From NCBI GenBank assembly GCA_007713455.1, contig VMRT01000014.1, forward strand, positions 1 to 64,000: a stretch of DNA of 64,000 bases, written 5' to 3'. Shown piece after piece: positions 1-64,000 of this stretch. The translations under genes and the position numbers were made by a program. Source of the DNA: Pseudomonas sp. (GTDB taxonomy: Bacteria > Pseudomonadota > Gammaproteobacteria > Pseudomonadales > Pseudomonadaceae). Within the stretch, counting starts at the first letter, position 1, and every line of letters begins with the position of its first letter. The notes beneath the pieces were generated by a model. It saw only the letters and a program-made list of their open reading frames with translations, ran no database searches and was not told the origin of the DNA.

Positions 1-327
1 GGCGTGTGGGGTTCTTGCTGGAATTAGCGAAGGAAACATGCACCAGCAGTAGGTGAAGCATCAACCAGATAATCCGATGAGATGCCGGTCTGTCTCACTC
101 TCATGCAAAGGTAAGATCAACCATTTAATCCGCTTACCCTGTTTTTCTTGTTTCGGCTGCGGACAGGCCGCACGGTGATTTAGCGAGTTCCGTGCCAGAT
201 ACTCAACTCGCTGATTTGCATGGTTTTTATCTTGAGTGTCCAGATAGTTGGATAGCGCTTGTGTCTTGCATCCTGGACAGTGCGGTCCAGCATTCCGGAC
301 AACGTCGCCGTCCGGAACGCTCCGGCC
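1..327. other. Left-edge non-coding stretch
   Basis: No convincing gene is visible. The first 250 bases are noticeably richer in A+T than the rest of the window. An 8-bp perfect inverted repeat (AGCGAGTT at 182-189, AACTCGCT at 205-212, 15-base spacer) is present and could be an operator or a weak hairpin. Two closer hairpins at 273-317 are listed separately. The stretch may be the intergenic tail of a gene lying outside the window. Confidence 0.5.
273..317 (-). terminator. Tandem hairpins after the fatty acid transporter gene
   Basis: Two adjacent perfect hairpins lie just past the stop codon of the minus-strand transporter gene: CTGGAC/GTCCAG (273-278 with 285-290, 6-base loop) and TTCCGGAC/GTCCGGAA (293-300 with 310-317, 9-base loop). 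No clear T-tract follows, so factor-independent termination is only a possibility; they may instead protect the 3' end of the transcript. Confidence 0.35.
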
Positions 328-1668
328 TCAGGTCAGGAAATAGAGCCCTCCGGCGATCACCACGCCGGAGAACACCAGGCAGAGCAGGCAGTAGCCCATG
401 ACGTCGCGGGCACCGAGCCCGGCGATGCCCAGCAGCGGCAGAGCCCAGAACGGCTGGATCATGTTAGTCCAGGCATCGCCCCAGGCGATCGCCATGGCCG
501 TGACTTCCGGTGCCACGCCGAGCGCGGCGCCAGCCGGCAGCATGATCGGCCCCTGTACCGCCCACTGGCCGCCGCCGGAGGGCACGAAGACGTTGACCAG
601 CCCAGCACTGAGAAAGGCCAGCACCGGGAAGCTCTCGGTCGTCGACCAGGTGACGAAGGTGTCGGTGACCTGCCGGCCGAGCGATACGCCGGCCGCATTG
701 GCGCCGACCATCATCCCCATGATCCCGGCGTAGAAGGGGAACTGCACGACGATGCCGGCGATGCCGCGAATGCTCTCCTCGATGGCGCGCATGTAGCGCT
801 CCGGCGTGCCATGCATCAGCAGGCCGGCGAAGAGAAAGATCGAGATCACGATGTTCAGGCTCAACGCCAGGCCGTTCTCGCTGAAGTGCCGGTAGAAGAA
901 CAGCACCGCCAGCGCGACCATGATCAGGCCGAGGATGCGGCTGTCGTCCAAACGCTGGGTGGCGGTTTCCCGTGGGATGTCGCTCGGCTGGGGCTCTTCC
1001 AGCAGCGCCGGGTCGACCACTTTCGGCGTCTTCGGCTGCATGGCCCAGTTCAGCAGCGGCAGGCCGACCACCAGCACGGCGATGATGATCAGGTTGTAGG
1101 AGGCGAACAGCGTCTGGCCGACGCCGATGGCCTCGGTCAGTGCGCCACCGGTCATCTTTTCCAGATCGGCGCCACCGCTGGCCAGCGACAGCGGAATCGA
1201 GCCGGAAAAGCCGCCGTGCCAGATCAGGAAGCCGGAGTAGGCCGAAGCCACCAGCAGCGGATAGTCGACGCCGCGCACCTGTCGCGCCAGCGCGCGGGCG
1301 AACACCGCGCCGATGACCAGGCCGAAACCCCAGTTGATCCAGGAACCGGCCAACGCAACGAGCGTGACCAGCACGATGGCCTGCCCCGGGGACTGCGGGA
1401 TGCGGGCCATGCGGTCGAGCAGTCGGTTGATCGCCGGCGCCCGTGCCAAGGCATGGCCGGTGACCAGGATCAGCGACATCTGCATGGTGAAGGCCAGCAG
1501 GTTCCAGAAGCCGTTGCCCCAGTGCTGCGCCATCGCCGGCAGGCCCTGACCGGTGCTGAGCATGGCGGCGATCAGCACGATCAGCGTGAGCAGGATGGCG
1601 AAGACGAAGGGCGAGGGGAGGAAGCGTTGCACCAGGTAGACGCTGACCGCGGTTATTCTGTTGAGCAC
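328..1668 (-). CDS. atoE: Short-chain fatty acid transporter, AtoE family
   Basis: 446 residues, strongly hydrophobic throughout, with about ten or more predicted membrane segments. The N-terminal stretch with LPSPFVFAILLT and the later GGGQWAVQGP motif (in the last third) are typical of the AtoE/TIGR00366 short-chain fatty acid transporters, which import acetoacetate, butyrate and similar acids across the inner membrane. Translation probably begins at a GTG at 1668, because an AAGGGAG ribosome site lies about ten bases upstream and no better ATG is present. No atoDAB genes are adjacent, so the substrate is inferred from family only. Confidence 0.85.
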   Translation of the reverse strand: MLNRITAVSVYLVQRFLPSPFVFAILLTLIVLIAAMLSTGQGLPAMAQHWGNGFWNLLAFTMQMSLILVTGHALARAPAINRLLDRMARIPQSPGQAIVLVTLVALAGSWINWGFGLVIGAVFARALARQVRGVDYPLLVASAYSGFLIWHGGFSGSIPLSLASGGADLEKMTGGALTEAIGVGQTLFASYNLIIIAVLVVGLPLLNWAMQPKTPKVVDPALLEEPQPSDIPRETATQRLDDSRILGLIMVALAVLFFYRHFSENGLALSLNIVISIFLFAGLLMHGTPERYMRAIEESIRGIAGIVVQFPFYAGIMGMMVGANAAGVSLGRQVTDTFVTWSTTESFPVLAFLSAGLVNVFVPSGGGQWAVQGPIMLPAGAALGVAPEVTAMAIAWGDAWTNMIQPFWALPLLGIAGLGARDVMGYCLLCLVFSGVVIAGGLYFLT

Positions 1669-1774
1669 GATGGGGTTCTCCCTTGTTGTCGTTATGTCGC
1701 CGCGCAGGTGCGGCGCTTCGCTTATGAGTGCGGCGGCGGCCGGCTGTTCCCGCTGCGCTTGAGGAGGTTGGTCG

Positions 1775-2188
1775 ATGCGTGTTGCGCTTTTATTGTCGCT
1801 GCTGCTTGTGGGCTCCGCTCAGGCGCAAGAGCCGCTGCGGCTGCGCCTTCAGGGGCACGAGCTGCACGCCGAATACGCGCAGACCGTCGCCCAGCGCGAA
1901 CGCGGGCTGATGGGGCGCAGCGAACTGGCCAGCGACAGCGGCATGTTGTTCCGCTTTGATGAAGTGCGCCGGCACTGCCTGTGGATGAAGGACACACCGC
2001 TGCCGTTGTCCGCGGCGTTCTTCGATGAGGACGGCGTTCTGGTCGATGTGATCGATCTGGAGCCGTTCAATACCCAGATTCGTTGTTCGAAGCGGCCGGC
2101 ACGTTACGCGCTGGAGATGGATCAGGGCTGGTTCGCCGAGCGGGAGATCGGACGGGACGCGCTGCTGGAAGGGATACCGGAGGAGTAG
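1775..2188 (+). CDS. DUF192 family secreted protein
   Basis: 137 residues with a short N-terminal signal peptide ending near residue 17 (AQA), so it is probably periplasmic. The body matches the DUF192 family: RERGLMGR near residue 42, GMLFRFD, and the family hallmark CLWMKDTPLPL around residue 68. The family folds as a small beta barrel of unknown biochemical function. A strong GAGGAGG ribosome site precedes the ATG. It is divergent from the fatty acid transporter and stands alone. Confidence 0.85.
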   Translation: MRVALLLSLLLVGSAQAQEPLRLRLQGHELHAEYAQTVAQRERGLMGRSELASDSGMLFRFDEVRRHCLWMKDTPLPLSAAFFDEDGVLVDVIDLEPFNTQIRCSKRPARYALEMDQGWFAEREIGRDALLEGIPEE

Positions 2189-2210
2189 GAGTGCAAGCGG
2201 TGCGTCGGTG

Positions 2211-2400
2211 CGTAGGGTGGATAACGGCGAAGCCTTATTCACCGTAACCAGGCCAGACGCATGCGGATGTTTGGGACGGTGTCGGAGGCGATCTTGGTGG
2301 ACGCGTGGAAAAGGCTCTGGCCGTTTTCCACCTTACGCTTTCATTCCCTCGTGGCGGCTGCTTCGCCCGTAGGGTGGATAACGGCTCCGCCTTATCCACC
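2211..2400. repeat. Cluster of three GTAGGGTGGAT-type inverted repeats
   Basis: Three imperfect hairpin units lie between the DUF192 gene and the Lrp-type regulator: 2211-2244 (CGTAGGGTGGATAACGGCG then a mirrored CCTTATTCACCG), 2304-2338 (GTGGAAAAGG with CCGTTTTCCACC) and 2368-2400 (CGTAGGGTGGATAACGG with CCTTATCCACC). The same sequence family recurs in at least five other intergenic gaps of this window, always outside genes. It separates convergent genes here and may terminate both transcripts. Confidence 0.8.
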
Positions 2401-2426
2401 GCCTGCCGGGAACCCGGTCTGAAGGC

Positions 2427-2897
2427 TCAATCCAGCGGCAACTCCGTGGTCCGCTTCACCTCGCTCATGGCGATATGCGAGTGCGCCTCCTGCACGTGGG
2501 GGCGTTGCAAAAGCTGGTCGCGCAGGAAGCGTTCGTAGCTGTCGATATCGCGCGCCACCACCTTGAGCAGGTAATCCGACTCGCCGGCCATGGTGTGGCA
2601 TTCCAATACCTCGGGGTAACCCACCACCGCCCGCTCGAACTCGTCGAGGTTGCTGCGTCCGTGGGCCGAGAGCTTGATGTTGACGAACACCGTCATGTTC
2701 AGCCCGAGCTTCTTCGGGTTGAGCAGGGCGACCTTGCGCTCGATCAGCCCTTCCTCCTGCATGCGGTGGATGCGTCGCCAGCAGGGCGATTGCGACAGTT
2801 CGACCTTCTCGGCGATTTCCGCTGCGGAGAGGTCGGCGTTGTGTTGCAGAAGCAGGAGGATCTTGCGATCGATGCTGCTTAGGGGCGAAGTCTGCAT
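2427..2897 (-). CDS. Lrp/AsnC family transcriptional regulator
   Basis: 156 residues from the ATG at 2897 (MQTSPLSSIDRKILLLL). An N-terminal helix-turn-helix (residues 7-60, with LSAAEIAEKVELSQSPCWRRI) is followed by the ligand-binding RAM domain (from about residue 70; GESDYLLKVVARDI). This is the usual length for the family. An upstream in-frame start at 2939 would add 14 residues with no family support. It is divergent from the indolepyruvate oxidoreductase gene, and a symmetric 15-bp site lies between them, so it probably senses an amino acid and controls that gene. Confidence 0.9.
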   Translation of the reverse strand: MQTSPLSSIDRKILLLLQHNADLSAAEIAEKVELSQSPCWRRIHRMQEEGLIERKVALLNPKKLGLNMTVFVNIKLSAHGRSNLDEFERAVVGYPEVLECHTMAGESDYLLKVVARDIDSYERFLRDQLLQRPHVQEAHSHIAMSEVKRTTELPLD

Positions 2898-2949
2898 GGT
2901 CGTGCCTGTTTTCTTGTTGTTAGCGAATGGGTCATGCACAGAAGCACTG

Positions 2950-2968
2950 TTCTACCGCAAAAGTAGAA
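2950..2968. promoter_or_regulatory. Candidate Lrp/AsnC operator
   Basis: TTCTAC-CGCAAAA-GTAGAA is a perfect 6-bp dyad; its 15-bp core CTACCGCAAAAGTAG has the length and symmetry of Lrp/AsnC family sites with an A-rich centre. It lies 52 bases upstream of the regulator start (2897) and about 170 upstream of the oxidoreductase start (3139), in the divergent promoter region. Assignment to the adjacent regulator is inference. Confidence 0.5.
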
Positions 2969-3138
2969 AGAAAATCTCTCTTCGTCACGGCCAGACTGTT
3001 AATCGACACGCGACGGTGGGGTGATCCCCTGCCGATTGCCGGCGTGGAGAAACAACCGTGCGGTTTCTCCATGACTGCGTCAGGCGGGTAGCGAACAACG
3101 CCACCCTGACTCCGATAACAACAAATTAGGAGCGCCCC

Positions 3139-6100
3139 ATGTCTCTGGCCGAGATCCGTCTGGACGACAAGTACCGGCTTGCAACCGGTCATCTTTACCT
3201 CACCGGCACCCAGGCGCTGACCCGCTTGCCGATGCTGCAGCATCAGCGTGATCAGGCCCGTGGTTTGAATACCGGTGGCTTCATCTCCGGCTATCGCGGC
3301 TCGCCATTGGGCGGGCTGGACAAGAGCCTCTGGGAAGCCCGCGACTACCTCAAGCAACACGCCATTCACTTCCAGCCGGGCGTCAACGAAGAGTTGGCCG
3401 CCACCGCGGTGTGGGGCAGCCAGCAGACCAACCTGTTCCCCGGCGCCAAGTACGACGGCGTGTTCGCCATGTGGTACGGCAAGGGCCCGGGCGTCGACCG
3501 CGCCGGCGACGTGTTCAAGCACGGCAATGCGGCAGGTGTTGCACCCAACGGCGGCGTGCTGCTGCTGGCGGGTGACGACCACGGCTGCAAGTCCTCGACG
3601 CTGCCGCACCAGAGCGAGCATGCCTTCATCGCCGCCTCGATTCCGGTGCTGAACCCCGCCAACGTCCAGGAAATTCTCGATTACGGCATCATCGGCTGGG
3701 AACTGTCGCGCTACTCCGGCTGCTGGGTGGCGCTGAAGACCATTGCCGAGAACGTCGATTCTTCCGCCGTGGTGGAAGTCGATCCGCTGCGCATGCAGAC
3801 ACGTATCCCGGAAGATTTCGAACTGCCCGACGACGGCGTGCACATCCGCTGGCCGGACCCGCCGCTGGCTCAGGAAAAGCGCCTCAACCTGTACAAGATC
3901 TACGCCGCACGCGCCTTCGCCCGTGCCAACAACCTGAACCGGGTGATGCTCGATTCGCCGAATCCGCGCATGGGCATCATCACCACCGGCAAGTCCTATC
4001 TCGACGTGCGCCAGGCGCTGGATGACCTGGGCCTGGACGAAGCGCTGTGCGCCTCGGTCGGCCTGCGGGTGCTCAAGGTCGGCATGAGCTGGCCGCTGGA
4101 GCCGGTCTCGGTGCACGAGTTCGCCCAGGGGCTGGACGAGATTCTGGTGGTCGAGGAGAAGCGCAGCATCATCGAGGACCAGCTCACCGGGCAGCTCTAC
4201 AACTGGCCGGTCAGCAAGCGTCCGCGGGTGGTCGGCGAGTTCGACGAGCAGGGCAATTCATTGCTGCCGAACCTCTCCGAGCTGACCCCGGCGATGATCG
4301 CGCGGGTGATCGCCAAGCGCCTCGCGCCGATCTACACCAGCGACAGCATCCAGGCCCGGCTGGCCTTCCTTGCCGCCAAGGAGAAGGCCCTGGCCGCGCG
4401 CAGCTACGACACCGTGCGCACCCCGCACTACTGCTCCGGTTGCCCGCACAACAGTTCGACCAAGGTGCCGGAGGGCAGTCGCGCCTCGGCCGGTATCGGC
4501 TGTCACTACATGGTGCAGTGGATGGACCGGCGCACCGAGACCTTTACCCAGATGGGCGGCGAGGGCGTCAACTGGATCGGCCAGGCGCCGTTCACCGACA
4601 CCCCGCACATGTTCCAGAACCTCGGCGACGGCACCTACTTCCACTCCGGCAGCCTGGCCGTGCGTGCGGCCGTCGCGGCCGGCGTGAACGTGACCTACAA
4701 GATTCTCTACAACGATGCCGTGGCCATGACCGGCGGCCAGCCCATCGACGGCGAGCTGCGCGTCGACCAGCTCAGCCGGCAGATCTTCCACGAGGGCGTC
4801 AAACGCATCGCCCTGGTCAGCGACGAGCCGGACAAGTACCCGACCCGCGACAGCTTCGCGCCGATCACCAGCTTCCATCACCGCCGCGAACTGGATGCCG
4901 TGCAGCGTGAGCTGCGCGAATTCAAGGGCGTCTCGGTGATCATCTACGACCAGACCTGCGCCACCGAGAAGCGTCGTCGGCGCAAGCGCGGCAAGCTGGA
5001 AGACCCGGCCAAGCGCGCCTTCATCAACCCGGCGGTGTGCGAGGGTTGCGGCGACTGCGGTGAGAAGTCCAACTGCCTGGCGGTGCTGCCACTGGAAACC
5101 GAACTGGGGCGCAAGCGCGAGATCGATCAGAACGCCTGCAACAAGGACTTCTCCTGCGTCGAGGGCTTCTGCCCGAGCTTCGTCACCGTGCATGGCGGCG
5201 GGTTGCGTAAGCCCGAAGCCGTAGCCGGCGGTATCGAGGCGGCGACATTGCCCGAGCCTCAGCACCCAACGCTGGATCGCCCATGGAACGTGCTGATTCC
5301 GGGTGTCGGCGGCAGCGGTGTGACTACCCTTGGCGCGCTGCTCGGCATGGCCGCGCACCTGGAAGGCAAGGGCTGCACGGTGCTCGACCAGGCCGGCCTG
5401 GCGCAGAAGTTCGGCCCGGTGACCACCCACGTGCGCATCGCCGCGAAGCAGAGCGACATCTACGCGGTGCGTATCGCCGCCGGTGAGGCCGATCTGCTGC
5501 TCGGCTGCGACCTGATTGTCGCGGCGGGCGACGAGTCACTGACCCGCCTCAACGAGCAGATCAGCAACGCCGTGGTGAACAGCCACGAATCGGCCACCGC
5601 CGAGTTCACCCGCAACCCCGATGCCCAGGTGCCCGGCGCGGCCATGCGCCAGGCCATCAGCGCGGCGGTCGGTGCCGACAAGACCCACTTCGTCGACGCC
5701 ACCCGCCTGGCCACGCGACTGCTCGGCGACAGCATCGCCACCAACCTGTTCCTGCTCGGCTTCGCCTATCAGCAGGGGCTGCTGCCGATCAGCGCCGAGG
5801 CCATCGAGAAGGCCATCGAACTCAATGGCGTTGCCGCCAAGCTTAATCTGCAGGCCTTCCGCTGGGGCCGCCGTGCCGTGCTCGAACGCGAGGCCGTGGA
5901 GGGGCTGGCGCGCCCGGTCGAAGTGGCAGAGCCAATCTGCAAGACCCTGGAAGAGATCGTCGAGTGGCGCGTGGATTTCCTTACCCGCTACCAGAACGCC
6001 GGGCTGGCGCGCCGCTATCGCCAGCTTGTCGAGCGTGTGCGCGAGGCCGATAGCGCGGACGATCTGGCGCTGTCCAAGGCCGTTGCCCGCTACTACTTCA

Positions 6101-6609
6101 AGCTCCTGGCCTACAAGGATGAGTACGAGGTGGCGCGCCTCTACAGCGAGCCGGAATTCCGCCAGCAGCTCGAGGCGCAGTTCGAGGGCGACTACCGGCT
6201 GCAGTTCCACCTCGCCCCGGCCTGGCTGGCCAAGCGTGACCCCGTCACTGGCGAGCCGCGCAAGCGCGAGCTGGGGGCGTGGATGCTCAATGTGTTCGGC
6301 GTGCTGGCCAAGTTTCGCTTCCTGCGCGGCACGCCTCTGGACCCGTTCGGCTATGGCCACGACCGCCGCGTCGAGCGCCAGCTGATCACCGAGTACGAGA
6401 AGACCGTGGACGAGCTGCTGGCCCAGCTCAAGCCGACCAACTACCGCACTGCCGTGGCCATCGCCGCGCTGCCGGAACAGATCCGCGGCTACGGCCCGGT
6501 GAAGGAGCGCTCCATCGCCAGGGCCCGCCAGCAGGAGAAGTTGCTCCGCGAGCAGCTGGCCAAGGGCGACGAGGTACAGAGCGTGCGGCTGTTCCAGCCG
6601 GCGGCCTAG
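3139..6609 (+). CDS. Indolepyruvate ferredoxin oxidoreductase, fused subunits
   Basis: 1156 residues. Members of this family oxidatively decarboxylate aryl pyruvates (indolepyruvate, phenylpyruvate, hydroxyphenylpyruvate) or branched-chain 2-oxoacids to acyl-CoA, passing electrons to ferredoxin. The N-terminal half carries pyrimidine- and TPP-binding parts of the IorA type (SGYRGSPLGGLD near residue 52; CSGCPHN near 433). A cysteine-rich iron-sulfur segment follows (CEGCGDCGEKSNC from about residue 634), and the C-terminal part is IorB-like (GVGGSGVTTLGALLG near 720). This one-chain layout is the usual one in Proteobacteria. AGGAG precedes the ATG. The next gene makes 2-oxoacids from amino acids, which fits as substrate supply. 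Confidence 0.92.
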   Translation: MSLAEIRLDDKYRLATGHLYLTGTQALTRLPMLQHQRDQARGLNTGGFISGYRGSPLGGLDKSLWEARDYLKQHAIHFQPGVNEELAATAVWGSQQTNLFPGAKYDGVFAMWYGKGPGVDRAGDVFKHGNAAGVAPNGGVLLLAGDDHGCKSSTLPHQSEHAFIAASIPVLNPANVQEILDYGIIGWELSRYSGCWVALKTIAENVDSSAVVEVDPLRMQTRIPEDFELPDDGVHIRWPDPPLAQEKRLNLYKIYAARAFARANNLNRVMLDSPNPRMGIITTGKSYLDVRQALDDLGLDEALCASVGLRVLKVGMSWPLEPVSVHEFAQGLDEILVVEEKRSIIEDQLTGQLYNWPVSKRPRVVGEFDEQGNSLLPNLSELTPAMIARVIAKRLAPIYTSDSIQARLAFLAAKEKALAARSYDTVRTPHYCSGCPHNSSTKVPEGSRASAGIGCHYMVQWMDRRTETFTQMGGEGVNWIGQAPFTDTPHMFQNLGDGTYFHSGSLAVRAAVAAGVNVTYKILYNDAVAMTGGQPIDGELRVDQLSRQIFHEGVKRIALVSDEPDKYPTRDSFAPITSFHHRRELDAVQRELREFKGVSVIIYDQTCATEKRRRRKRGKLEDPAKRAFINPAVCEGCGDCGEKSNCLAVLPLETELGRKREIDQNACNKDFSCVEGFCPSFVTVHGGGLRKPEAVAGGIEAATLPEPQHPTLDRPWNVLIPGVGGSGVTTLGALLGMAAHLEGKGCTVLDQAGLAQKFGPVTTHVRIAAKQSDIYAVRIAAGEADLLLGCDLIVAAGDESLTRLNEQISNAVVNSHESATAEFTRNPDAQVPGAAMRQAISAAVGADKTHFVDATRLATRLLGDSIATNLFLLGFAYQQGLLPISAEAIEKAIELNGVAAKLNLQAFRWGRRAVLEREAVEGLARPVEVAEPICKTLEEIVEWRVDFLTRYQNAGLARRYRQLVERVREADSADDLALSKAVARYYFKLLAYKDEYEVARLYSEPEFRQQLEAQFEGDYRLQFHLAPAWLAKRDPVTGEPRKRELGAWMLNVFGVLAKFRFLRGTPLDPFGYGHDRRVERQLITEYEKTVDELLAQLKPTNYRTAVAIAALPEQIRGYGPVKERSIARARQQEKLLREQLAKGDEVQSVRLFQPAA

Positions 6610-6620
6610 CGCGATGGCGC

Positions 6621-6695
6621 CTTTCGCGGTGGAGGCCGCTCCCACGGGTTGGCCCTGGAGGGGTGTTGTGGGAGCGGTCTTGTTGACCGCGAAGG
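6621..6695. repeat. Inverted pair of Pseudomonas REP elements
   Basis: TTTCGCGGTGGAGGCCGCTCCCAC (here described in two halves: CGCGGTGGAGG, CCGCTCCCAC) at 6622-6645 is mirrored by GTGGGAGCGGTC...GACCGCGAAGG at 6668-6695. The CGCGG...CCGCTCCCAC pattern is the well-known Pseudomonas REP type, and two copies in opposite orientation make a REPIN-like unit. It fills the gap between the oxidoreductase and dehydrogenase genes. Confidence 0.75.
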
Positions 6696-6826
6696 AACCC
6701 GGTTGAGGCGTAACGGGTTCGCTCCCGGTTTCACGGGGCAATTCCGCTCTGACGAGCAGCTCCGTACCAGACAACAAGGCTCTGCTGGCTGCAGAGCATC
6801 AGACCAACAAGAACGAGGTAACCCAA

Positions 6827-7921
6827 ATGTCCGTCTTCGCTAACCCCGACTTCGACCGCCACGAACAGGTGGTTTTCTGCCATGACCAGGCGTCGGGCCT
6901 GAAAGCCATCATCGCCATCCACGACACGCGCCTCGGCCCGGCGCTGGGTGGCTGCCGGATGTTTCCCTACGCCAATGACGACGACGCCCTGCGCGATGTG
7001 CTGCGCCTGTCGCGCGGGATGACGCTGAAATCCTCGCTGGCCGGACTCAAGCTTGGCGGCGGCAAGGCGGTGATCATCGGTGATCCGCACACAGGCAAGA
7101 GCCAGGCGCTGCTGCATGCGATGGGTGATTTCGTCGACAGCCTAGGCGGGCGCTACATCACCGCCGCCGACTCCGGCACCGGCGATGCCGAGATGCAGGC
7201 CTTCGCCCAGCGCACCCGCCATGTGGTCGGCGCCACGCCACGCACCACGCTGGATGGCAGCATCGCCAGCGGCGACCCGTCGCCGTCTACCGCCTACGGC
7301 GTCTTCGTCGGCCTCAAGGAAGCGGTGCGCCAGCGCCTCGGTCGCGACGAGCTGACCGGGCTGAAGGTGGCGATCCAGGGCGTCGGCCACGTCGGCCTGG
7401 GGCTGGCGCGGCACCTGAAAGCGGCCGGCGCCGAACTGTGGGTGGCGGACATCTTCGATGCCAACGTCAAGCAGGCAATGGACGAGCTGGGAGCCAACGT
7501 GGTGCGCCCGCAGGACATCTACGGTCTCGACGTAGACGTCTTCGCGCCCTGCGCCATGGGCGGCATCCTCAACGAGCAGACCCTGGAAGTGCTGCGTGCC
7601 CCGGTGATCGCCGGTGCGGCCAACAACCAGCTGGCCAGCGCCGAGATCGGCGTCGAACTGCAGCGGCGCAACCAGCTCTACGCGCCGGACTACGCAATCA
7701 ACGCCGGCGGCATCATCGACGTCTACTACCAGCGCAACGGCGGCAGCGCCGCACAGATCGATGCCCATGTGAACGCCATCGCCGGCACGCTGCGCGAGAT
7801 TTTCGAGCGGGCCGCCGCCAGTGGCGAGTGCACCTCGGTGATCGCTGACCGCCTGGCGCTCGAGCGCTTGCAGGCCGGCGGCGCGCCGCAGGTCGCGACG
7901 CTGCAGCGGCAGGCTTCATGA
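6827..7921 (+). CDS. Leu/Phe/Val dehydrogenase
   Basis: 364 residues, the normal length for NAD-dependent leucine/phenylalanine/valine dehydrogenases, which deaminate these amino acids to 2-oxoacids and ammonia. The catalytic domain contains the glycine-rich [13 protein letters not shown] with its conserved lysine (about residues 76-88). The nucleotide-binding domain begins with [13 protein letters not shown] (about 185). GAGG precedes the ATG. Placement between the aryl-pyruvate oxidoreductase and the homogentisate genes suggests phenylalanine or branched-chain amino acids as substrates, but the exact specificity cannot be read from sequence. Confidence 0.9.
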
Positions 7922-8049
7922 CGGCACATGGCCGGTCGCCCGAGCGCGCCGGCCTTCGCTGAGCGGGGCGGCGGGCTCTGATCGCCAGCGCCGTGCCCGC
8001 TCCGTTCGTTCGCACCATCCCTGACAAAAACAACAAGCAGGAATCCGCA

Positions 8050-9459
8050 ATGACCGATAAAACCAGCCTCGCGGCCGGCACCTTCGCCGGCGCGCGCGCA
8101 CGCATCCAGGACAATGCCAGCCGAGGCCTGTGGTCCTCCCGCTGGGTGTTCTTCCTTGCCGCCACCGGCTCCGCTGTGGGCCTGGGCAATATCTGGAAAT
8201 TCCCCTACGTGACCGGGCAGAACGGCGGCGGCGCCTTCGTTCTGGTCTACCTCGCCTGCATTCTCCTGATCGGCATTCCGCTGCTGATGACCGAGGTAAT
8301 GATCGGCCGTCGCGGTCGGGCGAATCCTGATGGCGCCGTGGCGCGGCTGGCGCGCGAGGCCGGCGCCAGTTCGCGCTGGCGCGTGGTGGGCTGGCTCGGC
8401 GGGCTGACCGGCTTTCTGATCCTGAGCTTCTACCTGGTGGTCGCTGGCTGGGCGCTGGCCTATGTGCCGGCGACCTTCAGCGGCGCCTTCACCGGAGTCA
8501 GCGGGGAGGCCAGTGGTGAGCTGTTCGGCGCGCTGCTGGCGGACCCGCTGCGCCTGGTGGTATGTGCCACGCTGGTGCTGGCGGCGACCATGCTGATCGT
8601 CGGCTTCGGTGTGCGCGGCGGGCTGGAGCGTTCGCTGCGCTTTCTGATGCCCGGGCTGTTCGTGTTGATGCTGGTGCTGGTGGTCTACGCCGCCATCGAA
8701 GGCGAATTCGCTCAGGCGCTGCAGTTCCTCTTCGTCCCGGACTTCTCCGCGCTGACCGCGCAAAGCGTACTGGTTGCCCTCGGCCATGCCTTCTTCACCC
8801 TGAGCCTGGGCTGCGGCGCGATGATGGTCTACGGCTCCTATCTGCCGGAAGGCACCTCCATCGCAAAGACCTCGATTCTGGTGGCGCTGGCCGATACCGC
8901 GGTAGCGCTGCTGGCCGGCTTGGCGATCTTCCCGCTGGTGTTCGCCAACGGCCTGGAGCCGGGGGCAGGGCCGGGACTGATCTTTGTCACGTTGCCGATT
9001 GCCTTTGGCCAGATGCCGGTGGGGCAGGTCGTCGGTGGGCTGTTCTTCATCATGCTGGTGATCGCCGCGCTGACCTCGGCCATCTCGCTCTCCGAGCCGA
9101 GCATCGCCTGGCTCACCGAGCGCTTCCGTATCAGCCGGACCAAGGCCGTGCTGGGCAGCGGCCTGGTGCTCTGGCTGCTGAGCCTGGGCAGCGTGTTCTC
9201 GTTCAATCACTGGGCGGACTATCAGCTGTTCGGCAAGACCTTCTTCGACACCCTGGACTACCTGACCACCAACTGGCTGATGCCGTTGGGCGGGCTGGGC
9301 ACGGTGCTGTTCACCGGCTGGGTGCTGCAAAAACAGGTGGTCAGCGACGCGATCGGCATTCGCAACGCCGGGCTGTTCCAGGCCTGGTGGAAGCTGCTGC
9401 GCTACGGCACGCCGGTGGCCATCGTGCTGGTGTTCCTCAACCTCATGGGCTTGATCTAG
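8050..9459 (+). CDS. Sodium-dependent amino acid transporter (NSS family)
   Basis: 469 residues from the ATG at 8050, chosen because AGGA lies just upstream and the longer in-frame start at 7993 adds a non-conserved leader. The first membrane helix carries the family signature GSAVGLGNIWKFPY, which forms sodium and substrate sites in LeuT-type transporters. About eleven or twelve helices follow. Bacterial members import hydrophobic or aromatic amino acids with Na+. Context between amino acid dehydrogenase and tyrosine-degradation genes supports an aromatic or branched-chain substrate. A second paralogue lies at 13975. Confidence 0.9.
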   Translation: MTDKTSLAAGTFAGARARIQDNASRGLWSSRWVFFLAATGSAVGLGNIWKFPYVTGQNGGGAFVLVYLACILLIGIPLLMTEVMIGRRGRANPDGAVARLAREAGASSRWRVVGWLGGLTGFLILSFYLVVAGWALAYVPATFSGAFTGVSGEASGELFGALLADPLRLVVCATLVLAATMLIVGFGVRGGLERSLRFLMPGLFVLMLVLVVYAAIEGEFAQALQFLFVPDFSALTAQSVLVALGHAFFTLSLGCGAMMVYGSYLPEGTSIAKTSILVALADTAVALLAGLAIFPLVFANGLEPGAGPGLIFVTLPIAFGQMPVGQVVGGLFFIMLVIAALTSAISLSEPSIAWLTERFRISRTKAVLGSGLVLWLLSLGSVFSFNHWADYQLFGKTFFDTLDYLTTNWLMPLGGLGTVLFTGWVLQKQVVSDAIGIRNAGLFQAWWKLLRYGTPVAIVLVFLNLMGLI

Positions 9460-9486
9460 CGGATCACGGTCGTCCGTGCAATACGC

Positions 9487-9616
9487 GCAGGTGGGCTGAA
9501 GCCCACCTTACAAGAATGCTGCGGGCTTCTCAGGAAGCCGTTTTGGTGGGCTCAGGTCCTTCCCATAGCAGGCCGACGCAGGCCTTGGTGGGGTTGGCTT
9601 CAGCCCACCTTTTTTA
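9487..9616 (+). terminator. Hairpin repeats ending in a T-run after the transporter gene
   Basis: AGGTGGGCTGAAGCCCACCTTA (stem AGGTGGGCT/AGCCCACCT, 9489-9508) is a near-perfect hairpin. A related copy at 9586-9616 folds GGTGGG with CCCACC and is followed by six Ts, the form of a factor-independent terminator. These sit between the transporter and hpd; the remaining bases to 9869 hold no gene that I can see. Confidence 0.6.
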
Positions 9617-9727
9617 TGCGCGACGCCATGCGCTGAATGACATGTGCGGCAGCTTGTCGCACCAGGCCGTCAGCTTTTCGTTACGCCTGGCAAGCCGCTG
9701 GGCCAGGCTTTTCAGCAAAAAAGTCGC

Positions 9728-9745
9728 TGTAAGGAAAACCTGACA
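9728..9745. promoter_or_regulatory. Candidate TyrR/PhhR box upstream of hpd
   Basis: TGTAAG-GAAAAC-CTGACA keeps 9 of the 12 defined positions of the TyrR-family box (TGTAAA-N6-TTTACA), including the outer TGT and ACA. It lies 125 bases before the hpd start codon. PhhR, the Pseudomonas TyrR relative, activates aromatic amino acid catabolism; the gene for it is not in this window. The assignment is inference from motif and position. Confidence 0.35.
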
Positions 9746-9869
9746 GCAGGACTGGGGCCAGCCGCTTTCCGTGCCCGTAAACAGCATTGTTCGCCGCCCT
9801 GGCCTGGGGTGTGATGGGGCCAGCCAAGCCGTGCAGCGGCAGTCCTCACAACAATAATCAGGAGGCGAT

Positions 9870-10955
9870 ATGAACGCCGTGAACAAGATCGAACAGCACA
9901 ATCCCATAGGTACCGACGGCTTCGAGTTCGTCGAATTCACCGCGCCGAATGCCGAGGGCATCGAGCAGCTGCGCACGCTGTTCACCCAGATGGGCTTTAC
10001 CGAAACCGCCAAGCACCGCTCCAAGGAGGTCTGGCTGTTCCAGCAGCACGACATCAACATCGTGCTCAACGGCAGCCCCACCGGGCATGTGCGCGAGTTC
10101 GGCGAGAAGCACGGCCCGAGCGCCTGCGCCATGGCCTTCCGGGTGAAGAACGCCGCGCAGGCCGCCGCCTACGTCGAATCCCAGGGCGCCAAGCTGGTCG
10201 GCAGCCACGCCAACTTCGGCGAGCTGAACATCCCCTGCGTCGAAGGCATCGGCGGCTCGCTGCTGTATCTCGTCGACCGCTACGGCGACAAGAGCATCTA
10301 CGACGTCGACTTCGAGTACATCGAAGGCCGTACGCCGAACGACAATGCCGTCGGCCTGATGTGCATCGATCACCTGACCCACAACGTCATGCGTGGGCAG
10401 ATGGATGTCTGGTCCGGTTTCTACGAGCGCATCGCCAACTTCCGCGAGATTCGCTACTTCGACATCGAAGGCAAGCTGACCGGCCTGTTCTCCCGTGCCA
10501 TGACCGCGCCCTGCGGCAAGATCCGCATCCCGATCAACGAGTCGGCCGACGACAAGTCGCAGATCGAGGAATTCATCCGCGAGTACCACGGCGAGGGCAT
10601 CCAGCACATCGCGCTGTCCACCGACGACATCTACGAGACCGTGCGCCGCCTGCGCGCCAACGGCGTGGACTTCATGACCACTCCGGACACCTACTACGAG
10701 AAGGTCGATACCCGCGTCGCCGGCCACGGCGAGCCGCTCGACCAGCTACGCGAGCTGAACCTGCTGATCGACGGTGCGCCGGGCGATGACGGCATCCTCC
10801 TGCAGATCTTCACCAACACCGTCATCGGCCCGATCTTCTTCGAAATCATCCAGCGCAAGGGCAACCAGGGCTTCGGCGAAGGCAACTTCAAGGCGCTGTT
10901 CGAATCCATCGAGGAAGACCAGGTGCGTCGTGGCGTGATCAAGGCGGGCGAGTAA
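9870..10955 (+). CDS. hpd: 4-hydroxyphenylpyruvate dioxygenase
   Basis: 361 residues. It converts 4-hydroxyphenylpyruvate to homogentisate in tyrosine breakdown using non-heme iron and O2 in the cytoplasm. The metal ligands can be placed at His168 (CIDHLTHNV), His246 (GIQHIALSTDDI) and Glu325 (FFEIIQRKG), all intact. A strong AGGAGG ribosome site precedes the ATG. It is followed by homogentisate dioxygenase after an inverted-repeat-filled gap, so the four pathway genes stand in reaction order. Confidence 0.96.
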   Translation: MNAVNKIEQHNPIGTDGFEFVEFTAPNAEGIEQLRTLFTQMGFTETAKHRSKEVWLFQQHDINIVLNGSPTGHVREFGEKHGPSACAMAFRVKNAAQAAAYVESQGAKLVGSHANFGELNIPCVEGIGGSLLYLVDRYGDKSIYDVDFEYIEGRTPNDNAVGLMCIDHLTHNVMRGQMDVWSGFYERIANFREIRYFDIEGKLTGLFSRAMTAPCGKIRIPINESADDKSQIEEFIREYHGEGIQHIALSTDDIYETVRRLRANGVDFMTTPDTYYEKVDTRVAGHGEPLDQLRELNLLIDGAPGDDGILLQIFTNTVIGPIFFEIIQRKGNQGFGEGNFKALFESIEEDQVRRGVIKAGE

Positions 10956-10962
10956 AGGCAGT

Positions 10963-11069
10963 CGTAGGGTGGATGTCGCGAAGCACATCCACGCGTTTCG
11001 GTCGGCCGACATCTCGCGTGGCCGACACAGACGCGTGGAAGATGCTTCGCAGTCTTCCACCCTACGCAT
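10963..11069. repeat. Pair of GTAGGGTGGAT-type inverted repeats
   Basis: CGTAGGGTGGATGTCGCG with mirrored CATCCACGCG (10963-10994) and GCGTGGAAGATGC with GTCTTCCACCCTACGC (11033-11067) fill the gap between hpd and hmgA. They belong to the same dispersed family as the repeats at 2211, 22434, 38040, 57774 and 60527. Confidence 0.75.
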
Positions 11070-11121
11070 CGGCAACCACCGCAGCGCCATTCAGATCACG
11101 CGGTATCACGAGGAGAGGCAC

Positions 11122-12261
11122 ATGAGCCGCAAATGGATCAGTTTCCCCATCCGCGAGGGTGAGAGTTCGCGTCAGGCGCACTGCGATTTTCCGCAGGGCA
11201 CCTACGAGCGCGAAATGGGCCGCGAAGGCTTCTTCGGCCCGGCTTCGCACCTGCATCACAAGCATCCGCCGACCGGCTGGATCGACTGGGAAGGCCCGCT
11301 GCGCCCGCACGCCTTCAACTTCAATCACATCCCTAGCGAAGGCGACTGCCCGCTGCAGGCGCCGCTGGCGCTGCACAATGCCGACGTCAAGCTGCGCCTG
11401 TGGAAGACCAACGGCGCCATGCGCCACCTGGTGCGCAACGGTGACGGTGACGAACTGCTGTTCATCCACGAGGGCGCCGGGCATTTTTACTGCGACTTCG
11501 GCCACCTGGAATTCCGCGACGGCGACTACCTGATGATCCCGCGCGGCACCGCCTGGCGCATCGAGGCGACGCAGCCGGTGTTCATGCTGCTGATCGAGAA
11601 CACCGACGGCGCCTACCAGCTGCCGGAAAAAGGCCTGGTCGGCCCGCACGCCATCTTCGACGCCGCGGTGCTCGACCATCCGCGGCTGGACGACGCCTTC
11701 CGCGCGCAGCAGGACGAGAACCCCTGGCAGATCCGCATCAAGCGGCGCGACCAGATCACCATCGTGACCTACCCGTACAACCCGCTGGACGTGGTCGGCT
11801 GGCACGGCGACAACACCGTGGTACGGCTCAACTGGCGTGACATCCGCCCGCTGATGAGCCATCGCTACCACCTGCCGCCGTCGGCGCACACCACCTTCGT
11901 CGCCAACGGTTTCGTGGTCTGCACCTTCACGCCGCGGCCGGTGGAATCCGATCCGGGTGCGCTGAAGGTGCCGTTCTTCCACAACAACGACGACTACGAC
12001 GAAGTGCTGTTCTACCACCGCGGCAACTTCTTCAGCCGCGACAACATCGAGCAGGGCATGGTGACCTTCCACCCCTGCGGCTTCCCCCACGGGCCGCATC
12101 CGAAGGCGCTGAAGAAGGCCAGCACCGACCCGGCGACCTTTGCCGACGAGGTGGCGGTGATGATCGACACCCGCCGCGCGCTGGAAGTCGGCGAGGCTGC
12201 CGCAGCCGTCGATGTCCCCGAATACGTCAACTCCTGGCGTGCGCCGGGCAAGGAATCCTGA
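11122..12261 (+). CDS. hmgA: Homogentisate 1,2-dioxygenase, short form
   Basis: 379 residues from the ATG at 11122, which follows GAGGAGAGG. It opens the ring of homogentisate to maleylacetoacetate. It is shorter than the roughly 430-residue enzyme of P. aeruginosa and P. putida and resembles the short cupin-type variant of Shewanella and Vibrio. Likely iron ligands lie in FFHNNDDYDEVLFY (His287, Glu294) and in FHPCGFPHGPHP (about residues 313-325). Its stop codon overlaps the next start (TGATG), so it is translationally coupled to the hydrolase. The symbol denotes function rather than orthology to the long form. Confidence 0.88.
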   Translation: MSRKWISFPIREGESSRQAHCDFPQGTYEREMGREGFFGPASHLHHKHPPTGWIDWEGPLRPHAFNFNHIPSEGDCPLQAPLALHNADVKLRLWKTNGAMRHLVRNGDGDELLFIHEGAGHFYCDFGHLEFRDGDYLMIPRGTAWRIEATQPVFMLLIENTDGAYQLPEKGLVGPHAIFDAAVLDHPRLDDAFRAQQDENPWQIRIKRRDQITIVTYPYNPLDVVGWHGDNTVVRLNWRDIRPLMSHRYHLPPSAHTTFVANGFVVCTFTPRPVESDPGALKVPFFHNNDDYDEVLFYHRGNFFSRDNIEQGMVTFHPCGFPHGPHPKALKKASTDPATFADEVAVMIDTRRALEVGEAAAAVDVPEYVNSWRAPGKES

Positions 12262-13244
12262 TGAAACTCGCAACGCTCAACCAGGGCCGCGACGGCGTGC
12301 TCGTCGTCGTTTCCCGTGATCTCGCCCAGGCGGTGAAAGTGCCGCAGGTCGCCGCCACGCTGCAGGCCGCGCTGGATGACTGGCAGTACTGCAAGCCGAA
12401 GCTGGAAGCGGTCTACCAGCGCCTCAACGACGGGCTGGAGGAGGGCGCCTTCGCCTTCGACCAGGCCGCCTGCCACAGCCCGCTGCCGCGCGCCTATCAC
12501 TGGGCGGACGGCAGCGCCTACGTCAACCACGTCGAGCTGGTGCGCAAGGCGCGCGGCGCCGAGATGCCGGAGTCCTTCTGGCACGATCCGCTGATGTATC
12601 AGGGCGGCGCCGATGCCTTCATCCCGCCGCACAGCCCGATCCGCCTGGCCGACGAGGCCTGGGGCATCGATCTGGAAGGCGAACTGGCGGTGATCACCGA
12701 CGACGTGCCCATGGGTGCGACGCCGGCCGAGGCGGCCGCGCACATCCAGCTGCTGATGCTGGTCAACGACGTGTCGCTGCGCAACCTGATCCCCGGCGAG
12801 CTGGCCAAGGGCTTCGGCTTCTACCAGAGCAAGCCATCGTCGAGCTTCTCGCCGGTGGCGGTGACGCCGGACGAGCTGGGCGAAACCTGGCGCGACGGCA
12901 AGGTGCATCGGCCTCTGGTCTCGCATATCAACGGTGAGCTGTTCGGCCAGCCGGATGCCGGCACCGACATGACCTTCAACTTCCCGACCCTGGTCGCCCA
13001 CGCCGCGCGCACCCGTCCGCTGGGCGCCGGCACCATCATCGGTTCGGGCACCGTGTCGAACTACGACCGCAGTGCCGGCTCGTCCTGCCTGGCCGAGAAG
13101 CGCATGCTCGAGGTCATCGAGCACGGCGAGGCGAAGACGCCGTTCCTCAAGTTCGGCGACCGGGTGCGCATCGAGATGTTCGATGCCGCCGGGCAGAGCA
13201 TCTTCGGCGCCATCGATCAGCAGGTCGAGCGCTATGAGCACTGA
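12261..13244 (+). CDS. Fumarylacetoacetate hydrolase family protein
   Basis: 327 residues. It should cleave fumarylacetoacetate to fumarate and acetoacetate, the last step of tyrosine catabolism. The metal-binding core is seen in GIDLEGELAVITDDVPMG (about residues 134-151), and GSGTVSNYDRSAGSSC (about 257-272) is typical of the FAH fold. It is the compact FAH type, not the roughly 430-residue eukaryote-like enzyme, matching the short homogentisate dioxygenase upstream. The start overlaps the hmgA stop by one base, and its 3' end overlaps maiA by 11 bases. Confidence 0.9.
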   Translation: MKLATLNQGRDGVLVVVSRDLAQAVKVPQVAATLQAALDDWQYCKPKLEAVYQRLNDGLEEGAFAFDQAACHSPLPRAYHWADGSAYVNHVELVRKARGAEMPESFWHDPLMYQGGADAFIPPHSPIRLADEAWGIDLEGELAVITDDVPMGATPAEAAAHIQLLMLVNDVSLRNLIPGELAKGFGFYQSKPSSSFSPVAVTPDELGETWRDGKVHRPLVSHINGELFGQPDAGTDMTFNFPTLVAHAARTRPLGAGTIIGSGTVSNYDRSAGSSCLAEKRMLEVIEHGEAKTPFLKFGDRVRIEMFDAAGQSIFGAIDQQVERYEH

Positions 13245-13893
13245 GCTGACGCTCTACGGCTACTGGCGCTCCAGTGCCGCCTACCGGGTGCGCATCGCGC
13301 TGAATCTGAAGGGCCTGGCCTGCCGGCAGGTGCCGGTGCATCTGGTCAAGGATGGCGGCCAGCAGCGTGCGGCCGATTACCGCGCCCTCAACCCGCAGCA
13401 GCTGGTGCCGTTGCTGGTCGATGAAGCCAACGGTGGTGCGCGCATCAGCCAGTCGCTGGCGATCCTGGAGTACCTCGACGAGGTGTTCCCGGTGCCGGCC
13501 CTGTTGCCGGCCGACCCGGTCGAGCGCGCCCGGGTGCGCGCCCTGGCCATGCACATCGCCTGCGAGATCCATCCGCTGAACAACCTGCGTGTGCTGCAGT
13601 ACCTCAGTGCCGAACTGGGCATCGACGACGAGGCGAAGAACGCCTGGTACCGGCACTGGGTCGGTCAGGGTCTCGCCGCCGTGGAAGCGGGCCTGGAATG
13701 TTTCGATGGCAGGCTTTCCCTGAACGATCGGCCAGGTTATCTGGAGGCATGCCTAGTGCCGCAGGTATACAATGCGCGCCGTTTTGCCTGTGACCTCGCG
13801 GCGTATCCACGCATTCTCGAGATCGTTGCACGCTGCGAGACGCTTCCGGCCTTCCAGCAGGCCGCGCCGGAGGTGCAGCCCGACGCTCAATGA
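13234..13893 (+). CDS. maiA: Maleylacetoacetate isomerase
   Basis: 219 residues, zeta-class glutathione S-transferase fold. It isomerises maleylacetoacetate to fumarylacetoacetate with glutathione. The N-terminal YWRSSAAYRVRIALN (residues 9-23) is the zeta-class active-site motif, and the helical C-terminal domain follows. The ATG at 13234 lies inside the end of the hydrolase gene (11-base overlap), so translation is probably coupled. Confidence 0.93.
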   Translation: MSTELTLYGYWRSSAAYRVRIALNLKGLACRQVPVHLVKDGGQQRAADYRALNPQQLVPLLVDEANGGARISQSLAILEYLDEVFPVPALLPADPVERARVRALAMHIACEIHPLNNLRVLQYLSAELGIDDEAKNAWYRHWVGQGLAAVEAGLECFDGRLSLNDRPGYLEACLVPQVYNARRFACDLAAYPRILEIVARCETLPAFQQAAPEVQPDAQ

Positions 13894-13974
13894 ACGACTG
13901 AATTCGCCTTGCACGCCGTCGCGCCCTGCGCGACGGTCCCGATCCCGTCACAGATAACAACAAACAGGTGACGT

Positions 13975-15435
13975 ATGACTCGTGAAAAACCGAAGAACCT
14001 CTGGCTGTCGCGCTGGGGCTTCATCCTCGCGGCAACCGGCTCCGCCGTGGGCCTGGGCAACATCTGGAAATTTCCCTACATCACCGGCGAGTTCGGCGGT
14101 GGTGCCTTCGTACTGATGTACCTGCTGTGCATCCTCGCCATCGGCGTACCTGTGATGATGTGCGAGATCGCCATCGGTCGCCGCGGCCGTGGCAGCCCGA
14201 TCGACGCCATCGGCCGGGTGGTCCGCGAGAACAACGGCAATCCGCTGTGGAAGGCGGTGGGCGGCATGGCCATGACCGCCGGCTTCCTGATCCTCTGCTT
14301 CTACGTCGTGGTCGCCGGCTGGGCCTTCGCCTACACGGTGAAGATGCTCGACGGCTCGCTGACCGCCACCAGCGTCGAGGCGCTCGGTGGGGTGTTCGAG
14401 GCGCACAACGCCAACCCCTGGGAACTCGGAGGCTGGAGCCTGCTGGTTGCGCTGCTGACCCTGTGGATCGTCGCCAAGGGTGTGCAGAAGGGCATCGAGA
14501 ACGCGGTGCGCTGGATGATGCCGGGGCTGGCCGTGCTGCTGCTGATCCTGGTGGGTTACGCGGTCACCAGCGGCGGCTTCGATCAGGGCTTCGCCTTCCT
14601 GTTTAGCTTCGACACCTCGAAGATCACCGGCGAAGCGCTGCTGGCCGCGCTTGGCCACGCGTTCTTCACCCTCAGCCTGGCTTCCGGTGCGATCCTCACC
14701 TACGGCTCGTACATCCCGGATGACCAGTCCATCGCCCGCACCACCTTCATGGTCGCCATCGCCGACACCTGCGTCGCGCTGCTGGCGGGCCTGGCGATCT
14801 TCCCGATCATCTTCGCCAACGGCATGGACCCGACTGCCGGCCCCGGCCTGATCTTCATGAGCCTGCCACTGGCCTTCCAGCAGATGCCGTTCGGCACCGC
14901 CTTCGGCGTGCTGTTCTTCGCCATGGTGTCGATCGCCGCGCTGACCTCGGCGATCTCCATGATCGAGGCCACCGTTGCCTACCTCAACGAGAAGCACGGC
15001 ATTTCGCGGATCAAGGCGGCAATGGGTTCCGGCGTGGTACTGCTGGTGATCAGCCTGCTGGCGATGCTCTCGTTCAACCTGATGTCGGGCTGGACGCCGA
15101 TGGGCAAGAACTTCTTCGACTGGCTGGATTACCTGACCTCGCGCTGGATGATGCCGCTGGGCGGGATCTTCACCGTGCTGCTGGCCGGCTACGCGCTGCG
15201 CAGCGAGATCATGCGCGACGAGCTGAACCTGCCGCCGCTGGGCTACGCGCTGTGGCTGTTCATGGTGCGCTATGTCTGTCCGGTGCTGATCCTCATGGTC
15301 TTCCTGCATGCCCTTGGCTGGCTGGGCTTCGACCCGTTGCAGCGCTGGTACTGGATCGCCGGAGCGATCGGTGCGCTGGCGGTGCTTGGCGAGATGTTGC
15401 GTCCGCGGGTGATGCCGGCGCTGGCGGGACGCTGA
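13975..15435 (+). CDS. Sodium-dependent transporter (NSS family), second copy
   Basis: 486 residues with the same TM1 signature GSAVGLGNIWKFPY as the paralogue at 8050, and about twelve membrane segments. It directly follows the homogentisate operon (81-base gap, AGGTG before the ATG), so it is a likely importer of tyrosine, phenylalanine or tryptophan. A clear terminator follows at 15467. The two copies are related but clearly diverged outside the core helices. Confidence 0.9.
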   Translation: MTREKPKNLWLSRWGFILAATGSAVGLGNIWKFPYITGEFGGGAFVLMYLLCILAIGVPVMMCEIAIGRRGRGSPIDAIGRVVRENNGNPLWKAVGGMAMTAGFLILCFYVVVAGWAFAYTVKMLDGSLTATSVEALGGVFEAHNANPWELGGWSLLVALLTLWIVAKGVQKGIENAVRWMMPGLAVLLLILVGYAVTSGGFDQGFAFLFSFDTSKITGEALLAALGHAFFTLSLASGAILTYGSYIPDDQSIARTTFMVAIADTCVALLAGLAIFPIIFANGMDPTAGPGLIFMSLPLAFQQMPFGTAFGVLFFAMVSIAALTSAISMIEATVAYLNEKHGISRIKAAMGSGVVLLVISLLAMLSFNLMSGWTPMGKNFFDWLDYLTSRWMMPLGGIFTVLLAGYALRSEIMRDELNLPPLGYALWLFMVRYVCPVLILMVFLHALGWLGFDPLQRWYWIAGAIGALAVLGEMLRPRVMPALAGR

Positions 15436-15466
15436 CGCCAGCGCAGCCTTGCTGGGCCATGAAACG

Positions 15467-15492
15467 ACGCCAGCCGCGAGGCTGGCGTTTTT
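15467..15492 (+). terminator. Factor-independent terminator after the second transporter
   Basis: A perfect 9-bp stem (ACGCCAGCC at 15467-15475, GGCTGGCGT at 15480-15488) with a GCGA tetraloop runs into five Ts (15488-15492). It closes the hmgA-FAH-maiA-transporter transcript. Confidence 0.9.
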
Positions 15493-15624
15493 CATGGTGT
15501 GCCCGAAAGGTCACGAACAAAACCGATGGGTCAAGTTTTGCGGCGACTTGCCGAAAAGCTGACTGAGATCATGGATGGCATCACCCGCAGGATGCGCACC
15601 CAAGTCAGTCATACGGACGCCTAA

Positions 15625-17509
15625 ATGCCCAGTCGCCTCAAGTTCAGCCACAAGATTCTGCTGGCTGCTTCGCTGGTGGTGATCGCGACCTTCGCGCTGT
15701 TCGTACAACGATTACCTGCAGCGCAATGCCATCCGCGCCAATCTCGAGAGTTATCTCGATGAAATGGGCGAGGTCACCGCACACAACATCGAGAACTGGC
15801 TGTCGGGCCGCATCCTGCTGGTAGAGAGTGCGGCGCAGTCGATTGCGAGCGACAGTTCTGCGGAGCGCGTGGCCAGCCTGCTGGAACAGCCGGCCCTGAC
15901 CTCGACGTTCATGTACACCTATCTCGGCGGTGCGGACGGCAGCTACCTGCTGCGCCCCTACGAGGAAATGCCGGCCGACTACGATGCGCGGACGCGTCCC
16001 TGGTATCAGGACGCGGTCGCGGCGAACGGCACCACGCTGACCGAACCTTACATGGACGCCTCGCTCAACGAGCTGGTGGTCACCGTGGCGACACCGGCAA
16101 AGAGCGGGGCGCAGACCCTTGGTGTGGTCGGCGGCGACCTGGGACTCAAGGCGCTGGTGGAGATCATCAACGCGCTGGATTTCGACGGCATGGGCTATGC
16201 CTTCCTGATCAGCGGCGATGGCAAGGTGCTGGTCCACCCCAACCAGCAGATGGTGATGAAGTCGCTAAGCGACATCTATCCGCAGAACACCCCGTCGCTC
16301 GACAGCCGCTATGTCGAGGCCGAACTCAATGGCACGCCGCGCGTGCTGGGCTTCAGCCCGGTGCAGGGGTTGCCGTCGGTGAAATGGTACGTCGGCATCT
16401 CGCTGGATCGTGACAAGGCCTACGCCAGCCTAACCAGCTTCCGTACCACCGCGCTGATCGCCACCGTCGTTGCGGTGGCGTTCATCCTGGCACTGTTGGG
16501 CATGCTGATCCGCGTGCTCATGCGTCCGCTTACCGATATGGGCCGCGCCATGGCCAATATCGCCGAGGGCGAGGGCGACCTGACCCGGCGCCTGGATGTG
16601 CAATCCCGGGACGAGTTCGGCGAGCTGGCGATGGCCTTCAACCGCTTCGTCGAGCGCATTCATGCCTCGATCCGCGAAGTGTCCTCGACCACGCTGCAAG
16701 TCCACGAGGTGGCGCAGCGCGTGCTCAATGCCTCGAATGCCTCGATGGCCAACTCCGACGAGCAGGCCAGCCGCACCAACAGCGTCGCGGCGGCGATCAA
16801 CGAACTGGGTGCCGCGGCGCAGGAAATCGCCCGCAATGCCGCCGATGCCTCGCAACACGCCAGCAATGCGCGGCATCAGGCCGATGACGGCCGTCAGGTG
16901 GTCGAGCAGAACATCGCCGCGATGCGCGAGCTGTCGGCGAAGATCAGCGCGTCCTGCGGGCAGATCGAGGCGCTCAATGCCAAGACCGTGGACATCGGTC
17001 AGATTCTCGAGGTGATCAAGGGCATTTCCGAGCAGACCAACCTGCTCGCGCTGAACGCCGCCATCGAGGCGGCGCGGGCCGGCGAGGCGGGACGCGGCTT
17101 TGCCGTGGTCGCCGACGAGGTGCGCAACCTTGCGCATCGCACCCAGAGCTCGGCGCAGGAAATCCAGCAGATGATCGAGCAGCTGCAGGTCGGTGCCGGC
17201 GCCTCGGTGCAGACCATGACCGAAAGCCAGCGGCAGAGTGAGTCCAGCGTCTCCATCGCCGACCGCGCCGGCGAGCGCCTCGGCGAGGTGACCCAGCGCA
17301 TCGGCGAGATCGACGGCATGAACCAGTCGGTGGCCACCGCCACCGAGGAGCAGACCGCGGTGATCGAGTCGCTGAACATGGACATCACCGAGATCAACAC
17401 GCTGAACCAGCAAGGCGTGGAGAACCTGCAGTCGACCCTGCGCGCCTGCGGCGATCTGGATCAGCAGGCGCGCCGCCTGAAGCAGCTGGTGGACAGCTTC
17501 CGGATCTGA
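15625..17509 (+). pseudogene. Amino-acid-type dCache chemoreceptor, frameshifted
   Basis: The ATG at 15625 opens a typical receptor N-terminus (MPSRLKFSHKILLAAS, first membrane helix), but the frame breaks at about 15703; the rest continues in the next frame from TACAACGATTAC (15704) to 17509. Removing one base or adding two would restore about 627 residues, the size of P. aeruginosa PctA-type receptors. The sensor keeps the amino acid ligand pattern (YDARTRPWY, then PYMDA, then GGDLGL). HAMP and the signalling hairpin ([18 protein letters not shown]) are intact. As read, translation could restart only at 15764, losing the first membrane helix. It could be a real lesion or a sequencing error. 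Confidence 0.8.
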
Positions 17510-17528
17510 CCGGAACGGTGATTCTTGA

Positions 17529-17549
17529 GGGCGCTTCGGCGCCCTTTTT
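17529..17549 (+). terminator. Terminator after the chemoreceptor
   Basis: GGGCGC-TTCG-GCGCCC (17529-17544) followed by five Ts is a textbook factor-independent terminator, 20 bases after the receptor stop codon. Confidence 0.92.
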
Positions 17550-17631
17550 CATGTATGTGATTTGGCCGCGGAGCAATGTGCCCGCGGCGGCAGTCTCAAC
17601 TGTTCACGTCGCGCTTCAACAAGGAGGCTCC

Positions 17632-18312
17632 ATGAAAATTCTTATCGTGCTCACGTCCCACGACCAGCTGGGTGACACCGGCAAAAAGACCGGCTTCTGG
17701 CTGGAGGAATTCGCCGCGCCGTATTACGCCTTCATGGATGCCGGGGCGCAGGTGGTGCTTGCGTCGCCCGAGGGTGGCGAACCGCCGCTGGACCCGAAGA
17801 GCGACGAGCCCGACGCCCAGACCGAGGCCACCGAGCGTTTCAACGGCGATGGCGAGGCGCAGACGCTGCTGGCCAACACCTATCGTCTGGATCAGGTCTC
17901 CGCCGAGGATTTCGACGCAGTGTTCTATCCGGGCGGCCACGGCCCGCTGTGGGACCTGGTGGATAACCCGACCTCCATCGCCCTGATCGAGTCCTTCGTC
18001 AAGGCCGACAAGCCGGTGGCCGCGGTCTGCCACGCACCGGCGGCGTTGACCGAGGTGCGCGGCAAGGATGGCGAGTATCTGGTCAAGGGTAGGCGCGTTA
18101 CCGGCTTCACCAATGGCGAGGAAGCGGGTGTGGAGCTGACCGATGTAGTGCCGTTCCTGCTCGAGGACCGCCTGCGCGAGCGTGGCGGCCAGTACAGCAA
18201 GGGCGCGGACTGGGCGCCTTACGTGCAGGTCGACGGGCTGCTGGTGACCGGGCAGAACCCGGCCTCATCGGAAGCGGCGGCAGAGGAACTGCTCAAGCTG
18301 CTGCGCGGCTGA
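17632..18312 (+). CDS. DJ-1/PfpI family protein
   Basis: 226 residues. The nucleophile elbow AVCHAPAAL carries the family cysteine (about residue 131) followed by histidine, and FYPGGHGPLWDL is the preceding glycine loop. This subgroup (type 1 glutamine amidotransferase-like, related to HchA and other glyoxalase/chaperone-type DJ-1 proteins) is usually linked to aldehyde or oxidative stress. The ATG at 17632 follows AAGGAGG; the longer in-frame start at 17518 lies inside the terminator and is rejected. Confidence 0.88.
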   Translation: MKILIVLTSHDQLGDTGKKTGFWLEEFAAPYYAFMDAGAQVVLASPEGGEPPLDPKSDEPDAQTEATERFNGDGEAQTLLANTYRLDQVSAEDFDAVFYPGGHGPLWDLVDNPTSIALIESFVKADKPVAAVCHAPAALTEVRGKDGEYLVKGRRVTGFTNGEEAGVELTDVVPFLLEDRLRERGGQYSKGADWAPYVQVDGLLVTGQNPASSEAAAEELLKLLRG

Positions 18313-18314
18313 AC

Positions 18315-19127
18315 TCACTGCGGCCAGGCGAGCTGTTCCGCCTGGCCACAGGCCTCGAACAGCGGCCGGCTGAACAGGTAGCCCTGCATCAGATGGATGC
18401 CCAGATCGAACAGGGCGCTGCATTCGTCGGCGGTTTCCACGCCTTCACCGATCACCTTGATACCCAATTCCTCACACATCCCCACCGTCGCCCTGACGAT
18501 GGCCTGACGCGTGCGGCTCTGATCGATGCCGCGGATCAGGTCCATGTCCAGCTTGATGATGTCCGGCTGAAAATCGGCCAGCAGATTGAGCCCGGCAAAG
18601 CCCGCACCGAAGTCATCGATGGCGGTGAGAAAGCCGATGCGCTGGTATTCGCGGAACACCTCGGTCAGCCACTTGCCGTCGTTGATGCGCTCGCCTTCGA
18701 CGGTCTCGAAGATGATTTGCTCGATGGGAAAGTCGTGGGCGCGGGCGGCTTCCAGCGTCGAGCGTATGCACAGCTCGGGGCGGTAGATCGCGTTGGGCAT
18801 GAAATTGATCGACAGCTTGCTCTGCATGCCTAGCCTGGACGCGGTCTTGATCGCCTTGACCCGGCCGGCCTGATCGAAACGGAAGCGATTCTGTTCGGTG
18901 ACTTGCGACAGCACGGTGGGGGCTGGTTCGCCGCCGACGCCGCGGACCAGCGCCTCATGGGCGAAGATCTGCCGGTCGTGCAGATCGATGATCGGCTGGA
19001 AGGCGTAGCTGAAGCCGAAGCCCAGACGCTCGCCACTGGCGCAGCTGGGGCAGGCGCCGTGCTCGGCGGCGCCGTGGTATGGATACGCGTCTGGGGCAGG
19101 GTTGTCGCTGGTGTTGCTCGAACTCAT
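18315..19127 (-). CDS. EAL domain cyclic-di-GMP phosphodiesterase
   Basis: 270 residues, essentially one EAL domain after a short N-terminal segment containing a CPSC pair (about residue 26). The catalytic set looks complete: EAL in HEALVRG (about residue 60), the Asn in INFMPN, the Glu in FETVEG, DDFGAG, the Lys in IIKLD, and the Glu in GEGVE. It should therefore hydrolyse c-di-GMP in the cytoplasm. No GGDEF or membrane segment is present; the CxxC pair may be a redox or metal input, which is speculation. Confidence 0.9.
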   Translation of the reverse strand: MSSSNTSDNPAPDAYPYHGAAEHGACPSCASGERLGFGFSYAFQPIIDLHDRQIFAHEALVRGVGGEPAPTVLSQVTEQNRFRFDQAGRVKAIKTASRLGMQSKLSINFMPNAIYRPELCIRSTLEAARAHDFPIEQIIFETVEGERINDGKWLTEVFREYQRIGFLTAIDDFGAGFAGLNLLADFQPDIIKLDMDLIRGIDQSRTRQAIVRATVGMCEELGIKVIGEGVETADECSALFDLGIHLMQGYLFSRPLFEACGQAEQLAWPQ

Positions 19128-19196
19128 GGGCGCACTCGATTGGGGCCGGTGGATTGCAGGTTAACGGCTGCGCTGGCGGCGACTGAAGTCCGCCGG

Positions 19197-20891
19197 TCAG
19201 ACAGGGCGTGTGGGCACCTGGTCTGTCGGCGGTCTAGGTGTCGACCCCAGCTCTTCGATCAGGCTGCGCGCGGCGAAGTCTGCCGCATCGGTGAAGGGGT
19301 TCAGTACGCGGGCGACGCCGGCCGCATCCAGCGCCTTGCCATGCTGATCGTCGCGCACCACGCCGGCGATCTTGCCCTGGAAACCGGCATGTTTGAGCGC
19401 ATGCAGAAAGGCACGATTGGCTTCCCATTGCGGAAAACTGGTGACCACCCATTCGGCATGCCGCAGCGGCAGCGATTCGAGAAAGCTGGGGTCCTCGCCG
19501 TCGCCGAAGCGCACCGGCAGCTTGCTGCGGCGCAGCGTGCGCACTGCCTCGGGGTCGAAGTCCACACCGAGCACCGGCAATCGTGCGGCGGCCAGCTGCT
19601 GCAGCAGGCGCGAGCCATAACGGCCCAGGCCGAAGATGATGATGCGCGGATGGCCCTGCGGCCTGCCCTGGGCCTCCACTTCCAGTTCGCGATAGGGACG
19701 CTTGCGTTCGAACAGGCCGAGCCAGGGTGCCAGCCGCTCGTAGAGCGGTTGCGAGAACAGGATCATGTAGGTCGAGAGCATGATCGTCACCAAGCCGACC
19801 AGGGTGGTGAGGCCCAGCGCCTCCGGCCCGATATGGCCGAGTGTGATGCCCATGGCGACGAACACGATGGAGAACTCGCTGATCTGCGCGACGGTTAGCC
19901 CCGCGAGAAAGCCGGTGCGCTTGCGATAACCCATGTAGCCCATGATCGCCATGACGATCAGCGGATTGCCGATCAGCACGAACAACGCCAGCACGATGGC
20001 CGGCAGGATCTCGTTGCCGAGCGTGGAGAAATCCAGCCGGCCACCGAGGTCGATGAAGAAGAACAGCAGCATGAAGTCGCGGATGCCGGTCAGGCGCGCG
20101 TTCATCGCTTCACGATAGGCCGTCGAGGCCAGCGAAAAGCCGGCGACGAAGGCTCCGGCCTCCTTGCTGAAACCGATGTAGTCGCCCAGCGCGGCGAGCC
20201 CGGTGCCCCAGGCAATGGCGAAGATCAGCAGCAGCTCCTGCGAGCGCGCCATGCGGCTGACCAGGGGCGGCAGCACGTAGCGCATCAGCACGTACATCAG
20301 GATCGCAGCACCTGCCAGACGCAGCAGCAGCGAGCCCGAGACCTCGGCCCAGCCGGCATCGCCCGCGCCGCGCAGGGCGCTCATGGTCATCATCGCCAGC
20401 ACCACGGCGAGGTCCTGGACGATCAGGAAGCCGACGGCGATGCGTCCGTGCAGCGAGTCCAGCTCGTGTTTGTCCGAGAGCAGCTTGACGATGATGATGG
20501 TGCTGGAAAAGGTCAGCGCCACGGCGATGTAGATCGCCTCCATGGTGCTCTTGCCCATCAGCAGGGTGAGCGCGAAGCCGAAGACGATGGTGAAGGTCAG
20601 CTGCCCGAGCCCCGTGGCCAGCGCCACCGGCCCGATATTGCGGATATGCGCGAGGTCCAGCTTGAGCCCGACCACGAACAGCAGCACGGCGACGCCGATT
20701 TCGGCCAGCAGATGGATCTGTTCGGCGGCGTTGACCGGGCCGAACAGCGCCGGGCCAAGCAGAATGCCGACCACGATGTAGGAAATCAGCAGTGGCTGGC
20801 GCAGGCTCACGGCAATCGCCCCGACCACCGCGGAAACGATCAGCAGCAGGGCGAATTCGGCGAAGGGGCCGTGGGCGAGCAGCGCTTCCAT
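19197..20891 (-). CDS. CPA2 family cation:proton antiporter with RCK domain
   Basis: 564 residues. The N-terminal two-thirds has about twelve membrane helices of the Kef/CPA2 exchanger type (LLISYIVVGILLGPALFGP near residue 33, FSSTIIIVKLLSDKHE near 135). A soluble TrkA-N/RCK domain follows (IIIFGLGRYGSRLL near residue 417). It resembles E. coli YbaL and is likely to exchange K+ or Na+ for protons, with nucleotide control through the RCK domain. No ancillary KefF/G gene is adjacent. Confidence 0.88.
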   Translation of the reverse strand: MEALLAHGPFAEFALLLIVSAVVGAIAVSLRQPLLISYIVVGILLGPALFGPVNAAEQIHLLAEIGVAVLLFVVGLKLDLAHIRNIGPVALATGLGQLTFTIVFGFALTLLMGKSTMEAIYIAVALTFSSTIIIVKLLSDKHELDSLHGRIAVGFLIVQDLAVVLAMMTMSALRGAGDAGWAEVSGSLLLRLAGAAILMYVLMRYVLPPLVSRMARSQELLLIFAIAWGTGLAALGDYIGFSKEAGAFVAGFSLASTAYREAMNARLTGIRDFMLLFFFIDLGGRLDFSTLGNEILPAIVLALFVLIGNPLIVMAIMGYMGYRKRTGFLAGLTVAQISEFSIVFVAMGITLGHIGPEALGLTTLVGLVTIMLSTYMILFSQPLYERLAPWLGLFERKRPYRELEVEAQGRPQGHPRIIIFGLGRYGSRLLQQLAAARLPVLGVDFDPEAVRTLRRSKLPVRFGDGEDPSFLESLPLRHAEWVVTSFPQWEANRAFLHALKHAGFQGKIAGVVRDDQHGKALDAAGVARVLNPFTDAADFAARSLIEELGSTPRPPTDQVPTRPV

Positions 20892-21100
20892 CAGGGTCTC
20901 CGTGCGGTTGATGTGACGGCGCCGCGGCGCTGTGCCTATCCTGCGGCAGGCGTTGGCCAGCTACCAGCGCGGCAGCGTATGAAACTGTGACAGCAAGGCA
21001 TCGCCTGGCCCGCCTGCAATCGGCTGGTGAGCCGATGTGCCCGGCCTGCTGCTAGAATCCGCCCTTTTTCATCCCGCCGAAACGGCGCTGCGAGCCTGCC

Positions 21101-22426
21101 ATGACCTTCGCCTCCCTGGGCCTGATCGATCCGCTGCTGCGGACCCTGGAAACCCTCGATTACCGCAAGCCGACGCCGGTGCAGATCGAAGCCATTCCCG
21201 CCGTGCTCAAGGGCCGCGACCTGATGGCGGCGGCGCAGACCGGAACCGGCAAGACCGCTGGCTTCGCCCTGCCATTGCTGCAGCGCCTGACCATGGAAGG
21301 CGCCAAGGTGGCGAGCAATTCGGTACGCGCGCTGGTACTGGTGCCGACCCGCGAGCTGGCCGAGCAGGTGCACGAGAGCTTTCGTGTCTACGGGCAGAAC
21401 CTGCCGCTGCGCACCTACGCGGTGTACGGCGGGGTCAGCATCAACCCGCAGATGATGGCGCTGCGCAAGGGCATCGACGTGCTGGTGGCGACGCCCGGTC
21501 GCCTGCTCGATCTCTACCGGCAGAACGCCGTGGGCTTCAACCAGCTGCAGGCGCTGGTGCTGGACGAGGCCGATCGCATGCTCGACCTCGGTTTCGCCGA
21601 CGAGCTGGACCAGCTGTTCGCCGCCCTGCCGAAGAAGCGCCAGACCCTGCTGTTCTCCGCGACCTTCTCCGAGCCGATCCGGCAAATGGCCCGCGAGCTG
21701 CTGCGCGACCCGCTATCGGTCGAGGTCAGCCCACGCAACGCCGCGGCGAAGACGGTCAAGCAGTGGCTGGTGCCAGTGGACAAGAAGCGCAAGTCCGAGC
21801 TGTTCCTGCATCTGCTGGCGGACAAGCGCTGGGGCCAGGTGCTGGTGTTCGTCAAGACGCGCAAGGGTGTCGATCAGCTGGTGGACGAGCTGCAGGCTGC
21901 GGGCATTTCCAGCGATGCGATCCACGGCGACAAACCACAGGCCTCGCGGCTGCGTGCGCTGGAGCGCTTCAAGGCGGGCGAAGTGCAGGTGCTGGTGGCG
22001 ACCGATGTCGCCGCGCGCGGGCTGGACATCCATGATCTGCCGCAGGTGGTCAACTTCGACCTGCCGATCGTCGCCGAAGACTACGTACACCGCATCGGCC
22101 GCACCGGTCGCGCCGGCGCCACGGGCGAGGCGGTATCGCTGGTCAGCGCCGATGAAGTCGATCAGCTTGCGGCCATCGAGACCCTGATCAACCAGGTGCT
22201 GCCGCGCCACGACGAATTGGGCTTCGTGCCGGACCATCGTGTGCCGACCACCACGCTGGGCGGGCAGATCATCAAGAAGCCGAAGAAACCGAAAAAGCCC
22301 AAGGACGGCGGCGGCAAGGGCAAGATTCATCTCGGCAACTGGTTCGACGAGAGCGAAAAGCCCAACGCCAGGCCGATTCGCAAGGTGCCGAGCCTAGGCG
22401 GCGGCAAGCCGGCGAAGAAGCGCTGA
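21101..22426 (+). CDS. rhlE: DEAD-box RNA helicase, RhlE type
   Basis: 441 residues with all helicase motifs: Q motif (PTPVQIEAIP), Walker A AQTGTGKT (about residue 45), PTRELAEQ, DEAD in VLDEADRMLDLGF (about 155), SAT, and HRIGRTGR (about 330). The C-terminal 50 residues are lysine/proline rich (KKPKKPKKPKDGGG) and probably bind RNA. RhlE-group helicases act in ribosome assembly and RNA turnover. It is divergent from the antiporter gene. Confidence 0.92.
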   Translation: MTFASLGLIDPLLRTLETLDYRKPTPVQIEAIPAVLKGRDLMAAAQTGTGKTAGFALPLLQRLTMEGAKVASNSVRALVLVPTRELAEQVHESFRVYGQNLPLRTYAVYGGVSINPQMMALRKGIDVLVATPGRLLDLYRQNAVGFNQLQALVLDEADRMLDLGFADELDQLFAALPKKRQTLLFSATFSEPIRQMARELLRDPLSVEVSPRNAAAKTVKQWLVPVDKKRKSELFLHLLADKRWGQVLVFVKTRKGVDQLVDELQAAGISSDAIHGDKPQASRLRALERFKAGEVQVLVATDVAARGLDIHDLPQVVNFDLPIVAEDYVHRIGRTGRAGATGEAVSLVSADEVDQLAAIETLINQVLPRHDELGFVPDHRVPTTTLGGQIIKKPKKPKKPKDGGGKGKIHLGNWFDESEKPNARPIRKVPSLGGGKPAKKR

Positions 22427-22433
22427 TCGCAGC

Positions 22434-22465
22434 GCAGGGTGGAAAACGGGGAAGCCGTTTCCACC
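22434..22465. repeat. Inverted repeat between convergent genes
   Basis: GCAGGGTGGAAAACGGGGAAGCCGTTTCCACCG folds on GGTGGAAA(CG)/(CG)TTTCCACC. It belongs to the dispersed GTAGGGTGGAT-like family and sits in the 50-base gap between rhlE and the convergent LysE gene, where it could end both transcripts. Confidence 0.65.
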
Positions 22466-22476
22466 GATAATGCAGG

Positions 22477-23064
22477 TCACAGACTCAGCAGTGCCGACAC
22501 CACCAAGAGCAGTGCCATGGCGTAGTTGAACCGGCGCATATGCGCTGCCGAGTGCAGCAGCTTCGCCGCCCCGACACCAAGCAGTGCCCAGGCTGCCAGG
22601 CAGGGCAAGGCGATCAGAAAGAACAGCAGGGCGTGAATGGCGTAACGCCCCGCGTCGGCAGCGCCGCCGCTGAACACGCCAACCACCGCCAGCGCCATCA
22701 TCCACACCTTCGGATTGACCAGTTGCAGGCCGGCGGCGCCCAGCGCGCCGAGCCGGCGCGGCGCGGCGTCGGCCTCGACCGGCCCGGCCGGGCTGCGGGC
22801 GATCTGCCAGGCCAGGTAGAGCAGCCAGGCCAGACCGAGCCAGCTCATGAGCTGCTGCAACTGCGGATGATGCAGCAACCATTCGCCGGCACCCAGGCCC
22901 ACCAGCAGTACGATCGATGCCGCAGCCGAGCAGGCGCCGAAAATGATTGGCATGGCTGCTCCCAGACCGAAGCGCCAGCTGTTGCTCAGTACCAGAATGT
23001 TGGTTGGCCCCGGCGTGATCGAGGCGACGAAGGCGAACAGCACGAAAGGCAGCAGCTGGCTCAT
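22477..23064 (-). CDS. LysE family amino acid exporter
   Basis: 195 residues, about six membrane helices, with the family N-terminal motif SITPGPTNILVLSNSWRFG (residues 15-33). RhtB/LysE proteins export amino acids or related metabolites. It lies 109 bases downstream of an AraC-type regulator on the same strand and may be co-transcribed with it; such pairs often respond to the exported compound. Confidence 0.88.
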   Translation of the reverse strand: MSQLLPFVLFAFVASITPGPTNILVLSNSWRFGLGAAMPIIFGACSAAASIVLLVGLGAGEWLLHHPQLQQLMSWLGLAWLLYLAWQIARSPAGPVEADAAPRRLGALGAAGLQLVNPKVWMMALAVVGVFSGGAADAGRYAIHALLFFLIALPCLAAWALLGVGAAKLLHSAAHMRRFNYAMALLLVVSALLSL

Positions 23065-23173
23065 GACGGCTGCTCCATGAAGAGCGTGGCGAATGATCCG
23101 GGGGTGGCGGCGAGGCGAGGCATGCTGGTCGGCTCCGTGGGTGGCGGATGCCCGAATGCTCGCGCCTGTTGGC

Positions 23174-24013
23174 TCAGCGGTCTGGAAGATTCGAGCAGCG
23201 TCTGCGGTAGTGCGCCGGTGTCAGCCCGTAGGCGCGGCGGAACCAGCGGCCCATGTGGCTCTGATCGGCGAAACCGAGGCTCATCGCCACCAGCGCCGGT
23301 GGCTGGCCGGCTGCGAGCAGGCGACGGGCCTTGGCCAGGCGCAGCTGGACCAGATAGGCATGCGGCGCCAGGCCGAAGGCCGCCTTGAACGCCCGCGATA
23401 GCCTGAAGCGATCGACACCGGTGGCCCGCGCCAGATCGTCCAGCCCCAGATCCTGGTCCATGTGTGCATGCAGATAGTCCCGTGCCCGCAGCGCCACAGT
23501 CGGCAGGCGTGGGTCTGCAGTCAGCCGCGGTCGCCATGCCAGGTGCCGCGCCAGCTTGCCCAGCAGCGCGTCCAGCGCGGCCTGGCGAACGATGCGCAGG
23601 TCCTGGCTTTGCAAGGCCTGGAAGGCGTCGGCAATCACCGTCACCAGCGCCGGCTCGCTTTCCAGCGTCTTGGCGAATGCCGGCTGGCACTGGCTGGGCG
23701 CATCCTCGAACAGTGCGCGCAGTTCGCGCTCGATCCAGTACGGGTCGAGGTAGAGCATCGAATAGGTGAAGCCACCAGGTGTCGGCGCGTGGCCGTCGTG
23801 CAGCTCGCCGGGTTCGAGCAGAAACACCTGCCCTGGCGTGCTGCTGTGCAGCGTCCGGCGGCAGTGAAACTGCTGAACACCCTGTTCGGTGAAGCCGATC
23901 AGGTAGCTGTCATGGAAGTGCGGGTCGTAGGCATGACCTTCGAAATGCGCACGGATCGTCTCGATACCGGTCTCGGCATCCTTCTTCAGATCGATCCAGT
24001 CAGCTGTACCCAT
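23174..24013 (-). CDS. AraC family transcriptional regulator
   Basis: 279 residues from the ATG at 24013 (MGTADWIDLKKDAETGIE). The N-terminal cupin-like sensor (HFHDSYLIGFTEQGVQQF, about residues 33-50) is of the AraC_binding type, and two C-terminal helix-turn-helix motifs occupy about residues 180-275 (LDDLARATGVDRFRLSRAFKAAFG; ALVAMSLGFADQSHMGRWF). The longer in-frame start at 24097 lacks family support. It is divergent from the alcohol dehydrogenase gene and upstream of the LysE exporter, so either could be its target. Confidence 0.88.
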   Translation of the reverse strand: MGTADWIDLKKDAETGIETIRAHFEGHAYDPHFHDSYLIGFTEQGVQQFHCRRTLHSSTPGQVFLLEPGELHDGHAPTPGGFTYSMLYLDPYWIERELRALFEDAPSQCQPAFAKTLESEPALVTVIADAFQALQSQDLRIVRQAALDALLGKLARHLAWRPRLTADPRLPTVALRARDYLHAHMDQDLGLDDLARATGVDRFRLSRAFKAAFGLAPHAYLVQLRLAKARRLLAAGQPPALVAMSLGFADQSHMGRWFRRAYGLTPAHYRRRCSNLPDR

Positions 24014-24218
24014 GACGGCTCCGTGAAACGCAAGGCGGCGATGCTGCGCGACACAGTGTCGCCCCGCGAGCGTGGCCGGTCTGGAACATTCGTGCAACGC
24101 TGCGGGCTGGCGGCTGCACCGCGGATGTCGGCGTCATCACGCGGCCACTGATTCGAGTCTAGGCTTGATCCGGTCTGCCTGTTGCAGGCCCGAACGTCCC
24201 TTGTCAAGGAGCCAACCG

Positions 24219-25241
24219 ATGACCCAGACCATGAAAGCCGCAGTGGTACACGCCTTCGGCGAGCCGCTGCGCCTCGAGGAAGTCAAGGTGCCGATGCCCG
24301 GCCCCGGCCAGATTTTGGTGAAGATCGCCGCCTCCGGCGTCTGTCACACCGACCTGCATGCGGCCGAGGGAGATTGGCCGGTCAAGCCGGCCCTGCCGTT
24401 CATCCCGGGTCACGAAGGCGTCGGTCATGTGGCCGCGGTGGGCGCCGGTGTGAAACGGGTGAAGGAAGGCGACCGGGTCGGCGTGCCCTGGCTGTACACC
24501 GCCTGCGGTTGTTGCGAGCACTGCCTGACCGGCTGGGAAACCCTTTGCGAAGGCCAGCAGAACACCGGTTACTCGGTCAACGGTGCCTATGCCGAGTACG
24601 TGCTGGCGGACCCTAATTACGTGGGCATCCTGCCGAAGAACGTCGAATTCGACGAGATCGCGCCGATCCTCTGTGCCGGGGTCACCGTCTACAAGGGCCT
24701 CAAGGTCACTGAGGCGCGGCCCGGTCAGTGGGTGGCGATTTCCGGTATCGGCGGCCTGGGCCACGTCGCGGTGCAGTACGCCAAGGCGATGGGCCTGCAC
24801 GTGGTGGCGGTGGACGTGGATGACGCCAAGCTGGAACTGGCCAAGCGCCTGGGCGCCGATCTGACCGTCAATGCGCGCAAGGAAAACCCCGTGGAAGTGG
24901 TGCAGCGCGACATCGGTGGCGCTCACGGCGTGCTGGTGACGGCGGTGTCCAACAGCGCCTTCGGTCAGGCCATCGGCATGGCCCGGCGGCGCGGTACCGT
25001 GGCCCTGGTCGGGCTGCCGCCGGGAGATTTTCCGACGCCGATCTTCGATGTGGTGCTCAAGGCGATCAGCATCACCGGCTCCATCGTCGGCACCCGCGCC
25101 GATCTGCAGGAGGCGCTGGACTTCGCCGGCGAGGGGCTGGTCAAGGCGACCATCCATACCGACAACCTCGACAACATTAACCAGATCCTCGACGACATGC
25201 GTGCCGGGCGCATCGAGGGCCGCATCGTGATGAAGATGTAG
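24219..25241 (+). CDS. adhP: Zinc-dependent alcohol dehydrogenase, AdhP type
   Basis: 340 residues. It should oxidise ethanol or propanol-like alcohols to aldehydes with NAD+. The catalytic zinc ligands are seen in GVCHTDLH and GHEGVG, the structural zinc cysteines in ACGCCEHC...C (about residues 95-115), and the Rossmann motif in [13 protein letters not shown] (about 172-184). The ATG at 24219 follows AAGGAG. It is divergent from the AraC regulator and stands alone. Confidence 0.9.
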
Positions 25242-25286
25242 AGCGCCGGGTGCGGCCGGTGCATCCGGCCGCCGCTCACCCGTCGA

Positions 25287-26540
25287 TCAAGCCTGCGCGG
25301 CTGTGGGCCGATCAGCCTGCAGCCAGCGCAGCATTCCCTCGGCCGCGGCTCGGCCACTGGCAAAACAGGCGGTCAGCAGATAACCGCCGGTTGGCGCCTC
25401 CCAGTCGAGCATTTCCCCGGCGCAGAACACCCCGGGCATCTGTTGCAGCATCAGGTTGGCATCCAGCGCTTCGAAGGGCACGCCGCCGGCGCTGCTGATC
25501 GCTTCGTCCAGCGGGCGCGGGCGGACCAGGCGGATGGGCAGTGCCTTGATCGCCGTGGCCAGGGTCTGCGGATCCTGAAAGGACCCGGCATGGGTCAGCT
25601 CGCGCAACAGTGCCGTTTTGACCCCATCGAGCTTCAGCTGGCGGTGCAGATGCTTGGCCATGGACTGCGAGCCCCGCGGTCTGGCCAGGGCACTGGCGAC
25701 CTGCGCCAGGGTGCGATCCGGCAGCAGGTCGAGCAGCACGGTGGCGGCGCCGTCACGGTTGATGGCCTCGCGGATCGGTGCCGACAGCGCATAGACCAGG
25801 CTGCCCTCGATACCGGTCGCGGTAAGTACGAACTCGCCCTTGCGCGGCGCGTTACCCGGTAGGGCGAGGCTGACCGTCTTCAGCGGCGCGCCAGCGAACT
25901 TGTCCCGCAGATGGGCGCTCCAGCCTTCCTCCTCGAAGCCGCAGTTGGCCGGCTGCAGCGGTTCGATGGCAATGCCGCGGGCTGCGAGCAGCGGCACCCA
26001 GGCGCCATCGGAGCCCAGTCGTGCCCAGCTGCCGCCGCCGAGGGCGAGCAGGGTGGCGTGTGCGTCGAACAGGCTTTCGCCTTGCGGCCCGGCGATGCGC
26101 AGCGCACCGTGCTCGTCCCAACCCAGCCAGCGCTGGCGGGTATGAATGTGTACGCCATTTTCACGCAGGCGCTTGAGCCAGGCGCGTAGCAATGGTGCGG
26201 CTTTCATGTCGGTGGGAAATACCCGGCCGGAACTGCCGACGAAGGTCTCGATGCCCAGCCCGTGAATCCATTCGCGCAGCGCGGCGGGTGTAAAGGCGTC
26301 CAGCAGCGGGCGCAGCTCGCCGGCGCGTTCGCCGTAGCGGCTGACGAAGGCGGGGTAGTCCTCGGCGTGGGTGATGTTCATGCCGCCGACGCCGGCCAGG
26401 AGGAACTTGCGCCCGACCGAGGGCATGGCGTCGTACAGATCGACACTGACGCCCGCCTGGCCGAGCACTTCGGCGGCCATGAGGCCGGCCGGGCCACCAC
26501 CGATGATGGCGACGCGAAAGGAAGAAGCGGGCTGGGGCAT
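25287..26540 (-). CDS. FAD-binding oxidoreductase, HI0933/BaiN-like (TIGR03862)
   Basis: 417 residues from the ATG at 26540 (MPQPASSFRVAIIGGGPAGLMAAEVL), chosen because the FAD Rossmann motif then starts near residue 11. Starts at 26573 or 26687 would add unconserved leader sequence. GKFLLAGVGGMNITH, LLALGGGSWARLGSDG and the C-terminal GEMLDWEAPTGGYLLTACF are family hallmarks. The physiological substrate of the group is unknown. Confidence 0.85.
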   Translation of the reverse strand: MPQPASSFRVAIIGGGPAGLMAAEVLGQAGVSVDLYDAMPSVGRKFLLAGVGGMNITHAEDYPAFVSRYGERAGELRPLLDAFTPAALREWIHGLGIETFVGSSGRVFPTDMKAAPLLRAWLKRLRENGVHIHTRQRWLGWDEHGALRIAGPQGESLFDAHATLLALGGGSWARLGSDGAWVPLLAARGIAIEPLQPANCGFEEEGWSAHLRDKFAGAPLKTVSLALPGNAPRKGEFVLTATGIEGSLVYALSAPIREAINRDGAATVLLDLLPDRTLAQVASALARPRGSQSMAKHLHRQLKLDGVKTALLRELTHAGSFQDPQTLATAIKALPIRLVRPRPLDEAISSAGGVPFEALDANLMLQQMPGVFCAGEMLDWEAPTGGYLLTACFASGRAAAEGMLRWLQADRPTAAQA

Positions 26541-26592
26541 GGCGGCAACCGGGCAGGCGAGCAGGGCGGGCATTGTAGCCGCTGACGGGTGC

Positions 26593-27513
26593 TCAGCCGA
26601 GTCCGTGGCGCTGCCAGGCTGAGTGGGCGCTGACATGCAGGGTCGCATGGCGACGCGCGAGCAGGGCGCGGTCCTTGTCGTAGCCACCGCCGATCAGGCC
26701 GACCACGGGAATGTCGCGGCCCAGGCAGTGATCGAGCACGGCGCTGTCGCGCGCGGCGAGCCCGGCGTCGGTCAGCGAGAGCAGGCCCAGGGCGTCGTCG
26801 CGGTGGACGTCGACGCCAGCGTCATAGAGCACCAGGTCCGGCTGATAGATCGGCAGCAGGTAGTTCAGGGTGTCGTGCACCACCTTGAGGTAGGCCTCAT
26901 CACCCATGCCGGGTGGCAGCGGGATGTCCCAGTCGCTATGGGCCTTGCGCGTGGGGAAGTTCTTTTCGCAGTGCAGCGAGACGGTCACCGCGTCCGCCAC
27001 GTTCTCCAGGATGCGCGCGGTGCCGTCGCCCTGATGCACGTCGCAATCGAAGATCAGCACGCGGCCGACGCTTCCGCTTTCCAGCAGGTAGAGCGCGATC
27101 ACCGCCAGGTCGTTGAAGATGCAGAAGCCGGACGCATGGTCGTGATGGGCATGGTGGGTGCCGCCGGCCAGGTGGCAGGCCAGGCCATGCTGCAACGCCC
27201 GTTCGGCGGCCAGCAGCGAACCGCCTACCGCCCGCACGGTGCGCTGCGCCAGCTCCGGGCTCCAGGGCAGGCCGAGGCGGCGCAGCTCGTCGCGACCCAT
27301 CGCGCCGCTGCAGTAGCGCTCGACGTAGTTGCGCTCGTGCGCCAGCGCCAGAATGTCATGGCTGCACAGCTCGGGGCGCAATAGCGCTGCGTCTGTGGTC
27401 AAACCCAGGGCGACCAGATGGTCGCGCAGCAGACGAAACTTCTCCATGGGAAACCGATGGCCCGGCGGCAATGGCGGGCTGTAATCGTCGTGAAATACCA
27501 GGGGAAGCGACAT
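26593..27513 (-). CDS. Histone deacetylase family protein
   Basis: 306 residues, single arginase-deacetylase-like domain. HHAHHDHASGFCIFND (about residues 120-135) and FDCDVHQGDGT (about 154-164) give the zinc-binding and charge-relay residues. Bacterial members deacetylate polyamines, acetoin-related compounds or proteins; the substrate cannot be inferred here. It precedes the flavoprotein gene on the same strand with a 52-base gap. Confidence 0.9.
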   Translation of the reverse strand: MSLPLVFHDDYSPPLPPGHRFPMEKFRLLRDHLVALGLTTDAALLRPELCSHDILALAHERNYVERYCSGAMGRDELRRLGLPWSPELAQRTVRAVGGSLLAAERALQHGLACHLAGGTHHAHHDHASGFCIFNDLAVIALYLLESGSVGRVLIFDCDVHQGDGTARILENVADAVTVSLHCEKNFPTRKAHSDWDIPLPPGMGDEAYLKVVHDTLNYLLPIYQPDLVLYDAGVDVHRDDALGLLSLTDAGLAARDSAVLDHCLGRDIPVVGLIGGGYDKDRALLARRHATLHVSAHSAWQRHGLG

Positions 27514-27583
27514 GAACCACGCGTGTTCGATGGATGTGCGCCGCAGTATGCAGGCTGGCCGTCGGAGCGCTCAAGGAGCAGGG

Positions 27584-28138
27584 ATGGTTGAACGACTCGC
27601 ACTCGAAAGCACGCGCCTACGGCTGCGCAACTGGCATGACGAAGACCTCGATCCGTTGGTGCGGCTCTGTGCCGACCCGGAGGTGATGCGCTACAACCCG
27701 GCGCGGTGGTCCCGGGATGACTGCGCCGCGCTGATGGTGCGCAGCAGGCTGCATCTGCTGCGCAATGGTTTCGGCCTGTGGGCGCTGGAGCGCAAGGACA
27801 ACGGCGCCTTCATCGGCTATTGCGGGCTGGTTTGGTCCGCCTTGCCGCTGCCGAACGCGGTCGCCGAGCTGCGCTGGGCGGTGGCCTGCGAGCACTGGGG
27901 GCAGGGCCTGGTTCGCGAGGCCGCGCAGACGGCGCTGAAATGCGCATTCGGCGCGCTGGGGCTGGACGAGGTCGTGGCCTGTGTCTCGCAGATCAACGAA
28001 CCGGGCAGGCAACTGCTGGAAGGGCTCGGCATGCGCCCGGAGCCGGCCACCACGTTCGGTCATCCGGACGTTTCGCCCGAGCACCCGCTGCACAGCCAGG
28101 TGCTCCACCGGCTGCGGCGGGACGATTGGCGACAATGA
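27584..28138 (+). CDS. GNAT family N-acetyltransferase, RimJ/RimL-like
   Basis: 184 residues from the ATG at 27584, which follows AAGGAG. It starts with the RimJ/RimL-type LALESTRLRLRNWHDEDLDPLVRL, and the acetyl-CoA loop is in WGQGLVREAAQTAL (about residues 105-118). It probably acetylates a small molecule or protein amine; the target is unknown. Confidence 0.85.
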   Translation: MVERLALESTRLRLRNWHDEDLDPLVRLCADPEVMRYNPARWSRDDCAALMVRSRLHLLRNGFGLWALERKDNGAFIGYCGLVWSALPLPNAVAELRWAVACEHWGQGLVREAAQTALKCAFGALGLDEVVACVSQINEPGRQLLEGLGMRPEPATTFGHPDVSPEHPLHSQVLHRLRRDDWRQ

Positions 28139-28214
28139 GCACTGTTGCTGGAGCGTTGCCGGCGAAATCCGTAACATGGCGCGCCCGTACGAGCCCCCTA
28201 TCAAGGAAGCCGAA

Positions 28215-29084
28215 ATGACCCAGATACTCGACGCCCTGGTCAACCTGCTGACCCTGGAACGCATCGAGGAGAACCTGTTCCGTGGCGCGAGCCAGGACCT
28301 CGGCTTTCCCCAGCTGTTCGGCGGCCAGGTGCTCGGCCAGGTCATCTCCGCCGCGAGCCAGACGGTGACGCCGGAGCGCCATGTGCATTCGCTGCACGGC
28401 TATTTCCTGCGCCCCGGCGACTCGCACCAGCCCGTGGTCTATGACGTCGATCGCGTACGCGACGGCGGCAGCTTCACCACGCGGCGGGTCAGTGCGATCC
28501 AGAAGGGCCAGACTATCTTCACCAGCATCGCCTCGTTCCAGGCCGAGGAAACGGGCTACGAGCATCAGTTGCCGATGCCGGACGTGGTCGGGCCGGACGA
28601 TCTGCCCAACGAGTGGGAGCTGCTGCACAAGCTGTCGCCGATGGTGCCCGAGCGGGTGATGGAAAAGCTGCGCCGGCCCAAGCCCATCGAGATCCGCCCG
28701 GTCACGCTGGTCGATCCTGCCAACCCGCAGCCCATCGAACCGGTCCGCCACCTGTGGTTCCGCGCCGACGGCGCGCTGCCCGACAGCCCGGCGCTGCACA
28801 AGTACCTGCTGGCCTACGCCTCGGACTTCAGCTTTATCGGCACCGCGCTGCAGCCGCACGGCGTCAGCTCGTGGAGCAAGTTCATCCAGCTAGCCAGCCT
28901 CGACCATGCCATCTGGTTCCATCGTGAGGTGAAGCTGGACGACTGGCTGCTGTACTCCATTGACAGCCCCTGGGCCGGCAATGCGCGCGGTTTCGCCCGC
29001 GGCAGCATCTTCAACCGCCAGGGCCAGCTGGTCGCGTCCGTCGCGCAGGAAGGGCTGATCCGCGTGCGCGAGGACTGGATGTGA
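28215..29084 (+). CDS. tesB: Acyl-CoA thioesterase II
   Basis: 289 residues, double hot-dog thioesterase that hydrolyses medium- and long-chain acyl-CoA to free acid and CoA. LFGGQVLGQVISAASQTV (about residues 34-51) and SLHGYFLRPGD (about 60-70) are TesB hallmarks, and the C-terminal hot-dog carries SLDHAIWFH (about 233). The ATG at 28215 follows AAGGAAG. The stop overlaps the GTG of the HAD gene by four bases (GTGA), so they are coupled. Confidence 0.93.
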   Translation: MTQILDALVNLLTLERIEENLFRGASQDLGFPQLFGGQVLGQVISAASQTVTPERHVHSLHGYFLRPGDSHQPVVYDVDRVRDGGSFTTRRVSAIQKGQTIFTSIASFQAEETGYEHQLPMPDVVGPDDLPNEWELLHKLSPMVPERVMEKLRRPKPIEIRPVTLVDPANPQPIEPVRHLWFRADGALPDSPALHKYLLAYASDFSFIGTALQPHGVSSWSKFIQLASLDHAIWFHREVKLDDWLLYSIDSPWAGNARGFARGSIFNRQGQLVASVAQEGLIRVREDWM

Positions 29085-29683
29085 AGATCGCCGAGGTCCG
29101 TCACTGGGTGTTCGACATGGACGGCACCCTGACGATCGCCGTGCACGATTTCGCCGCGATCCGCCGCGCGCTGGAGATTCCCGAGGAGGACGACATCCTC
29201 CATCACCTGGCGGCGCTACCGGCCGAAGAGGCCGCCGCCAAGCACGCCTGGCTGTTGGAGCACGAGCGCGAGCTGGCCTGCGCGGCGCGCCCGGCAGAAG
29301 GCGCTCGCGAGCTGCTGCATGCTCTGCGCGAGCGCGGCTGCCGGCTTGGAGTGCTCACTCGCAATGCCCAGGAACTGGCCAGGGTGACTCTGGACGCGGT
29401 CGGCATGGGGGACTGTTTCCTGCCCGAGGACATCCTCGGTCGCGACGAAGCGCCGCCCAAGCCGCATCCGGGCGGGCTGCTGCAGCTGGCGGAGCGTTGG
29501 GGCGTGGCGCCGTCGTCGATGCTGATGGTCGGCGACTACCGCTTCGACCTGGAGTGCGCCCGGGCCGCCGGCGCGCGTGGCGTACTGGTCAACGTGCCGC
29601 ACAACGAATGGCCGGAACTGGCCGATCTCTATGCCCCGGATTGCCGGGTGCTGCACGGGCTGTTGTCTTCGGGCGAGGTCTGA
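29081..29683 (+). CDS. HAD family hydrolase
   Basis: 200 residues starting at a GTG that overlaps the tesB stop. The HAD motifs are complete: VFDMDGTLT (residues 10-18, nucleophile Asp), LTRN, the lysine in PPKPHPGG, and MVGDYRFDLECA (about 149-160). It resembles phosphoglycolate-phosphatase-like HADs with a small helical cap; the substrate is unknown. Confidence 0.88.
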   Translation: MKIAEVRHWVFDMDGTLTIAVHDFAAIRRALEIPEEDDILHHLAALPAEEAAAKHAWLLEHERELACAARPAEGARELLHALRERGCRLGVLTRNAQELARVTLDAVGMGDCFLPEDILGRDEAPPKPHPGGLLQLAERWGVAPSSMLMVGDYRFDLECARAAGARGVLVNVPHNEWPELADLYAPDCRVLHGLLSSGEV

Positions 29684-29894
29684 GCTCGGCGCGACGGGAA
29701 ACGGAGCGCACACCGAGGCACAGCCATTTGCGGGCGAGGCCGCTGCCGCATTCGGGCCGTGCACGAGTCAGGTCATGCACAAGCCCGTCGCCAACCCTGT
29801 TCTCCCGCCGCCTGCAGCCGGTCGCGTGCAGCCGGTCCGAACCCGTATGACCACGTAGAAGCGACCTTGCTGGCGAGGCTCCCGTCGCCGTCTA

Positions 29895-30752
29895 TTAAAG
29901 CCGCGTCGCCTTGAAGGTGTCGCAGCGCGCCGGATCGCCATGCTCGAAGCCATCACGGAACCAGCGCACCCGTTGCGCCGAGGTGCCGTGGGTGAAGGCA
30001 TCGGGCACCACGCGGCCCTGGCTGCGCTTCTGCAGGTTGTCGTCGCCGATGGCATTGGCGGCGTTCAGCGCTTCTTCCAGGTCGCCTTCTTCCAGCCAGT
30101 CGTGGCGTTGCTGCGCGTGATAGGCCCAGACTCCAGCGAAGCAATCGGCCTGCAGCTCCTGGCGGACCAGCAGGCCGTTGTCGCCTTCCATTCTCGCGCC
30201 GCGCTGACGGGCGCTCTGCATCTGCTGGGAAACGCCGAGCAGGGTCTGCACGTGATGGCCGACCTCATGGGCGATCACATAGGCCTGGGCGAAGTCGCCG
30301 GCGGCGGAGAAGCGCCGGGCCATCTCGTCGAAGAACTGCAGATCGAGATAGACCTGCTGATCGCCGGGGCAGTAGAACGGGCCCACCGCCGAACTGGCGA
30401 AGCCGCAGGCCGAGTTCACGCCGCCGCGAAACAGCACCAGGGTCGGATCGCGGTACTCGGCGCCGGCTTGCTGGAACAGCGCGCGCCAGGTGTCTTCGGT
30501 GTCGCCGAGAATCGCCCGGACGAATTCGGTCTGCGGGTCATCGCCGGCCGGCCGCTGGCTCTGCTGGGAGACGGCCGGGCCGCCCTGGTTGGCCAGCTGG
30601 CCGAGGATCTGCAGCGGGTCCTGGCCGGAGAGCAGGCCTATGATCACCACGATGGCGATGCCGCCCAGGCCCAGTCCACCGCCAAGGCGCATGCCGCTGC
30701 GGCCTCTGGCGTCCACTACGTTGTCGCTGCGTCGGGCTCGTTTCCAGCGCAT
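29895..30752 (-). CDS. ypfJ: Neutral zinc metallopeptidase, YpfJ family
   Basis: 285 residues. A basic cytoplasmic N-terminus is followed by one membrane segment (GGIAIVVIIGLLSG, about residues 30-43), so the catalytic part is probably outside the inner membrane. HEVGHH (about residue 161) is the zinc motif with a downstream glutamate in ELQADCFAG. The family (PF04228) is widespread but poorly characterised. Confidence 0.9.
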   Translation of the reverse strand: MRWKRARRSDNVVDARGRSGMRLGGGLGLGGIAIVVIIGLLSGQDPLQILGQLANQGGPAVSQQSQRPAGDDPQTEFVRAILGDTEDTWRALFQQAGAEYRDPTLVLFRGGVNSACGFASSAVGPFYCPGDQQVYLDLQFFDEMARRFSAAGDFAQAYVIAHEVGHHVQTLLGVSQQMQSARQRGARMEGDNGLLVRQELQADCFAGVWAYHAQQRHDWLEEGDLEEALNAANAIGDDNLQKRSQGRVVPDAFTHGTSAQRVRWFRDGFEHGDPARCDTFKATRL

Positions 30753-30882
30753 GGGGGTGTCCTTCTGAACGGTTGACGGGTTGAGTGCGCAGCACCGAAG
30801 CGGCGCCTGCCTCCCGTTAAGACCCGTACGGCGCGAAAAAGCTGCAGCGCGGACCGCACTGCATTCGCAGCGGCGCGATGGG

Positions 30883-31320
30883 TCAGTCGCCGGGGTATTC
30901 GGAGAGCACGCGCTCCTCGCCCGCCTTGCTGACGCCGATCACCTTGAAGGCGTCCTTGCGCTCGCCCATCTCCATGCCCGGCGAGCCGATCGGCATGCCG
31001 GGTACGGCCGCGCCAATCAGGTCCGGTTGCGCACGCAGCTTGAGGATGTCGGCGGCAGGAACGTGGCCTTCGACGAACTTGCCGTCGATCACCGCGGTGT
31101 GACAGGAACCGAGGCGGTGCGGGATGCCGTGTTCCATCTTTACCGAGGTCATGTCGTTGACCACGTGATCGCTCACGGAAAAGCCGTTGTCCTCCAGGTG
31201 ATCGATCCACGCTTCGCAACAGCCGCAGTTGGGGTCACGATAGACGTCGATGGCAATGGGCTCGGCGGCCTGGGCGAACCCGGCGAGCAGGACGGGAAGC
31301 AGCAACAGAAGACGGCGCAT
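30883..31320 (-). CDS. DUF411 family metal-binding protein
   Basis: 145 residues with a signal peptide (cleavage near AQA at 17-19), so periplasmic. PNCGCCEAW (about residues 30-38) and LGSCHTAVI (about 71-79) are the family motifs, and methionine pairs near the C-terminus (PGMPIGSPGMEMGE) could bind copper. DUF411 genes often accompany copper resistance, but no copper genes are adjacent here. Confidence 0.85.
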   Translation of the reverse strand: MRRLLLLLPVLLAGFAQAAEPIAIDVYRDPNCGCCEAWIDHLEDNGFSVSDHVVNDMTSVKMEHGIPHRLGSCHTAVIDGKFVEGHVPAADILKLRAQPDLIGAAVPGMPIGSPGMEMGERKDAFKVIGVSKAGEERVLSEYPGD

Positions 31321-31510
31321 GGGAACCTCCTACGAGCGAGAGGCCCAGAATACGCCGGGTTGCGCCCATACCCAAGGTGCGGCGGGCGGGCCATTGTCAC
31401 TATCGACGTCGCGCGGGAGCGTCGGCCGGAGTACCGGGCGCAGAACAAACCGGCCGCCTGACAGTCCCATGCCAATCGGAATAGCGAGTCGCACATCAGG
31501 AGAGTTTTCG

Positions 31511-32056
31511 ATGCGTTTTGCCCGTTTCGTTCTGCTCGCGCAGGCGCTGGTGATGGCCGGTCTGAGCCTGGCTTACTGGTTTCGCCCCTACGAGATGGCC
31601 AATCTGAACGGCATGCTGCTGATGGAGGGCGCGTCGGTCAGCCACATGCGGGTCTACTACGGGGGCCTGCAACTGGGGTTGGCACTGTTTCTGATCTGGG
31701 CCGCGCGCGCCCCCGAGCGTGCGCGACCGGCCTTGATGATGCTGATGATCACCATGACCGCGCTGGTGCTCGGGCGCTTGGTGTCGCTGTGGCTGGATGG
31801 CGGTGAGCTGGTCGGTTTCGATCTAGCATCGCTGTTCTATCGTGTGCTGGCCGCCGCCCTTGCCGCCGCTGCCTGGCATCTGATCCGCGAGCGCCCGGAG
31901 CCTGAGCCGGAGCGCCTCGAGCCGGCCACGCGGAGACTGGTCAGCGAGCCGCCGAAACCCTTCAAGCTTGGCGATGGTCCGCCGCCGGTCGAGCCTGCAC
32001 CGGTTGAAGTCGCCCCGCAGCCGTTCCGTCGTGGTGACCCCGACGCCCAAGGTTGA
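31511..32056 (+). CDS. Hypothetical membrane protein, DUF4345-like
   Basis: 181 residues. About four hydrophobic segments fill residues 1-120 (FVLLAQALVMAGLSLAYWF; LGLALFLIWAA; ALMMLMITMTALVLG; LYRVLAAALAAAA), with FRPYEMANLNG and HMRVYYGGLQLGLA as the recognisable DUF4345 features. The last 60 residues are a proline-rich soluble tail. Function unknown. It is convergent with the dnr gene with no gap. Confidence 0.7.
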   Translation: MRFARFVLLAQALVMAGLSLAYWFRPYEMANLNGMLLMEGASVSHMRVYYGGLQLGLALFLIWAARAPERARPALMMLMITMTALVLGRLVSLWLDGGELVGFDLASLFYRVLAAALAAAAWHLIRERPEPEPERLEPATRRLVSEPPKPFKLGDGPPPVEPAPVEVAPQPFRRGDPDAQG

Positions 32057-32752
32057 TCAGGCGGCTGCTTCGAGGTAGGCCGAGAGGCTGCGCTGGTCGA
32101 GGATCTCGATGCGCCGCCGCTGCACGGCGATCAGCCCTGCGTCGGTCAGGCGATGTAGGATGCGTGACAAGGTTTCCGGCTGGATGCCCAGTTGCGAGGC
32201 GATCAGGCGCTTGGGCAGGTCGAGGTCGATCACACCGCTGCGCGCTGCCTGCAGTTCCTGGAACAGGTAACGCACCACGCGCTGGCAGACATTGGATGAG
32301 GTCAAGCTGTCGATCTGGTGCAGACGCTGGTTGAGTCGGTCGCTGAGGCTGCTGAGCAGCTGCATGCACAGCTGTGGCTGGGTCTCGAGCAGACGCAGGT
32401 AGTGGGCGTTCTGCACGTTGAGCACCAGGCTTTCCTTGAGGGTGGTGGCGCTCAGCGGATGTTCGGGCTGCTTGTTGAAGAGCAGCGCCTCGGCAAAGGC
32501 CTCGCCCGGCCGGACTACCTCGATGACCTTCTCCTGACCATCGCAGGTGACCCTGTGCAGCTTGACCTGGCCGTTGATCAGCACGTGAAAGTGCTCGGCC
32601 GCGTCGCCTTGATGGAACAGCGTGCAGCCGGCCGGCAGGCGCTTGACCGTGGTATGCGCCGCAAGGTTCTGCAGAGCCGTCTCGGCCAGCCCACTGAACA
32701 GATGATGACGGCGCATCGTATTGAGCACTGCAGAGCCGGTCAGCATGGCCAT
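32057..32752 (-). CDS. dnr: CRP/FNR family regulator of the Dnr group
   Basis: 231 residues: cyclic-nucleotide-like sensor (residues 20-130) and C-terminal winged helix (LIASQLGIQPETLSRILHRL, about 178-197). It lacks the N-terminal cysteine cluster of ANR/FNR, as expected for Dnr proteins, which sense NO through heme and activate denitrification genes. Several Dnr paralogues exist in P. stutzeri and one (DnrE) lies next to narXL, which fits this position. The start follows GAAAGGAAGG. Confidence 0.85.
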   Translation of the reverse strand: MAMLTGSAVLNTMRRHHLFSGLAETALQNLAAHTTVKRLPAGCTLFHQGDAAEHFHVLINGQVKLHRVTCDGQEKVIEVVRPGEAFAEALLFNKQPEHPLSATTLKESLVLNVQNAHYLRLLETQPQLCMQLLSSLSDRLNQRLHQIDSLTSSNVCQRVVRYLFQELQAARSGVIDLDLPKRLIASQLGIQPETLSRILHRLTDAGLIAVQRRRIEILDQRSLSAYLEAAA

Positions 32753-32834
32753 CCCCCTTCCTTTCGATGAACGGCATGCTAGGTCGCGCCGTGCGGGCAG
32801 GCCATACCTCTTTCTGGGCAGGGTAGGTAGTCGA

Positions 32835-33620
32835 TCAGCGGGTGCTGCCGGCCAGTCGCTCGTAGTCCAGCGTCAGTTGTTCGATCTTGCGCAGCAGCGA
32901 ATCGCTGGTGGTGACGATTACCGTCGGGACGAAACGGGCGTCGTCGGCGAGGCTGAAACCGGCCCGGGCGAAGCGCCATTGCGCGCCGATCTGATCGAGC
33001 TGGCGGTTGATCTGCTCGGTGTTCTGCGGCGCCTTGTTCAGCTCGTCCAGGCCGCGCTCGAACTCCGCGACTGCCGCATCGAAATCGCCGCGCAGGCGCT
33101 GTTCCGGCAGCTTCCAGGTCATCGCCAGATAGAGCATGGCGATGCGCTGGCTGAGCATGCGCTGGCGCCCGCTGCGGTTGACCAGGCGAGCCGCCTGACT
33201 GCCGCTGTGGCGCTCGATCTCCTGCACCAGCGCTTCGCTCTGGCCGAGGAAGCGCTCGGCCAGGCGCAGCAGCTCGGCAGACTGTTCGCGATCCGGTTGG
33301 GTCAGGGCCAGCTGGCGATACTGATGCCAAGTCTGCGTGGCGTCTTCCAGCGCCTTGCGGATGGCATCGTTGGCGGCATATTCGTCGAGCAGCTGGGCAT
33401 TCTCCTCGACGCTGGCGATGCTGCTGTCGAGCTGGCTGGCGGCAAGATCGACGCGGGTATCGGTGCCGATCATCAGGTAACTCTTGGCGATGCGCTGGCC
33501 GAGCATGCGCTGCATGCCGGCGCGGTTGACCGCTTCGGCGTCGCTGATGGCGGCCTGGCAGGGCAGGCTGGCGGCCAGCAGGCCGAGCAGCAGGGAAGTG
33601 GGCAGCAGAATCTTGAACAT
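32835..33620 (-). CDS. Secreted protein with two PilJ/NarX-type sensor repeats
   Basis: 261 residues from the ATG at 33620 (AAGGAG upstream). A signal peptide (residues 1-23, ending CQA) precedes two copies of the type IV pili methyl-accepting N-terminal domain: NRAGMQRMLGQRIAKSY at residues 32-48 and NRSGRQRMLSQRIAMLY at 148-164. This element resembles the nitrate-binding P-box of NarX/NarQ and the N-terminus of PilJ. There is no membrane anchor beyond the signal and no output domain, so it is probably a soluble periplasmic binding protein. It lies between dnr and narL, suggesting a role in nitrate or nitrite perception. Confidence 0.75.
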   Translation of the reverse strand: MFKILLPTSLLLGLLAASLPCQAAISDAEAVNRAGMQRMLGQRIAKSYLMIGTDTRVDLAASQLDSSIASVEENAQLLDEYAANDAIRKALEDATQTWHQYRQLALTQPDREQSAELLRLAERFLGQSEALVQEIERHSGSQAARLVNRSGRQRMLSQRIAMLYLAMTWKLPEQRLRGDFDAAVAEFERGLDELNKAPQNTEQINRQLDQIGAQWRFARAGFSLADDARFVPTVIVTTSDSLLRKIEQLTLDYERLAGSTR

Positions 33621-33791
33621 GGGGCGCTCCTTACGTCCGGATGGGCGCGATGCTGACCACGCGGTCAGGTCGGTTGGGGACGAGAAGATAGAGCGCTTCG
33701 CGGTGATGGCATTGATGATCGTCAAGGGGGCGGCAGCCGCTTCGCGAGTTGAGCGATCACGCACAAAACTGCTGCCGGGCGACGGTGCCGG

Positions 33792-34448
33792 TCAGCCCTT
33801 CGCTTCGTTTTCCAGCACCCAGACGGCCGCCTCGACACGGGAACGCAGGCCCAGCTTGTGTAGCAGGTTCTTCACGTGGACCTTCACGGTGCCTTCGGTG
33901 ATGCCGAGCTTGCGCGCGATCATCTTGTTGCTCTGGCCCTTGGCGATCAGCCGCAGGACTTCCTTCTCGCGCTTGGTCAGGCTGGAAAACTGCACCTGGC
34001 CGGTGGGCTTGGGACGCACCCGGATGGCCTCGGCGAGCACCTGGGTCAGCTCGGGGCTGAGGGCCATGCGGCCGGTGGCGGCGATGCGGATCTGCTCGAT
34101 CAGCTGTTCGGCGTCCATGTCCTTGAGCAGGTAGCCATCGGCGCCGTTGCGCAGGGCTTCGAGGACATGACTCTGCTCGTCGGAGACGGTGAACATGATG
34201 ATCCGCGCATCGATGTCCGCGTCGCGCATGCGCCGGGTGGTCTCCAGGCCGTCAATGCCCGGCATGTTCAGGTCCATCAGGATCAGATCGGGCTCGATCT
34301 GTTGCGCGAGCTTGATGGCGTCCTCGCCGTTGCCCGCCTCAGCGACCACCTCAAGGTCATCTTCCAGTTCCAGCAGGTCACGCACGCCCCGGCGCATCAT
34401 GGGGTGGTCGTCGACCAGCAGGATTCGTGCAGTAGTCCATTCGTTCAT
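33792..34448 (-). CDS. narL: Nitrate response regulator NarL
   Basis: 218 residues from the ATG at 34448, which overlaps the narX remnant stop (ATGA). The receiver domain has the phospho-acceptor in ILMDLNMPGIDGLE (about residue 57), and the LuxR-type helix-turn-helix is LTKREKEVLRLIAKGQSNKMIARKLGITEGTVKVHVKN near the C-terminus. It should be phosphorylated by NarX in nitrate and control nar and dnr promoters. In this strain its kinase gene is truncated, so it may be orphaned. Confidence 0.92.
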   Translation of the reverse strand: MNEWTTARILLVDDHPMMRRGVRDLLELEDDLEVVAEAGNGEDAIKLAQQIEPDLILMDLNMPGIDGLETTRRMRDADIDARIIMFTVSDEQSHVLEALRNGADGYLLKDMDAEQLIEQIRIAATGRMALSPELTQVLAEAIRVRPKPTGQVQFSSLTKREKEVLRLIAKGQSNKMIARKLGITEGTVKVHVKNLLHKLGLRSRVEAAVWVLENEAKG

Positions 34449-35008
34449 GCGTGACACGTTCCTGTTTCGGGGGAAAGGCGGCGGTAGGCGGGCGGAAAGC
34501 TCAGATACACCAGCGTGCCTCCAGCAGGGCGCAGACCGATGTTGATGGTGCCATTCAGGCTATTGGCGCGCTCGAGCAGGATGATCAGGCCGTAGTGGCC
34601 GGCACGCTGCTCCTCGGGGCGGATGCCGATGCCATCGTCCTCGATCTTGATATGGATGGTGCCGTTGTTGTCCTGCATCAGGCTCAGCCAGCAGTGCTCG
34701 GCCTCGGCATGCTTGACCACGTTGCTAAGCGCCTCGCGGACGATCTGCAGGCAGTGCACCTCTTCGTTGGGCGTGAGCGGGCAGTGATCGAGGTGGTAGT
34801 CGCTCAGAATCTGCAGGCCGGAGTTGGCACCGAATTCCTCGATGGTCGCCTGCACCGCCGGTCGCAGCCCGGGTTCGTTGACCTTGATGCGGAAGGTCGT
34901 CAGCAGCTCGCGCAACTGGCGGTAGGCCGCGTTCAAGCCCTGGTCGATCTGCTGCACGCTGTCGTCAAGTTGTGCCTGGCTGCTTTCCTTCTGCATCAGG
35001 CGCTTGAG
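34445..35008 (-). pseudogene. narX: narX remnant (3' end only)
   Basis: Only the last 180-odd residues of the nitrate sensor kinase remain. Homology runs from about LKRLMQKE to the stop: the tail of the dimerisation region (LRELLTTFRIKVNEPGLRPA), the N box (REALSNVVKHA) and the ATP-binding G boxes (DDGIGI; GHYGLIILLERA). The periplasmic sensor, membrane helices, HAMP and the phosphorylated histidine are missing. Reading upstream, a stop appears one codon beyond LKRL, at about 35009-35011, where the sequence changes to narH. It cannot sense nitrate or autophosphorylate. Confidence 0.88.
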
Positions 35009-35439
35009 TCAGCATGGACGGCGTACTGCCGGACGTCGACAGCCTGCGCATTCCGCTGCGTTACCTGGCCAACCTGCTTACCGCAGGTGACGAGGAGCCG
35101 GTCAAGCTGGCGCTCAAGCGCATGCTCGCCATGCGTGCCTACAAGCGCGCCGAGCAGGTCGATGGCGTGCAGGACCTCAAGGTGCTGGAGAGCGTCGGTC
35201 TGTCGGTGGCCCAGGTGGAGGACATGTACCGCTACCTGGCCATCGCCAACTACGAAGACCGCTACGTGATCCCGACCGCGCACCGCGAAGAGGCCATGAG
35301 CGACGCCTTCGCCGAGCGTTCCGGTTGCGGCTTCAGCTTCGGCAGTGGCTGCTCGGGCGCCTCGGACACCAACATGTTTGGCGCGAAGAAGGCCAACCGC
35401 CGCGACATCATCAAGACCGTCCAGCTGTGGGAGGACTGA
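35009..35439 (+). pseudogene. narH: narH remnant (3' end only)
   Basis: The open frame from 35014 (MDGVLPDVDSLRIPLRYLAN) encodes 141 residues that align with the C-terminal quarter of the respiratory nitrate reductase beta subunit: AGDEEPVKLALKRMLAMRAYKRAE, MYRYLAIANYEDRYVIP and CGFSFGSGCSG are hallmark stretches. All iron-sulfur cysteine clusters of NarH lie upstream in the family and are absent. Immediately 5' is antisense narX sequence, so promoter, narG and the narH start are gone. narJ follows after three bases in the normal operon spacing. Confidence 0.9.
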
Positions 35440-35442
35440 GCC

Positions 35443-36198
35443 ATGCGCATCCTTAAAGTGATATCCCTGCTGCTGGACTACCCCGACCAGCACCTGCGCG
35501 ACGGCCATGCCGAACTGGCCCAGGCCATCGGCGCGGCCCGCGAGATCAGCCCGGAGCAGCGCATCGCGCTGCGCCGCCTGCTCGACGAGCTGACCGAAGA
35601 CGACCTGATGGACGTGCAGGAGCGTTACACCGACCTGTTCGACCGCGGCCGTTCACTGTCGCTGCTGTTGTTCGAACATGTGCATGGCGAATCTCGCGAC
35701 CGCGGCCAGGCCATGGTCAACCTGATGGCGCAGTACACCGAGGCTGGCTTCGACATCGGTGTACGCGAGCTGCCGGACTACATCCCGCTGTACCTCGAGT
35801 ACCTCGCCACCCGCGATGGCCTCGAGGCCCGCGAGGGGCTGGCCGATGTGTCGCATCTGCTGGCTCTGCTGGCGGCGCGTCTGCAGGAACGCGAAAGCCC
35901 GCATGCGGCGTGCTTCCGTGCGCTGCTGCAGATCGCCGGCGAGCCGGTGCAGGAAACCCTCGCCGGCCTGCAGGAGCAGGTCGCCGCCGAGGAACGCGAC
36001 GACTCGCTGGAAGCGCTGGACAAGATCTGGGAGGAGGAACAAGTCAATTTCCTCCAGGCCGAGCAGCAGGATCGCTGCCCATCCATGCCCAGCGGGCCGG
36101 GCAAGGCTCGCGAGGAAAGCCCGGTACCGCTGCACTGGACCGATTTCAAGCATGACGGGCTGGCTGCCGCGCTCGCCCAGGAGGTGCGCAATGTCTAA
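35443..36198 (+). CDS. narJ: Nitrate reductase assembly chaperone NarJ
   Basis: 251 residues, intact. NarJ binds the NarG precursor for molybdenum cofactor insertion. The N-terminal MRILKVISLLLDYPDQHLRDG and the middle LLLFEHVHGESRDRGQAMV (about residues 69-87) are diagnostic. It overlaps narI by eight bases. With narG deleted it has no known client here, and its original promoter is missing. Confidence 0.92.
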   Translation: MRILKVISLLLDYPDQHLRDGHAELAQAIGAAREISPEQRIALRRLLDELTEDDLMDVQERYTDLFDRGRSLSLLLFEHVHGESRDRGQAMVNLMAQYTEAGFDIGVRELPDYIPLYLEYLATRDGLEAREGLADVSHLLALLAARLQERESPHAACFRALLQIAGEPVQETLAGLQEQVAAEERDDSLEALDKIWEEEQVNFLQAEQQDRCPSMPSGPGKAREESPVPLHWTDFKHDGLAAALAQEVRNV

Positions 36199-36982
36199 CT
36201 TCAATTTCCTGCTGTTCGGGGTCTACCCCTACATCGCCCTGGCCATCTGCCTGATCGGCAGCTGGGCGCGCTTCGACCTGTCGCAGTACAGCTGGAAGGC
36301 CGGCTCGAGCCAGATGCTGTCGAACAACCGCATGCGCCTGGCGAGCAACCTGTTCCACGTCGGCATCATCTTCATCCTGGCCGGTCACTTCGTCGGTCTG
36401 CTGATGCCCGAGGCGCTGTACCACTCGTTCATCACCAGCGGCCAGAAGCAGATCGTGGCGATGGTGTCCGGCGGCTTCTTCGGCATCCTCTGCCTGATCG
36501 GCCTGGTGATGCTGATCCATCGTCGTCTGACCGATGCTCGTGTGCGTGCCACCTCCAACACCAGCGACATCATGATCCTCTTCGTGCTGCTGGCGCAGCT
36601 GGTGCTGGGTCTGCTGACCATCGTCGCCTCTACCGGCCATCTGGACGGTTCGGTTATGGTCCTGCTGGGCACCTGGGCGCAGAGCCTGGTCACCCTGCAG
36701 CCGGTCAAGGCCGCAGGCGCCATCGAGTCGGTCAGCGTGATCTACAAGCTGCACGTGTTCCTCGGTATGACCCTGTTCGTGCTGTTCCCCTTCACCCGCC
36801 TGGTGCACCTCGTCAGTGCGCCGGTGTGGTACCTGGGCCGGCGCTACCAGATCGTCCGCCAGAAGGGCGTCAAGCCAAGCGTGCCGCGCCCGCAGCGTCC
36901 ACGCACCTACGAAGCCCCGGCACGCGAAACCGCCGTGCCGACCGCTGTGCCTGCCACGGCAAAGAGCAAGACCCCGGTATGA
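36191..36982 (+). CDS. narI: Respiratory nitrate reductase gamma subunit NarI
   Basis: 263 residues, intact, with five membrane helices and the heme-b histidines in NLFHVGIIFILAGHFVGL (about residues 53-70) and KLHVFLGMTLFVLFPFTRLVH (about 184-204). It would transfer quinol electrons to NarH. It is longer than E. coli NarI because of a proline/alanine-rich C-terminal tail of about 40 residues. The ATG lies inside the end of narJ. Confidence 0.92.
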   Translation: MSNFNFLLFGVYPYIALAICLIGSWARFDLSQYSWKAGSSQMLSNNRMRLASNLFHVGIIFILAGHFVGLLMPEALYHSFITSGQKQIVAMVSGGFFGILCLIGLVMLIHRRLTDARVRATSNTSDIMILFVLLAQLVLGLLTIVASTGHLDGSVMVLLGTWAQSLVTLQPVKAAGAIESVSVIYKLHVFLGMTLFVLFPFTRLVHLVSAPVWYLGRRYQIVRQKGVKPSVPRPQRPRTYEAPARETAVPTAVPATAKSKTPV

Positions 36983-36990
36983 CCCTCGCC

Positions 36991-37013
36991 GGCTGACGCC
37001 CCGTGCGTCAGCC
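36991..37013 (+). other. Stem-loop between narI and the parvulin gene
   Basis: GGCTGACGC-CCCGT-GCGTCAGCC is a perfect 9-bp hairpin with a 5-base loop, nine bases after the narI stop. No T-run follows, so it is more likely an RNA-processing or partial-attenuation element than a terminator. Confidence 0.55.
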
Positions 37014-37063
37014 GTCCTGGCCGATCGGATCGAAGGTTCAAGCGTCTTATCGAGGTAATCATC

Positions 37064-38023
37064 ATGGGTTGTGGATGCGGTGGTAGCACAGGTGGAAGCG
37101 GCGGCTGCGGTGGCGGCGCGCGTCCGGAAATCGAAGTGCCGGTAGATGCCCCTCTGTTCGAGGAGCTGCCGCACGAGGAAGACAGCGAGCCGGCTGCCGA
37201 GCAGGCGTCCGGTGAACCGCTGCTGATTGCCAGCAGCGAACAGGAATGGCCGCGGGTGCGGGTCAATGGGGTGGCGATTGCCTCCCAGGCCATCGCTCAG
37301 GAATTGCAGTACCACCCGGCGGAAAACCGCGAAGAGGCCGTCTACCTGGCGACCCAGGCGCTGGTGTTGCGCGAGCTGCTGCAGCAGCGCATCGGTGAAC
37401 TGGGGCTGGTGGTGCGTGCCGAGGCTGGCGAAAGCGAGGAAGAGGCGGCCACCCGCACGCTGATCGAGCAGGAAGTGCCGCTACCGCTGGCCGACGAGGC
37501 TGCCTGCCAGCAGTACTACAGCGGCAATCAGCAGCGCTTCTTCAGCGCGCCGTTGCTGGCCGCGCGGCACATTCTGCTGGCCTGCCCGGCGGATGATGCC
37601 GAGGCGCGCAGCCTGGCTCGCGAACAGGCGCTGCAGTTGATCGGCCAACTGCAGGCCGCCCCGCAACGCTTCGCCGAGCTGGCGCTGCAGCATTCGGCCT
37701 GCCCGTCGAAAGCACAGGGCGGTGCGCTGGGCCAGATCAGCAAGGGCCAGACGGTGCCGGAGTTCGAGCGCCAGCTGTTCCGTCTGCCGGTAGGCCTGTG
37801 CCAGCAACCGCTGGAGAGCCGCTACGGCTACCACCTGGTGGTCGTCGACCAGCGCATCGAAGGCGAGCAGCTGCCCTACGAGGTGGTCGCCGGTTCGATT
37901 CGTGCCGAGCTCAACCAGCGTGTCTGGCAGATTGGCGTCAGCCAGTACTTGCAGAACCTGGTGGGTGCTGCGAACATCGAAGGCATCCTCATGCAGGGCG
38001 CCGAAACGCCACTGATGCAATAG
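37064..38023 (+). CDS. Peptidyl-prolyl isomerase (PpiC/NifM-like) of the nar operon
   Basis: 319 residues. A parvulin domain occupies about residues 160-260 (ARHILLACPADD; FAELALQHSACPSKAQGGALGQI; PVGLCQQPLESRYGYHLVVVD). The N-terminus is remarkable: the first 22 residues are glycine and cysteine rich (MGCGCGGSTGGSGGCGGG), with five cysteines... four of them in CGC and GGC contexts, and no signal peptide. The middle is acidic. Homologues follow narI in Pseudomonas denitrifiers and are thought to assist enzyme maturation; the role is not established. Confidence 0.8.
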   Translation: MGCGCGGSTGGSGGCGGGARPEIEVPVDAPLFEELPHEEDSEPAAEQASGEPLLIASSEQEWPRVRVNGVAIASQAIAQELQYHPAENREEAVYLATQALVLRELLQQRIGELGLVVRAEAGESEEEAATRTLIEQEVPLPLADEAACQQYYSGNQQRFFSAPLLAARHILLACPADDAEARSLAREQALQLIGQLQAAPQRFAELALQHSACPSKAQGGALGQISKGQTVPEFERQLFRLPVGLCQQPLESRYGYHLVVVDQRIEGEQLPYEVVAGSIRAELNQRVWQIGVSQYLQNLVGAANIEGILMQGAETPLMQ

Positions 38024-38039
38024 AGGCGGCTTGGCCCAA

Positions 38040-38162
38040 CGTAAGGTGGATGACGCTTCACCCATTCACCTTTGCGGGCTGGAGGTGGATGGAAGCGGCG
38101 GCGCTCGCACTACCCCACCGGGCGGGGCCATGGTGGATGAGAAAAGCGTCATCCACCCTACG
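38040..38162. repeat. GTAGGGTGGAT-family inverted repeats upstream of moaA
   Basis: CGTAAGGTGGATGACGCTT with CCATTCACC (38040-38070) and GGTGGATGAGAAAAGCGTC with ATCCACCCTACG (38132-38162) fill the gap between the parvulin gene and moaA. The second unit is almost identical to one at 60583-60616. Confidence 0.75.
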
Positions 38163-38182
38163 AAGTTTCAGAGGTGTTATCG

Positions 38183-39172
38183 ATGACTCAATTACGCGAT
38201 GCCCACAACCGCCAGATCGACTACCTGCGCATGTCGGTGACCGACCGTTGCGACTTCCGCTGCGTCTACTGCATGGCCGAGGACATGACCTTCCTGCCGC
38301 GCCAGCAGGTGCTCGGTCTGGAGGAGTTGGAGCGTATCGCGCGCATCTTCGTCGGCCTGGGGGTGAAGAAGATTCGCCTCACCGGCGGCGAGCCGCTGGT
38401 ACGCCAGGGCATCGTCGGTCTCTGCGAGCGCATCGCGGCCTTGCCCGGCCTGCGCGAACTGGTGATGACCACCAATGGCTCGCAGCTGGTCAAGCTTGCA
38501 GCACCGCTGGCGCGCGCCGGGGTCAAGCGGCTGAACATCAGCCTGGATAGCCTGGATGCCGCCAAATTCCACGCCATCACCCGCACCGGTCAGCTGCAGC
38601 AGGTGCTCGACGGGATCGACGCGGCGCGCGATGCCGGCTTCGAGCGGATCAAGCTCAATGCCGTGGTAATGAAGGGCCGCAACGCCGAGGAAGTCGCCGA
38701 CCTGGTGGACTTCGCCATCGCCGGTGGGCTGGACCTGAGCTTCATCGAGGAAATGCCGCTGGGCGACGTCGGTCGTTCGCGCGGCGAGAGTTTCTGCTCC
38801 AGTGACGAGGTCAAGGCGCTGATCGCTGAGCGCCATGCGCTGATCGATTCGGCCGAGCAGAGTGGCGGCCCGGCGCGTTACGTGCGCCTGCCTGAGCATC
38901 CGCAGACGCGCATTGGCTTCATCTCACCGCATTCCCACAACTTTTGCGCCACCTGCAACCGCGTGCGGCTGACGGTGGAAGGGCGCCTGCTGCTGTGCCT
39001 CGGCCACGAGAACTCCATCGACCTGCGTGCGCTGCTGCGCCGCCATCCGACCAGCGACCAGCCGGTGATCGACGCCATCCACGCTGCGCTGCAGCGCAAA
39101 CCGCTGCGCCATGAATTCTCCAGCAGCGGCGAGGTCCAGGTGTTGCGCTTCATGAATGCCAGTGGCGGTTGA
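38183..39172 (+). CDS. moaA: GTP 3',8-cyclase MoaA
   Basis: 329 residues. First step of molybdenum cofactor synthesis: radical-SAM rearrangement of GTP. The N-terminal 4Fe4S motif is CDFRCVYC (C-x3-C-x2-C, about residues 21-28), the C-terminal cluster is [18 protein letters not shown] (about 255-272), and the chain ends with the conserved Gly-Gly tail. The ATG at 38183 follows AGAGGTG. Its place after nar genes fits cofactor supply to nitrate reductase. Confidence 0.95.
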
Positions 39173-39416
39173 GGCGGGTGCCGACATGGGCTACGAGTCG
39201 ACCGTCTAATTCGCTACCATCGACCGGCATCGCCGGTTTGACCCACATGCCCAGCTGCCGCAGCCGGGCCTTGTCGCAGAGCCAGGTCGCGCAATTGCCT
39301 GCAGCGTTGTCAGAACTCATGGCACCCACGCCGCGCGGACATACCTCCAATGGGGAATGGGTTCGCGCACGGCACGGGTGCAGCCTGCGCACACATCTTC
39401 AAGGGAGTTTCGAGCC

Positions 39417-39962
39417 ATGGCTCACCTGTCCAACAGCGAATTCCAGCCCCTGAGCATTGCGGTGCTCACGGTGAGCGATACCCGCAACATCGATTCCGAT
39501 ACCTCCGGCCAGGCGCTGATCGACGGCCTGCAGAGCGCCGGCCACACCCTGGCAGAGCGGGCCATCGTCAAAGACGACGTCTGGCAGATCCGCGCCCGCG
39601 TCTGCAGCTGGATCGCCAGCGAAAACGTGCAGGTGGTGCTGATCACCGGGGGTACCGGTTTCACCGCCCGCGACAACACTCCACAGGCGGTACAGCCGCT
39701 GCTGGACAAAGATGTCGACGGCTTCGGTGAGCTGTTCCGCTACGTTTCGCTGGGCGAGATCGGCACCTCCACCGTGCAGTCCCGCGCGCTGGCCGGCATG
39801 AGCAACGGCACCCTGGTCTGCTGCCTGCCCGGCTCGACCAATGCCTGCCGCACCGCCTGGAACAAGATCCTCGTCGAGCAGCTGGACAGCCGCACCAAGC
39901 CCTGCAACTTCGTGCCACACCTCAAGGCTTCCGCCGTCGAATACTGCGGGCCCCGCTCATGA
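39417..39962 (+). CDS. moaB: Molybdenum cofactor biosynthesis protein B
   Basis: 181 residues from the ATG at 39417 (AAGGGA upstream; the in-frame 39357 start adds an unconserved leader). MoaB/Mog fold: IAVLTVSDTRN (residues 14-24), VLITGGTGFTARD (about 72-84) and CLPGSTNACRTAW (about 138-150). It is the molybdopterin adenylyltransferase-type protein. It overlaps moeA by four bases. The 244 bases before it hold no clear gene. Confidence 0.94.
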   Translation: MAHLSNSEFQPLSIAVLTVSDTRNIDSDTSGQALIDGLQSAGHTLAERAIVKDDVWQIRARVCSWIASENVQVVLITGGTGFTARDNTPQAVQPLLDKDVDGFGELFRYVSLGEIGTSTVQSRALAGMSNGTLVCCLPGSTNACRTAWNKILVEQLDSRTKPCNFVPHLKASAVEYCGPRS

Positions 39963-41191
39963 GTGCCTGTGGCTGCGACACCAGTGGCCTGAAGCCGGTC
40001 GACGAGGCCATCGCCGAACTGCTGGCGCGCGTGCCGGCGCTGCCGCCGGTGGAACACGTCGCGCTGTCCGATGCCCTTGGCCGGGTGCTGGCGGAATCCC
40101 TCGACGCTCCTTTCCCGGTGCCGGCCTGGGACAACAGCGCAATGGACGGCTACGCCCTGCGCGCCGCCGACCTGCCGGCTGAAGGCGGCTGGCTGCCACT
40201 CGCCGGGCGCATCGCCGCCGGTGATGCCGCCGACCAGCAACTGCCTGCCGGCCACGCCGTGCGCATCTTCACCGGCGCGCCGCTGCCGCCGGGTGCCGAT
40301 ACCGTGGTGGCGCAGGAGGATTGCCAGATCGAGGCTGATCGCGTGCATTTCCCCGGCGTTACCCAGGGCGCCCATGTGCGTCGTCAGGGCGAGGAACTGC
40401 AGGCTGGCGCCCCCGTGCTGCAGGCGGGCAAGCGTCTGCGCCCGCAGGAGATCGGCCTGCTGGCGAGCTTCGGCGTTGCCCGCGTGGCGGTCTATCGGCG
40501 CCTGCGCATCGGTTTGCTCTCCAGTGGCAACGAACTGCGCGAGCCCGGCGAGTCGCTGGCGCCGGGGCAGATCTACAACTCCAACCGCTACTGCCTGCTC
40601 AGCGTGCTGCGCAGTCTCGGAATGGAGGTGCACGACTACGAGATCCTCGTCGACGAACTGGCCGCCAGCCGCGACGCCCTGGCGCTGGCTGCCTCCGAAT
40701 GGGACATGCTGATCACCTCCGGTGGCGTCTCGGTCGGCGAGGAGGATCACCTCAAGCAGGCCATTCGCGAGCTGGGCGAGCTGCACATGTGGCGTCTGGC
40801 GATCCAGCCCGGCAAGCCGCTGGCCTTCGGTGAGGTCAACGGCAAGCCGTGGATCGGCCTGCCGGGCAATCCGGCTGCGGCGCTGATCACCTCGCTGGTG
40901 GTGGCGCGGCCGTTCCTGCTCAGTGCCCAGGGTTGCACCGATGTGCTGCCCAAGCCGCTGCGCCTGACCGCCGGCTTCGCCTGGCGCAAGCCGAACAACC
41001 GCCGCCAGTACCTGCGCGCGCGGCTCGAGCAGGTCGACGGCGAGATGCGCGTGTGCCTGCACCCGCGTCAGGGCTCGGCGATGCTGACCTCGGCGAGCTG
41101 GGCCGAAGGGCTGGCTATCGTCGAGCGCAACCGCACGCTGGAAGAGGGTGAGACGGTGGAGTACCTGCCGTTCAGCGAACTGCTCGGCTGA
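39959..41191 (+). CDS. moeA: Molybdopterin molybdenumtransferase MoeA
   Basis: 410 residues. It inserts molybdate into adenylated molybdopterin. PAWDNSAMDGYALRA (about residues 56-70), RIFTGAPLPPGADTVV (about 101-116), SSGNELREPG (about 186) and LPGNPAAALI (about 300) are the family motifs. The start overlaps moaB (ATGA). A 12-bp hairpin follows the stop. Confidence 0.95.
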   Translation: MSACGCDTSGLKPVDEAIAELLARVPALPPVEHVALSDALGRVLAESLDAPFPVPAWDNSAMDGYALRAADLPAEGGWLPLAGRIAAGDAADQQLPAGHAVRIFTGAPLPPGADTVVAQEDCQIEADRVHFPGVTQGAHVRRQGEELQAGAPVLQAGKRLRPQEIGLLASFGVARVAVYRRLRIGLLSSGNELREPGESLAPGQIYNSNRYCLLSVLRSLGMEVHDYEILVDELAASRDALALAASEWDMLITSGGVSVGEEDHLKQAIRELGELHMWRLAIQPGKPLAFGEVNGKPWIGLPGNPAAALITSLVVARPFLLSAQGCTDVLPKPLRLTAGFAWRKPNNRRQYLRARLEQVDGEMRVCLHPRQGSAMLTSASWAEGLAIVERNRTLEEGETVEYLPFSELLG

Positions 41192-41200
41192 ACCATGAAA

Positions 41201-41231
41201 ACGCCCGGTCGATGATGAGTCGACCGGGCGT
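41201..41231. terminator. Bidirectional terminator between moeA and the cytochrome b561 gene
   Basis: A perfect 12-bp stem (ACGCCCGGTCGA at 41201-41212, TCGACCGGGCGT at 41220-41231) with a 7-base loop lies between convergent genes. On the minus strand it ends in GCGTTTTC, giving a short T-run; on the plus strand the T-run is weak. Confidence 0.8.
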
Positions 41232-41246
41232 TGTCGTGTCTGCGTC

Positions 41247-41798
41247 TCAGGCCTGGTGGCGCTGCGGCAGCATGCGCAACAGGGTGCCGTCGCGGCGCAC
41301 GTATTGGTGGAACAAGGCCGCCGCCGCGTGCAGGCCGATCAGCCAGTAGCCGGCCACCGCCAGTGTTTCATGCAGCTCCTTGAACTCGCCGGCCAGCTCC
41401 TTGTTGGCGCCGATCAGCGCCGGCAGCTCAAGGCCGAAGAAGGGAATCGGCTTGTCCGCCGCGCTCAGGGTCAGCCAGCCGAGCAGTGGCAGGCCAATCA
41501 TCAGTCCGTACAGCGCCAGGTGCATCAGCTTGGCCAGCGCGCGTTCCCAGCCGGCTCCAGCGACCGCTTTGGGTGCGGGATGCAGCCAGCGCGCAACCAA
41601 GCGCAGCCAGACCAGTGCAAAAACCGTTAGGCCGAGCATGAAATGCCAGTGTTTGAGCAGTTCGCGCGGTTCACTGCCCTTGGCGAAATTGCCCTTGAGT
41701 TCGATGGTCGCGTAGACCGCTGCGATCAACAGCAGCATCAGCCAGTGCAGGGCAATGCTCAGGCGACCGTAGCGTGCCAGAGGGTTCGATGCAGTCAT
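41247..41798 (-). CDS. Cytochrome b561
   Basis: 183 residues, four membrane helices with heme-ligand histidines in SIALHWLMLLL (near residue 18), LLKHWHFMLGL (near 48) and the last helix (LIGLHAAAALFHQYV). Bacterial b561 proteins pass electrons between quinol and periplasmic acceptors or oxygen species. The ATG at 41798 follows GGAG; the GTG at 41807 is less likely. It is preceded by its own CTTAAG-type box and lies downstream of the two-component genes, so it is probably a target of that system. Confidence 0.88.
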   Translation of the reverse strand: MTASNPLARYGRLSIALHWLMLLLIAAVYATIELKGNFAKGSEPRELLKHWHFMLGLTVFALVWLRLVARWLHPAPKAVAGAGWERALAKLMHLALYGLMIGLPLLGWLTLSAADKPIPFFGLELPALIGANKELAGEFKELHETLAVAGYWLIGLHAAAALFHQYVRRDGTLLRMLPQRHQA

Positions 41799-41844
41799 TT
41801 CACACACTCCGAGTAGGGGAATGTCGGCAGTCTAGGGCGCCAGC

Positions 41845-41861
41845 CTTAAGCGAACCTTAGC
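41845..41861 (-). promoter_or_regulatory. PmrA/QseB-type box before cytochrome b561
   Basis: CTTAAG-CGAAC-CTTAGC on the plus strand (GCTAAG-N5-CTTAAG as read toward the gene) is a one-mismatch-per-half version of the OmpR-family direct repeat CTTAAG-N5-CTTAAG. It ends 46 bases before the ATG, and ten bases after it comes TAGACT, a plausible -10 hexamer. The same arrangement is present at 48379. Confidence 0.6.
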
Positions 41862-41919
41862 GAATGCCCGTTGCGCCTGCGGCAGGCGGTCGCGGCAGCT
41901 CGCCGCGGGTCGGTCTGGG

Positions 41920-43341
41920 CTAGTGGTGTGGCTGGCGGGGCAGGTGCACGGCGACCTGCAGCCCGCCGAGCGGTGAGTCCGCCAGTTCGATGGTCGCGCC
42001 GTGCAGTTCGGCGATGCGTGCGACGATGGCCAAGCCGAGCCCCGCGCCCTGGCCGTCGCCCTGGCGATAGAAGCGCTCGAACAGTTTGTCGCGCTGCGCT
42101 GCCGGCACGCCCGGACCGCTGTCATCTACGCGCAGGCTGACGCCGTTTTCCATGGTCTGGAGGCTGACCTGAATCTGCCCGCCATCGGGCGTGTACTGCA
42201 GGGCATTGCCGACCAGATTCTGCAGCAGCGTGGCGAGCGCGGCGGCATCGCCGGGAAGCCTGTGATCGGCCACGTCGTCAGCTTCCAGCGTCAGTTCCTG
42301 ATCGCGCGCCAGGGCCAGCGGCGTCAGCTCGGCGAGGCATTCGCGGCACAGCGGCAGCAGGTCCAGCTGCTGTGGATGCCGCGGCTGCGCATTGGGTTCC
42401 AGGCGAGCGAGCGTGAGCAGCTGGGTGACCACGCGGGTGGTGCGATCGACGCCGGTCAGCAGTTGCTGCAGCGCGGCTTCACGGTCCTCCGGCTGCTCGG
42501 CCTGTTGCGCGTTCTGCGCATGGATGCGCAGTACGGCCAGGGGCGTGCGCAGCTCATGGGCGGCGTCGGCGATGAAGCGTTTTTCCCGCTCGACCAGTTG
42601 ATTGACCTGCTGCAGCAGGCGATTCAGCGAGGCGGCCACCGGCTCCAGCTCCTGCGGCAGCGGCGCGAGTAGCAGTGGCGCGAGGTTGTCCGGATCGCGA
42701 CTCTTCAACAGCTGTGCCATGTGCGCCAGTGGGCGCAGACCCCAGCCCACCGCCAGCCAGATCAGCAGTGCCAGCAGCGGCAGGCCGATGAGGTCGGGCA
42801 GCAGGCTGCGCCGGGCGATCTTACCGACCAGCTCGCCGCGTACGTCGCCGCGCTCGCTGAGCAGAATCCACAGATCGTCCTCGCGGTCGTGCAGCAGGAA
42901 CAGCCGCCAGGTATGGCCGTCGAGCTGCACGTCGTGATAGCCGCCGCTCAGATGGCTGAAGGGTGAGGCGGAGTCGGCGCCGGCCAGCCGCTGCAAGGCG
43001 CCGTGCGGCGCGCCGGCTGACTGCAACAGGCTGCTGCCATCCGTTGCGTAGACCTGAAAGCCCAGCTTGGTTTCGTAGTCGTGCCCCGGCACGCCCTGAT
43101 CGCGCCGCGCATTCACCGCGGCGTCCAGCGCCTGCTGCAGCGCATTGCGGGCCTTCGGATTCATGTCGCGCATCACCAGCCCCTGTACCAGTCGAGCACT
43201 GTGCGCCAGCTGGGCGTCGAACAGCTCCTCGATCTCGTGGCGGGCGTCGCGATAACTGCGCCAGGAAATCAGGCTCAGCGACAGCAGCAGGATGCCGAGC
43301 ACCAGCACCAGGGTGCGCTGGCGGATAGAGCGCCTCAGCAT
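41920..43341 (-). CDS. Sensor histidine kinase, QseC/PmrB type
   Basis: 473 residues. Two membrane helices (about 10-27 and 183-203) frame a periplasmic domain of the two-component N-terminal type (2CSK_N). A HAMP-like linker leads to the H box AAHELRTPLAVL (about residue 258), N box (LVGNALQYT) and G boxes (DDSGPGV; GAGLGLAI). It overlaps the response regulator by seven bases. The stimulus is unknown; relatives sense metal ions, antimicrobial peptides or redox signals. Confidence 0.88.
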   Translation of the reverse strand: MLRRSIRQRTLVLVLGILLLSLSLISWRSYRDARHEIEELFDAQLAHSARLVQGLVMRDMNPKARNALQQALDAAVNARRDQGVPGHDYETKLGFQVYATDGSSLLQSAGAPHGALQRLAGADSASPFSHLSGGYHDVQLDGHTWRLFLLHDREDDLWILLSERGDVRGELVGKIARRSLLPDLIGLPLLALLIWLAVGWGLRPLAHMAQLLKSRDPDNLAPLLLAPLPQELEPVAASLNRLLQQVNQLVEREKRFIADAAHELRTPLAVLRIHAQNAQQAEQPEDREAALQQLLTGVDRTTRVVTQLLTLARLEPNAQPRHPQQLDLLPLCRECLAELTPLALARDQELTLEADDVADHRLPGDAAALATLLQNLVGNALQYTPDGGQIQVSLQTMENGVSLRVDDSGPGVPAAQRDKLFERFYRQGDGQGAGLGLAIVARIAELHGATIELADSPLGGLQVAVHLPRQPHH

Positions 43342-43994
43342 TTGTCCACCAAATAGCCGACCCCACGCACGGTGCGGATCAGTTCGGGGAAGAATTTCTT
43401 GCGCAGGTGATGGATATGCACCTCCAGCGCGTTGCTCTCGACTTCCTCGTCCCAGCCGTAGAGCACCTGCTGCAGTCGATCGCGGGTCAGCACGCGACCG
43501 GGCTGGGCGATCAGCTCATGCAGCAGGACGAACTCCTTGCGCGGCAGGTTGATCGGGGTGCCCTGGTAGCTGACCTGCTGATTGACCGGGTCGAGCAGGA
43601 TGCCGCGGTACTCCAGTACCGGCTCAGGGCGATTGAAGCTGCGCCGCAGCAGAGCGCGCAGGCGGGCCTTGAGTTCGGCGACGTCGAACGGCTTGACCAG
43701 GTAGTCGTCGGCGCCGGCATCCAGCCCGGCGATGCGGTCGCTGGTGGCATCGCGCGCGGTGAGTACCAGCACCGGGATCGGGTTGGCGCTGGCGCGCAGG
43801 CGCTTGAGCACTTCCAGACCGTCCATACGCGGCAGACCGAGGTCGAGGATGGCCAGCTCGAAGCTCTCGTGGCTCAGCGCATGCAGCGCGCTCGCGCCGT
43901 CCTGCAGCCAGTCCACCGTGTAGCCCTCGGGCTTGAGTGCGGTGCGGATGCCCTCGCCGAGGGCGCGATCGTCTTCCACCAGCAGAATGCGCAT
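43335..43994 (-). CDS. OmpR-family response regulator, PmrA/QseB type
   Basis: 219 residues from the ATG at 43994. The receiver carries acidic residues EDD at 7-9 and the phospho-acceptor in LAILDLGLPRMDG (Asp51); the C-terminal winged helix includes LYGWDEEVESNALEVHIHHLRKK, typical of the PmrA/QseB branch. Those proteins bind CTTAAG-N5-CTTAAG-type repeats, and two such sites occur in this window at the borders of the surrounding operon, so autoregulation is likely. It lies 62 bases downstream of the TPR gene, compatible with read-through. Confidence 0.9.
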   Translation of the reverse strand: MRILLVEDDRALGEGIRTALKPEGYTVDWLQDGASALHALSHESFELAILDLGLPRMDGLEVLKRLRASANPIPVLVLTARDATSDRIAGLDAGADDYLVKPFDVAELKARLRALLRRSFNRPEPVLEYRGILLDPVNQQVSYQGTPINLPRKEFVLLHELIAQPGRVLTRDRLQQVLYGWDEEVESNALEVHIHHLRKKFFPELIRTVRGVGYLVDKC

Positions 43995-44056
43995 GTCGTT
44001 CCTGTCGTCCTGAAGGGTTCGCGGCATTGCTGTGCATTCAACGCCGCCGCAGCCGG

Positions 44057-44707
44057 TTATTCCAGCTTTTCCTTGACCTGCGCGAGCAGCGCGCGGGCTT
44101 CGTCGCGGCGACCGGCATCGGCGACTTCACGACCCGCACGGTCGGGCGCGGCAAGGGCCTTTTCCAGCGCCGCGCGCGCTTCCCCGTAGCGTTTCTGACG
44201 CAGCAGGAAATCACCGTGGAAGTAGTTCGGGTCGATGCCGTTCGGGTTCAGCGCCAGCGCCTGCTTGAACAGCGCCTCAGCCTTGTCCTCGTCACCGAAG
44301 CCGATCGGCCAGCCGGGCACCTGGTAGTAGAGGCTGGCGAGGCTGGTGTAGGCCGAGCCATCCAGCGCCTGTGGCTCAAGTTCGATGGCTTTCTCCAGTT
44401 CAGCTTTAGCTTGCTTGACCAGACCCAGCGCGCCGAGCCCGCCCTTGGCGCCGGCCCAGGTGCTGAGCACGATGCCGTGCCAGATGTGCAACTCGGCGGC
44501 CTGCGGTTCGCCGACCATCGCGCTTTCGGCTTCCGAAGCGAGCCGGGCGAAGGCCGCTTCGCGCTGTGTGGCGGGCAGCTGGTAGTTGATCTCAGCCCAG
44601 CGCGTCTGGATCTGGCGCAGCGACGATTCGCCGGCCGGACTGAGGGCGAAGGAGGATTGGCTGGCCAGGGCCAGCATCAGGGCACACACGCCGAGCAGAC
44701 GCTTCAT
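44057..44707 (-). CDS. Periplasmic tetratricopeptide-repeat protein
   Basis: 216 residues with a signal peptide (residues 1-21, ending SFA). TPR-like helical repeats are visible at about residues 104-117 (AKAELEKAIELEPQ), 142-157 (KAEALFKQALALNPNG) and 175-186 (GEARAALEKALA). No enzyme motif is present. The start overlaps the SDR stop by four bases, so it belongs to the same operon; it may organise a periplasmic complex. Confidence 0.8.
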   Translation of the reverse strand: MKRLLGVCALMLALASQSSFALSPAGESSLRQIQTRWAEINYQLPATQREAAFARLASEAESAMVGEPQAAELHIWHGIVLSTWAGAKGGLGALGLVKQAKAELEKAIELEPQALDGSAYTSLASLYYQVPGWPIGFGDEDKAEALFKQALALNPNGIDPNYFHGDFLLRQKRYGEARAALEKALAAPDRAGREVADAGRRDEARALLAQVKEKLE

Positions 44708-45540
44708 GGGTGTTCTCCGGTAGAGGCAGGTTGCGATGCGGGAGGCAGCGGTTGTTCGGCGCGGGCGAAGCGCTTGATCACTGGCAGCTGTTTACGCAGC
44801 GCCTGGTCGACCAGTCGCGGCAGCAGCCCGTTGAGACGCACGAAGAGTTTTTCCGGCCAGCCGAGGTAGAGCTCCTCTCGCTCGGCGGCGATGGCATGGA
44901 CGATCTGCCGTGCGACTTCTTGCGGATCGTCCATCTCCACCCTCAGCTCATTGTTCATCGCCACCACATCGTCGCTGTTCATGGTCGTACGGGTGGCGCG
45001 CGGGGCGATATAGAGCACCTTGACGTGACTGTCGGCCAGCTCGCGGCGCAGCGCCTCGGAAAAACCGCGCAGGGCGAACTTGCTCGCGCAGTAGGCGGCA
45101 AAACCCGGGTAGCCGATGGAGCCGAAGGTTGAACCGAGATTGACCAGCAGCGCCTGCGGTTGCTGGCGCAGCAGCGGCAGCAGCAGGTGGGTCAGCTGCA
45201 GCGTGGCGGTGACGTTGACGCCGATCAGGCGGGCGATGGCGTCCTCGTCCTGCTGTTCGAGCAGGCTGAACTGGTTGATCCCGGCGGCATTGATCACGCA
45301 GTTGAGGCCGCCGAAATGCCGCGCTGCATCGAGCACGGTATGCCGGCCACTGCGCTGGGTGAGGTCGGCGCAGACCAGGCTGACCTGCCCCGGATAGCGA
45401 CGCGTCAGCGCTTCTAGGGCAAGACTGTCGCGTCCCACCAGTAACAGCCGTGCGCCGTTCGCGCAGAGCCGCTCGACCAGCACCTGGCCGATGCCGCCGC
45501 TGGCGCCGGTGAGCAGGATGCGCGCGTCACGCAGTTGCAT
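44704..45540 (-). CDS. Short-chain dehydrogenase/reductase
   Basis: 278 residues, classical SDR: cofactor motif TGASGGIG (residues 11-18), NAAG (about 87-90), and catalytic Ser-Tyr-Lys in NLGSTFG and AAYCASK (about 138 and 151-157). The C-terminal 60 residues (LGWPEKLFVRLNGLLPRLVD) resemble lipid-directed SDRs that have a membrane-associating tail. The start overlaps the diiron enzyme gene by 14 bases. Likely to reduce or oxidise a product of the neighbouring enzymes. Confidence 0.87.
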   Translation of the reverse strand: MQLRDARILLTGASGGIGQVLVERLCANGARLLLVGRDSLALEALTRRYPGQVSLVCADLTQRSGRHTVLDAARHFGGLNCVINAAGINQFSLLEQQDEDAIARLIGVNVTATLQLTHLLLPLLRQQPQALLVNLGSTFGSIGYPGFAAYCASKFALRGFSEALRRELADSHVKVLYIAPRATRTTMNSDDVVAMNNELRVEMDDPQEVARQIVHAIAAEREELYLGWPEKLFVRLNGLLPRLVDQALRKQLPVIKRFARAEQPLPPASQPASTGEHP

Positions 45541-46198
45541 GGCTGTGCTCCGGCGTGGTCAAGCTGCGGAAGATGTCGCCGTAGAGGCGGTAGACCACGC
45601 GCGCGGTGTGCACCACGGCGGCCTTGTCGGCATCGTTTTCGAGGCGGTTCATCAGCTTCTTGAAGAACTCGATGTGCTCCAGGTCCAGGCTGCCATGCGA
45701 GGTCAGGTAGCTGAACGCCTTGGCCGGCAGCTGAAGTTTGTCCTGCAGCACGCCGGCGGCCTGGGTCGCCAGCGCGATGCTGGTGCCTTCCAGCACGTTG
45801 ACCATGCCGAAGAAACTCGCCGGGTTGTGCCGCGCGATGCGGTCGTAGACGTAGGCGACCATCAGCTCAGTGGGCAGTGCCGGCTGGCCATGGCGCACCG
45901 CCTCGGCATCGCCGCCACAGGCGCGGATGTCGTTGAGGATCCATTCCTGATGGCCGATTTCTTCCTCGATGTATTCGGCGATCGCCTCGCGCAGCCACTC
46001 CAGCCGTTCCGGCAGGCGTGCGCCGCAAGCCATCAACAGCGGCACCGTGTGCTTGACGTGGTGGTAGGCCTGGGTCAGGAAGGCGATGTACTGCTCGTGG
46101 GTCGCGGTGCCGGCGAGCGCGGAGTGGATGATCGGCGCGCCAAGCAGGTATTCGCGCTCGGCATTGGTCTGGTGTTGCAACTGGTCGAAGAAATCCAT
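45527..46198 (-). CDS. Heme-oxygenase-like diiron enzyme (TenA/HDO superfamily)
   Basis: 223 residues, all-helical. The ligand pattern of heme-oxygenase-like diiron oxidases is visible: E80-x2-H83 (EEEIGHQEW), E137 (NVLEGTS) and H168-x3-D172-x2-H175 (SHGSLDLEHIEFF). Relatives such as UndA oxidise fatty acids or amino-acid-derived substrates with O2. It sits between an AMP-binding acyl-activating enzyme and an SDR, suggesting a lipid or acyl substrate. The actual reaction is unknown. Confidence 0.82.
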   Translation of the reverse strand: MDFFDQLQHQTNAEREYLLGAPIIHSALAGTATHEQYIAFLTQAYHHVKHTVPLLMACGARLPERLEWLREAIAEYIEEEIGHQEWILNDIRACGGDAEAVRHGQPALPTELMVAYVYDRIARHNPASFFGMVNVLEGTSIALATQAAGVLQDKLQLPAKAFSYLTSHGSLDLEHIEFFKKLMNRLENDADKAAVVHTARVVYRLYGDIFRSLTTPEHSHATA

Positions 46199-46213
46199 GA
46201 TGAACCTCGAAAG

Positions 46214-47659
46214 TCAGGACGGAAGGGCGTTGATCGCCGATTGGTAATGGTTGAAGAGGGCGTCGCGACGCAGCCGGCCGTTGGCGGTGACCAGGCCGTT
46301 GCTGGCGGTGAAGGGCTCGGCGGCGCGCAGCCAATGGTGCACGCGGGCGTAGTCCGGCAAGCCGGCGTTGACCCGCTCGACTGCCGCCCGCAGCTCGGCA
46401 TCGCTGCAATCGCGGCGTCTGGGCACCAGCACGGCGGCGTTCTGTGCCAGTGCCTCGCCATGCAGCCAGGCCTGGGCGATGGGGGCCTGCTGCACCAGCT
46501 CCGCCTCGACCCATTCCGGATTGACGTTGCGCCCGTAGGCGGTGACGAACTGATGTTTCTTGCGCCCGTGCAGGATCAGGAAGCCGTCCTCGAAATGGCC
46601 GAGATCGCCGGTCGGCAGCCACTCGCCGACCTGCGGAGGTTCGCCGAGGTAGCCGAGCATATGCGGGCCGCGCACCAGTACCTCGCCATCGTCGGCCAGG
46701 CGCAGCTCGACGTGCGCCAGCGGCCGACCGACCGTGCCGATGCGCCGCGCCTCGGGTGTGTTCAGGCAGACCACCGAGGCGCATTCGGACAGGCCGTAGC
46801 CCTCGAACACCGGTAGGCCGAGCCGCTCGGCGCGCTCCAGCAGCTGCGGCGCGACGCGGCCGCCACCGACCGCGACGAAGCGCAGCGACGCTGGCAATGG
46901 CACGCCCTGTTCGGCGGCGCTGACCAGCGCCAGCAACAGCTGCGGCAGCAGGATCAGACTGTGCGGCTGGCTCGCCTGCAGCGTGGCCAGCAAACGTTGC
47001 AGCTCGAAGCCCGCCGCGCCGCTGAAGCCGATCTCCGCCAGCGGGCGCAGCTCGACCCGTGCACCGGCCAGCAGCGGTGCATAGAGCCCGGCGATGTTCT
47101 CCAGCAGGGTCGCCAGCGGCAGCACGCACAGGTGCTGGCGCACGCCACACGGCAGGCTGGCCTGCCACAGGCTCTCGGCCACCGCCAGCTGCGCTTCGGC
47201 ATCCAGGCAGACGCCCTTGGGCTGGCCGGTGGTGCCGGAGGTGTAGGTGATCTTCAGCGTGCCGGGCGGCACCGGCGTGACGGCATCCGGCTGGCGCTGC
47301 AGCAAGCCATTGGCGGTCTGGCGGAAGCCGCAGCGCTCGCTGAGCGCGCTCGGCCCGTCGATCAGGCAGTCGATGCCGGCATGCTGCAGTACATGCTCCT
47401 GCTGCGCCGGAGAAAAGAAACCCGGCAGCGGCACGCAGATCAGCCCGGCGCGCAGCAGGGCCAGATCCCACAGCGCCCACTCCAGGCCGTTGTCCAGTGC
47501 CAGGGCGACGCGCTGCACGCCGAGCTGTTGCAGCTGACTGGCACGTGCGGCCACCTCGTGGCGCAATTCGGCGTAGCTCAGTTGGCGCGGCCCTTCGCCC
47601 AGGGCGATGCCGCTGTGCCGTTCCAGGACTGTCCAGAAGCGTTCAGTTGCAGGCTGCAT
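46214..47659 (-). CDS. AMP-binding acyl-activating enzyme
   Basis: 481 residues from the ATG at 47659. ANL superfamily: P-loop TYTSGTTGQPKG (about residues 158-169), FEGYGLSECASV (about 288), GDLGHFEDGFLILHGRKKHQFVTAYGRNV (split here only for description; about 365-393). At the C-terminal A10 motif the usual lysine is arginine (NGRLRR, Arg462). It may therefore adenylate slowly or rely on another residue. It overlaps the upstream hemolysin-family gene by 17 bases. It probably activates a carboxylic acid for the neighbouring enzymes. Confidence 0.85.
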   Translation of the reverse strand: MQPATERFWTVLERHSGIALGEGPRQLSYAELRHEVAARASQLQQLGVQRVALALDNGLEWALWDLALLRAGLICVPLPGFFSPAQQEHVLQHAGIDCLIDGPSALSERCGFRQTANGLLQRQPDAVTPVPPGTLKITYTSGTTGQPKGVCLDAEAQLAVAESLWQASLPCGVRQHLCVLPLATLLENIAGLYAPLLAGARVELRPLAEIGFSGAAGFELQRLLATLQASQPHSLILLPQLLLALVSAAEQGVPLPASLRFVAVGGGRVAPQLLERAERLGLPVFEGYGLSECASVVCLNTPEARRIGTVGRPLAHVELRLADDGEVLVRGPHMLGYLGEPPQVGEWLPTGDLGHFEDGFLILHGRKKHQFVTAYGRNVNPEWVEAELVQQAPIAQAWLHGEALAQNAAVLVPRRRDCSDAELRAAVERVNAGLPDYARVHHWLRAAEPFTASNGLVTANGRLRRDALFNHYQSAINALPS

Positions 47660-48332
47660 GCGGCACCTCCGAGGCATCGAACAACGGTTGGTAGCCAAGT
47701 CGGGCGTAGATGCCCAGCTGCAGCAGGCGCTGGTGGCCGGGCAGGATCTCGCCGGCCATCAGCTGCGGGCGGCTGGCGTAGTAGCTGCCCCAGTCGGCCA
47801 GCTCCTCGCCCATCCGCGCCGGGTCGGCCGGGGCCAGCGCCAGTGGCTCCAGGGCCAGGCGCCGGAAGCTGTTGAGCAGGGCCGGCGTGCCGGTGAACAC
47901 CACCCAGCGAAAGCCCTGGGCGACCAGCAGATCGGTCAGCGCGACGATCAGGAGCCGCGCCGAGGCGCTGCCGAAGGCCGCCAGGTTGCCGACCTCGACG
48001 ATCTCCTCGCGCGGCACCGGGCGGCCGCTGCGGCGGGCAACGGCCAGCTCGATGGGTTCGTCCAGGTACCGTTCGAGAAACAGCGGGCGGCGCTGCGCGC
48101 TGCGCAGGCCGACCGCGCCCTGCACCTCGCCGTTGTCGCCATGCAGGCCGAGCAGGCAGGGCATGAAGTGACGCACCCGGGCGCCGTAATGCTCGGCGAA
48201 GCGCTGGCGAATGAAGTCTTCAAGGGCCACGCGCCGCGGGTCCTCGCCGGCCTGTGTCAGTTGCAGGCAGAGCGAGGGCTCGCGGCCGATGCGGGCCAGT
48301 ATGTCGGTGTGATCAACCCAGGGCAGTTCCAT
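47643..48332 (-). CDS. Thermostable hemolysin family protein (PF12261)
   Basis: 229 residues from the ATG at 48332 (GAGG upstream). ALEDFIRQRFAEHYGARVRHFMPCLLGL (about residues 36-63, described as one block) and VEVGNLAAFGSASARLLIVALTDLL (about 111-135) are family hallmarks. The fold resembles GNAT/autoinducer-synthase acyltransferases, so the name, taken from the Vibrio delta-hemolysin, may be misleading. There is no signal peptide. It is the first gene of a five-gene biosynthetic-looking operon, and a CTTAAG-type box lies 47 bases upstream. Confidence 0.82.
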   Translation of the reverse strand: MELPWVDHTDILARIGREPSLCLQLTQAGEDPRRVALEDFIRQRFAEHYGARVRHFMPCLLGLHGDNGEVQGAVGLRSAQRRPLFLERYLDEPIELAVARRSGRPVPREEIVEVGNLAAFGSASARLLIVALTDLLVAQGFRWVVFTGTPALLNSFRRLALEPLALAPADPARMGEELADWGSYYASRPQLMAGEILPGHQRLLQLGIYARLGYQPLFDASEVPHAACN

Positions 48333-48378
48333 CGGGGAACCTCGGTTAGAAGCCTGGGCCGGATTGTTGGGGCGCAAA

Positions 48379-48395
48379 CTTAAGGCAGTCTTAAG
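48379..48395 (-). promoter_or_regulatory. PmrA/QseB-type box before the hemolysin-family operon
   Basis: CTTAAG-GCAGT-CTTAAG is a perfect direct (and palindromic) hexamer repeat with 11-bp periodicity, the PmrA-box form. Read toward the operon, ten bases after it comes AACAAT, a plausible -10, so the box would overlap the -35 region as is typical for this regulator class. The geometry matches the box at 41845. Confidence 0.7.
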
Positions 48396-48425
48396 CCGCG
48401 CAGGGCTAAATGCGGGGCTGGCGAG

Positions 48426-48441
48426 GCGACGTTTTTTTCAC
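48426..48441 (+). promoter_or_regulatory. ColR-type box upstream of colR
   Basis: GCGACGTTTTTTTCAC fits the ColR site described for P. putida (as I recall it, YYNASNNYTTTTTCAC) at all but the first position. It lies 84 bases before the colR start and would allow autoregulation. Confidence 0.5.
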
Positions 48442-48524
48442 ATCTTCTCGGCTATGTTCTGCGCCGCGCGCAGGCGTAATAAGCAGCGTCTGCCGTTCCG
48501 AAACTTCTAGCGAGTACCCCAGCG

Positions 48525-49196
48525 ATGCGCATCCTGGTCATCGAAGACAACCGTGACATTCTCGCCAACGTGCTGGACTACCTCGAGCTCAAGGGCTACG
48601 TGGTCGACTGCGCGCAGGATGGCCTCAGCGGTCTGCACCTGGCCGCCACCCAGGACTACGACCTGATCGTGCTGGACCTGATGCTGCCGGGCATCGACGG
48701 GCTGCAGGTGTGCAAGCGCCTGCGCGACGATGCCGGGCGCGATACGCCGATCATCATGCTCACCGCCCGCGATGCGCTGCCTGACCGCATCAAGGGGCTG
48801 CAGGCCGGTGCCGACGACTATCTGATCAAGCCCTTCGCGCTGTCCGAGCTGGTTGCCCGTATCGAGGCGATCCTGCGTCGCTGCCAGGGATCGCGTCGCC
48901 GGCAGCTGCAGGTGGCCGATCTCTGCTACGACCTGGACACCCTGGAAGCCAGTCGTGGTGGCCAGCCGATTCGCCTCAACCCTATCGGCCACAAGCTGCT
49001 GGCGATCCTCATGCAGCGCAGCCCGGCGGTGGTGCGCCGCGAAGCGCTGGAAGATGCCGTCTGGGGTGATCACGTGCCGGACAGCGATGCGTTGCGCAGC
49101 CATATCCACCAGTTGCGCCAAGTGCTCGACAAGCCGTTCGCCAAGCCGTTGCTGCATACCGTGCACGGCCTTGGCTTCCGCCTGGCGGAGGACTGA
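48525..49196 (+). CDS. colR: Response regulator ColR
   Basis: 223 residues. Receiver with phospho-acceptor in LIVLDLMLPGIDGLQ (Asp51) and OmpR-type DNA-binding domain (LRSHIHQLRQVLDKPFAKPLLHTVHGLGFRLAE at the end). MRILVIEDNRDILANVLDYL and the whole gene order colR-colS-methyltransferase-inaA match the Pseudomonas ColRS locus, which controls membrane integrity and tolerance to excess zinc and other metals. It is followed by colS after one base. Confidence 0.92.
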   Translation: MRILVIEDNRDILANVLDYLELKGYVVDCAQDGLSGLHLAATQDYDLIVLDLMLPGIDGLQVCKRLRDDAGRDTPIIMLTARDALPDRIKGLQAGADDYLIKPFALSELVARIEAILRRCQGSRRRQLQVADLCYDLDTLEASRGGQPIRLNPIGHKLLAILMQRSPAVVRREALEDAVWGDHVPDSDALRSHIHQLRQVLDKPFAKPLLHTVHGLGFRLAED

Positions 49197-49197
49197 G

Positions 49198-50475
49198 ATG
49201 CTCGCTAAGCAGCCGCTGGCGCGGCGGATCGTCATCGCCTTCACGCTGATGACGCTGGTGGTGAGCGGTGCGTTCGCCCTCGGCATCGTCGGCGTGGTGC
49301 ACTTCATCGAAGAGCAGCTGGTCACCGAGGAGCTGAGTCGCGACCTGGACATCGTGCTCAACGAGGACCTGCCAAACGGACGGACACCGCAGCTGGATAC
49401 CAGCACCCACTTCTTCGCCTCGCATCTGCCCGAGCACCCGATGCCAAAGGCGTTTGCCGGGCTCGGCGAGGGGTTCACCGAGCTGGTTCGCGGTGACGAT
49501 GCTTACTACGTCTATGTGCGCAATGTCGGCGCTGACCGCTACGTGCTGGTGCAGGAGCAGCACGAGTTCGAGGCCCGTGAGGATGCGCTGTTCAACGTCG
49601 TGCTGGCCGGCTTTCTGCTCAGCGTGCTCGGCGCCTGGGCGCTGGGGCGGCTGATGGCCAACCGGGTGTTGGCACCGGTCAGCCGCCTGGCCAACCAGGT
49701 GCGCCACCGCGACCAGCTGCATCCGCTGGCGCCGCCGCTGGCCCTGCAGTATCCCGATGACGAGGTCGGCCATCTGGCCGCGGCGTTCGACAGCACCCTC
49801 GGCCAGCTGCGCCAGACCCTGGAGCGCGAGCGGCTGTTCACCGCCGATGTCAGCCACGAACTGCGCACCCCGTTGATGGTGGTGCTCGGCGCCTGCGAGC
49901 TGCTCGAGCAGCAGGCCGAGCTGTCGCCAGCCGCGCAGCGACCGCTGGCGCGCATCCAGCGCGCCGCGCGGGAAATGCACGAGCTGGTGGAAACCTTCCT
50001 GATGCTGGCGCGGGCGCGTCCGCAACAGACGTCCTTGGCCGGCGACGCCAGCTTGCGGAGCGTGGCGACCGAGCAGAGCGAGCGCTGGGCACCGTTGCTG
50101 GCGGAGAAGGGCCTGGCCTTCGAGCTGCTGGAGGAGGGCGAGGACCGCGGCGTCTACAACCACACCCTGCTCGGCACGGTGATGTCCAACCTGCTGCGCA
50201 ACGCACTGCATTACACCGACCGCGGCACGGTGCGGCTGGTCCTCGACGACGGTGGCTTTCGCGTCGAGGACAGCGGCGTGGGCATTCCCCTGGCGGAGCA
50301 GGAGCGCATGTTCCAGCCGTTCGTGCGGGGTGCCGAGGGGCGCGGCGAAGGGCTGGGGCTGGGGTTGTCGCTGGTCAAGCGGATCTGCGCGCACCAGGGC
50401 TGGCAGGTAGGTGTGGTGCCGCGGCAACCGCAGGGCAGCTGCTTTAAGGTGCGCTTTCATGACGGCGCTGTTTGA
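49198..50475 (+). CDS. colS: Sensor histidine kinase ColS
   Basis: 425 residues. Two membrane helices (about 12-34 and 131-150) enclose a periplasmic domain of about 95 residues. It keeps His35-x2-Glu38 (VVHFIEEQ) and an Glu125-x2-Glu128 pair (EFEARE), which correspond to the iron/zinc-sensing residues reported in P. putida ColS. H box SHELRTPLMVVLG (about residue 219), N box (LLRNALHYT) and G boxes are intact. The ColR-type box at 50472 overlaps its stop codon. Confidence 0.9.
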   Translation: MLAKQPLARRIVIAFTLMTLVVSGAFALGIVGVVHFIEEQLVTEELSRDLDIVLNEDLPNGRTPQLDTSTHFFASHLPEHPMPKAFAGLGEGFTELVRGDDAYYVYVRNVGADRYVLVQEQHEFEAREDALFNVVLAGFLLSVLGAWALGRLMANRVLAPVSRLANQVRHRDQLHPLAPPLALQYPDDEVGHLAAAFDSTLGQLRQTLERERLFTADVSHELRTPLMVVLGACELLEQQAELSPAAQRPLARIQRAAREMHELVETFLMLARARPQQTSLAGDASLRSVATEQSERWAPLLAEKGLAFELLEEGEDRGVYNHTLLGTVMSNLLRNALHYTDRGTVRLVLDDGGFRVEDSGVGIPLAEQERMFQPFVRGAEGRGEGLGLGLSLVKRICAHQGWQVGVVPRQPQGSCFKVRFHDGAV

Positions 50476-50487
50476 CGTTTTTTTCAC
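50472..50487 (+). promoter_or_regulatory. ColR-type box between colS and the methyltransferase gene
   Basis: TTGACGTTTTTTTCAC agrees with every position of the ColR consensus as I recall it (YYNASNNYTTTTTCAC). It overlaps the colS stop and lies 70 bases before the methyltransferase ATG, so the downstream envelope genes probably have their own ColR-dependent promoter. Confidence 0.6.
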
Positions 50488-50556
50488 ATCCCGTTGACGG
50501 GCCCTTGATGTCTGCCTGGTTAGTTTGGCGTTCCGTTTCCAACCGGAATGCCCGCC

Positions 50557-51234
50557 ATGACGACATCGAGCCCTATCGAACTGGAGTTCTCGCGCAAGTA
50601 CGATCGCCAGCACGCCTACGAATACCTGCACAAGCATCAGGATGGCCTGGCCCGGCGGCTGTCGCACTGGCGTGACGAGCAGATGGCGCGCCGCGCACTG
50701 AAGATCGCCGGCGATCCTGATCTGGTGCTGGACCTGCCGTGCGGCGCCGGGCGCTTCTGGCCGCTGCTGGCCGAGCACCCAAGCCGGATGATCTTTGCCG
50801 CCGACAACTCCGCCGACATGCTGGCGATCGCCGAATCGGCGCATTCGCTGGAAGTGCTCAAGCGGGTCGAGACCTTTCAGACCTCCGCCTTCGCCATCGA
50901 CATGGGTGACAACGCGGTAGACAACATCTTCTGCATGCGCCTGCTGCACCACATCGCCGACCCGGAGCACCGGCTGGCGATGCTGCGTGAGTTCCACCGC
51001 GTCACCCGTGACACGCTGATCGTCTCGCTGTGGGTCGATGGCAACTACAAGGCCTGGAAGCGCAAGCGCCTGGAGCGTCGCCGGCCGGCAAAGGACAACC
51101 AGAACCGCTTCGTCGTCGCGCGCTCGGTGATCGAGAAGGAATTCGCCGAGGCCGGCTTCGACATCCTCGACCGCAATGACTTTCTCCCGGGCTACGCCAT
51201 GTGGCGGGTCTACGTGCTGCGCAAGCGGGGCTGA
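50557..51234 (+). CDS. Class I SAM-dependent methyltransferase of the colRS locus
   Basis: 225 residues from the ATG at 50557 (50548 is an alternative, but its ribosome site would be too close). Motif I is VLDLPCGAGRFWPLL (about residues 57-71), and MRLLHHIADPEHRLAMLREFHRV (about 128-150) is the usual post-II region. Corresponds to orf222 next to colS in P. putida. The substrate is unknown; envelope or LPS-related by context. It is followed by the kinase-like gene after two bases. Confidence 0.87.
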   Translation: MTTSSPIELEFSRKYDRQHAYEYLHKHQDGLARRLSHWRDEQMARRALKIAGDPDLVLDLPCGAGRFWPLLAEHPSRMIFAADNSADMLAIAESAHSLEVLKRVETFQTSAFAIDMGDNAVDNIFCMRLLHHIADPEHRLAMLREFHRVTRDTLIVSLWVDGNYKAWKRKRLERRRPAKDNQNRFVVARSVIEKEFAEAGFDILDRNDFLPGYAMWRVYVLRKRG

Positions 51235-51236
51235 AC

Positions 51237-51956
51237 ATGAGCCGACCTCTCGTACTGCCGGCCCGCGAAGCGCGTACCAGCACCTTCCAGCGCTGGTGGA
51301 ACACCCAGGGCGAATGGGTCGAGGAACCCAACCAGCGCCGCGCCGGCGAAAGCGGTGTGCAACGGATACGGCTGCGCGATCCGCAGCAGCCGCTGCTGTA
51401 CTGCAAACGGCAGATTGGCCACCTGTATCGCTCGCTGCTGCATCCGTTCGGCCGGCCCACGGTGCTGCGCGAACTGCGGGCGCTGCAGGCCTTCGCCCGG
51501 CTCGGCGTGCGGGTGCCGGAACTGGTCTACTGCGGCACGCGGCAACAGGCCGGCCAGTGGCAGGCACTGCTGGTGACGGCAGAGCTGGAAGGCTTCGTCA
51601 GCCTGGAGGACTGGTATCAACAGGAGCTGGGCGAGCGCTTCGGTCCGGCGGTACAGGAGCGCATGCTGACAGCGGTCGGAATTAGCCTCGGTCGCATCCA
51701 CCAGGCGCGCTGGCAGCACGGCTGCTGCTATCCCAAGCACATCTTCATCAGGGTTCACGGCGAAGGTGACGCGACCCGGGTCGAGGTCGCCCTGCTCGAT
51801 CTGGAAAAGAGCCGCCGCCGGCTACGTCGTAGCGCCGCGGCACGGCATGACCTGCGCCAGCTCAAGCGTCATCGCCAGAGCATGCCGGAGCACGACTGGC
51901 AACGACTGCTGACTGCCCACGGCACGTTCAGCCAGATGCGCTGCGATGTCATCTAA
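51237..51956 (+). CDS. inaA: InaA/WapQ-like lipopolysaccharide kinase
   Basis: 239 residues of the Kdo/WaaP kinase superfamily. YCKRQIGHLYRSLLHPFGRPTVLREL (about residues 56-81) contains the nucleotide-binding lysine region, GRIHQARWQHGCCYPKHIFI (about 151-170) is the catalytic loop, and LLDLEKSRRR (about 184) the metal-binding Asp. In Pseudomonas the colRS-linked copy is called inaA or wapQ and is thought to phosphorylate LPS core sugars. It overlaps the next reading frame only at its end. Confidence 0.85.
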   Translation: MSRPLVLPAREARTSTFQRWWNTQGEWVEEPNQRRAGESGVQRIRLRDPQQPLLYCKRQIGHLYRSLLHPFGRPTVLRELRALQAFARLGVRVPELVYCGTRQQAGQWQALLVTAELEGFVSLEDWYQQELGERFGPAVQERMLTAVGISLGRIHQARWQHGCCYPKHIFIRVHGEGDATRVEVALLDLEKSRRRLRRSAAARHDLRQLKRHRQSMPEHDWQRLLTAHGTFSQMRCDVI

Positions 51957-51969
51957 GTCGGCCCGCGTG

Positions 51970-52356
51970 ATGAGCGATGACGCGGCAAGCGTTGACGTGC
52001 CGGTTGGTGGTGCGGTCATGAAAGGGCGCAGCGGGCTGGCGCGCATCTGGTATGCCGCCGGCTACTCCGCCGCCGGCCTCAAGGCCGCCTATCGCGGCGA
52101 GGCTGCGTTTCGCCAGTTGGTGCTGCTGAACCTGCTGCTGATTCCGCTGGCCTTCCTGCTCGACGTCAGCCGCGTCGAGCGCGCTGTGCTGATTGCCGTG
52201 GTGTTTCTCGGCGTGATCGTCGAACTGCTCAACTCGGCCATCGAGGCGACGGTCGACCGCATCTCTTTCGAACTGCATCCGCTCGCCAAACAGGCCAAGG
52301 ACATGGGCAGCGCCGCGCAATTGCTGGCGCTGTGCCTGATCGGTCTGGTGCGGTGA
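51970..52356 (+). CDS. dgkA: Diacylglycerol kinase
   Basis: 128 residues from the ATG at 51970; starts at 51946 and 52018 are also in frame, and the family core begins near the latter (KGRSGLARIWYAAGYSAAGL). RGEAAFRQLVLLN, ELLNSAIEATVDRIS and KDMGSAAQLLAL are the DgkA catalytic and membrane motifs. It recycles diacylglycerol formed when phospholipid head groups are used in envelope modification. ColR is reported to control dgkA in P. putida, which fits its position. Confidence 0.9.
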   Translation: MSDDAASVDVPVGGAVMKGRSGLARIWYAAGYSAAGLKAAYRGEAAFRQLVLLNLLLIPLAFLLDVSRVERAVLIAVVFLGVIVELLNSAIEATVDRISFELHPLAKQAKDMGSAAQLLALCLIGLVR

Positions 52357-52381
52357 TCCTCATCCCCTGAAGGACGTACCC

Positions 52382-54547
52382 ATGCTTTCCTCTTTGCGAC
52401 GCTCTGCTCGAGAGCGCCCGGCGTCCGGCTTCAATGGCCTGGCCGCGCACCTGCGCTTCACGTTCGCCAGTGCGCTGGCCCTGGTGGTGCTGTTTGCGCT
52501 GCTGCGGCTGGGCTTGCTGCTGTTCAACCGCGAGCTGATCGGCAGTACACCGCTGGCCAGCTTCGTCGAGGCGTTCGGCAACGGCCTGCGCTTCGACCTG
52601 CGGGTAACGGTGTACATCCTGCTGCCACAGCTGCTCGGCGTGCTGAGCATGCGCATGATGGCCGCCCGGGGCCTGCTGCGGCTGTGGTTGAGTGTGTGTG
52701 CCAGCCTGACGATCCTGCTCGGGCTGATCGAGCTGAACTTCTATCGCGAGTTCCATCAGCGCCTGAACAGTCTGGTGTTCCAGTACCTGCAGGAAGATCC
52801 GGCCACCGTGCTGAGCATGCTCTGGCATGGCTTCCCGGTACTGCAACTGCTGGCGAGCTGGGGTGTGGCGAGCGCGGCGATGTACGCCCTGTTCGGCTGG
52901 CTGGAGCGGCTGACCCGTGGCGCGCCGGCTGTGCGCGAGACCGGCGCGCGCCGCCGCGGCTCGGCCTGGTATACCCGCGCGGCGGTATTCGGCGTGCTGA
53001 TACTGGTCTGCGTGGTGGCTGCCCGCGGCACGCTGCGCCAGGGACCGCCGCTGCGTTGGGGCGATGCCTTCACCACCGAGTCGATGTTCGCCAATCACCT
53101 CGGCCTGAACGCGACATTGTCGCTGTATGACGCGGCGAAAAACCGCTTTTCAAGCCACCGCGACAACAGCTGGAAGGCGACGCTGCCGGCCGAGCAAGCG
53201 CAGGCGATCACCCGCGAGCTGCTACTGACCGGCAACGATCAACTGGTGGATGCCGAACTGGCGCCGGTACGCCGTGATTTCCGTCCGCCGGCGGACGGGC
53301 AGCTGCCGGTGCGCAACGTGGTGGTGATCCTGATGGAGAGCTTCGCCGGGCGTTTTGTCGGCGCGCTGGGCAGTCAGGAAGGCATTACGCCGAACTTCGA
53401 TCGCCTCGCCGAAGAGGGCCTGCTGTTCAGCCGCTTCTTCGCCAACGGCACCCATACCCATCAGGGCATGTTTGCCAGCATGGCCTGCTTCCCCAACCTG
53501 CCGGGCTTCGAGTACCTGATGCAGACGCCGGAGGGTGGCAACCGCTTCTCCGGCCTGCCGCAACTGCTCAGCGCGCGGGCGTTCAACGACCTCTACGTCT
53601 ACAACGGTGATTTCGCCTGGGACAACCAGTCCGGTTTCTTCAGCAATCAGGGCATGACGCGCTTCATCGGCCGCGGCGACTACGTCGACCCGGTGGTGGC
53701 CGATCCGACCTGGGGCGTGTCCGATCAGGACATGTTCACCCGCGCTGCCGAGGAGCTAGCGCAGCTGGACCGCAGCAAGCCGTTCTATGCGCTGTTGCAG
53801 ACGCTGTCCAATCACACGCCCTATGCGCTGCCGGAGCAGTTGCCGATTGCCGCCGTCGAGGGGCATGGCGCGCTGGATCAGCACCTAACCGCGATGCGCT
53901 ATTCGGATTGGGCGCTCGGCCAGTTCTTCGATCAGGTGCGTGACCAGCCCTGGTTCAAGCAGACGCTGTTCGTGGTCGTCGGCGATCACGGTTTCGGTGT
54001 GCCGGAGGAAGTGACCGAGATGGACCTGTTCCGCTTCAACGTACCGCTGCTGCTGATCGCGCCTGGCATCACCGAGAGTTTCGGCAGCCGCCGTGATGTA
54101 GTGGGTACCCAGGTAGACGTGGTGCCGACGATCATGGGCCGCCTCGGCGGTGAGGTTCGACACCAGTGCTGGGGTCGCGATCTGCTCAGCCTGGCGGCGG
54201 ATGATCCGGGCTTCGGCATCATCAAACCCTCGGGCAGCGACCAGACGGTGGCGATGATTCGCGGTGACCGCGTGCTGGTACAGCCCAAGGAGCAAGCGGC
54301 GCGCCTGTATCGCTATCGCCTGGGGACCAACCCGCAGGGCGAACGCCTCGCGCCGGATGCCGAGGCAGCGCAGTTGCAGCGCCAGCTCGAAGCCTACCTG
54401 CAGACCGCGACTGCCAGCCTGCTGGCCAACCGCAGCGGTGATCGCGAGCGTGAGGCCGCGCCGGGCGGCGTGCCGCTGGCCAGTGCGGTCGCGCCGGCAG
54501 AGGCATCCAAGACGCCGAGCCAGGTGCGTAAGGCGCGCGAAGGCTGA
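52382..54547 (+). CDS. LTA-synthase-family sulfatase/phosphotransferase
   Basis: 721 residues. Five membrane helices (residues about 20-230) precede a periplasmic alkaline-phosphatase-type domain. The nucleophile segment is VVILMESFAGRFVG (about residues 320-333; the Glu-Ser is typical, with Thr replaced by Ser or downstream Thr in the family), followed by FANGTHTHQGMFAS (about 357-370) and VVGDHGFGVPE (about 531-541). Such enzymes move phosphoglycerol or phosphoethanolamine from lipids, producing diacylglycerol, which fits with dgkA just upstream (25-base gap). The precise acceptor is unknown. Confidence 0.82.
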   Translation: MLSSLRRSARERPASGFNGLAAHLRFTFASALALVVLFALLRLGLLLFNRELIGSTPLASFVEAFGNGLRFDLRVTVYILLPQLLGVLSMRMMAARGLLRLWLSVCASLTILLGLIELNFYREFHQRLNSLVFQYLQEDPATVLSMLWHGFPVLQLLASWGVASAAMYALFGWLERLTRGAPAVRETGARRRGSAWYTRAAVFGVLILVCVVAARGTLRQGPPLRWGDAFTTESMFANHLGLNATLSLYDAAKNRFSSHRDNSWKATLPAEQAQAITRELLLTGNDQLVDAELAPVRRDFRPPADGQLPVRNVVVILMESFAGRFVGALGSQEGITPNFDRLAEEGLLFSRFFANGTHTHQGMFASMACFPNLPGFEYLMQTPEGGNRFSGLPQLLSARAFNDLYVYNGDFAWDNQSGFFSNQGMTRFIGRGDYVDPVVADPTWGVSDQDMFTRAAEELAQLDRSKPFYALLQTLSNHTPYALPEQLPIAAVEGHGALDQHLTAMRYSDWALGQFFDQVRDQPWFKQTLFVVVGDHGFGVPEEVTEMDLFRFNVPLLLIAPGITESFGSRRDVVGTQVDVVPTIMGRLGGEVRHQCWGRDLLSLAADDPGFGIIKPSGSDQTVAMIRGDRVLVQPKEQAARLYRYRLGTNPQGERLAPDAEAAQLQRQLEAYLQTATASLLANRSGDREREAAPGGVPLASAVAPAEASKTPSQVRKAREG

Positions 54548-54609
54548 GATCCAGCGCGTCGGTGGCGAACGCCGCGGCCGAGAGTTCGCGGCGTTCGGCT
54601 GTATGACGG

Positions 54610-55071
54610 CTACCGAGCGTGCAGCGAGGCCAATTCGGCCGACGCGTTCTGGCGGGCGAGGAAACTCACCAGTTTCTGTCGCTGACGGGTGTCGAGCAGC
54701 TCGCGCTCGCTCAGCAGCTGATCGATCTGCAGTTGCTGGCGGGCCTCGCGCAGCTCACTGATTTTTGCCTGCTCGCGCGCGACCTGCGCGGGATCGACCT
54801 GCTCGCCGAGCAGCGCCTCTAACAACCTGCCGCGCTGGGCGTCGAATTCGCTGTCGAGCGCATGCAGCTGGGCCAGATAGGGCGCTTGGCCGTCATGCCA
54901 GCGCCCTAACTGGTTGGCGCTAAGCTCCAGCTGGCGCGACAGCTCGGTCGGTGCGCCGGACGGCATCGGCAGCCCGTCGGTTTGCAGTTTCTGCCAGGCG
55001 AGCGTGCCGAGCACGCCACAGTTGACCAGCAGCGACAGCGCCAGGGCGCCGCGCAGAGTGGAAGTGTTCAT
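54610..55071 (-). CDS. Periplasmic Spy/CpxP-like helical protein
   Basis: 153 residues. An N-terminal signal or anchor (ALALSLLVNCGVLGTLAW, about residues 9-26) is followed by a long helical region (LSANQLGRWHDGQAPYLAQL; QVAREQAKISELREARQQLQIDQLL) like the heavy-metal-resistance/Spy family (PF13801). It is the last gene of the cytochrome operon (32-base gap after the diheme cytochrome gene). It may be a metal- or stress-sensing chaperone. Confidence 0.7.
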   Translation of the reverse strand: MNTSTLRGALALSLLVNCGVLGTLAWQKLQTDGLPMPSGAPTELSRQLELSANQLGRWHDGQAPYLAQLHALDSEFDAQRGRLLEALLGEQVDPAQVAREQAKISELREARQQLQIDQLLSERELLDTRQRQKLVSFLARQNASAELASLHAR

Positions 55072-55103
55072 TACGGATTACCTCTGAGGGGAAAGAGTGG
55101 CGC

Positions 55104-55628
55104 TCAGCGCGGGATCTTCACGCGATCGTCATCGAAGTCGCCGCGTTCGGCGTCGCGGTGGCAGGCCACGCAGTTGAAGCGGCCGCCGACCGACTCGCGG
55201 GCGAACTTGGCTTCGCTGACCTCGTCGTGCTTGTGCTCGAACCAGCGCGTCTGGCTGATGCGTGGCGGCTCGCCGGCGGTGGGTGACGGCTCCACCGGCA
55301 GGCGGTTGGCGGCCGAGGCGCGGACCAGGAAGTCGAGGATTTCCTTTTCCTGCACCGGGTCCAGCGACGCGTTGCTGCCGTAGTGATCGCCCAGGGTGCG
55401 CATCTGCTCGCGCCAGGCATCGGCAGGCAGCAGGCCGGGGGAATAGAGCATGTGGCAGGCCGCGCATTCTTCCTTCCACACCAGCGGCGCGTCGCTGGGT
55501 ACCGCCAGGCGCTTGGGCCGCTTGTAGCCCTTGCGCTCGCGATGGTCGTCGTCATCGGCGAAGCTGAGGCCGGCCAGTACCAGGGTCAGGCCCAGCCCGG
55601 CGACGGCCGCGAGGGGTGCAATCTTCAT
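55104..55628 (-). CDS. Diheme cytochrome c (DHC family)
   Basis: 174 residues from the ATG at 55628. Signal peptide to about residue 24 (SFA), then two heme sites: CAACH (about 55-59) and CVACH (about 156-160). Length and heme spacing fit the diheme cytochrome DHC (PF09626) first described in Rhodobacter sphaeroides, the electron donor to SHP. The upstream gene encodes that partner (10-base gap). Confidence 0.88.
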   Translation of the reverse strand: MKIAPLAAVAGLGLTLVLAGLSFADDDDHRERKGYKRPKRLAVPSDAPLVWKEECAACHMLYSPGLLPADAWREQMRTLGDHYGSNASLDPVQEKEILDFLVRASAANRLPVEPSPTAGEPPRISQTRWFEHKHDEVSEAKFARESVGGRFNCVACHRDAERGDFDDDRVKIPR

Positions 55629-55638
55629 GGCGGGCTCC

Positions 55639-56043
55639 TTACTTGATGCTGTCGATCCAGCTGATGAAGTCACCCTTTTCCTGCGCGGTGCATTCACGGG
55701 CGTAGACGTCGTCGCAGTTGCGGCGGAACCATTTCTCGACCTTCTTCAGGTCGGTGAAGCGCTTGGGGTTGGCTGCCGGGGCGAGCGGATCGACCTTGCG
55801 GTGCGCCGGCGTCTTGCCAGGCTGACGCGGGTCGGCGGTGTGGCAGGTGGTGCAGCTCATGGTCTTGCCGTTGCGCTGCTCCTCGGCGAAGTACAGTGCC
55901 TTGCCGCGCTCGGCGGAGAAACCGGCGAAGTTCGGATTCTCCTGGCGCGCCTGGGCGGCGTAGCCGGCCAGCAGTGGGTGTTCGGTTTCGGCTAGGGCCG
56001 GCAGGCTCAGGCAACAGGCGAGGGCAATCCAGTGGGCTTTCAT
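55639..56043 (-). CDS. SHP-type monoheme cytochrome c (DUF1924)
   Basis: 134 residues with a signal peptide (1-18, ALA). One heme site CTTCH (about 66-70). The later KWFRRNCDDVYARECTAQEK segment carries the Asn typical as axial ligand and the two extra cysteines of SHP/DUF1924 proteins, which bind O2 or NO transiently. First gene of a minus-strand SHP-DHC-Spy operon and divergent from the cytochrome b fusion, the expected electron source. Confidence 0.87.
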   Translation of the reverse strand: MKAHWIALACCLSLPALAETEHPLLAGYAAQARQENPNFAGFSAERGKALYFAEEQRNGKTMSCTTCHTADPRQPGKTPAHRKVDPLAPAANPKRFTDLKKVEKWFRRNCDDVYARECTAQEKGDFISWIDSIK

Positions 56044-56120
56044 GGTGCGGTCTCCGGGGTGGATGAGCGCAGCCTAGGCGCGCCGCCTTACGCCAAACTG
56101 AATCTGGCCAGGTGATGGCA

Positions 56121-56137
56121 TTCAGCTTGGCTTCAGC
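56121..56137 (+). promoter_or_regulatory. TTCAGC-N5-TTCAGC direct repeat in the divergent cytochrome promoter
   Basis: A perfect hexamer repeat with 11-bp periodicity, the geometry recognised by OmpR-family regulators, lies between the divergent SHP and cytochrome b fusion genes. It is followed after ten bases by a weak -10-like ATACAAG. The regulator is unknown; the sequence differs from the CTTAAG boxes. Confidence 0.4.
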
Positions 56138-56183
56138 TGAGGGGCATACAAGGGAGGTATTCCGTTCATCGAGGATTGCCACC

Positions 56184-57773
56184 GTGGCTGCCTTCAACCG
56201 CTTTCGTTTGTTCCACTGGCTGCTGGCCGGTTTCTTTCTTGGCGTTTACCTCAGCGGTGACGACGCCGAGACGCTGCATATCTGGCTGGGCTACGGCCTG
56301 GTAGCGCTGTTGGTGTGGCGCGTGCTGATCGTGCCGCTGCGCCTGCGCGGCTTCCCGCAGCTGCTGCCGCCGAAGGGCCAGCGGAGCAAGCCGGGCCTGT
56401 CGGCAGTCGGCAAGTGGCTGACGGTCGGCGCGCTGGGCAGTTTCGCCATTGCCAGCGTGGTCGGCCTGGGCATGGTCGACAACGGCGATGTGCTGGCCGC
56501 CCTGCCGGGCGTGGAGCCGGATGTCTTCGGCGCCGCCAGCGACATCGATTTCATCGGCTGGATGGGCGATGCCGAAGAGGTGCACGAGTTCTTCGCCAAC
56601 CTGGGGCTGTGGCTGATCGGCCTGCATGTCGGCTATGTGCTGCTGTTCCGCCGCAAGGCGGTATGGCCGATGCTGCGCGGGGTGGCCAAGTCGGGGCCGG
56701 CTTTGACTGCACCTTCGGCCGCGGCGCAGGCAGCGACTGCTGTCGGGACCTCACTCGCATCGTCGCCGACGCCGGTTGCCGGTGAATTCACCCGTCTGCG
56801 CATCGCCTCACGCCAGGCCGAAACCGCCGACAGCTGCTCGTTCACCCTGCAGGTGCCGGCCGCCCAGCGCGCACGTTTTACCGCGCAGCCGGGGCAGTTC
56901 CTCACGCTGAAGGTGCCCGGTACCGCGCCGGCGCTGCTGCGCTGCTACTCGCTGTCGCAGCGGCCGCAGGCGGATGGCGCGCTGCGCATCACCATCAAGC
57001 GGGTGCCTGGTGGTCGCGCGTCGAACTGGCTGCTGGATAACCTGCAGGTGGGCGACTGCGTCGAGGCGCTGCCACCGGCCGGCGTGTTCGTGCCGCGCAG
57101 CCTGGACAGTGATTTGCTGCTGCTCGGTGCTGGTAGCGGCATCACGCCGTTGATGGCGATCCTGCAGGCGGCGCTGGTCGAGGGCTGCGGGCGAGTGTGT
57201 CTGTTCTACGCCAGCCGCGATGCCGCTTCGCTGATCTTTGCTGAAGAGCTGGCTGAATGGGCCGTGCGTTACCCCGAGCGCCTGCAGCTGCGCATCTGGC
57301 TGGCTGCTGAGCAGGGTGTTCCGAGCGGCCCGGCGATTGCCGCGAAGATCGCTGACTGGTCAGCCGCCGACGCCTTTGTCTGCGGGCCGCAACTGTTCAT
57401 GGATGCCGCCAGCGCCGCGCTGGTCGAGCTGGGTGTGGATGCCTCGCGCATCCATCTGGAGCGCTTTGCCGCCGCAGTGCCGACGGTCGCACCGGGCGGT
57501 CGCCGCAGTCGCCTGCGGGTCGCGCTCGACGGTCGCCGTCACGAATTGGACGTACCGCGTGGAGAGGTGCTGCTGGAGGCTATGGAGCACGCCGGTCTGC
57601 GGCCGCCGAGCGCCTGCCGCTCGGGTGTCTGCGCCGCCTGTAAGTGCCGGGTGGTGGAAGGCAGCGTAAGCATGCGCAGCAATCAGGTGTTGAGCGAGAG
57701 CGAAGTGCGTCAGGGCTGGGCATTGGCCTGCCAGGCCGAACCGCGCAGCGCCGAACTGCAGGTGGAGTACTGA
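56184..57773 (+). CDS. Cytochrome b561 - flavin reductase - 2Fe2S ferredoxin fusion
   Basis: 529 residues from a GTG at 56184 (GAGG upstream); an ATG at 56112 would add 24 residues but would place the 56121 repeat inside the gene. Residues about 1-185 form a four-helix cytochrome b with candidate heme histidines (RLFHWLLAG, TLHIWLGY, GLHVGYV). After a short alanine-rich linker comes an FNR-type reductase: FAD motif RCYSLSQRP (about 266) and NAD motif GAGSGITPLMAIL (about 318). The C-terminal plant-type ferredoxin has C-x4-C-x2-C (CRSGVCAACKC, about 477) and a distal Cys. It could carry NAD(P)H electrons across the membrane to DHC and SHP. Confidence 0.85.
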   Translation: MAAFNRFRLFHWLLAGFFLGVYLSGDDAETLHIWLGYGLVALLVWRVLIVPLRLRGFPQLLPPKGQRSKPGLSAVGKWLTVGALGSFAIASVVGLGMVDNGDVLAALPGVEPDVFGAASDIDFIGWMGDAEEVHEFFANLGLWLIGLHVGYVLLFRRKAVWPMLRGVAKSGPALTAPSAAAQAATAVGTSLASSPTPVAGEFTRLRIASRQAETADSCSFTLQVPAAQRARFTAQPGQFLTLKVPGTAPALLRCYSLSQRPQADGALRITIKRVPGGRASNWLLDNLQVGDCVEALPPAGVFVPRSLDSDLLLLGAGSGITPLMAILQAALVEGCGRVCLFYASRDAASLIFAEELAEWAVRYPERLQLRIWLAAEQGVPSGPAIAAKIADWSAADAFVCGPQLFMDAASAALVELGVDASRIHLERFAAAVPTVAPGGRRSRLRVALDGRRHELDVPRGEVLLEAMEHAGLRPPSACRSGVCAACKCRVVEGSVSMRSNQVLSESEVRQGWALACQAEPRSAELQVEY

Positions 57774-57921
57774 GGTGGAAAGGCCATTAGCTGTTTTCCA
57801 CCTACGAGTCGCGTAAGGGAACGGGGCGTAGGGTGGATAACGGCGCAGCCTTATCCACCGACACGGCAGTACCTGTGCACCTGGGGCGGGTGGGACAGAC
57901 CATTGGCGGTTTTCCACCTTA
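57774..57921. repeat. GTAGGGTGGAT-family repeat cluster
   Basis: GGTGGAAAGGCC with CTGTTTTCCACC (57774-57802), CGTAGGGTGGATAACGGCG with CCTTATCCACCG (57827-57860) and a further half-unit GCGGTTTTCCACCTTA (57906-57921) fill the gap between the convergent fusion and rhodanese genes. Confidence 0.75.
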
Positions 57922-57942
57922 TGCAGATCGCGCCCGGCTGGT

Positions 57943-59337
57943 TCAGCGCTCCGCCACCGGCAGATCGTGCTTCTGCCAGGCGAGCCACGAGCCGGGCACG
58001 TTTACCACGTCGCGGAAACCCTCGCGCTTGAGGATGCTGGCGGCAATCGAGGCGCGGTAGCCGCTGCCGCAATAGGCCGCCACGGTCCTGTCCTTGTCCA
58101 GTTGCTCCAGTCCTTCGGGCAGATGGGCGACGAAGGCGTGGCGGGCGTCGGGTACGCGGCCTTGCTCGACCTCCTCGGGGGCGCGCACGTCGAGTACCTG
58201 GACCTCGGTATCGTCGCGGCGGAGGTTCAGCTCGTGCACCGTCCACTGGCCGACACTGGCCAGGGGCAGGCCTGCGTTCTGCCAGTCGGTCATGCCGTTG
58301 CGCAGATAGCCTTCCACCCGATCAAGACCGATCCGATACAGCTGCAGCGTGGCCTGGTGGATCTGCTCGCTGTCCTCGCCGATCAGGTAGATCGGTCGCT
58401 GATCGTCGAGCATCCAGCCGGCCCAGCTGACGAATTCGTTCTGCAGGGCGATGTTCAGCGCGCCGGGCACATGGCCGCCGCCGAAGGCGAGGATCGAGCG
58501 CAGGTCCACCAGCTGCACGGCGCTGTGGTCGGCGCTGCGCTCGGCGAACTCTTCCGGCGACAGCGGCATTGGCAGCATCGGCCCGTGCATGCGCGTGGCC
58601 GGGCGCACGTTGAGCTTTTTCAGCCGCGCATAGTGGCGCGGCGGCTCGGGCATGTCGGTTAGTAGCCAGTCGACGAATTCACGCTCGCTGCGTTGCTGGT
58701 TAAGTGCCGGATTGAACAGCAGCTCGTTGCCGAGCGTGGAGTGGTGGCGGTCGCCGATGGACTTGCCGCAGGCCGAGCCGGCGCCGTGACAGGGGTAGAT
58801 CTCGATGCGTTCGCCCAGCGGCAGGTAGCGGGTGAACAGCGTGCCGTAAAGCTGCGCGGCCAGTTGTCGGGTGCTGTCTTCGCCGAGCAGGTCCGGCCGG
58901 CCGACGTCGAGGTTGAACAGGGTGTCGCCGGTGAAGAGAGCGAACGGCTGTTTGCCCTGCTGGCTGTCGCGCAGCAGCAGGGAGATGTGTTCCGGCGTGT
59001 GACCGGGCGAGTAGATGATTTCCAGGCTGACCTGGCCGAGCTCCAGCACCTCGCCATCGGCAGCCTGGCGCAGCTCGAAACCGTAGTCCGCCGAGCGGCC
59101 GCCGATGATCTCTGCGCCGCTGCGTTCGGCCAGCGCCTGGGCACCGGAGACGAAGTCGGCATGGATGTGGGTTTCGATGGCGTAGGCGATGCGCAGGCCT
59201 TTTTCGCGGGCCAGGTCGAGGTAGATATCGACGTCGCGCCGCGGGTCGATCACCGCGGCGACCGCGGCCTTGCTGTCGCCCACCAGGTAGGAAATCTGCG
59301 CCAGGCCATCGGTATAGATCGGCTCGAAAATCAGCAT
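57943..59337 (-). CDS. Persulfide dioxygenase-like MBL protein with two rhodanese domains
   Basis: 464 residues. The N-terminal metallo-beta-lactamase domain is of the ETHE1 type (HIHADFVSGA about 57-66, SPGHTPEH about 109-116, FTGDTLF about 134-140). Two rhodanese domains follow (about 255-360 and 365-464). Only the second has the catalytic cysteine loop CGSGYR (about 427-432); the first has GEDSE at that place. It probably oxidises glutathione persulfide and transfers sulfur. It stands alone. Confidence 0.88.
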   Translation of the reverse strand: MLIFEPIYTDGLAQISYLVGDSKAAVAAVIDPRRDVDIYLDLAREKGLRIAYAIETHIHADFVSGAQALAERSGAEIIGGRSADYGFELRQAADGEVLELGQVSLEIIYSPGHTPEHISLLLRDSQQGKQPFALFTGDTLFNLDVGRPDLLGEDSTRQLAAQLYGTLFTRYLPLGERIEIYPCHGAGSACGKSIGDRHHSTLGNELLFNPALNQQRSEREFVDWLLTDMPEPPRHYARLKKLNVRPATRMHGPMLPMPLSPEEFAERSADHSAVQLVDLRSILAFGGGHVPGALNIALQNEFVSWAGWMLDDQRPIYLIGEDSEQIHQATLQLYRIGLDRVEGYLRNGMTDWQNAGLPLASVGQWTVHELNLRRDDTEVQVLDVRAPEEVEQGRVPDARHAFVAHLPEGLEQLDKDRTVAAYCGSGYRASIAASILKREGFRDVVNVPGSWLAWQKHDLPVAER

Positions 59338-59411
59338 GCTGTCACCTCCATAACGTGTCAGTGGTTATGGATGTGGAACGCCGCCAGGCGGCCGGCGTTC
59401 AGTCGGGCCGA

Positions 59412-60500
59412 TCACTTGCGAACCAGCAGTACCCCGGACTCCATGTGGTGGGTGTAGGGGAACTGGTCGAACAGCGCACAGCGCTCGATGCGATGGGTGT
59501 CGGCGAGCTGGGCGATGTTCTGCGCCAGGGTTTCCGGGTTGCAGGAGATGTAGAGGATGCGCTCGAAGCGACGGGCCAGTTCGCAGGTGTCCGGGTCCAT
59601 GCCGGCGCGCGGTGGGTCGACGAAGATGCTGCCGAAGTCGTAGCTCTTCAGGTCGATATGGGCCAGGCGGCGGAACGGGCGCACCTCGTTCAGCGCCTGG
59701 GTCAGCTCCTCGGCGGAAAGACGCACCAGCTCGATGTTGTCGATGCCGTTGTCGGCGATATTGGCCAGCGCGGCATTGACCGAGGTCTTGCTGATCTCGG
59801 TGGCCAGCACGCGGCGCACGCGAGTGGCCAGCGGCAGGGTGAAGTTGCCGTTGCCGCAGTAGAGTTCGAGCAGGTCGTCGTCGCGCTCGCCGAGCACGTC
59901 GAAGGCCCAGTTCAGCATCTTCTGGCAGACCTCGCCGTTGGGCTGGGTAAAGGCGCCCTCGGGCTGGCGATAGCGGAAGGTTCGCCCGGCGACCACCAGC
60001 GCTTCTTCCACGTAATCGTGACCGATGACGATGCGCTTGCCCTTGGAGCGGCCGACCAGGCTGACGCCGAGGTTGGCGGCGAGCTGCTCGGCTTCGGCCT
60101 GCCAGGCCTCGTCCAGTGGGCGGTGGTAGGCGAGGGTGATCAGCGCATCGCCGGCCAGGGTGGTGAGGAATTCGACCTGGAACAACTTGAAGCTGAGCAC
60201 TTCCGACGCCTGCCAGACCGCTTTCAGTTGCGGCATCAGCTCGTTGATGCGGCGACTGGCGATGGGGAAGTCGTCGATCAGGATCGCCTTGTGCTTGTCG
60301 CCCTGCTCGAACATCGCGTAGTGGCGCTGGCCTTCTTCGCGCCACAGGCGGAATTCAGTGCGCAGGCGGTAATGCTCGCGGGGCGAGTCGAAGACTTCCG
60401 CTGCCGGTGCATTGAACGGCGCCAGCAGTTCCACCAGCCGGGCGGCTTTCTCGGCGAGCTGGGCGTCGTAGGTGGCGGGGGCGAATTGCGGAGCGCTCAT
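59412..60500 (-). CDS. trmA: tRNA (uracil-5-)-methyltransferase
   Basis: 362 residues from the ATG at 60500. Makes 5-methyluridine-54 in tRNA. The SAM region is [16 protein letters not shown] (about residues 211-226), [10 protein letters not shown] (about 292), and the nucleophile Cys is in YISCNPETL (about 317-325). All are intact. The longer frame from 60581 runs into the repeat region and is rejected. Confidence 0.95.
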
Positions 60501-60526
60501 GAAGACTCTTGGAAAGGTAGGTAAAT

Positions 60527-60616
60527 CGTAGGGTGGATCGGGGCGCGCAGCTGACGCTTCATCCGTCCACCGTTGCCGCACGGAAGGTGGATGAGAAAAG
60601 CGTCATCCACCCTACG
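60527..60616. repeat. GTAGGGTGGAT-family repeat pair
   Basis: CGTAGGGTGGATCGGGGCG with mirrored CTTCATCCGTCCACC (60527-60571) and AGGTGGATGAGAAAAGCGTC with ATCCACCCTACG (60583-60615). The second unit is nearly identical to 38132-38162. It lies between trmA and the purine permease gene. Confidence 0.75.
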
Positions 60617-60622
60617 CTGCGA

Positions 60623-61918
60623 TCAGCCGGCGAACCAGCCCAGCTTGACCACGAACAGCGCCGAGAGAATCCACATCGCCGGGCTCAGCTCGCGCCAGCG
60701 GCCGGCCAGCAGCTTGATCGCGGTCCAGGCGATGAAGCCGAAGGCGATGCCGTTGGCGATGGAGAAGGTCAGCGGCATGGCCAGCGCGGCAACCACGACC
60801 GGCGCGGCGACGGTGAGGTCGTCCCAGTCGATGTTGGCCAGGCTGCTCATCATCAGTACGGCGACGAACAGCAGCGCCGGTGCGGTGGCGTAGGCCGGCA
60901 CGGCACCGGCCAGCGGGGCGAAGAACAGGCTGAGCAGGAACAGCAGGGCGACCACGCAGGCGGTCAGGCCGGTGCGACCGCCAGCAGCGGTACCGGCGGC
61001 GGATTCGATGTAGCTGGTGGTGGTCGAGGTGCCCAGCGCCGCGCCGGCCATGGTTGCGGTGCTGTCAGCCAGCAGGGCGCGGCCCAGGCGCGGCATCTTG
61101 CCGTCCTTGTCCAGCAGGTCGGCCTTCTGCGCCACGCCGATCAGGGTGCCGGAGGTGTCGAACAGGTCGACGAAGAGGAAGGCGAAGATCACGCTGATCA
61201 GGCCGATATCCAGCGCGCCCATGATGTCCAGCTGCATGAAGGTCGGCGCCAGCGACGGCGGCATCGACACCACGCCGTTGAGCTGCGACAGGCCGAGCAG
61301 GATCGACAGGCCGGTAACCACCAGAATGCCGATCATCACCGCACCGGTGACCTGGCGGTAAGCTAGCGCGGCGATCAGGAAGAAGCCCAGGCAGGCGAGC
61401 AGCGGGCCGCCGGCGCTGAGGTCACCGAGGCCGACCAGAGTGGCGGGGTTGTCGACGACGATGCCGGCGTTCTTCAGCGCGATGATCGCCAGGAACAGGC
61501 CGATACCCGCGGCGATGCCGGCACGCAGGGCCAGCGGAATGCTGTGAATAATCCACTCGCGAATCTTGAAGATCGACAGGCCGAAGAAGATCACGCCGGA
61601 GAGGAACACCGCCCCCAGCGCGGTCTGCCAGGTGTAACCCATGGTCAGCACGACGGTGTAGGTGAAGAAGGCGTTTAGGCCCATGCCGGGCGCCAGCGCG
61701 ATCGGGTAGTTGGCAACCAGGCCCATGATCGCCGAACCGATGGCTGCGGCCAGGCAGGTGGCGACGAACACCGCGCCATGATCCATGCCGGTTTCGGCGA
61801 GGATGCTCGGGTTGACGAAGAGGATGTAGGCCATCGTCAGGAAGGTGGTGATACCGGCCAGAACCTCGGTGCGCAGCGTGGTGTTGTGCGCCTTGAGTTG
61901 AAATAGCTTTTCCAGCAT
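60623..61918 (-). CDS. NCS2 family purine permease
   Basis: 431 residues, about twelve to fourteen membrane segments. LKAHNTTLRTEVLAGITTFLTMAYILFVNP (start of the chain, described as one block), GLNAFFTY and the later TSTTTSYIESAAG are typical of the AzgA/GhxP branch that imports adenine, guanine or hypoxanthine with protons. It is divergent from the yajL gene, and the 130-base gap between them shows no obvious riboswitch. Confidence 0.9.
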   Translation of the reverse strand: MLEKLFQLKAHNTTLRTEVLAGITTFLTMAYILFVNPSILAETGMDHGAVFVATCLAAAIGSAIMGLVANYPIALAPGMGLNAFFTYTVVLTMGYTWQTALGAVFLSGVIFFGLSIFKIREWIIHSIPLALRAGIAAGIGLFLAIIALKNAGIVVDNPATLVGLGDLSAGGPLLACLGFFLIAALAYRQVTGAVMIGILVVTGLSILLGLSQLNGVVSMPPSLAPTFMQLDIMGALDIGLISVIFAFLFVDLFDTSGTLIGVAQKADLLDKDGKMPRLGRALLADSTATMAGAALGTSTTTSYIESAAGTAAGGRTGLTACVVALLFLLSLFFAPLAGAVPAYATAPALLFVAVLMMSSLANIDWDDLTVAAPVVVAALAMPLTFSIANGIAFGFIAWTAIKLLAGRWRELSPAMWILSALFVVKLGWFAG

Positions 61919-62049
61919 GGTCGATCCTCTAAGTGCCGGTCAGTGTGAGGGCTGTCGCCTCTGGCGGGCGATTCGCGTGTCGTCGCAAAAGCCGCGCATC
62001 TTACACCGGCCGGCAGCGCGGTTGAATTTCCATTGAGCAGGTGAACGCC

Positions 62050-62616
62050 ATGAGCAAACGAGTCCTGATTCCGATCGCCGACGGTTCCGAAGACCTGGAG
62101 GCCGTTACCCTGATCGACGTGCTGCGCCGTGCCGAGTTCGAGGTGCTGGTGGCCAGCGCCGAAGAGCGGCGCATGCTGACCTGCGCACGGGGCACGCGGA
62201 TCACTGCGGACGCCATGCTGCTTGACGTGCTGGCGCAGGATTTCGACCTGATCGTGCTGCCCGGCGGCATGCCCGGCGCGAAAACCCTCGGCGAGCTGGA
62301 ACCGCTGGCCGAGCGTGTTCGCCAGCAGGCCCGTGCCGGGCTCGATTTCGCCGCGATCTGCGCCGCGCCGGCGGTGGCGCTGCATCCCTACGGCGTGCTC
62401 AAGGGCCGCCAGGTGACCTGCTATCCGGGCATGAGCGACAACCTCACCGGCACGCATTTCCTTGACCAGCCGGTGGTGGTGGACGGCAACTGCATCACCA
62501 GCCAGGGCCCGGCGACCGCCCTGGAATTCGCCCTGACCCTGGTGGAGCGCCTGGCCGGACGGGCCAAGCGGCGTGAGGTGGCCGACGCCATGCTGGTGCC
62601 GGCAACGACGAACTAA
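62050..62616 (+). CDS. yajL: DJ-1 family protein YajL
   Basis: 188 residues from the ATG at 62050 (GTG at 62041 is also possible). PIADGSEDLEAVTLIDVLRR (residues 8-27), VLPGGMPGA (about 73-81) and the nucleophile in AICAAPAVAL (Cys about 106) identify the YajL/ThiJ group, linked to protection from reactive carbonyls and protein deglycation. It is distinct from the DJ-1-like gene at 17632. Confidence 0.9.
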   Translation: MSKRVLIPIADGSEDLEAVTLIDVLRRAEFEVLVASAEERRMLTCARGTRITADAMLLDVLAQDFDLIVLPGGMPGAKTLGELEPLAERVRQQARAGLDFAAICAAPAVALHPYGVLKGRQVTCYPGMSDNLTGTHFLDQPVVVDGNCITSQGPATALEFALTLVERLAGRAKRREVADAMLVPATTN

Positions 62617-62688
62617 CCTCGCCTCGGATCGGTCACTCCTTGCATTGCCGGAGGTCCCGGCGGCAACTGGCTAGAGCCGAGGAGATCA

Positions 62689-63666
62689 ATGGACAGTGTC
62701 GATCTGGCGGTACTGCGGCGTGCCTACGAATGGTTGCGTGACGGTCACCCAGTGGTGCTCTACACGGTGCTGGAAACCTGGGGCAGCGCGCCACGTCCGG
62801 TGGGTTCGCTGCTGGCGCTGCGCAGCGATGGCCGCGTTGAAGGCTCGGTGTCTGGCGGCTGCGTTGAGGACGATCTACTTGCGCGGGTCATGGCCGACGA
62901 GCCACCGCAGGCTTGCCAGCTGATCACCTATGGCGTGAGCAAGGCAGAGTCCGCGCGTTTCGGTCTGCCCTGCGGCGGCACCCTGCGCCTGCTGCAGGAG
63001 CCGCTGTGCGATGCCGGCTGGATTGATGAGCTGCTGCGGCGCTGCGCCGGGCATGAACGGCTGCTGCGCTGCGTGGATATCGCCAGTGGCAACGTAAGTC
63101 TGCAAGCCGCCGGCCGCGACGCGGCGCTGCAGTTCGATGGCCATACCCTGCGCGCGCCATTCGGCCCGGCTTGGCGCCTGCTGATGATCGGTGCCGGGCA
63201 GCTGTCGCGTTATGTCGCCGACCTGGCCCACGGCCTCGGCTTCGAAGTTCTGATCTGCGACCCGCGCGAAGGCTATGCCCACGACTGGGATGCGGCGGCG
63301 GTGCGCTTCGTCCCCGGCATGCCGGACGATGCCGTGCTGGCCATCGAACCGGATGCACACACCGCCATCGTCGCGCTGACCCACGATCCACGACTGGACG
63401 ACATGGCGCTGCTCACCGCGCTGCAGTCCGAAGCCTTCTACGTCGGCGCGCTGGGCTCACGGGTCAATAGCGAGAAGCGCAAGGCGCGCCTGCTGTCGCT
63501 GGGCCTCGGCGAGCGCCAGGTGCAGCGGTTGCACGGACCCATCGGCTTGCCCATCCGCAGCCGCACGCCGGCGGAAATCGCGCTGTCCTTGATGGCCGAA
63601 GTGGTTGCGCTGAAAAACGGCGCTCTGGTCAGCCAGGCGTTGCCGGAACAACAGCGCTGTGCCTGA
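62689..63666 (+). CDS. xdhC: XdhC family molybdenum-enzyme maturation protein
   Basis: 325 residues. VLETWGSAPRPVGSLLAL (about residues 27-44) and EGSVSGGCVEDDL (about 51-63) form the XdhC/CoxI N-terminal domain, and LLMIGAGQLSRYVADLA (about 164-180) begins the C-terminal Rossmann domain ending in GLPIRSRTPAEIALSLMAEV. XdhC binds molybdenum cofactor and sulfurates or delivers it to xanthine dehydrogenase-type enzymes. GAGGAG precedes the ATG. It overlaps the next gene by eight bases. Confidence 0.9.
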   Translation: MDSVDLAVLRRAYEWLRDGHPVVLYTVLETWGSAPRPVGSLLALRSDGRVEGSVSGGCVEDDLLARVMADEPPQACQLITYGVSKAESARFGLPCGGTLRLLQEPLCDAGWIDELLRRCAGHERLLRCVDIASGNVSLQAAGRDAALQFDGHTLRAPFGPAWRLLMIGAGQLSRYVADLAHGLGFEVLICDPREGYAHDWDAAAVRFVPGMPDDAVLAIEPDAHTAIVALTHDPRLDDMALLTALQSEAFYVGALGSRVNSEKRKARLLSLGLGERQVQRLHGPIGLPIRSRTPAEIALSLMAEVVALKNGALVSQALPEQQRCA

Positions 63667-64000
63667 AGCGGGCGTCTGCGCCATCGTTCTCGCCGCGGGG
63701 CAGGGCAGCCGTTATCGCGCGGCCGGTGGGGCGGACAAGTTGCTGGCGGCCAGCCTGGCTGCTGCGTCTTCGCCGCCGGTGCTGGCGGCCACGCTGGCGA
63801 ACCTGCGCGGTGTCGCCGAACGGCTGCTGGTGGTGACCCGTGCAGACAATCTGTCTCTGCGCGACTGGCTGAGCGCCAACGCTGCCGACTGCGAGGTGCT
63901 TGCGCTGGAAACCCGCGGGCTCGGCCACAGCCTTGCGCAGGCCGTGGCCCACGCGCCGGCAGGGCGTGGCTGGCTGGTGGCGCTGGCCGATATGCCCTAT
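63659..64000 (+). CDS. MocA-like molybdenum cofactor nucleotidyltransferase, partial
   Basis: Begins with a GTG at 63659 overlapping xdhC and is open to the window end (114 codons). VCAIVLAAGQGSRYRAAGGADKLLA is the sugar-nucleotide/NTP transferase signature (VLAAGxGxR, with the K of DKL), and WLVALADMPY at the cut end is the metal-binding region. It resembles MocA/CoxC-type cytidylyl- or guanylyltransferases that add a nucleotide to molybdopterin. Coupling to xdhC supports this. The C-terminal part lies outside the window. Confidence 0.85.
   Translation, partial: MPEAGVCAIVLAAGQGSRYRAAGGADKLLAASLAAASSPPVLAATLANLRGVAERLLVVTRADNLSLRDWLSANAADCEVLALETRGLGHSLAQAVAHAPAGRGWLVALADMPY

Follow-up and report, generated by a model that had tools for sequence, protein, structure and literature searches.

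A base-exact 10-kb deletion in the nar locus of a Pseudomonas isolate, shared with a second species and probably leaving a Nap-only denitrifier

The respiratory nitrate reductase locus of this Pseudomonas sp. isolate lacks 10,171 bp of its core, and the remains of narX and narH now stand head to head at a single junction. We put at roughly 85% the probability that this is a genuine deletion that left a Nap-only denitrifier and that the scar, which a second species also carries, has one origin. The window (the whole stretch of DNA that was analyzed, 64,000 nt; C37:1-64000) belongs to a 46-contig draft genome of 4.71 Mb, rated 100% complete (G000), and the existence of the junction in the isolate's genome rests on this assembly and on that of G017, a genome from a different species of the genus. 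The Nap-only state itself, with slow, low-nitrite denitrification, is already described for Stutzerimonas in the available text of PMC13086519; the unusual part is a scar common to two species on different flanks.

The junction and what it left behind

Alignment to G028, an intact reference that we take to be Stutzerimonas kunmingensis 7850S, placed the narX'/narH' junction at window positions 35008/35009, with one ambiguous base, a G. With both flanks aligned, 10,171 bp were missing relative to G028, and the missing interval was 10,273 bp, 10,262 bp, and 10,262 bp relative to three other intact relatives (G053, apparently S. xanthomarina DSM 18231; G047; and G022, respectively). A preliminary description of this DNA had proposed a head-to-head junction and, judging from gene lengths, a deletion of several kilobases; the alignment confirmed the former to the base and supplied a measured size for the latter. 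The ends of the deletion have just a single base of microhomology in common and contain no repeat. In intact narXL-narKGHJI loci (G028, G047, G053, G022, and G019, the last apparently S. stutzeri BAL361), the gene order and flanks are the same as in G000 and G017, with narL, a PilJ-like gene, and a Crp/Fnr regulator and with a PPIase gene and moaA-moaB-moeA; the difference is that 10.2 to 10.3 kb of the core is missing from G000 and G017. The best named matches of the narH' protein were records from Stutzerimonas and close Pseudomonas. No description of this junction was found in open PMC articles.

The preliminary description had also raised the possibility of an assembly collapse, in which the 10 kb would still be in the cell and its flanks would have been joined by the assembler. 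G000 is indeed a draft of 46 contigs, and the evidence comes from assembly rather than from reads. However, the junction in the separately assembled genome of G017 is identical to the base, ends with one base in common offer an assembler nothing to collapse, and the 100% completeness rating of G000 also speaks against a missing segment. Moreover, when G000, G004 (a second genome from the species of the window), and G017 were searched with 10.5 kb of G028, no further copy of the segment came up; only the flanks were recovered, in G000 and G017, and the other matches in the three genomes were paralogous (72 to 76% identity over 66 to 271 bases) or 32 to 40 bases long. The possibility that the missing genes might lie on another contig of G000 thus found no support, and we consider a collapse very improbable and a genuine deletion the far better reading.

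The content of the lost part was read from the intact locus of G028 (L112). It comprises 1335 nt (68%) of narX, including the predicted phospho-acceptor His; the region between the divergent narX and narK, which carries one FNR-like box; two genes of the NarK family (TIGR00886, 294 and 285 bits, both below the cut-off of 311.7); narG (1251 aa, 2475 bits); and 1107 of the 1539 nt of narH (72%). This agrees with the earlier expectation that the 5' part of narX, one or more narK genes, narG, and most of narH had gone.

What is left of narX on the minus strand is the 3' third (narX', 34445 to 35008; longest ATG open reading frame, 34445 to 34996, 183 aa). It retains HATPase_c but matches the NarQ/NarX profiles only from position 395/418 onward, and neither sensor nor H-box is left, the codon for the presumed phospho-acceptor His (L112:13968) being on the deleted side of the breakpoint (14019). 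The reading frame had been said to stop upstream of LKRL, and we read LKRLMQKESSQ with a stop codon immediately before that of the initial L. On the plus strand, narH' (35009 to 35439; ATG open reading frame, 35014 to 35439) consists of the C-terminal 141 codons of narH and covers only positions 372 to 492 of the 492 positions of TIGR01660, so that a full NarH is absent and the start within the last quarter of the protein, as previously noted, holds.

The neighboring genes are open. To the left is an intact narL (33792 to 34457, minus strand; NF007935, 310 bits; cut-off, 250), and to the right, all on the plus strand, are the intact orphans narJ (35443 to 36198; TIGR00684, 128.8 bits; cut-off, 59.35) and narI (36191 to 36982; TIGR00351, 265.2 bits; cut-off, 105.55), a PPIase-type gene (ppiC/nifM-like; 37064 to 38023), and moaA-moaB-moeA (38174 to 41191, with moaA at 38174 to 39172, moaB at about 39417 to 39962, and moeA at 39959 to 41191). 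The products of narL, narJ, narI, moaA, and moaB all score above the curated cut-offs of their families. The claim that narJ, narI, ppiC, and moaA-moaB-moeA are intact therefore stands, with the qualification that two of the genes match below the family cut-off (PPIase gene, best match NifM, 90 bits versus 168; moeA, 401 bits versus 440). Judging from the anatomy of the locus, narL and narH'JI have been deprived of their natural upstream regions, i.e., both promoters would have been lost. About 50 bp at window positions 38063 to 38113, within a REP-like repeat region before moaA, are absent from G017, G028, and G047.

Nitrate respiration that probably remains

Nar is a membrane-bound, azide-sensitive enzyme. 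Profile searches of the contigs found no NarG above the TIGR01580 cut-off in G000, G004, or G017, and with narH truncated as well, the proposed loss of NarGHI is upheld. A candidate for a second narG in G000 was rejected; this best match to the NarG profile belongs to a type II DMSO reductase operon, as its alpha subunit. The expectation that membrane-bound nitrate reduction would be missing had been qualified by the possible presence of Nap, and that qualification proved to matter: the genome search found an intact NapA (contig C14, 1560 bits). Contig C40 carries three NirS-type PF02239 matches (521, 513, and 492 bits), any of which could be NirS, and NosZ (1044 bits). G000 thus has the gene content of a Nap-only denitrifier, with NapA, one or more NirS-type genes, and NosZ present and NarG absent. 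Since NapA is intact, nitrate is probably still respired, only more slowly. Among the 56 genomes of the genus, NarG exceeded the cut-off in 27 and did not in 29, and NapA was present in 46.

The phenotype to be expected here follows from that reported for Nap-only strains. According to the portion of PMC13086519 available, two Nap-only Stutzerimonas strains, S. frequens DNSP21 and S. stutzeri 28a3, are complete denitrifiers that accumulate little nitrite, and a narG knock-out of S. decontaminans 19SMN4 still converts nitrate completely to N2, at <1.3 umol nitrite per vial, taking 78 h versus 28 h. Like G000, these strains lack NarG and keep NapA, NirS, and NosZ; the loss in G000 takes the form of a base-exact scar that left narL, narJ, and narI and is common to two species. 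The same text indicates that having NarG or Nap only strongly affects the nitrite that a denitrifier releases.

In the sequence of events that we propose, a single 10,171-bp chromosomal deletion, joined at one base of microhomology, would have removed the sensor part of narX, the intergenic region, the narK genes, narG, and most of narH; narL, narJ, and narI would have stayed behind as orphans in a cell without NarGHI. Nitrate would then be respired via periplasmic Nap, followed by NirS and NosZ, and the cell would be a Nap-only denitrifier, for which slow denitrification with little build-up of nitrite is predicted. The deletion would have arisen once and would be common to the second species, in which it would be young or would have been moved, or had its flanks rewritten, by homologous recombination.

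The other genome of the window's species, G004, appears to be a more broken denitrifier than G000; a NirS-type gene (G004:C54:149542-150738) contains an internal TAA, and NosZ does not exceed the cut-off.

One scar in two species

Comparison of the scar alleles of G000 and G017 over narH', narJ, and narI revealed 15.8 nonsynonymous and 75.2 synonymous changes (narH', 0/11; narJ, 5/35; narI, 10.8/29.2), similar to the 15.2 and 63.8 changes between the intact alleles of G028 and G019 (Fisher p 0.84). Neutral change in the flanking genes since the scar alleles split was rejected, as about 16 of 91 changes are nonsynonymous and the assumed neutral fraction is 0.74. Private changes (six synonymous and three nonsynonymous in G000; five and one in G017) were within the range of intact alleles. 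Because the changes have been filtered by selection, most of the flank differences arose when the genes were still functional; the undecayed flanks therefore mean that the scar is young in the two backgrounds, has moved between species, or has had its flanks rewritten by recombination. The earlier impression of a recent loss is accordingly supported in part: the flanking genes show no decay, but the scar is already in two species.

The same lack of decay in narH', narJ, and narI between the scar alleles could instead mean that the remnant still works, with narJ, narI, and even narH' under selection for another role. This seems to us highly unlikely. The truncated narH' is without its first 371 residues, to which most of the family profile corresponds, neither operon has its natural upstream region any longer, the whole interval has been lost from G009 and G054, and a scar that arrived recently accounts for the pattern with no new role.

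The two scar alleles are identical over 51 bp around the junction (34974 to 35024), and the flank haplotypes of G000 and G017 differ within 16 bp to the right and 35 bp to the left of the junction. At 76 of the 91 differences between the scar alleles, both states occur among intact alleles; this figure is no proof of recombination, as synonymous states recur across the genus. Three sites had seemed to be shared by the scar alleles alone when compared with five intact loci, but the two on the right side were lost against a larger allele set. Among the 28 alleles of that set, which include the two scar alleles and few of which cover the left side, no right-side substitution is limited to the scar alleles. 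The short identical run and the lack of scar-only right-side substitutions weaken the case for a single origin as read from these alignments.

Both observations would also fit two independent deletions at the same bases, as at a breakage hotspot. Given a single base of microhomology and ends free of repeats, however, the same two breakpoints would hardly be hit twice over 10 kb, and short-tract recombination, which is seen at this locus, explains the differing flanks. From about 34350 to 34800, in narL/narX', the window is 99.5 to 100% identical to G053, whereas identity around this tract is far lower (87.5% at 34000; 93.5% at 34200, straddling the edge; and 82% at 34800); short exchanges therefore occur here, and the tract is best read as a recombination import. 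We regard two separate deletions as improbable and a single origin as the better explanation.

A further reading, which we offer tentatively and hold to be possible but not probable, is that the scar behaves as a mobile loss allele, carried by short-tract recombination from one Stutzerimonas species to another, into backgrounds in which NarG is a liability and Nap is kept. Such backgrounds might be, for example, chlorate-exposed lineages bearing a chlorate reductase-like (Clr-like) operon, and the route might be, for example, natural transformation, of which P. stutzeri is capable. If this reading were true, gene loss would spread horizontally much as gene gain does. A scar on different flanks across species offers a well-defined setting in which to ask if recombination can spread deletions.

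Repeated loss at the locus and chlorate as a possible driver

In a tree of the rpoB region from 30 of the 56 genus genomes, nine close genomes formed one clade (support, 100/100). NarG is found in three of them (G018, G019, and G028; the G018 copy is cut by a contig end, and that genome is 73% complete), and the six without it (G000, G004, G009, G017, G020, and G054) have four different locus structures; NarG status on this tree requires at least four changes. G000 and G017 carry the 10-kb scar. In G009 and G054, the interval corresponding to window positions 33105 to 38115 is wholly absent and its flanks join directly, at a point that adjoins a REP-like repeat and cuts the PilJ-like gene. In G004, narX is cut at 34755, with an IS110-family transposase beside it. 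In G020 (L165:7372-12359, G020:C10), a tetrathionate reductase-like ttrBCA set is present in front of moaA instead of nar (TtrA, 1317 bits versus a cut-off of 1750; TtrB, 415.7 versus 416). Operons for molybdoenzymes may be exchanged at this place before moaA. The gap in G039 is similar in size to that in G020, with the same PilJ fragments. The contig end of G004 (L108:1-4741, G004:C18) consists of identical tandem 2074-bp units with moaA-moaB, two full copies and a part, about 90% identical to moaA-moaB in the window, reflecting amplification or an assembly effect.

Loss of Nar with Nap kept is mostly ordinary in a clade where loss recurs. No second case of a truncated narH was found among 80 named loci surveyed, 13 of which could not show one; full NarG and NarH were present in 66, and in 13 of the other 14, narG is cut off because the match falls within the first 4.4 kb of the stretch, whereas the last (L097) has a full NarG with NarH in two pieces. 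The locus thus offers a base-exact loss, and among close relatives it is also found intact, broken by an IS element, fully empty, or occupied by another molybdoenzyme; this range of states, together with the 10-kb scar, makes the causes of Nar loss, chlorate included, testable by strain comparison.

Chlorate reductase (Clr) and chlorite dismutase (Cld) are periplasmic, and the active site of NarG is cytoplasmic. Chlorate could have driven the loss if cytoplasmic NarG makes chlorite beyond the reach of a periplasmic chlorite dismutase, so that narG is selected away and periplasmic Nap is kept. On the small contig C8, G000 carries a type II DMSO reductase operon (L107:361-8775) in the order ABDC, followed by genes for a propeller-like protein and, before it, an ATPase of the Mrp type. 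The alpha subunit of the operon shares 45% identity with proteins annotated as ClrA in Ideonella and Alicycliphilus and is thus chlorate reductase-like by sequence. In G004 this operon is spread over two contigs and is accompanied by a 282-aa chlorite dismutase beyond a DDE transposase. Among the 56 genus genomes, the NarG-profile search picked out such an operon only in these two (match of about 1e-30; next best, 1.5e-9), and both are without NarG, with different locus structures. Furthermore, Nar-type enzymes reduce chlorate and Nap does not, according to the accessible part of PMC6299022.

Chlorate selection against Nar is therefore plausible, but we consider it unlikely to be the driver. 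As many as 29 of the 56 genomes are without NarG over the cut-off, including the operon-free G017, G009, G054, and G020, and two of two operon carriers lacking NarG has a chance of 0.26, so the association is not significant. The argument from compartments is inferential. No match to chlorite dismutase (PF06778) was found in the G000 assembly, in which C8 ends close to the operon and an assembly gap is possible. According to the excerpted text of PMC9320692, the chlorate-reducing S. chloritidismutans AW-1 could not grow with nitrate in its original description, and denitrifying variants with induced nitrate reductase activity came later. G000 and G004 resemble AW-1 in gene content: both have the Clr-like operon, G004 has the chlorite dismutase, and neither has NarG over the cut-off.

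The Clr-like operon may lie in a mobile element close to the left end of the window. Window positions 1 to 152 are repeated (98%) at the end of C8 (L107:8763-8914) and beside the Clr-like operon of G004 (G004:C18:85888-86039). Read by eye, this 152-base repeat is near a MerR-like gene and metal-transport genes.
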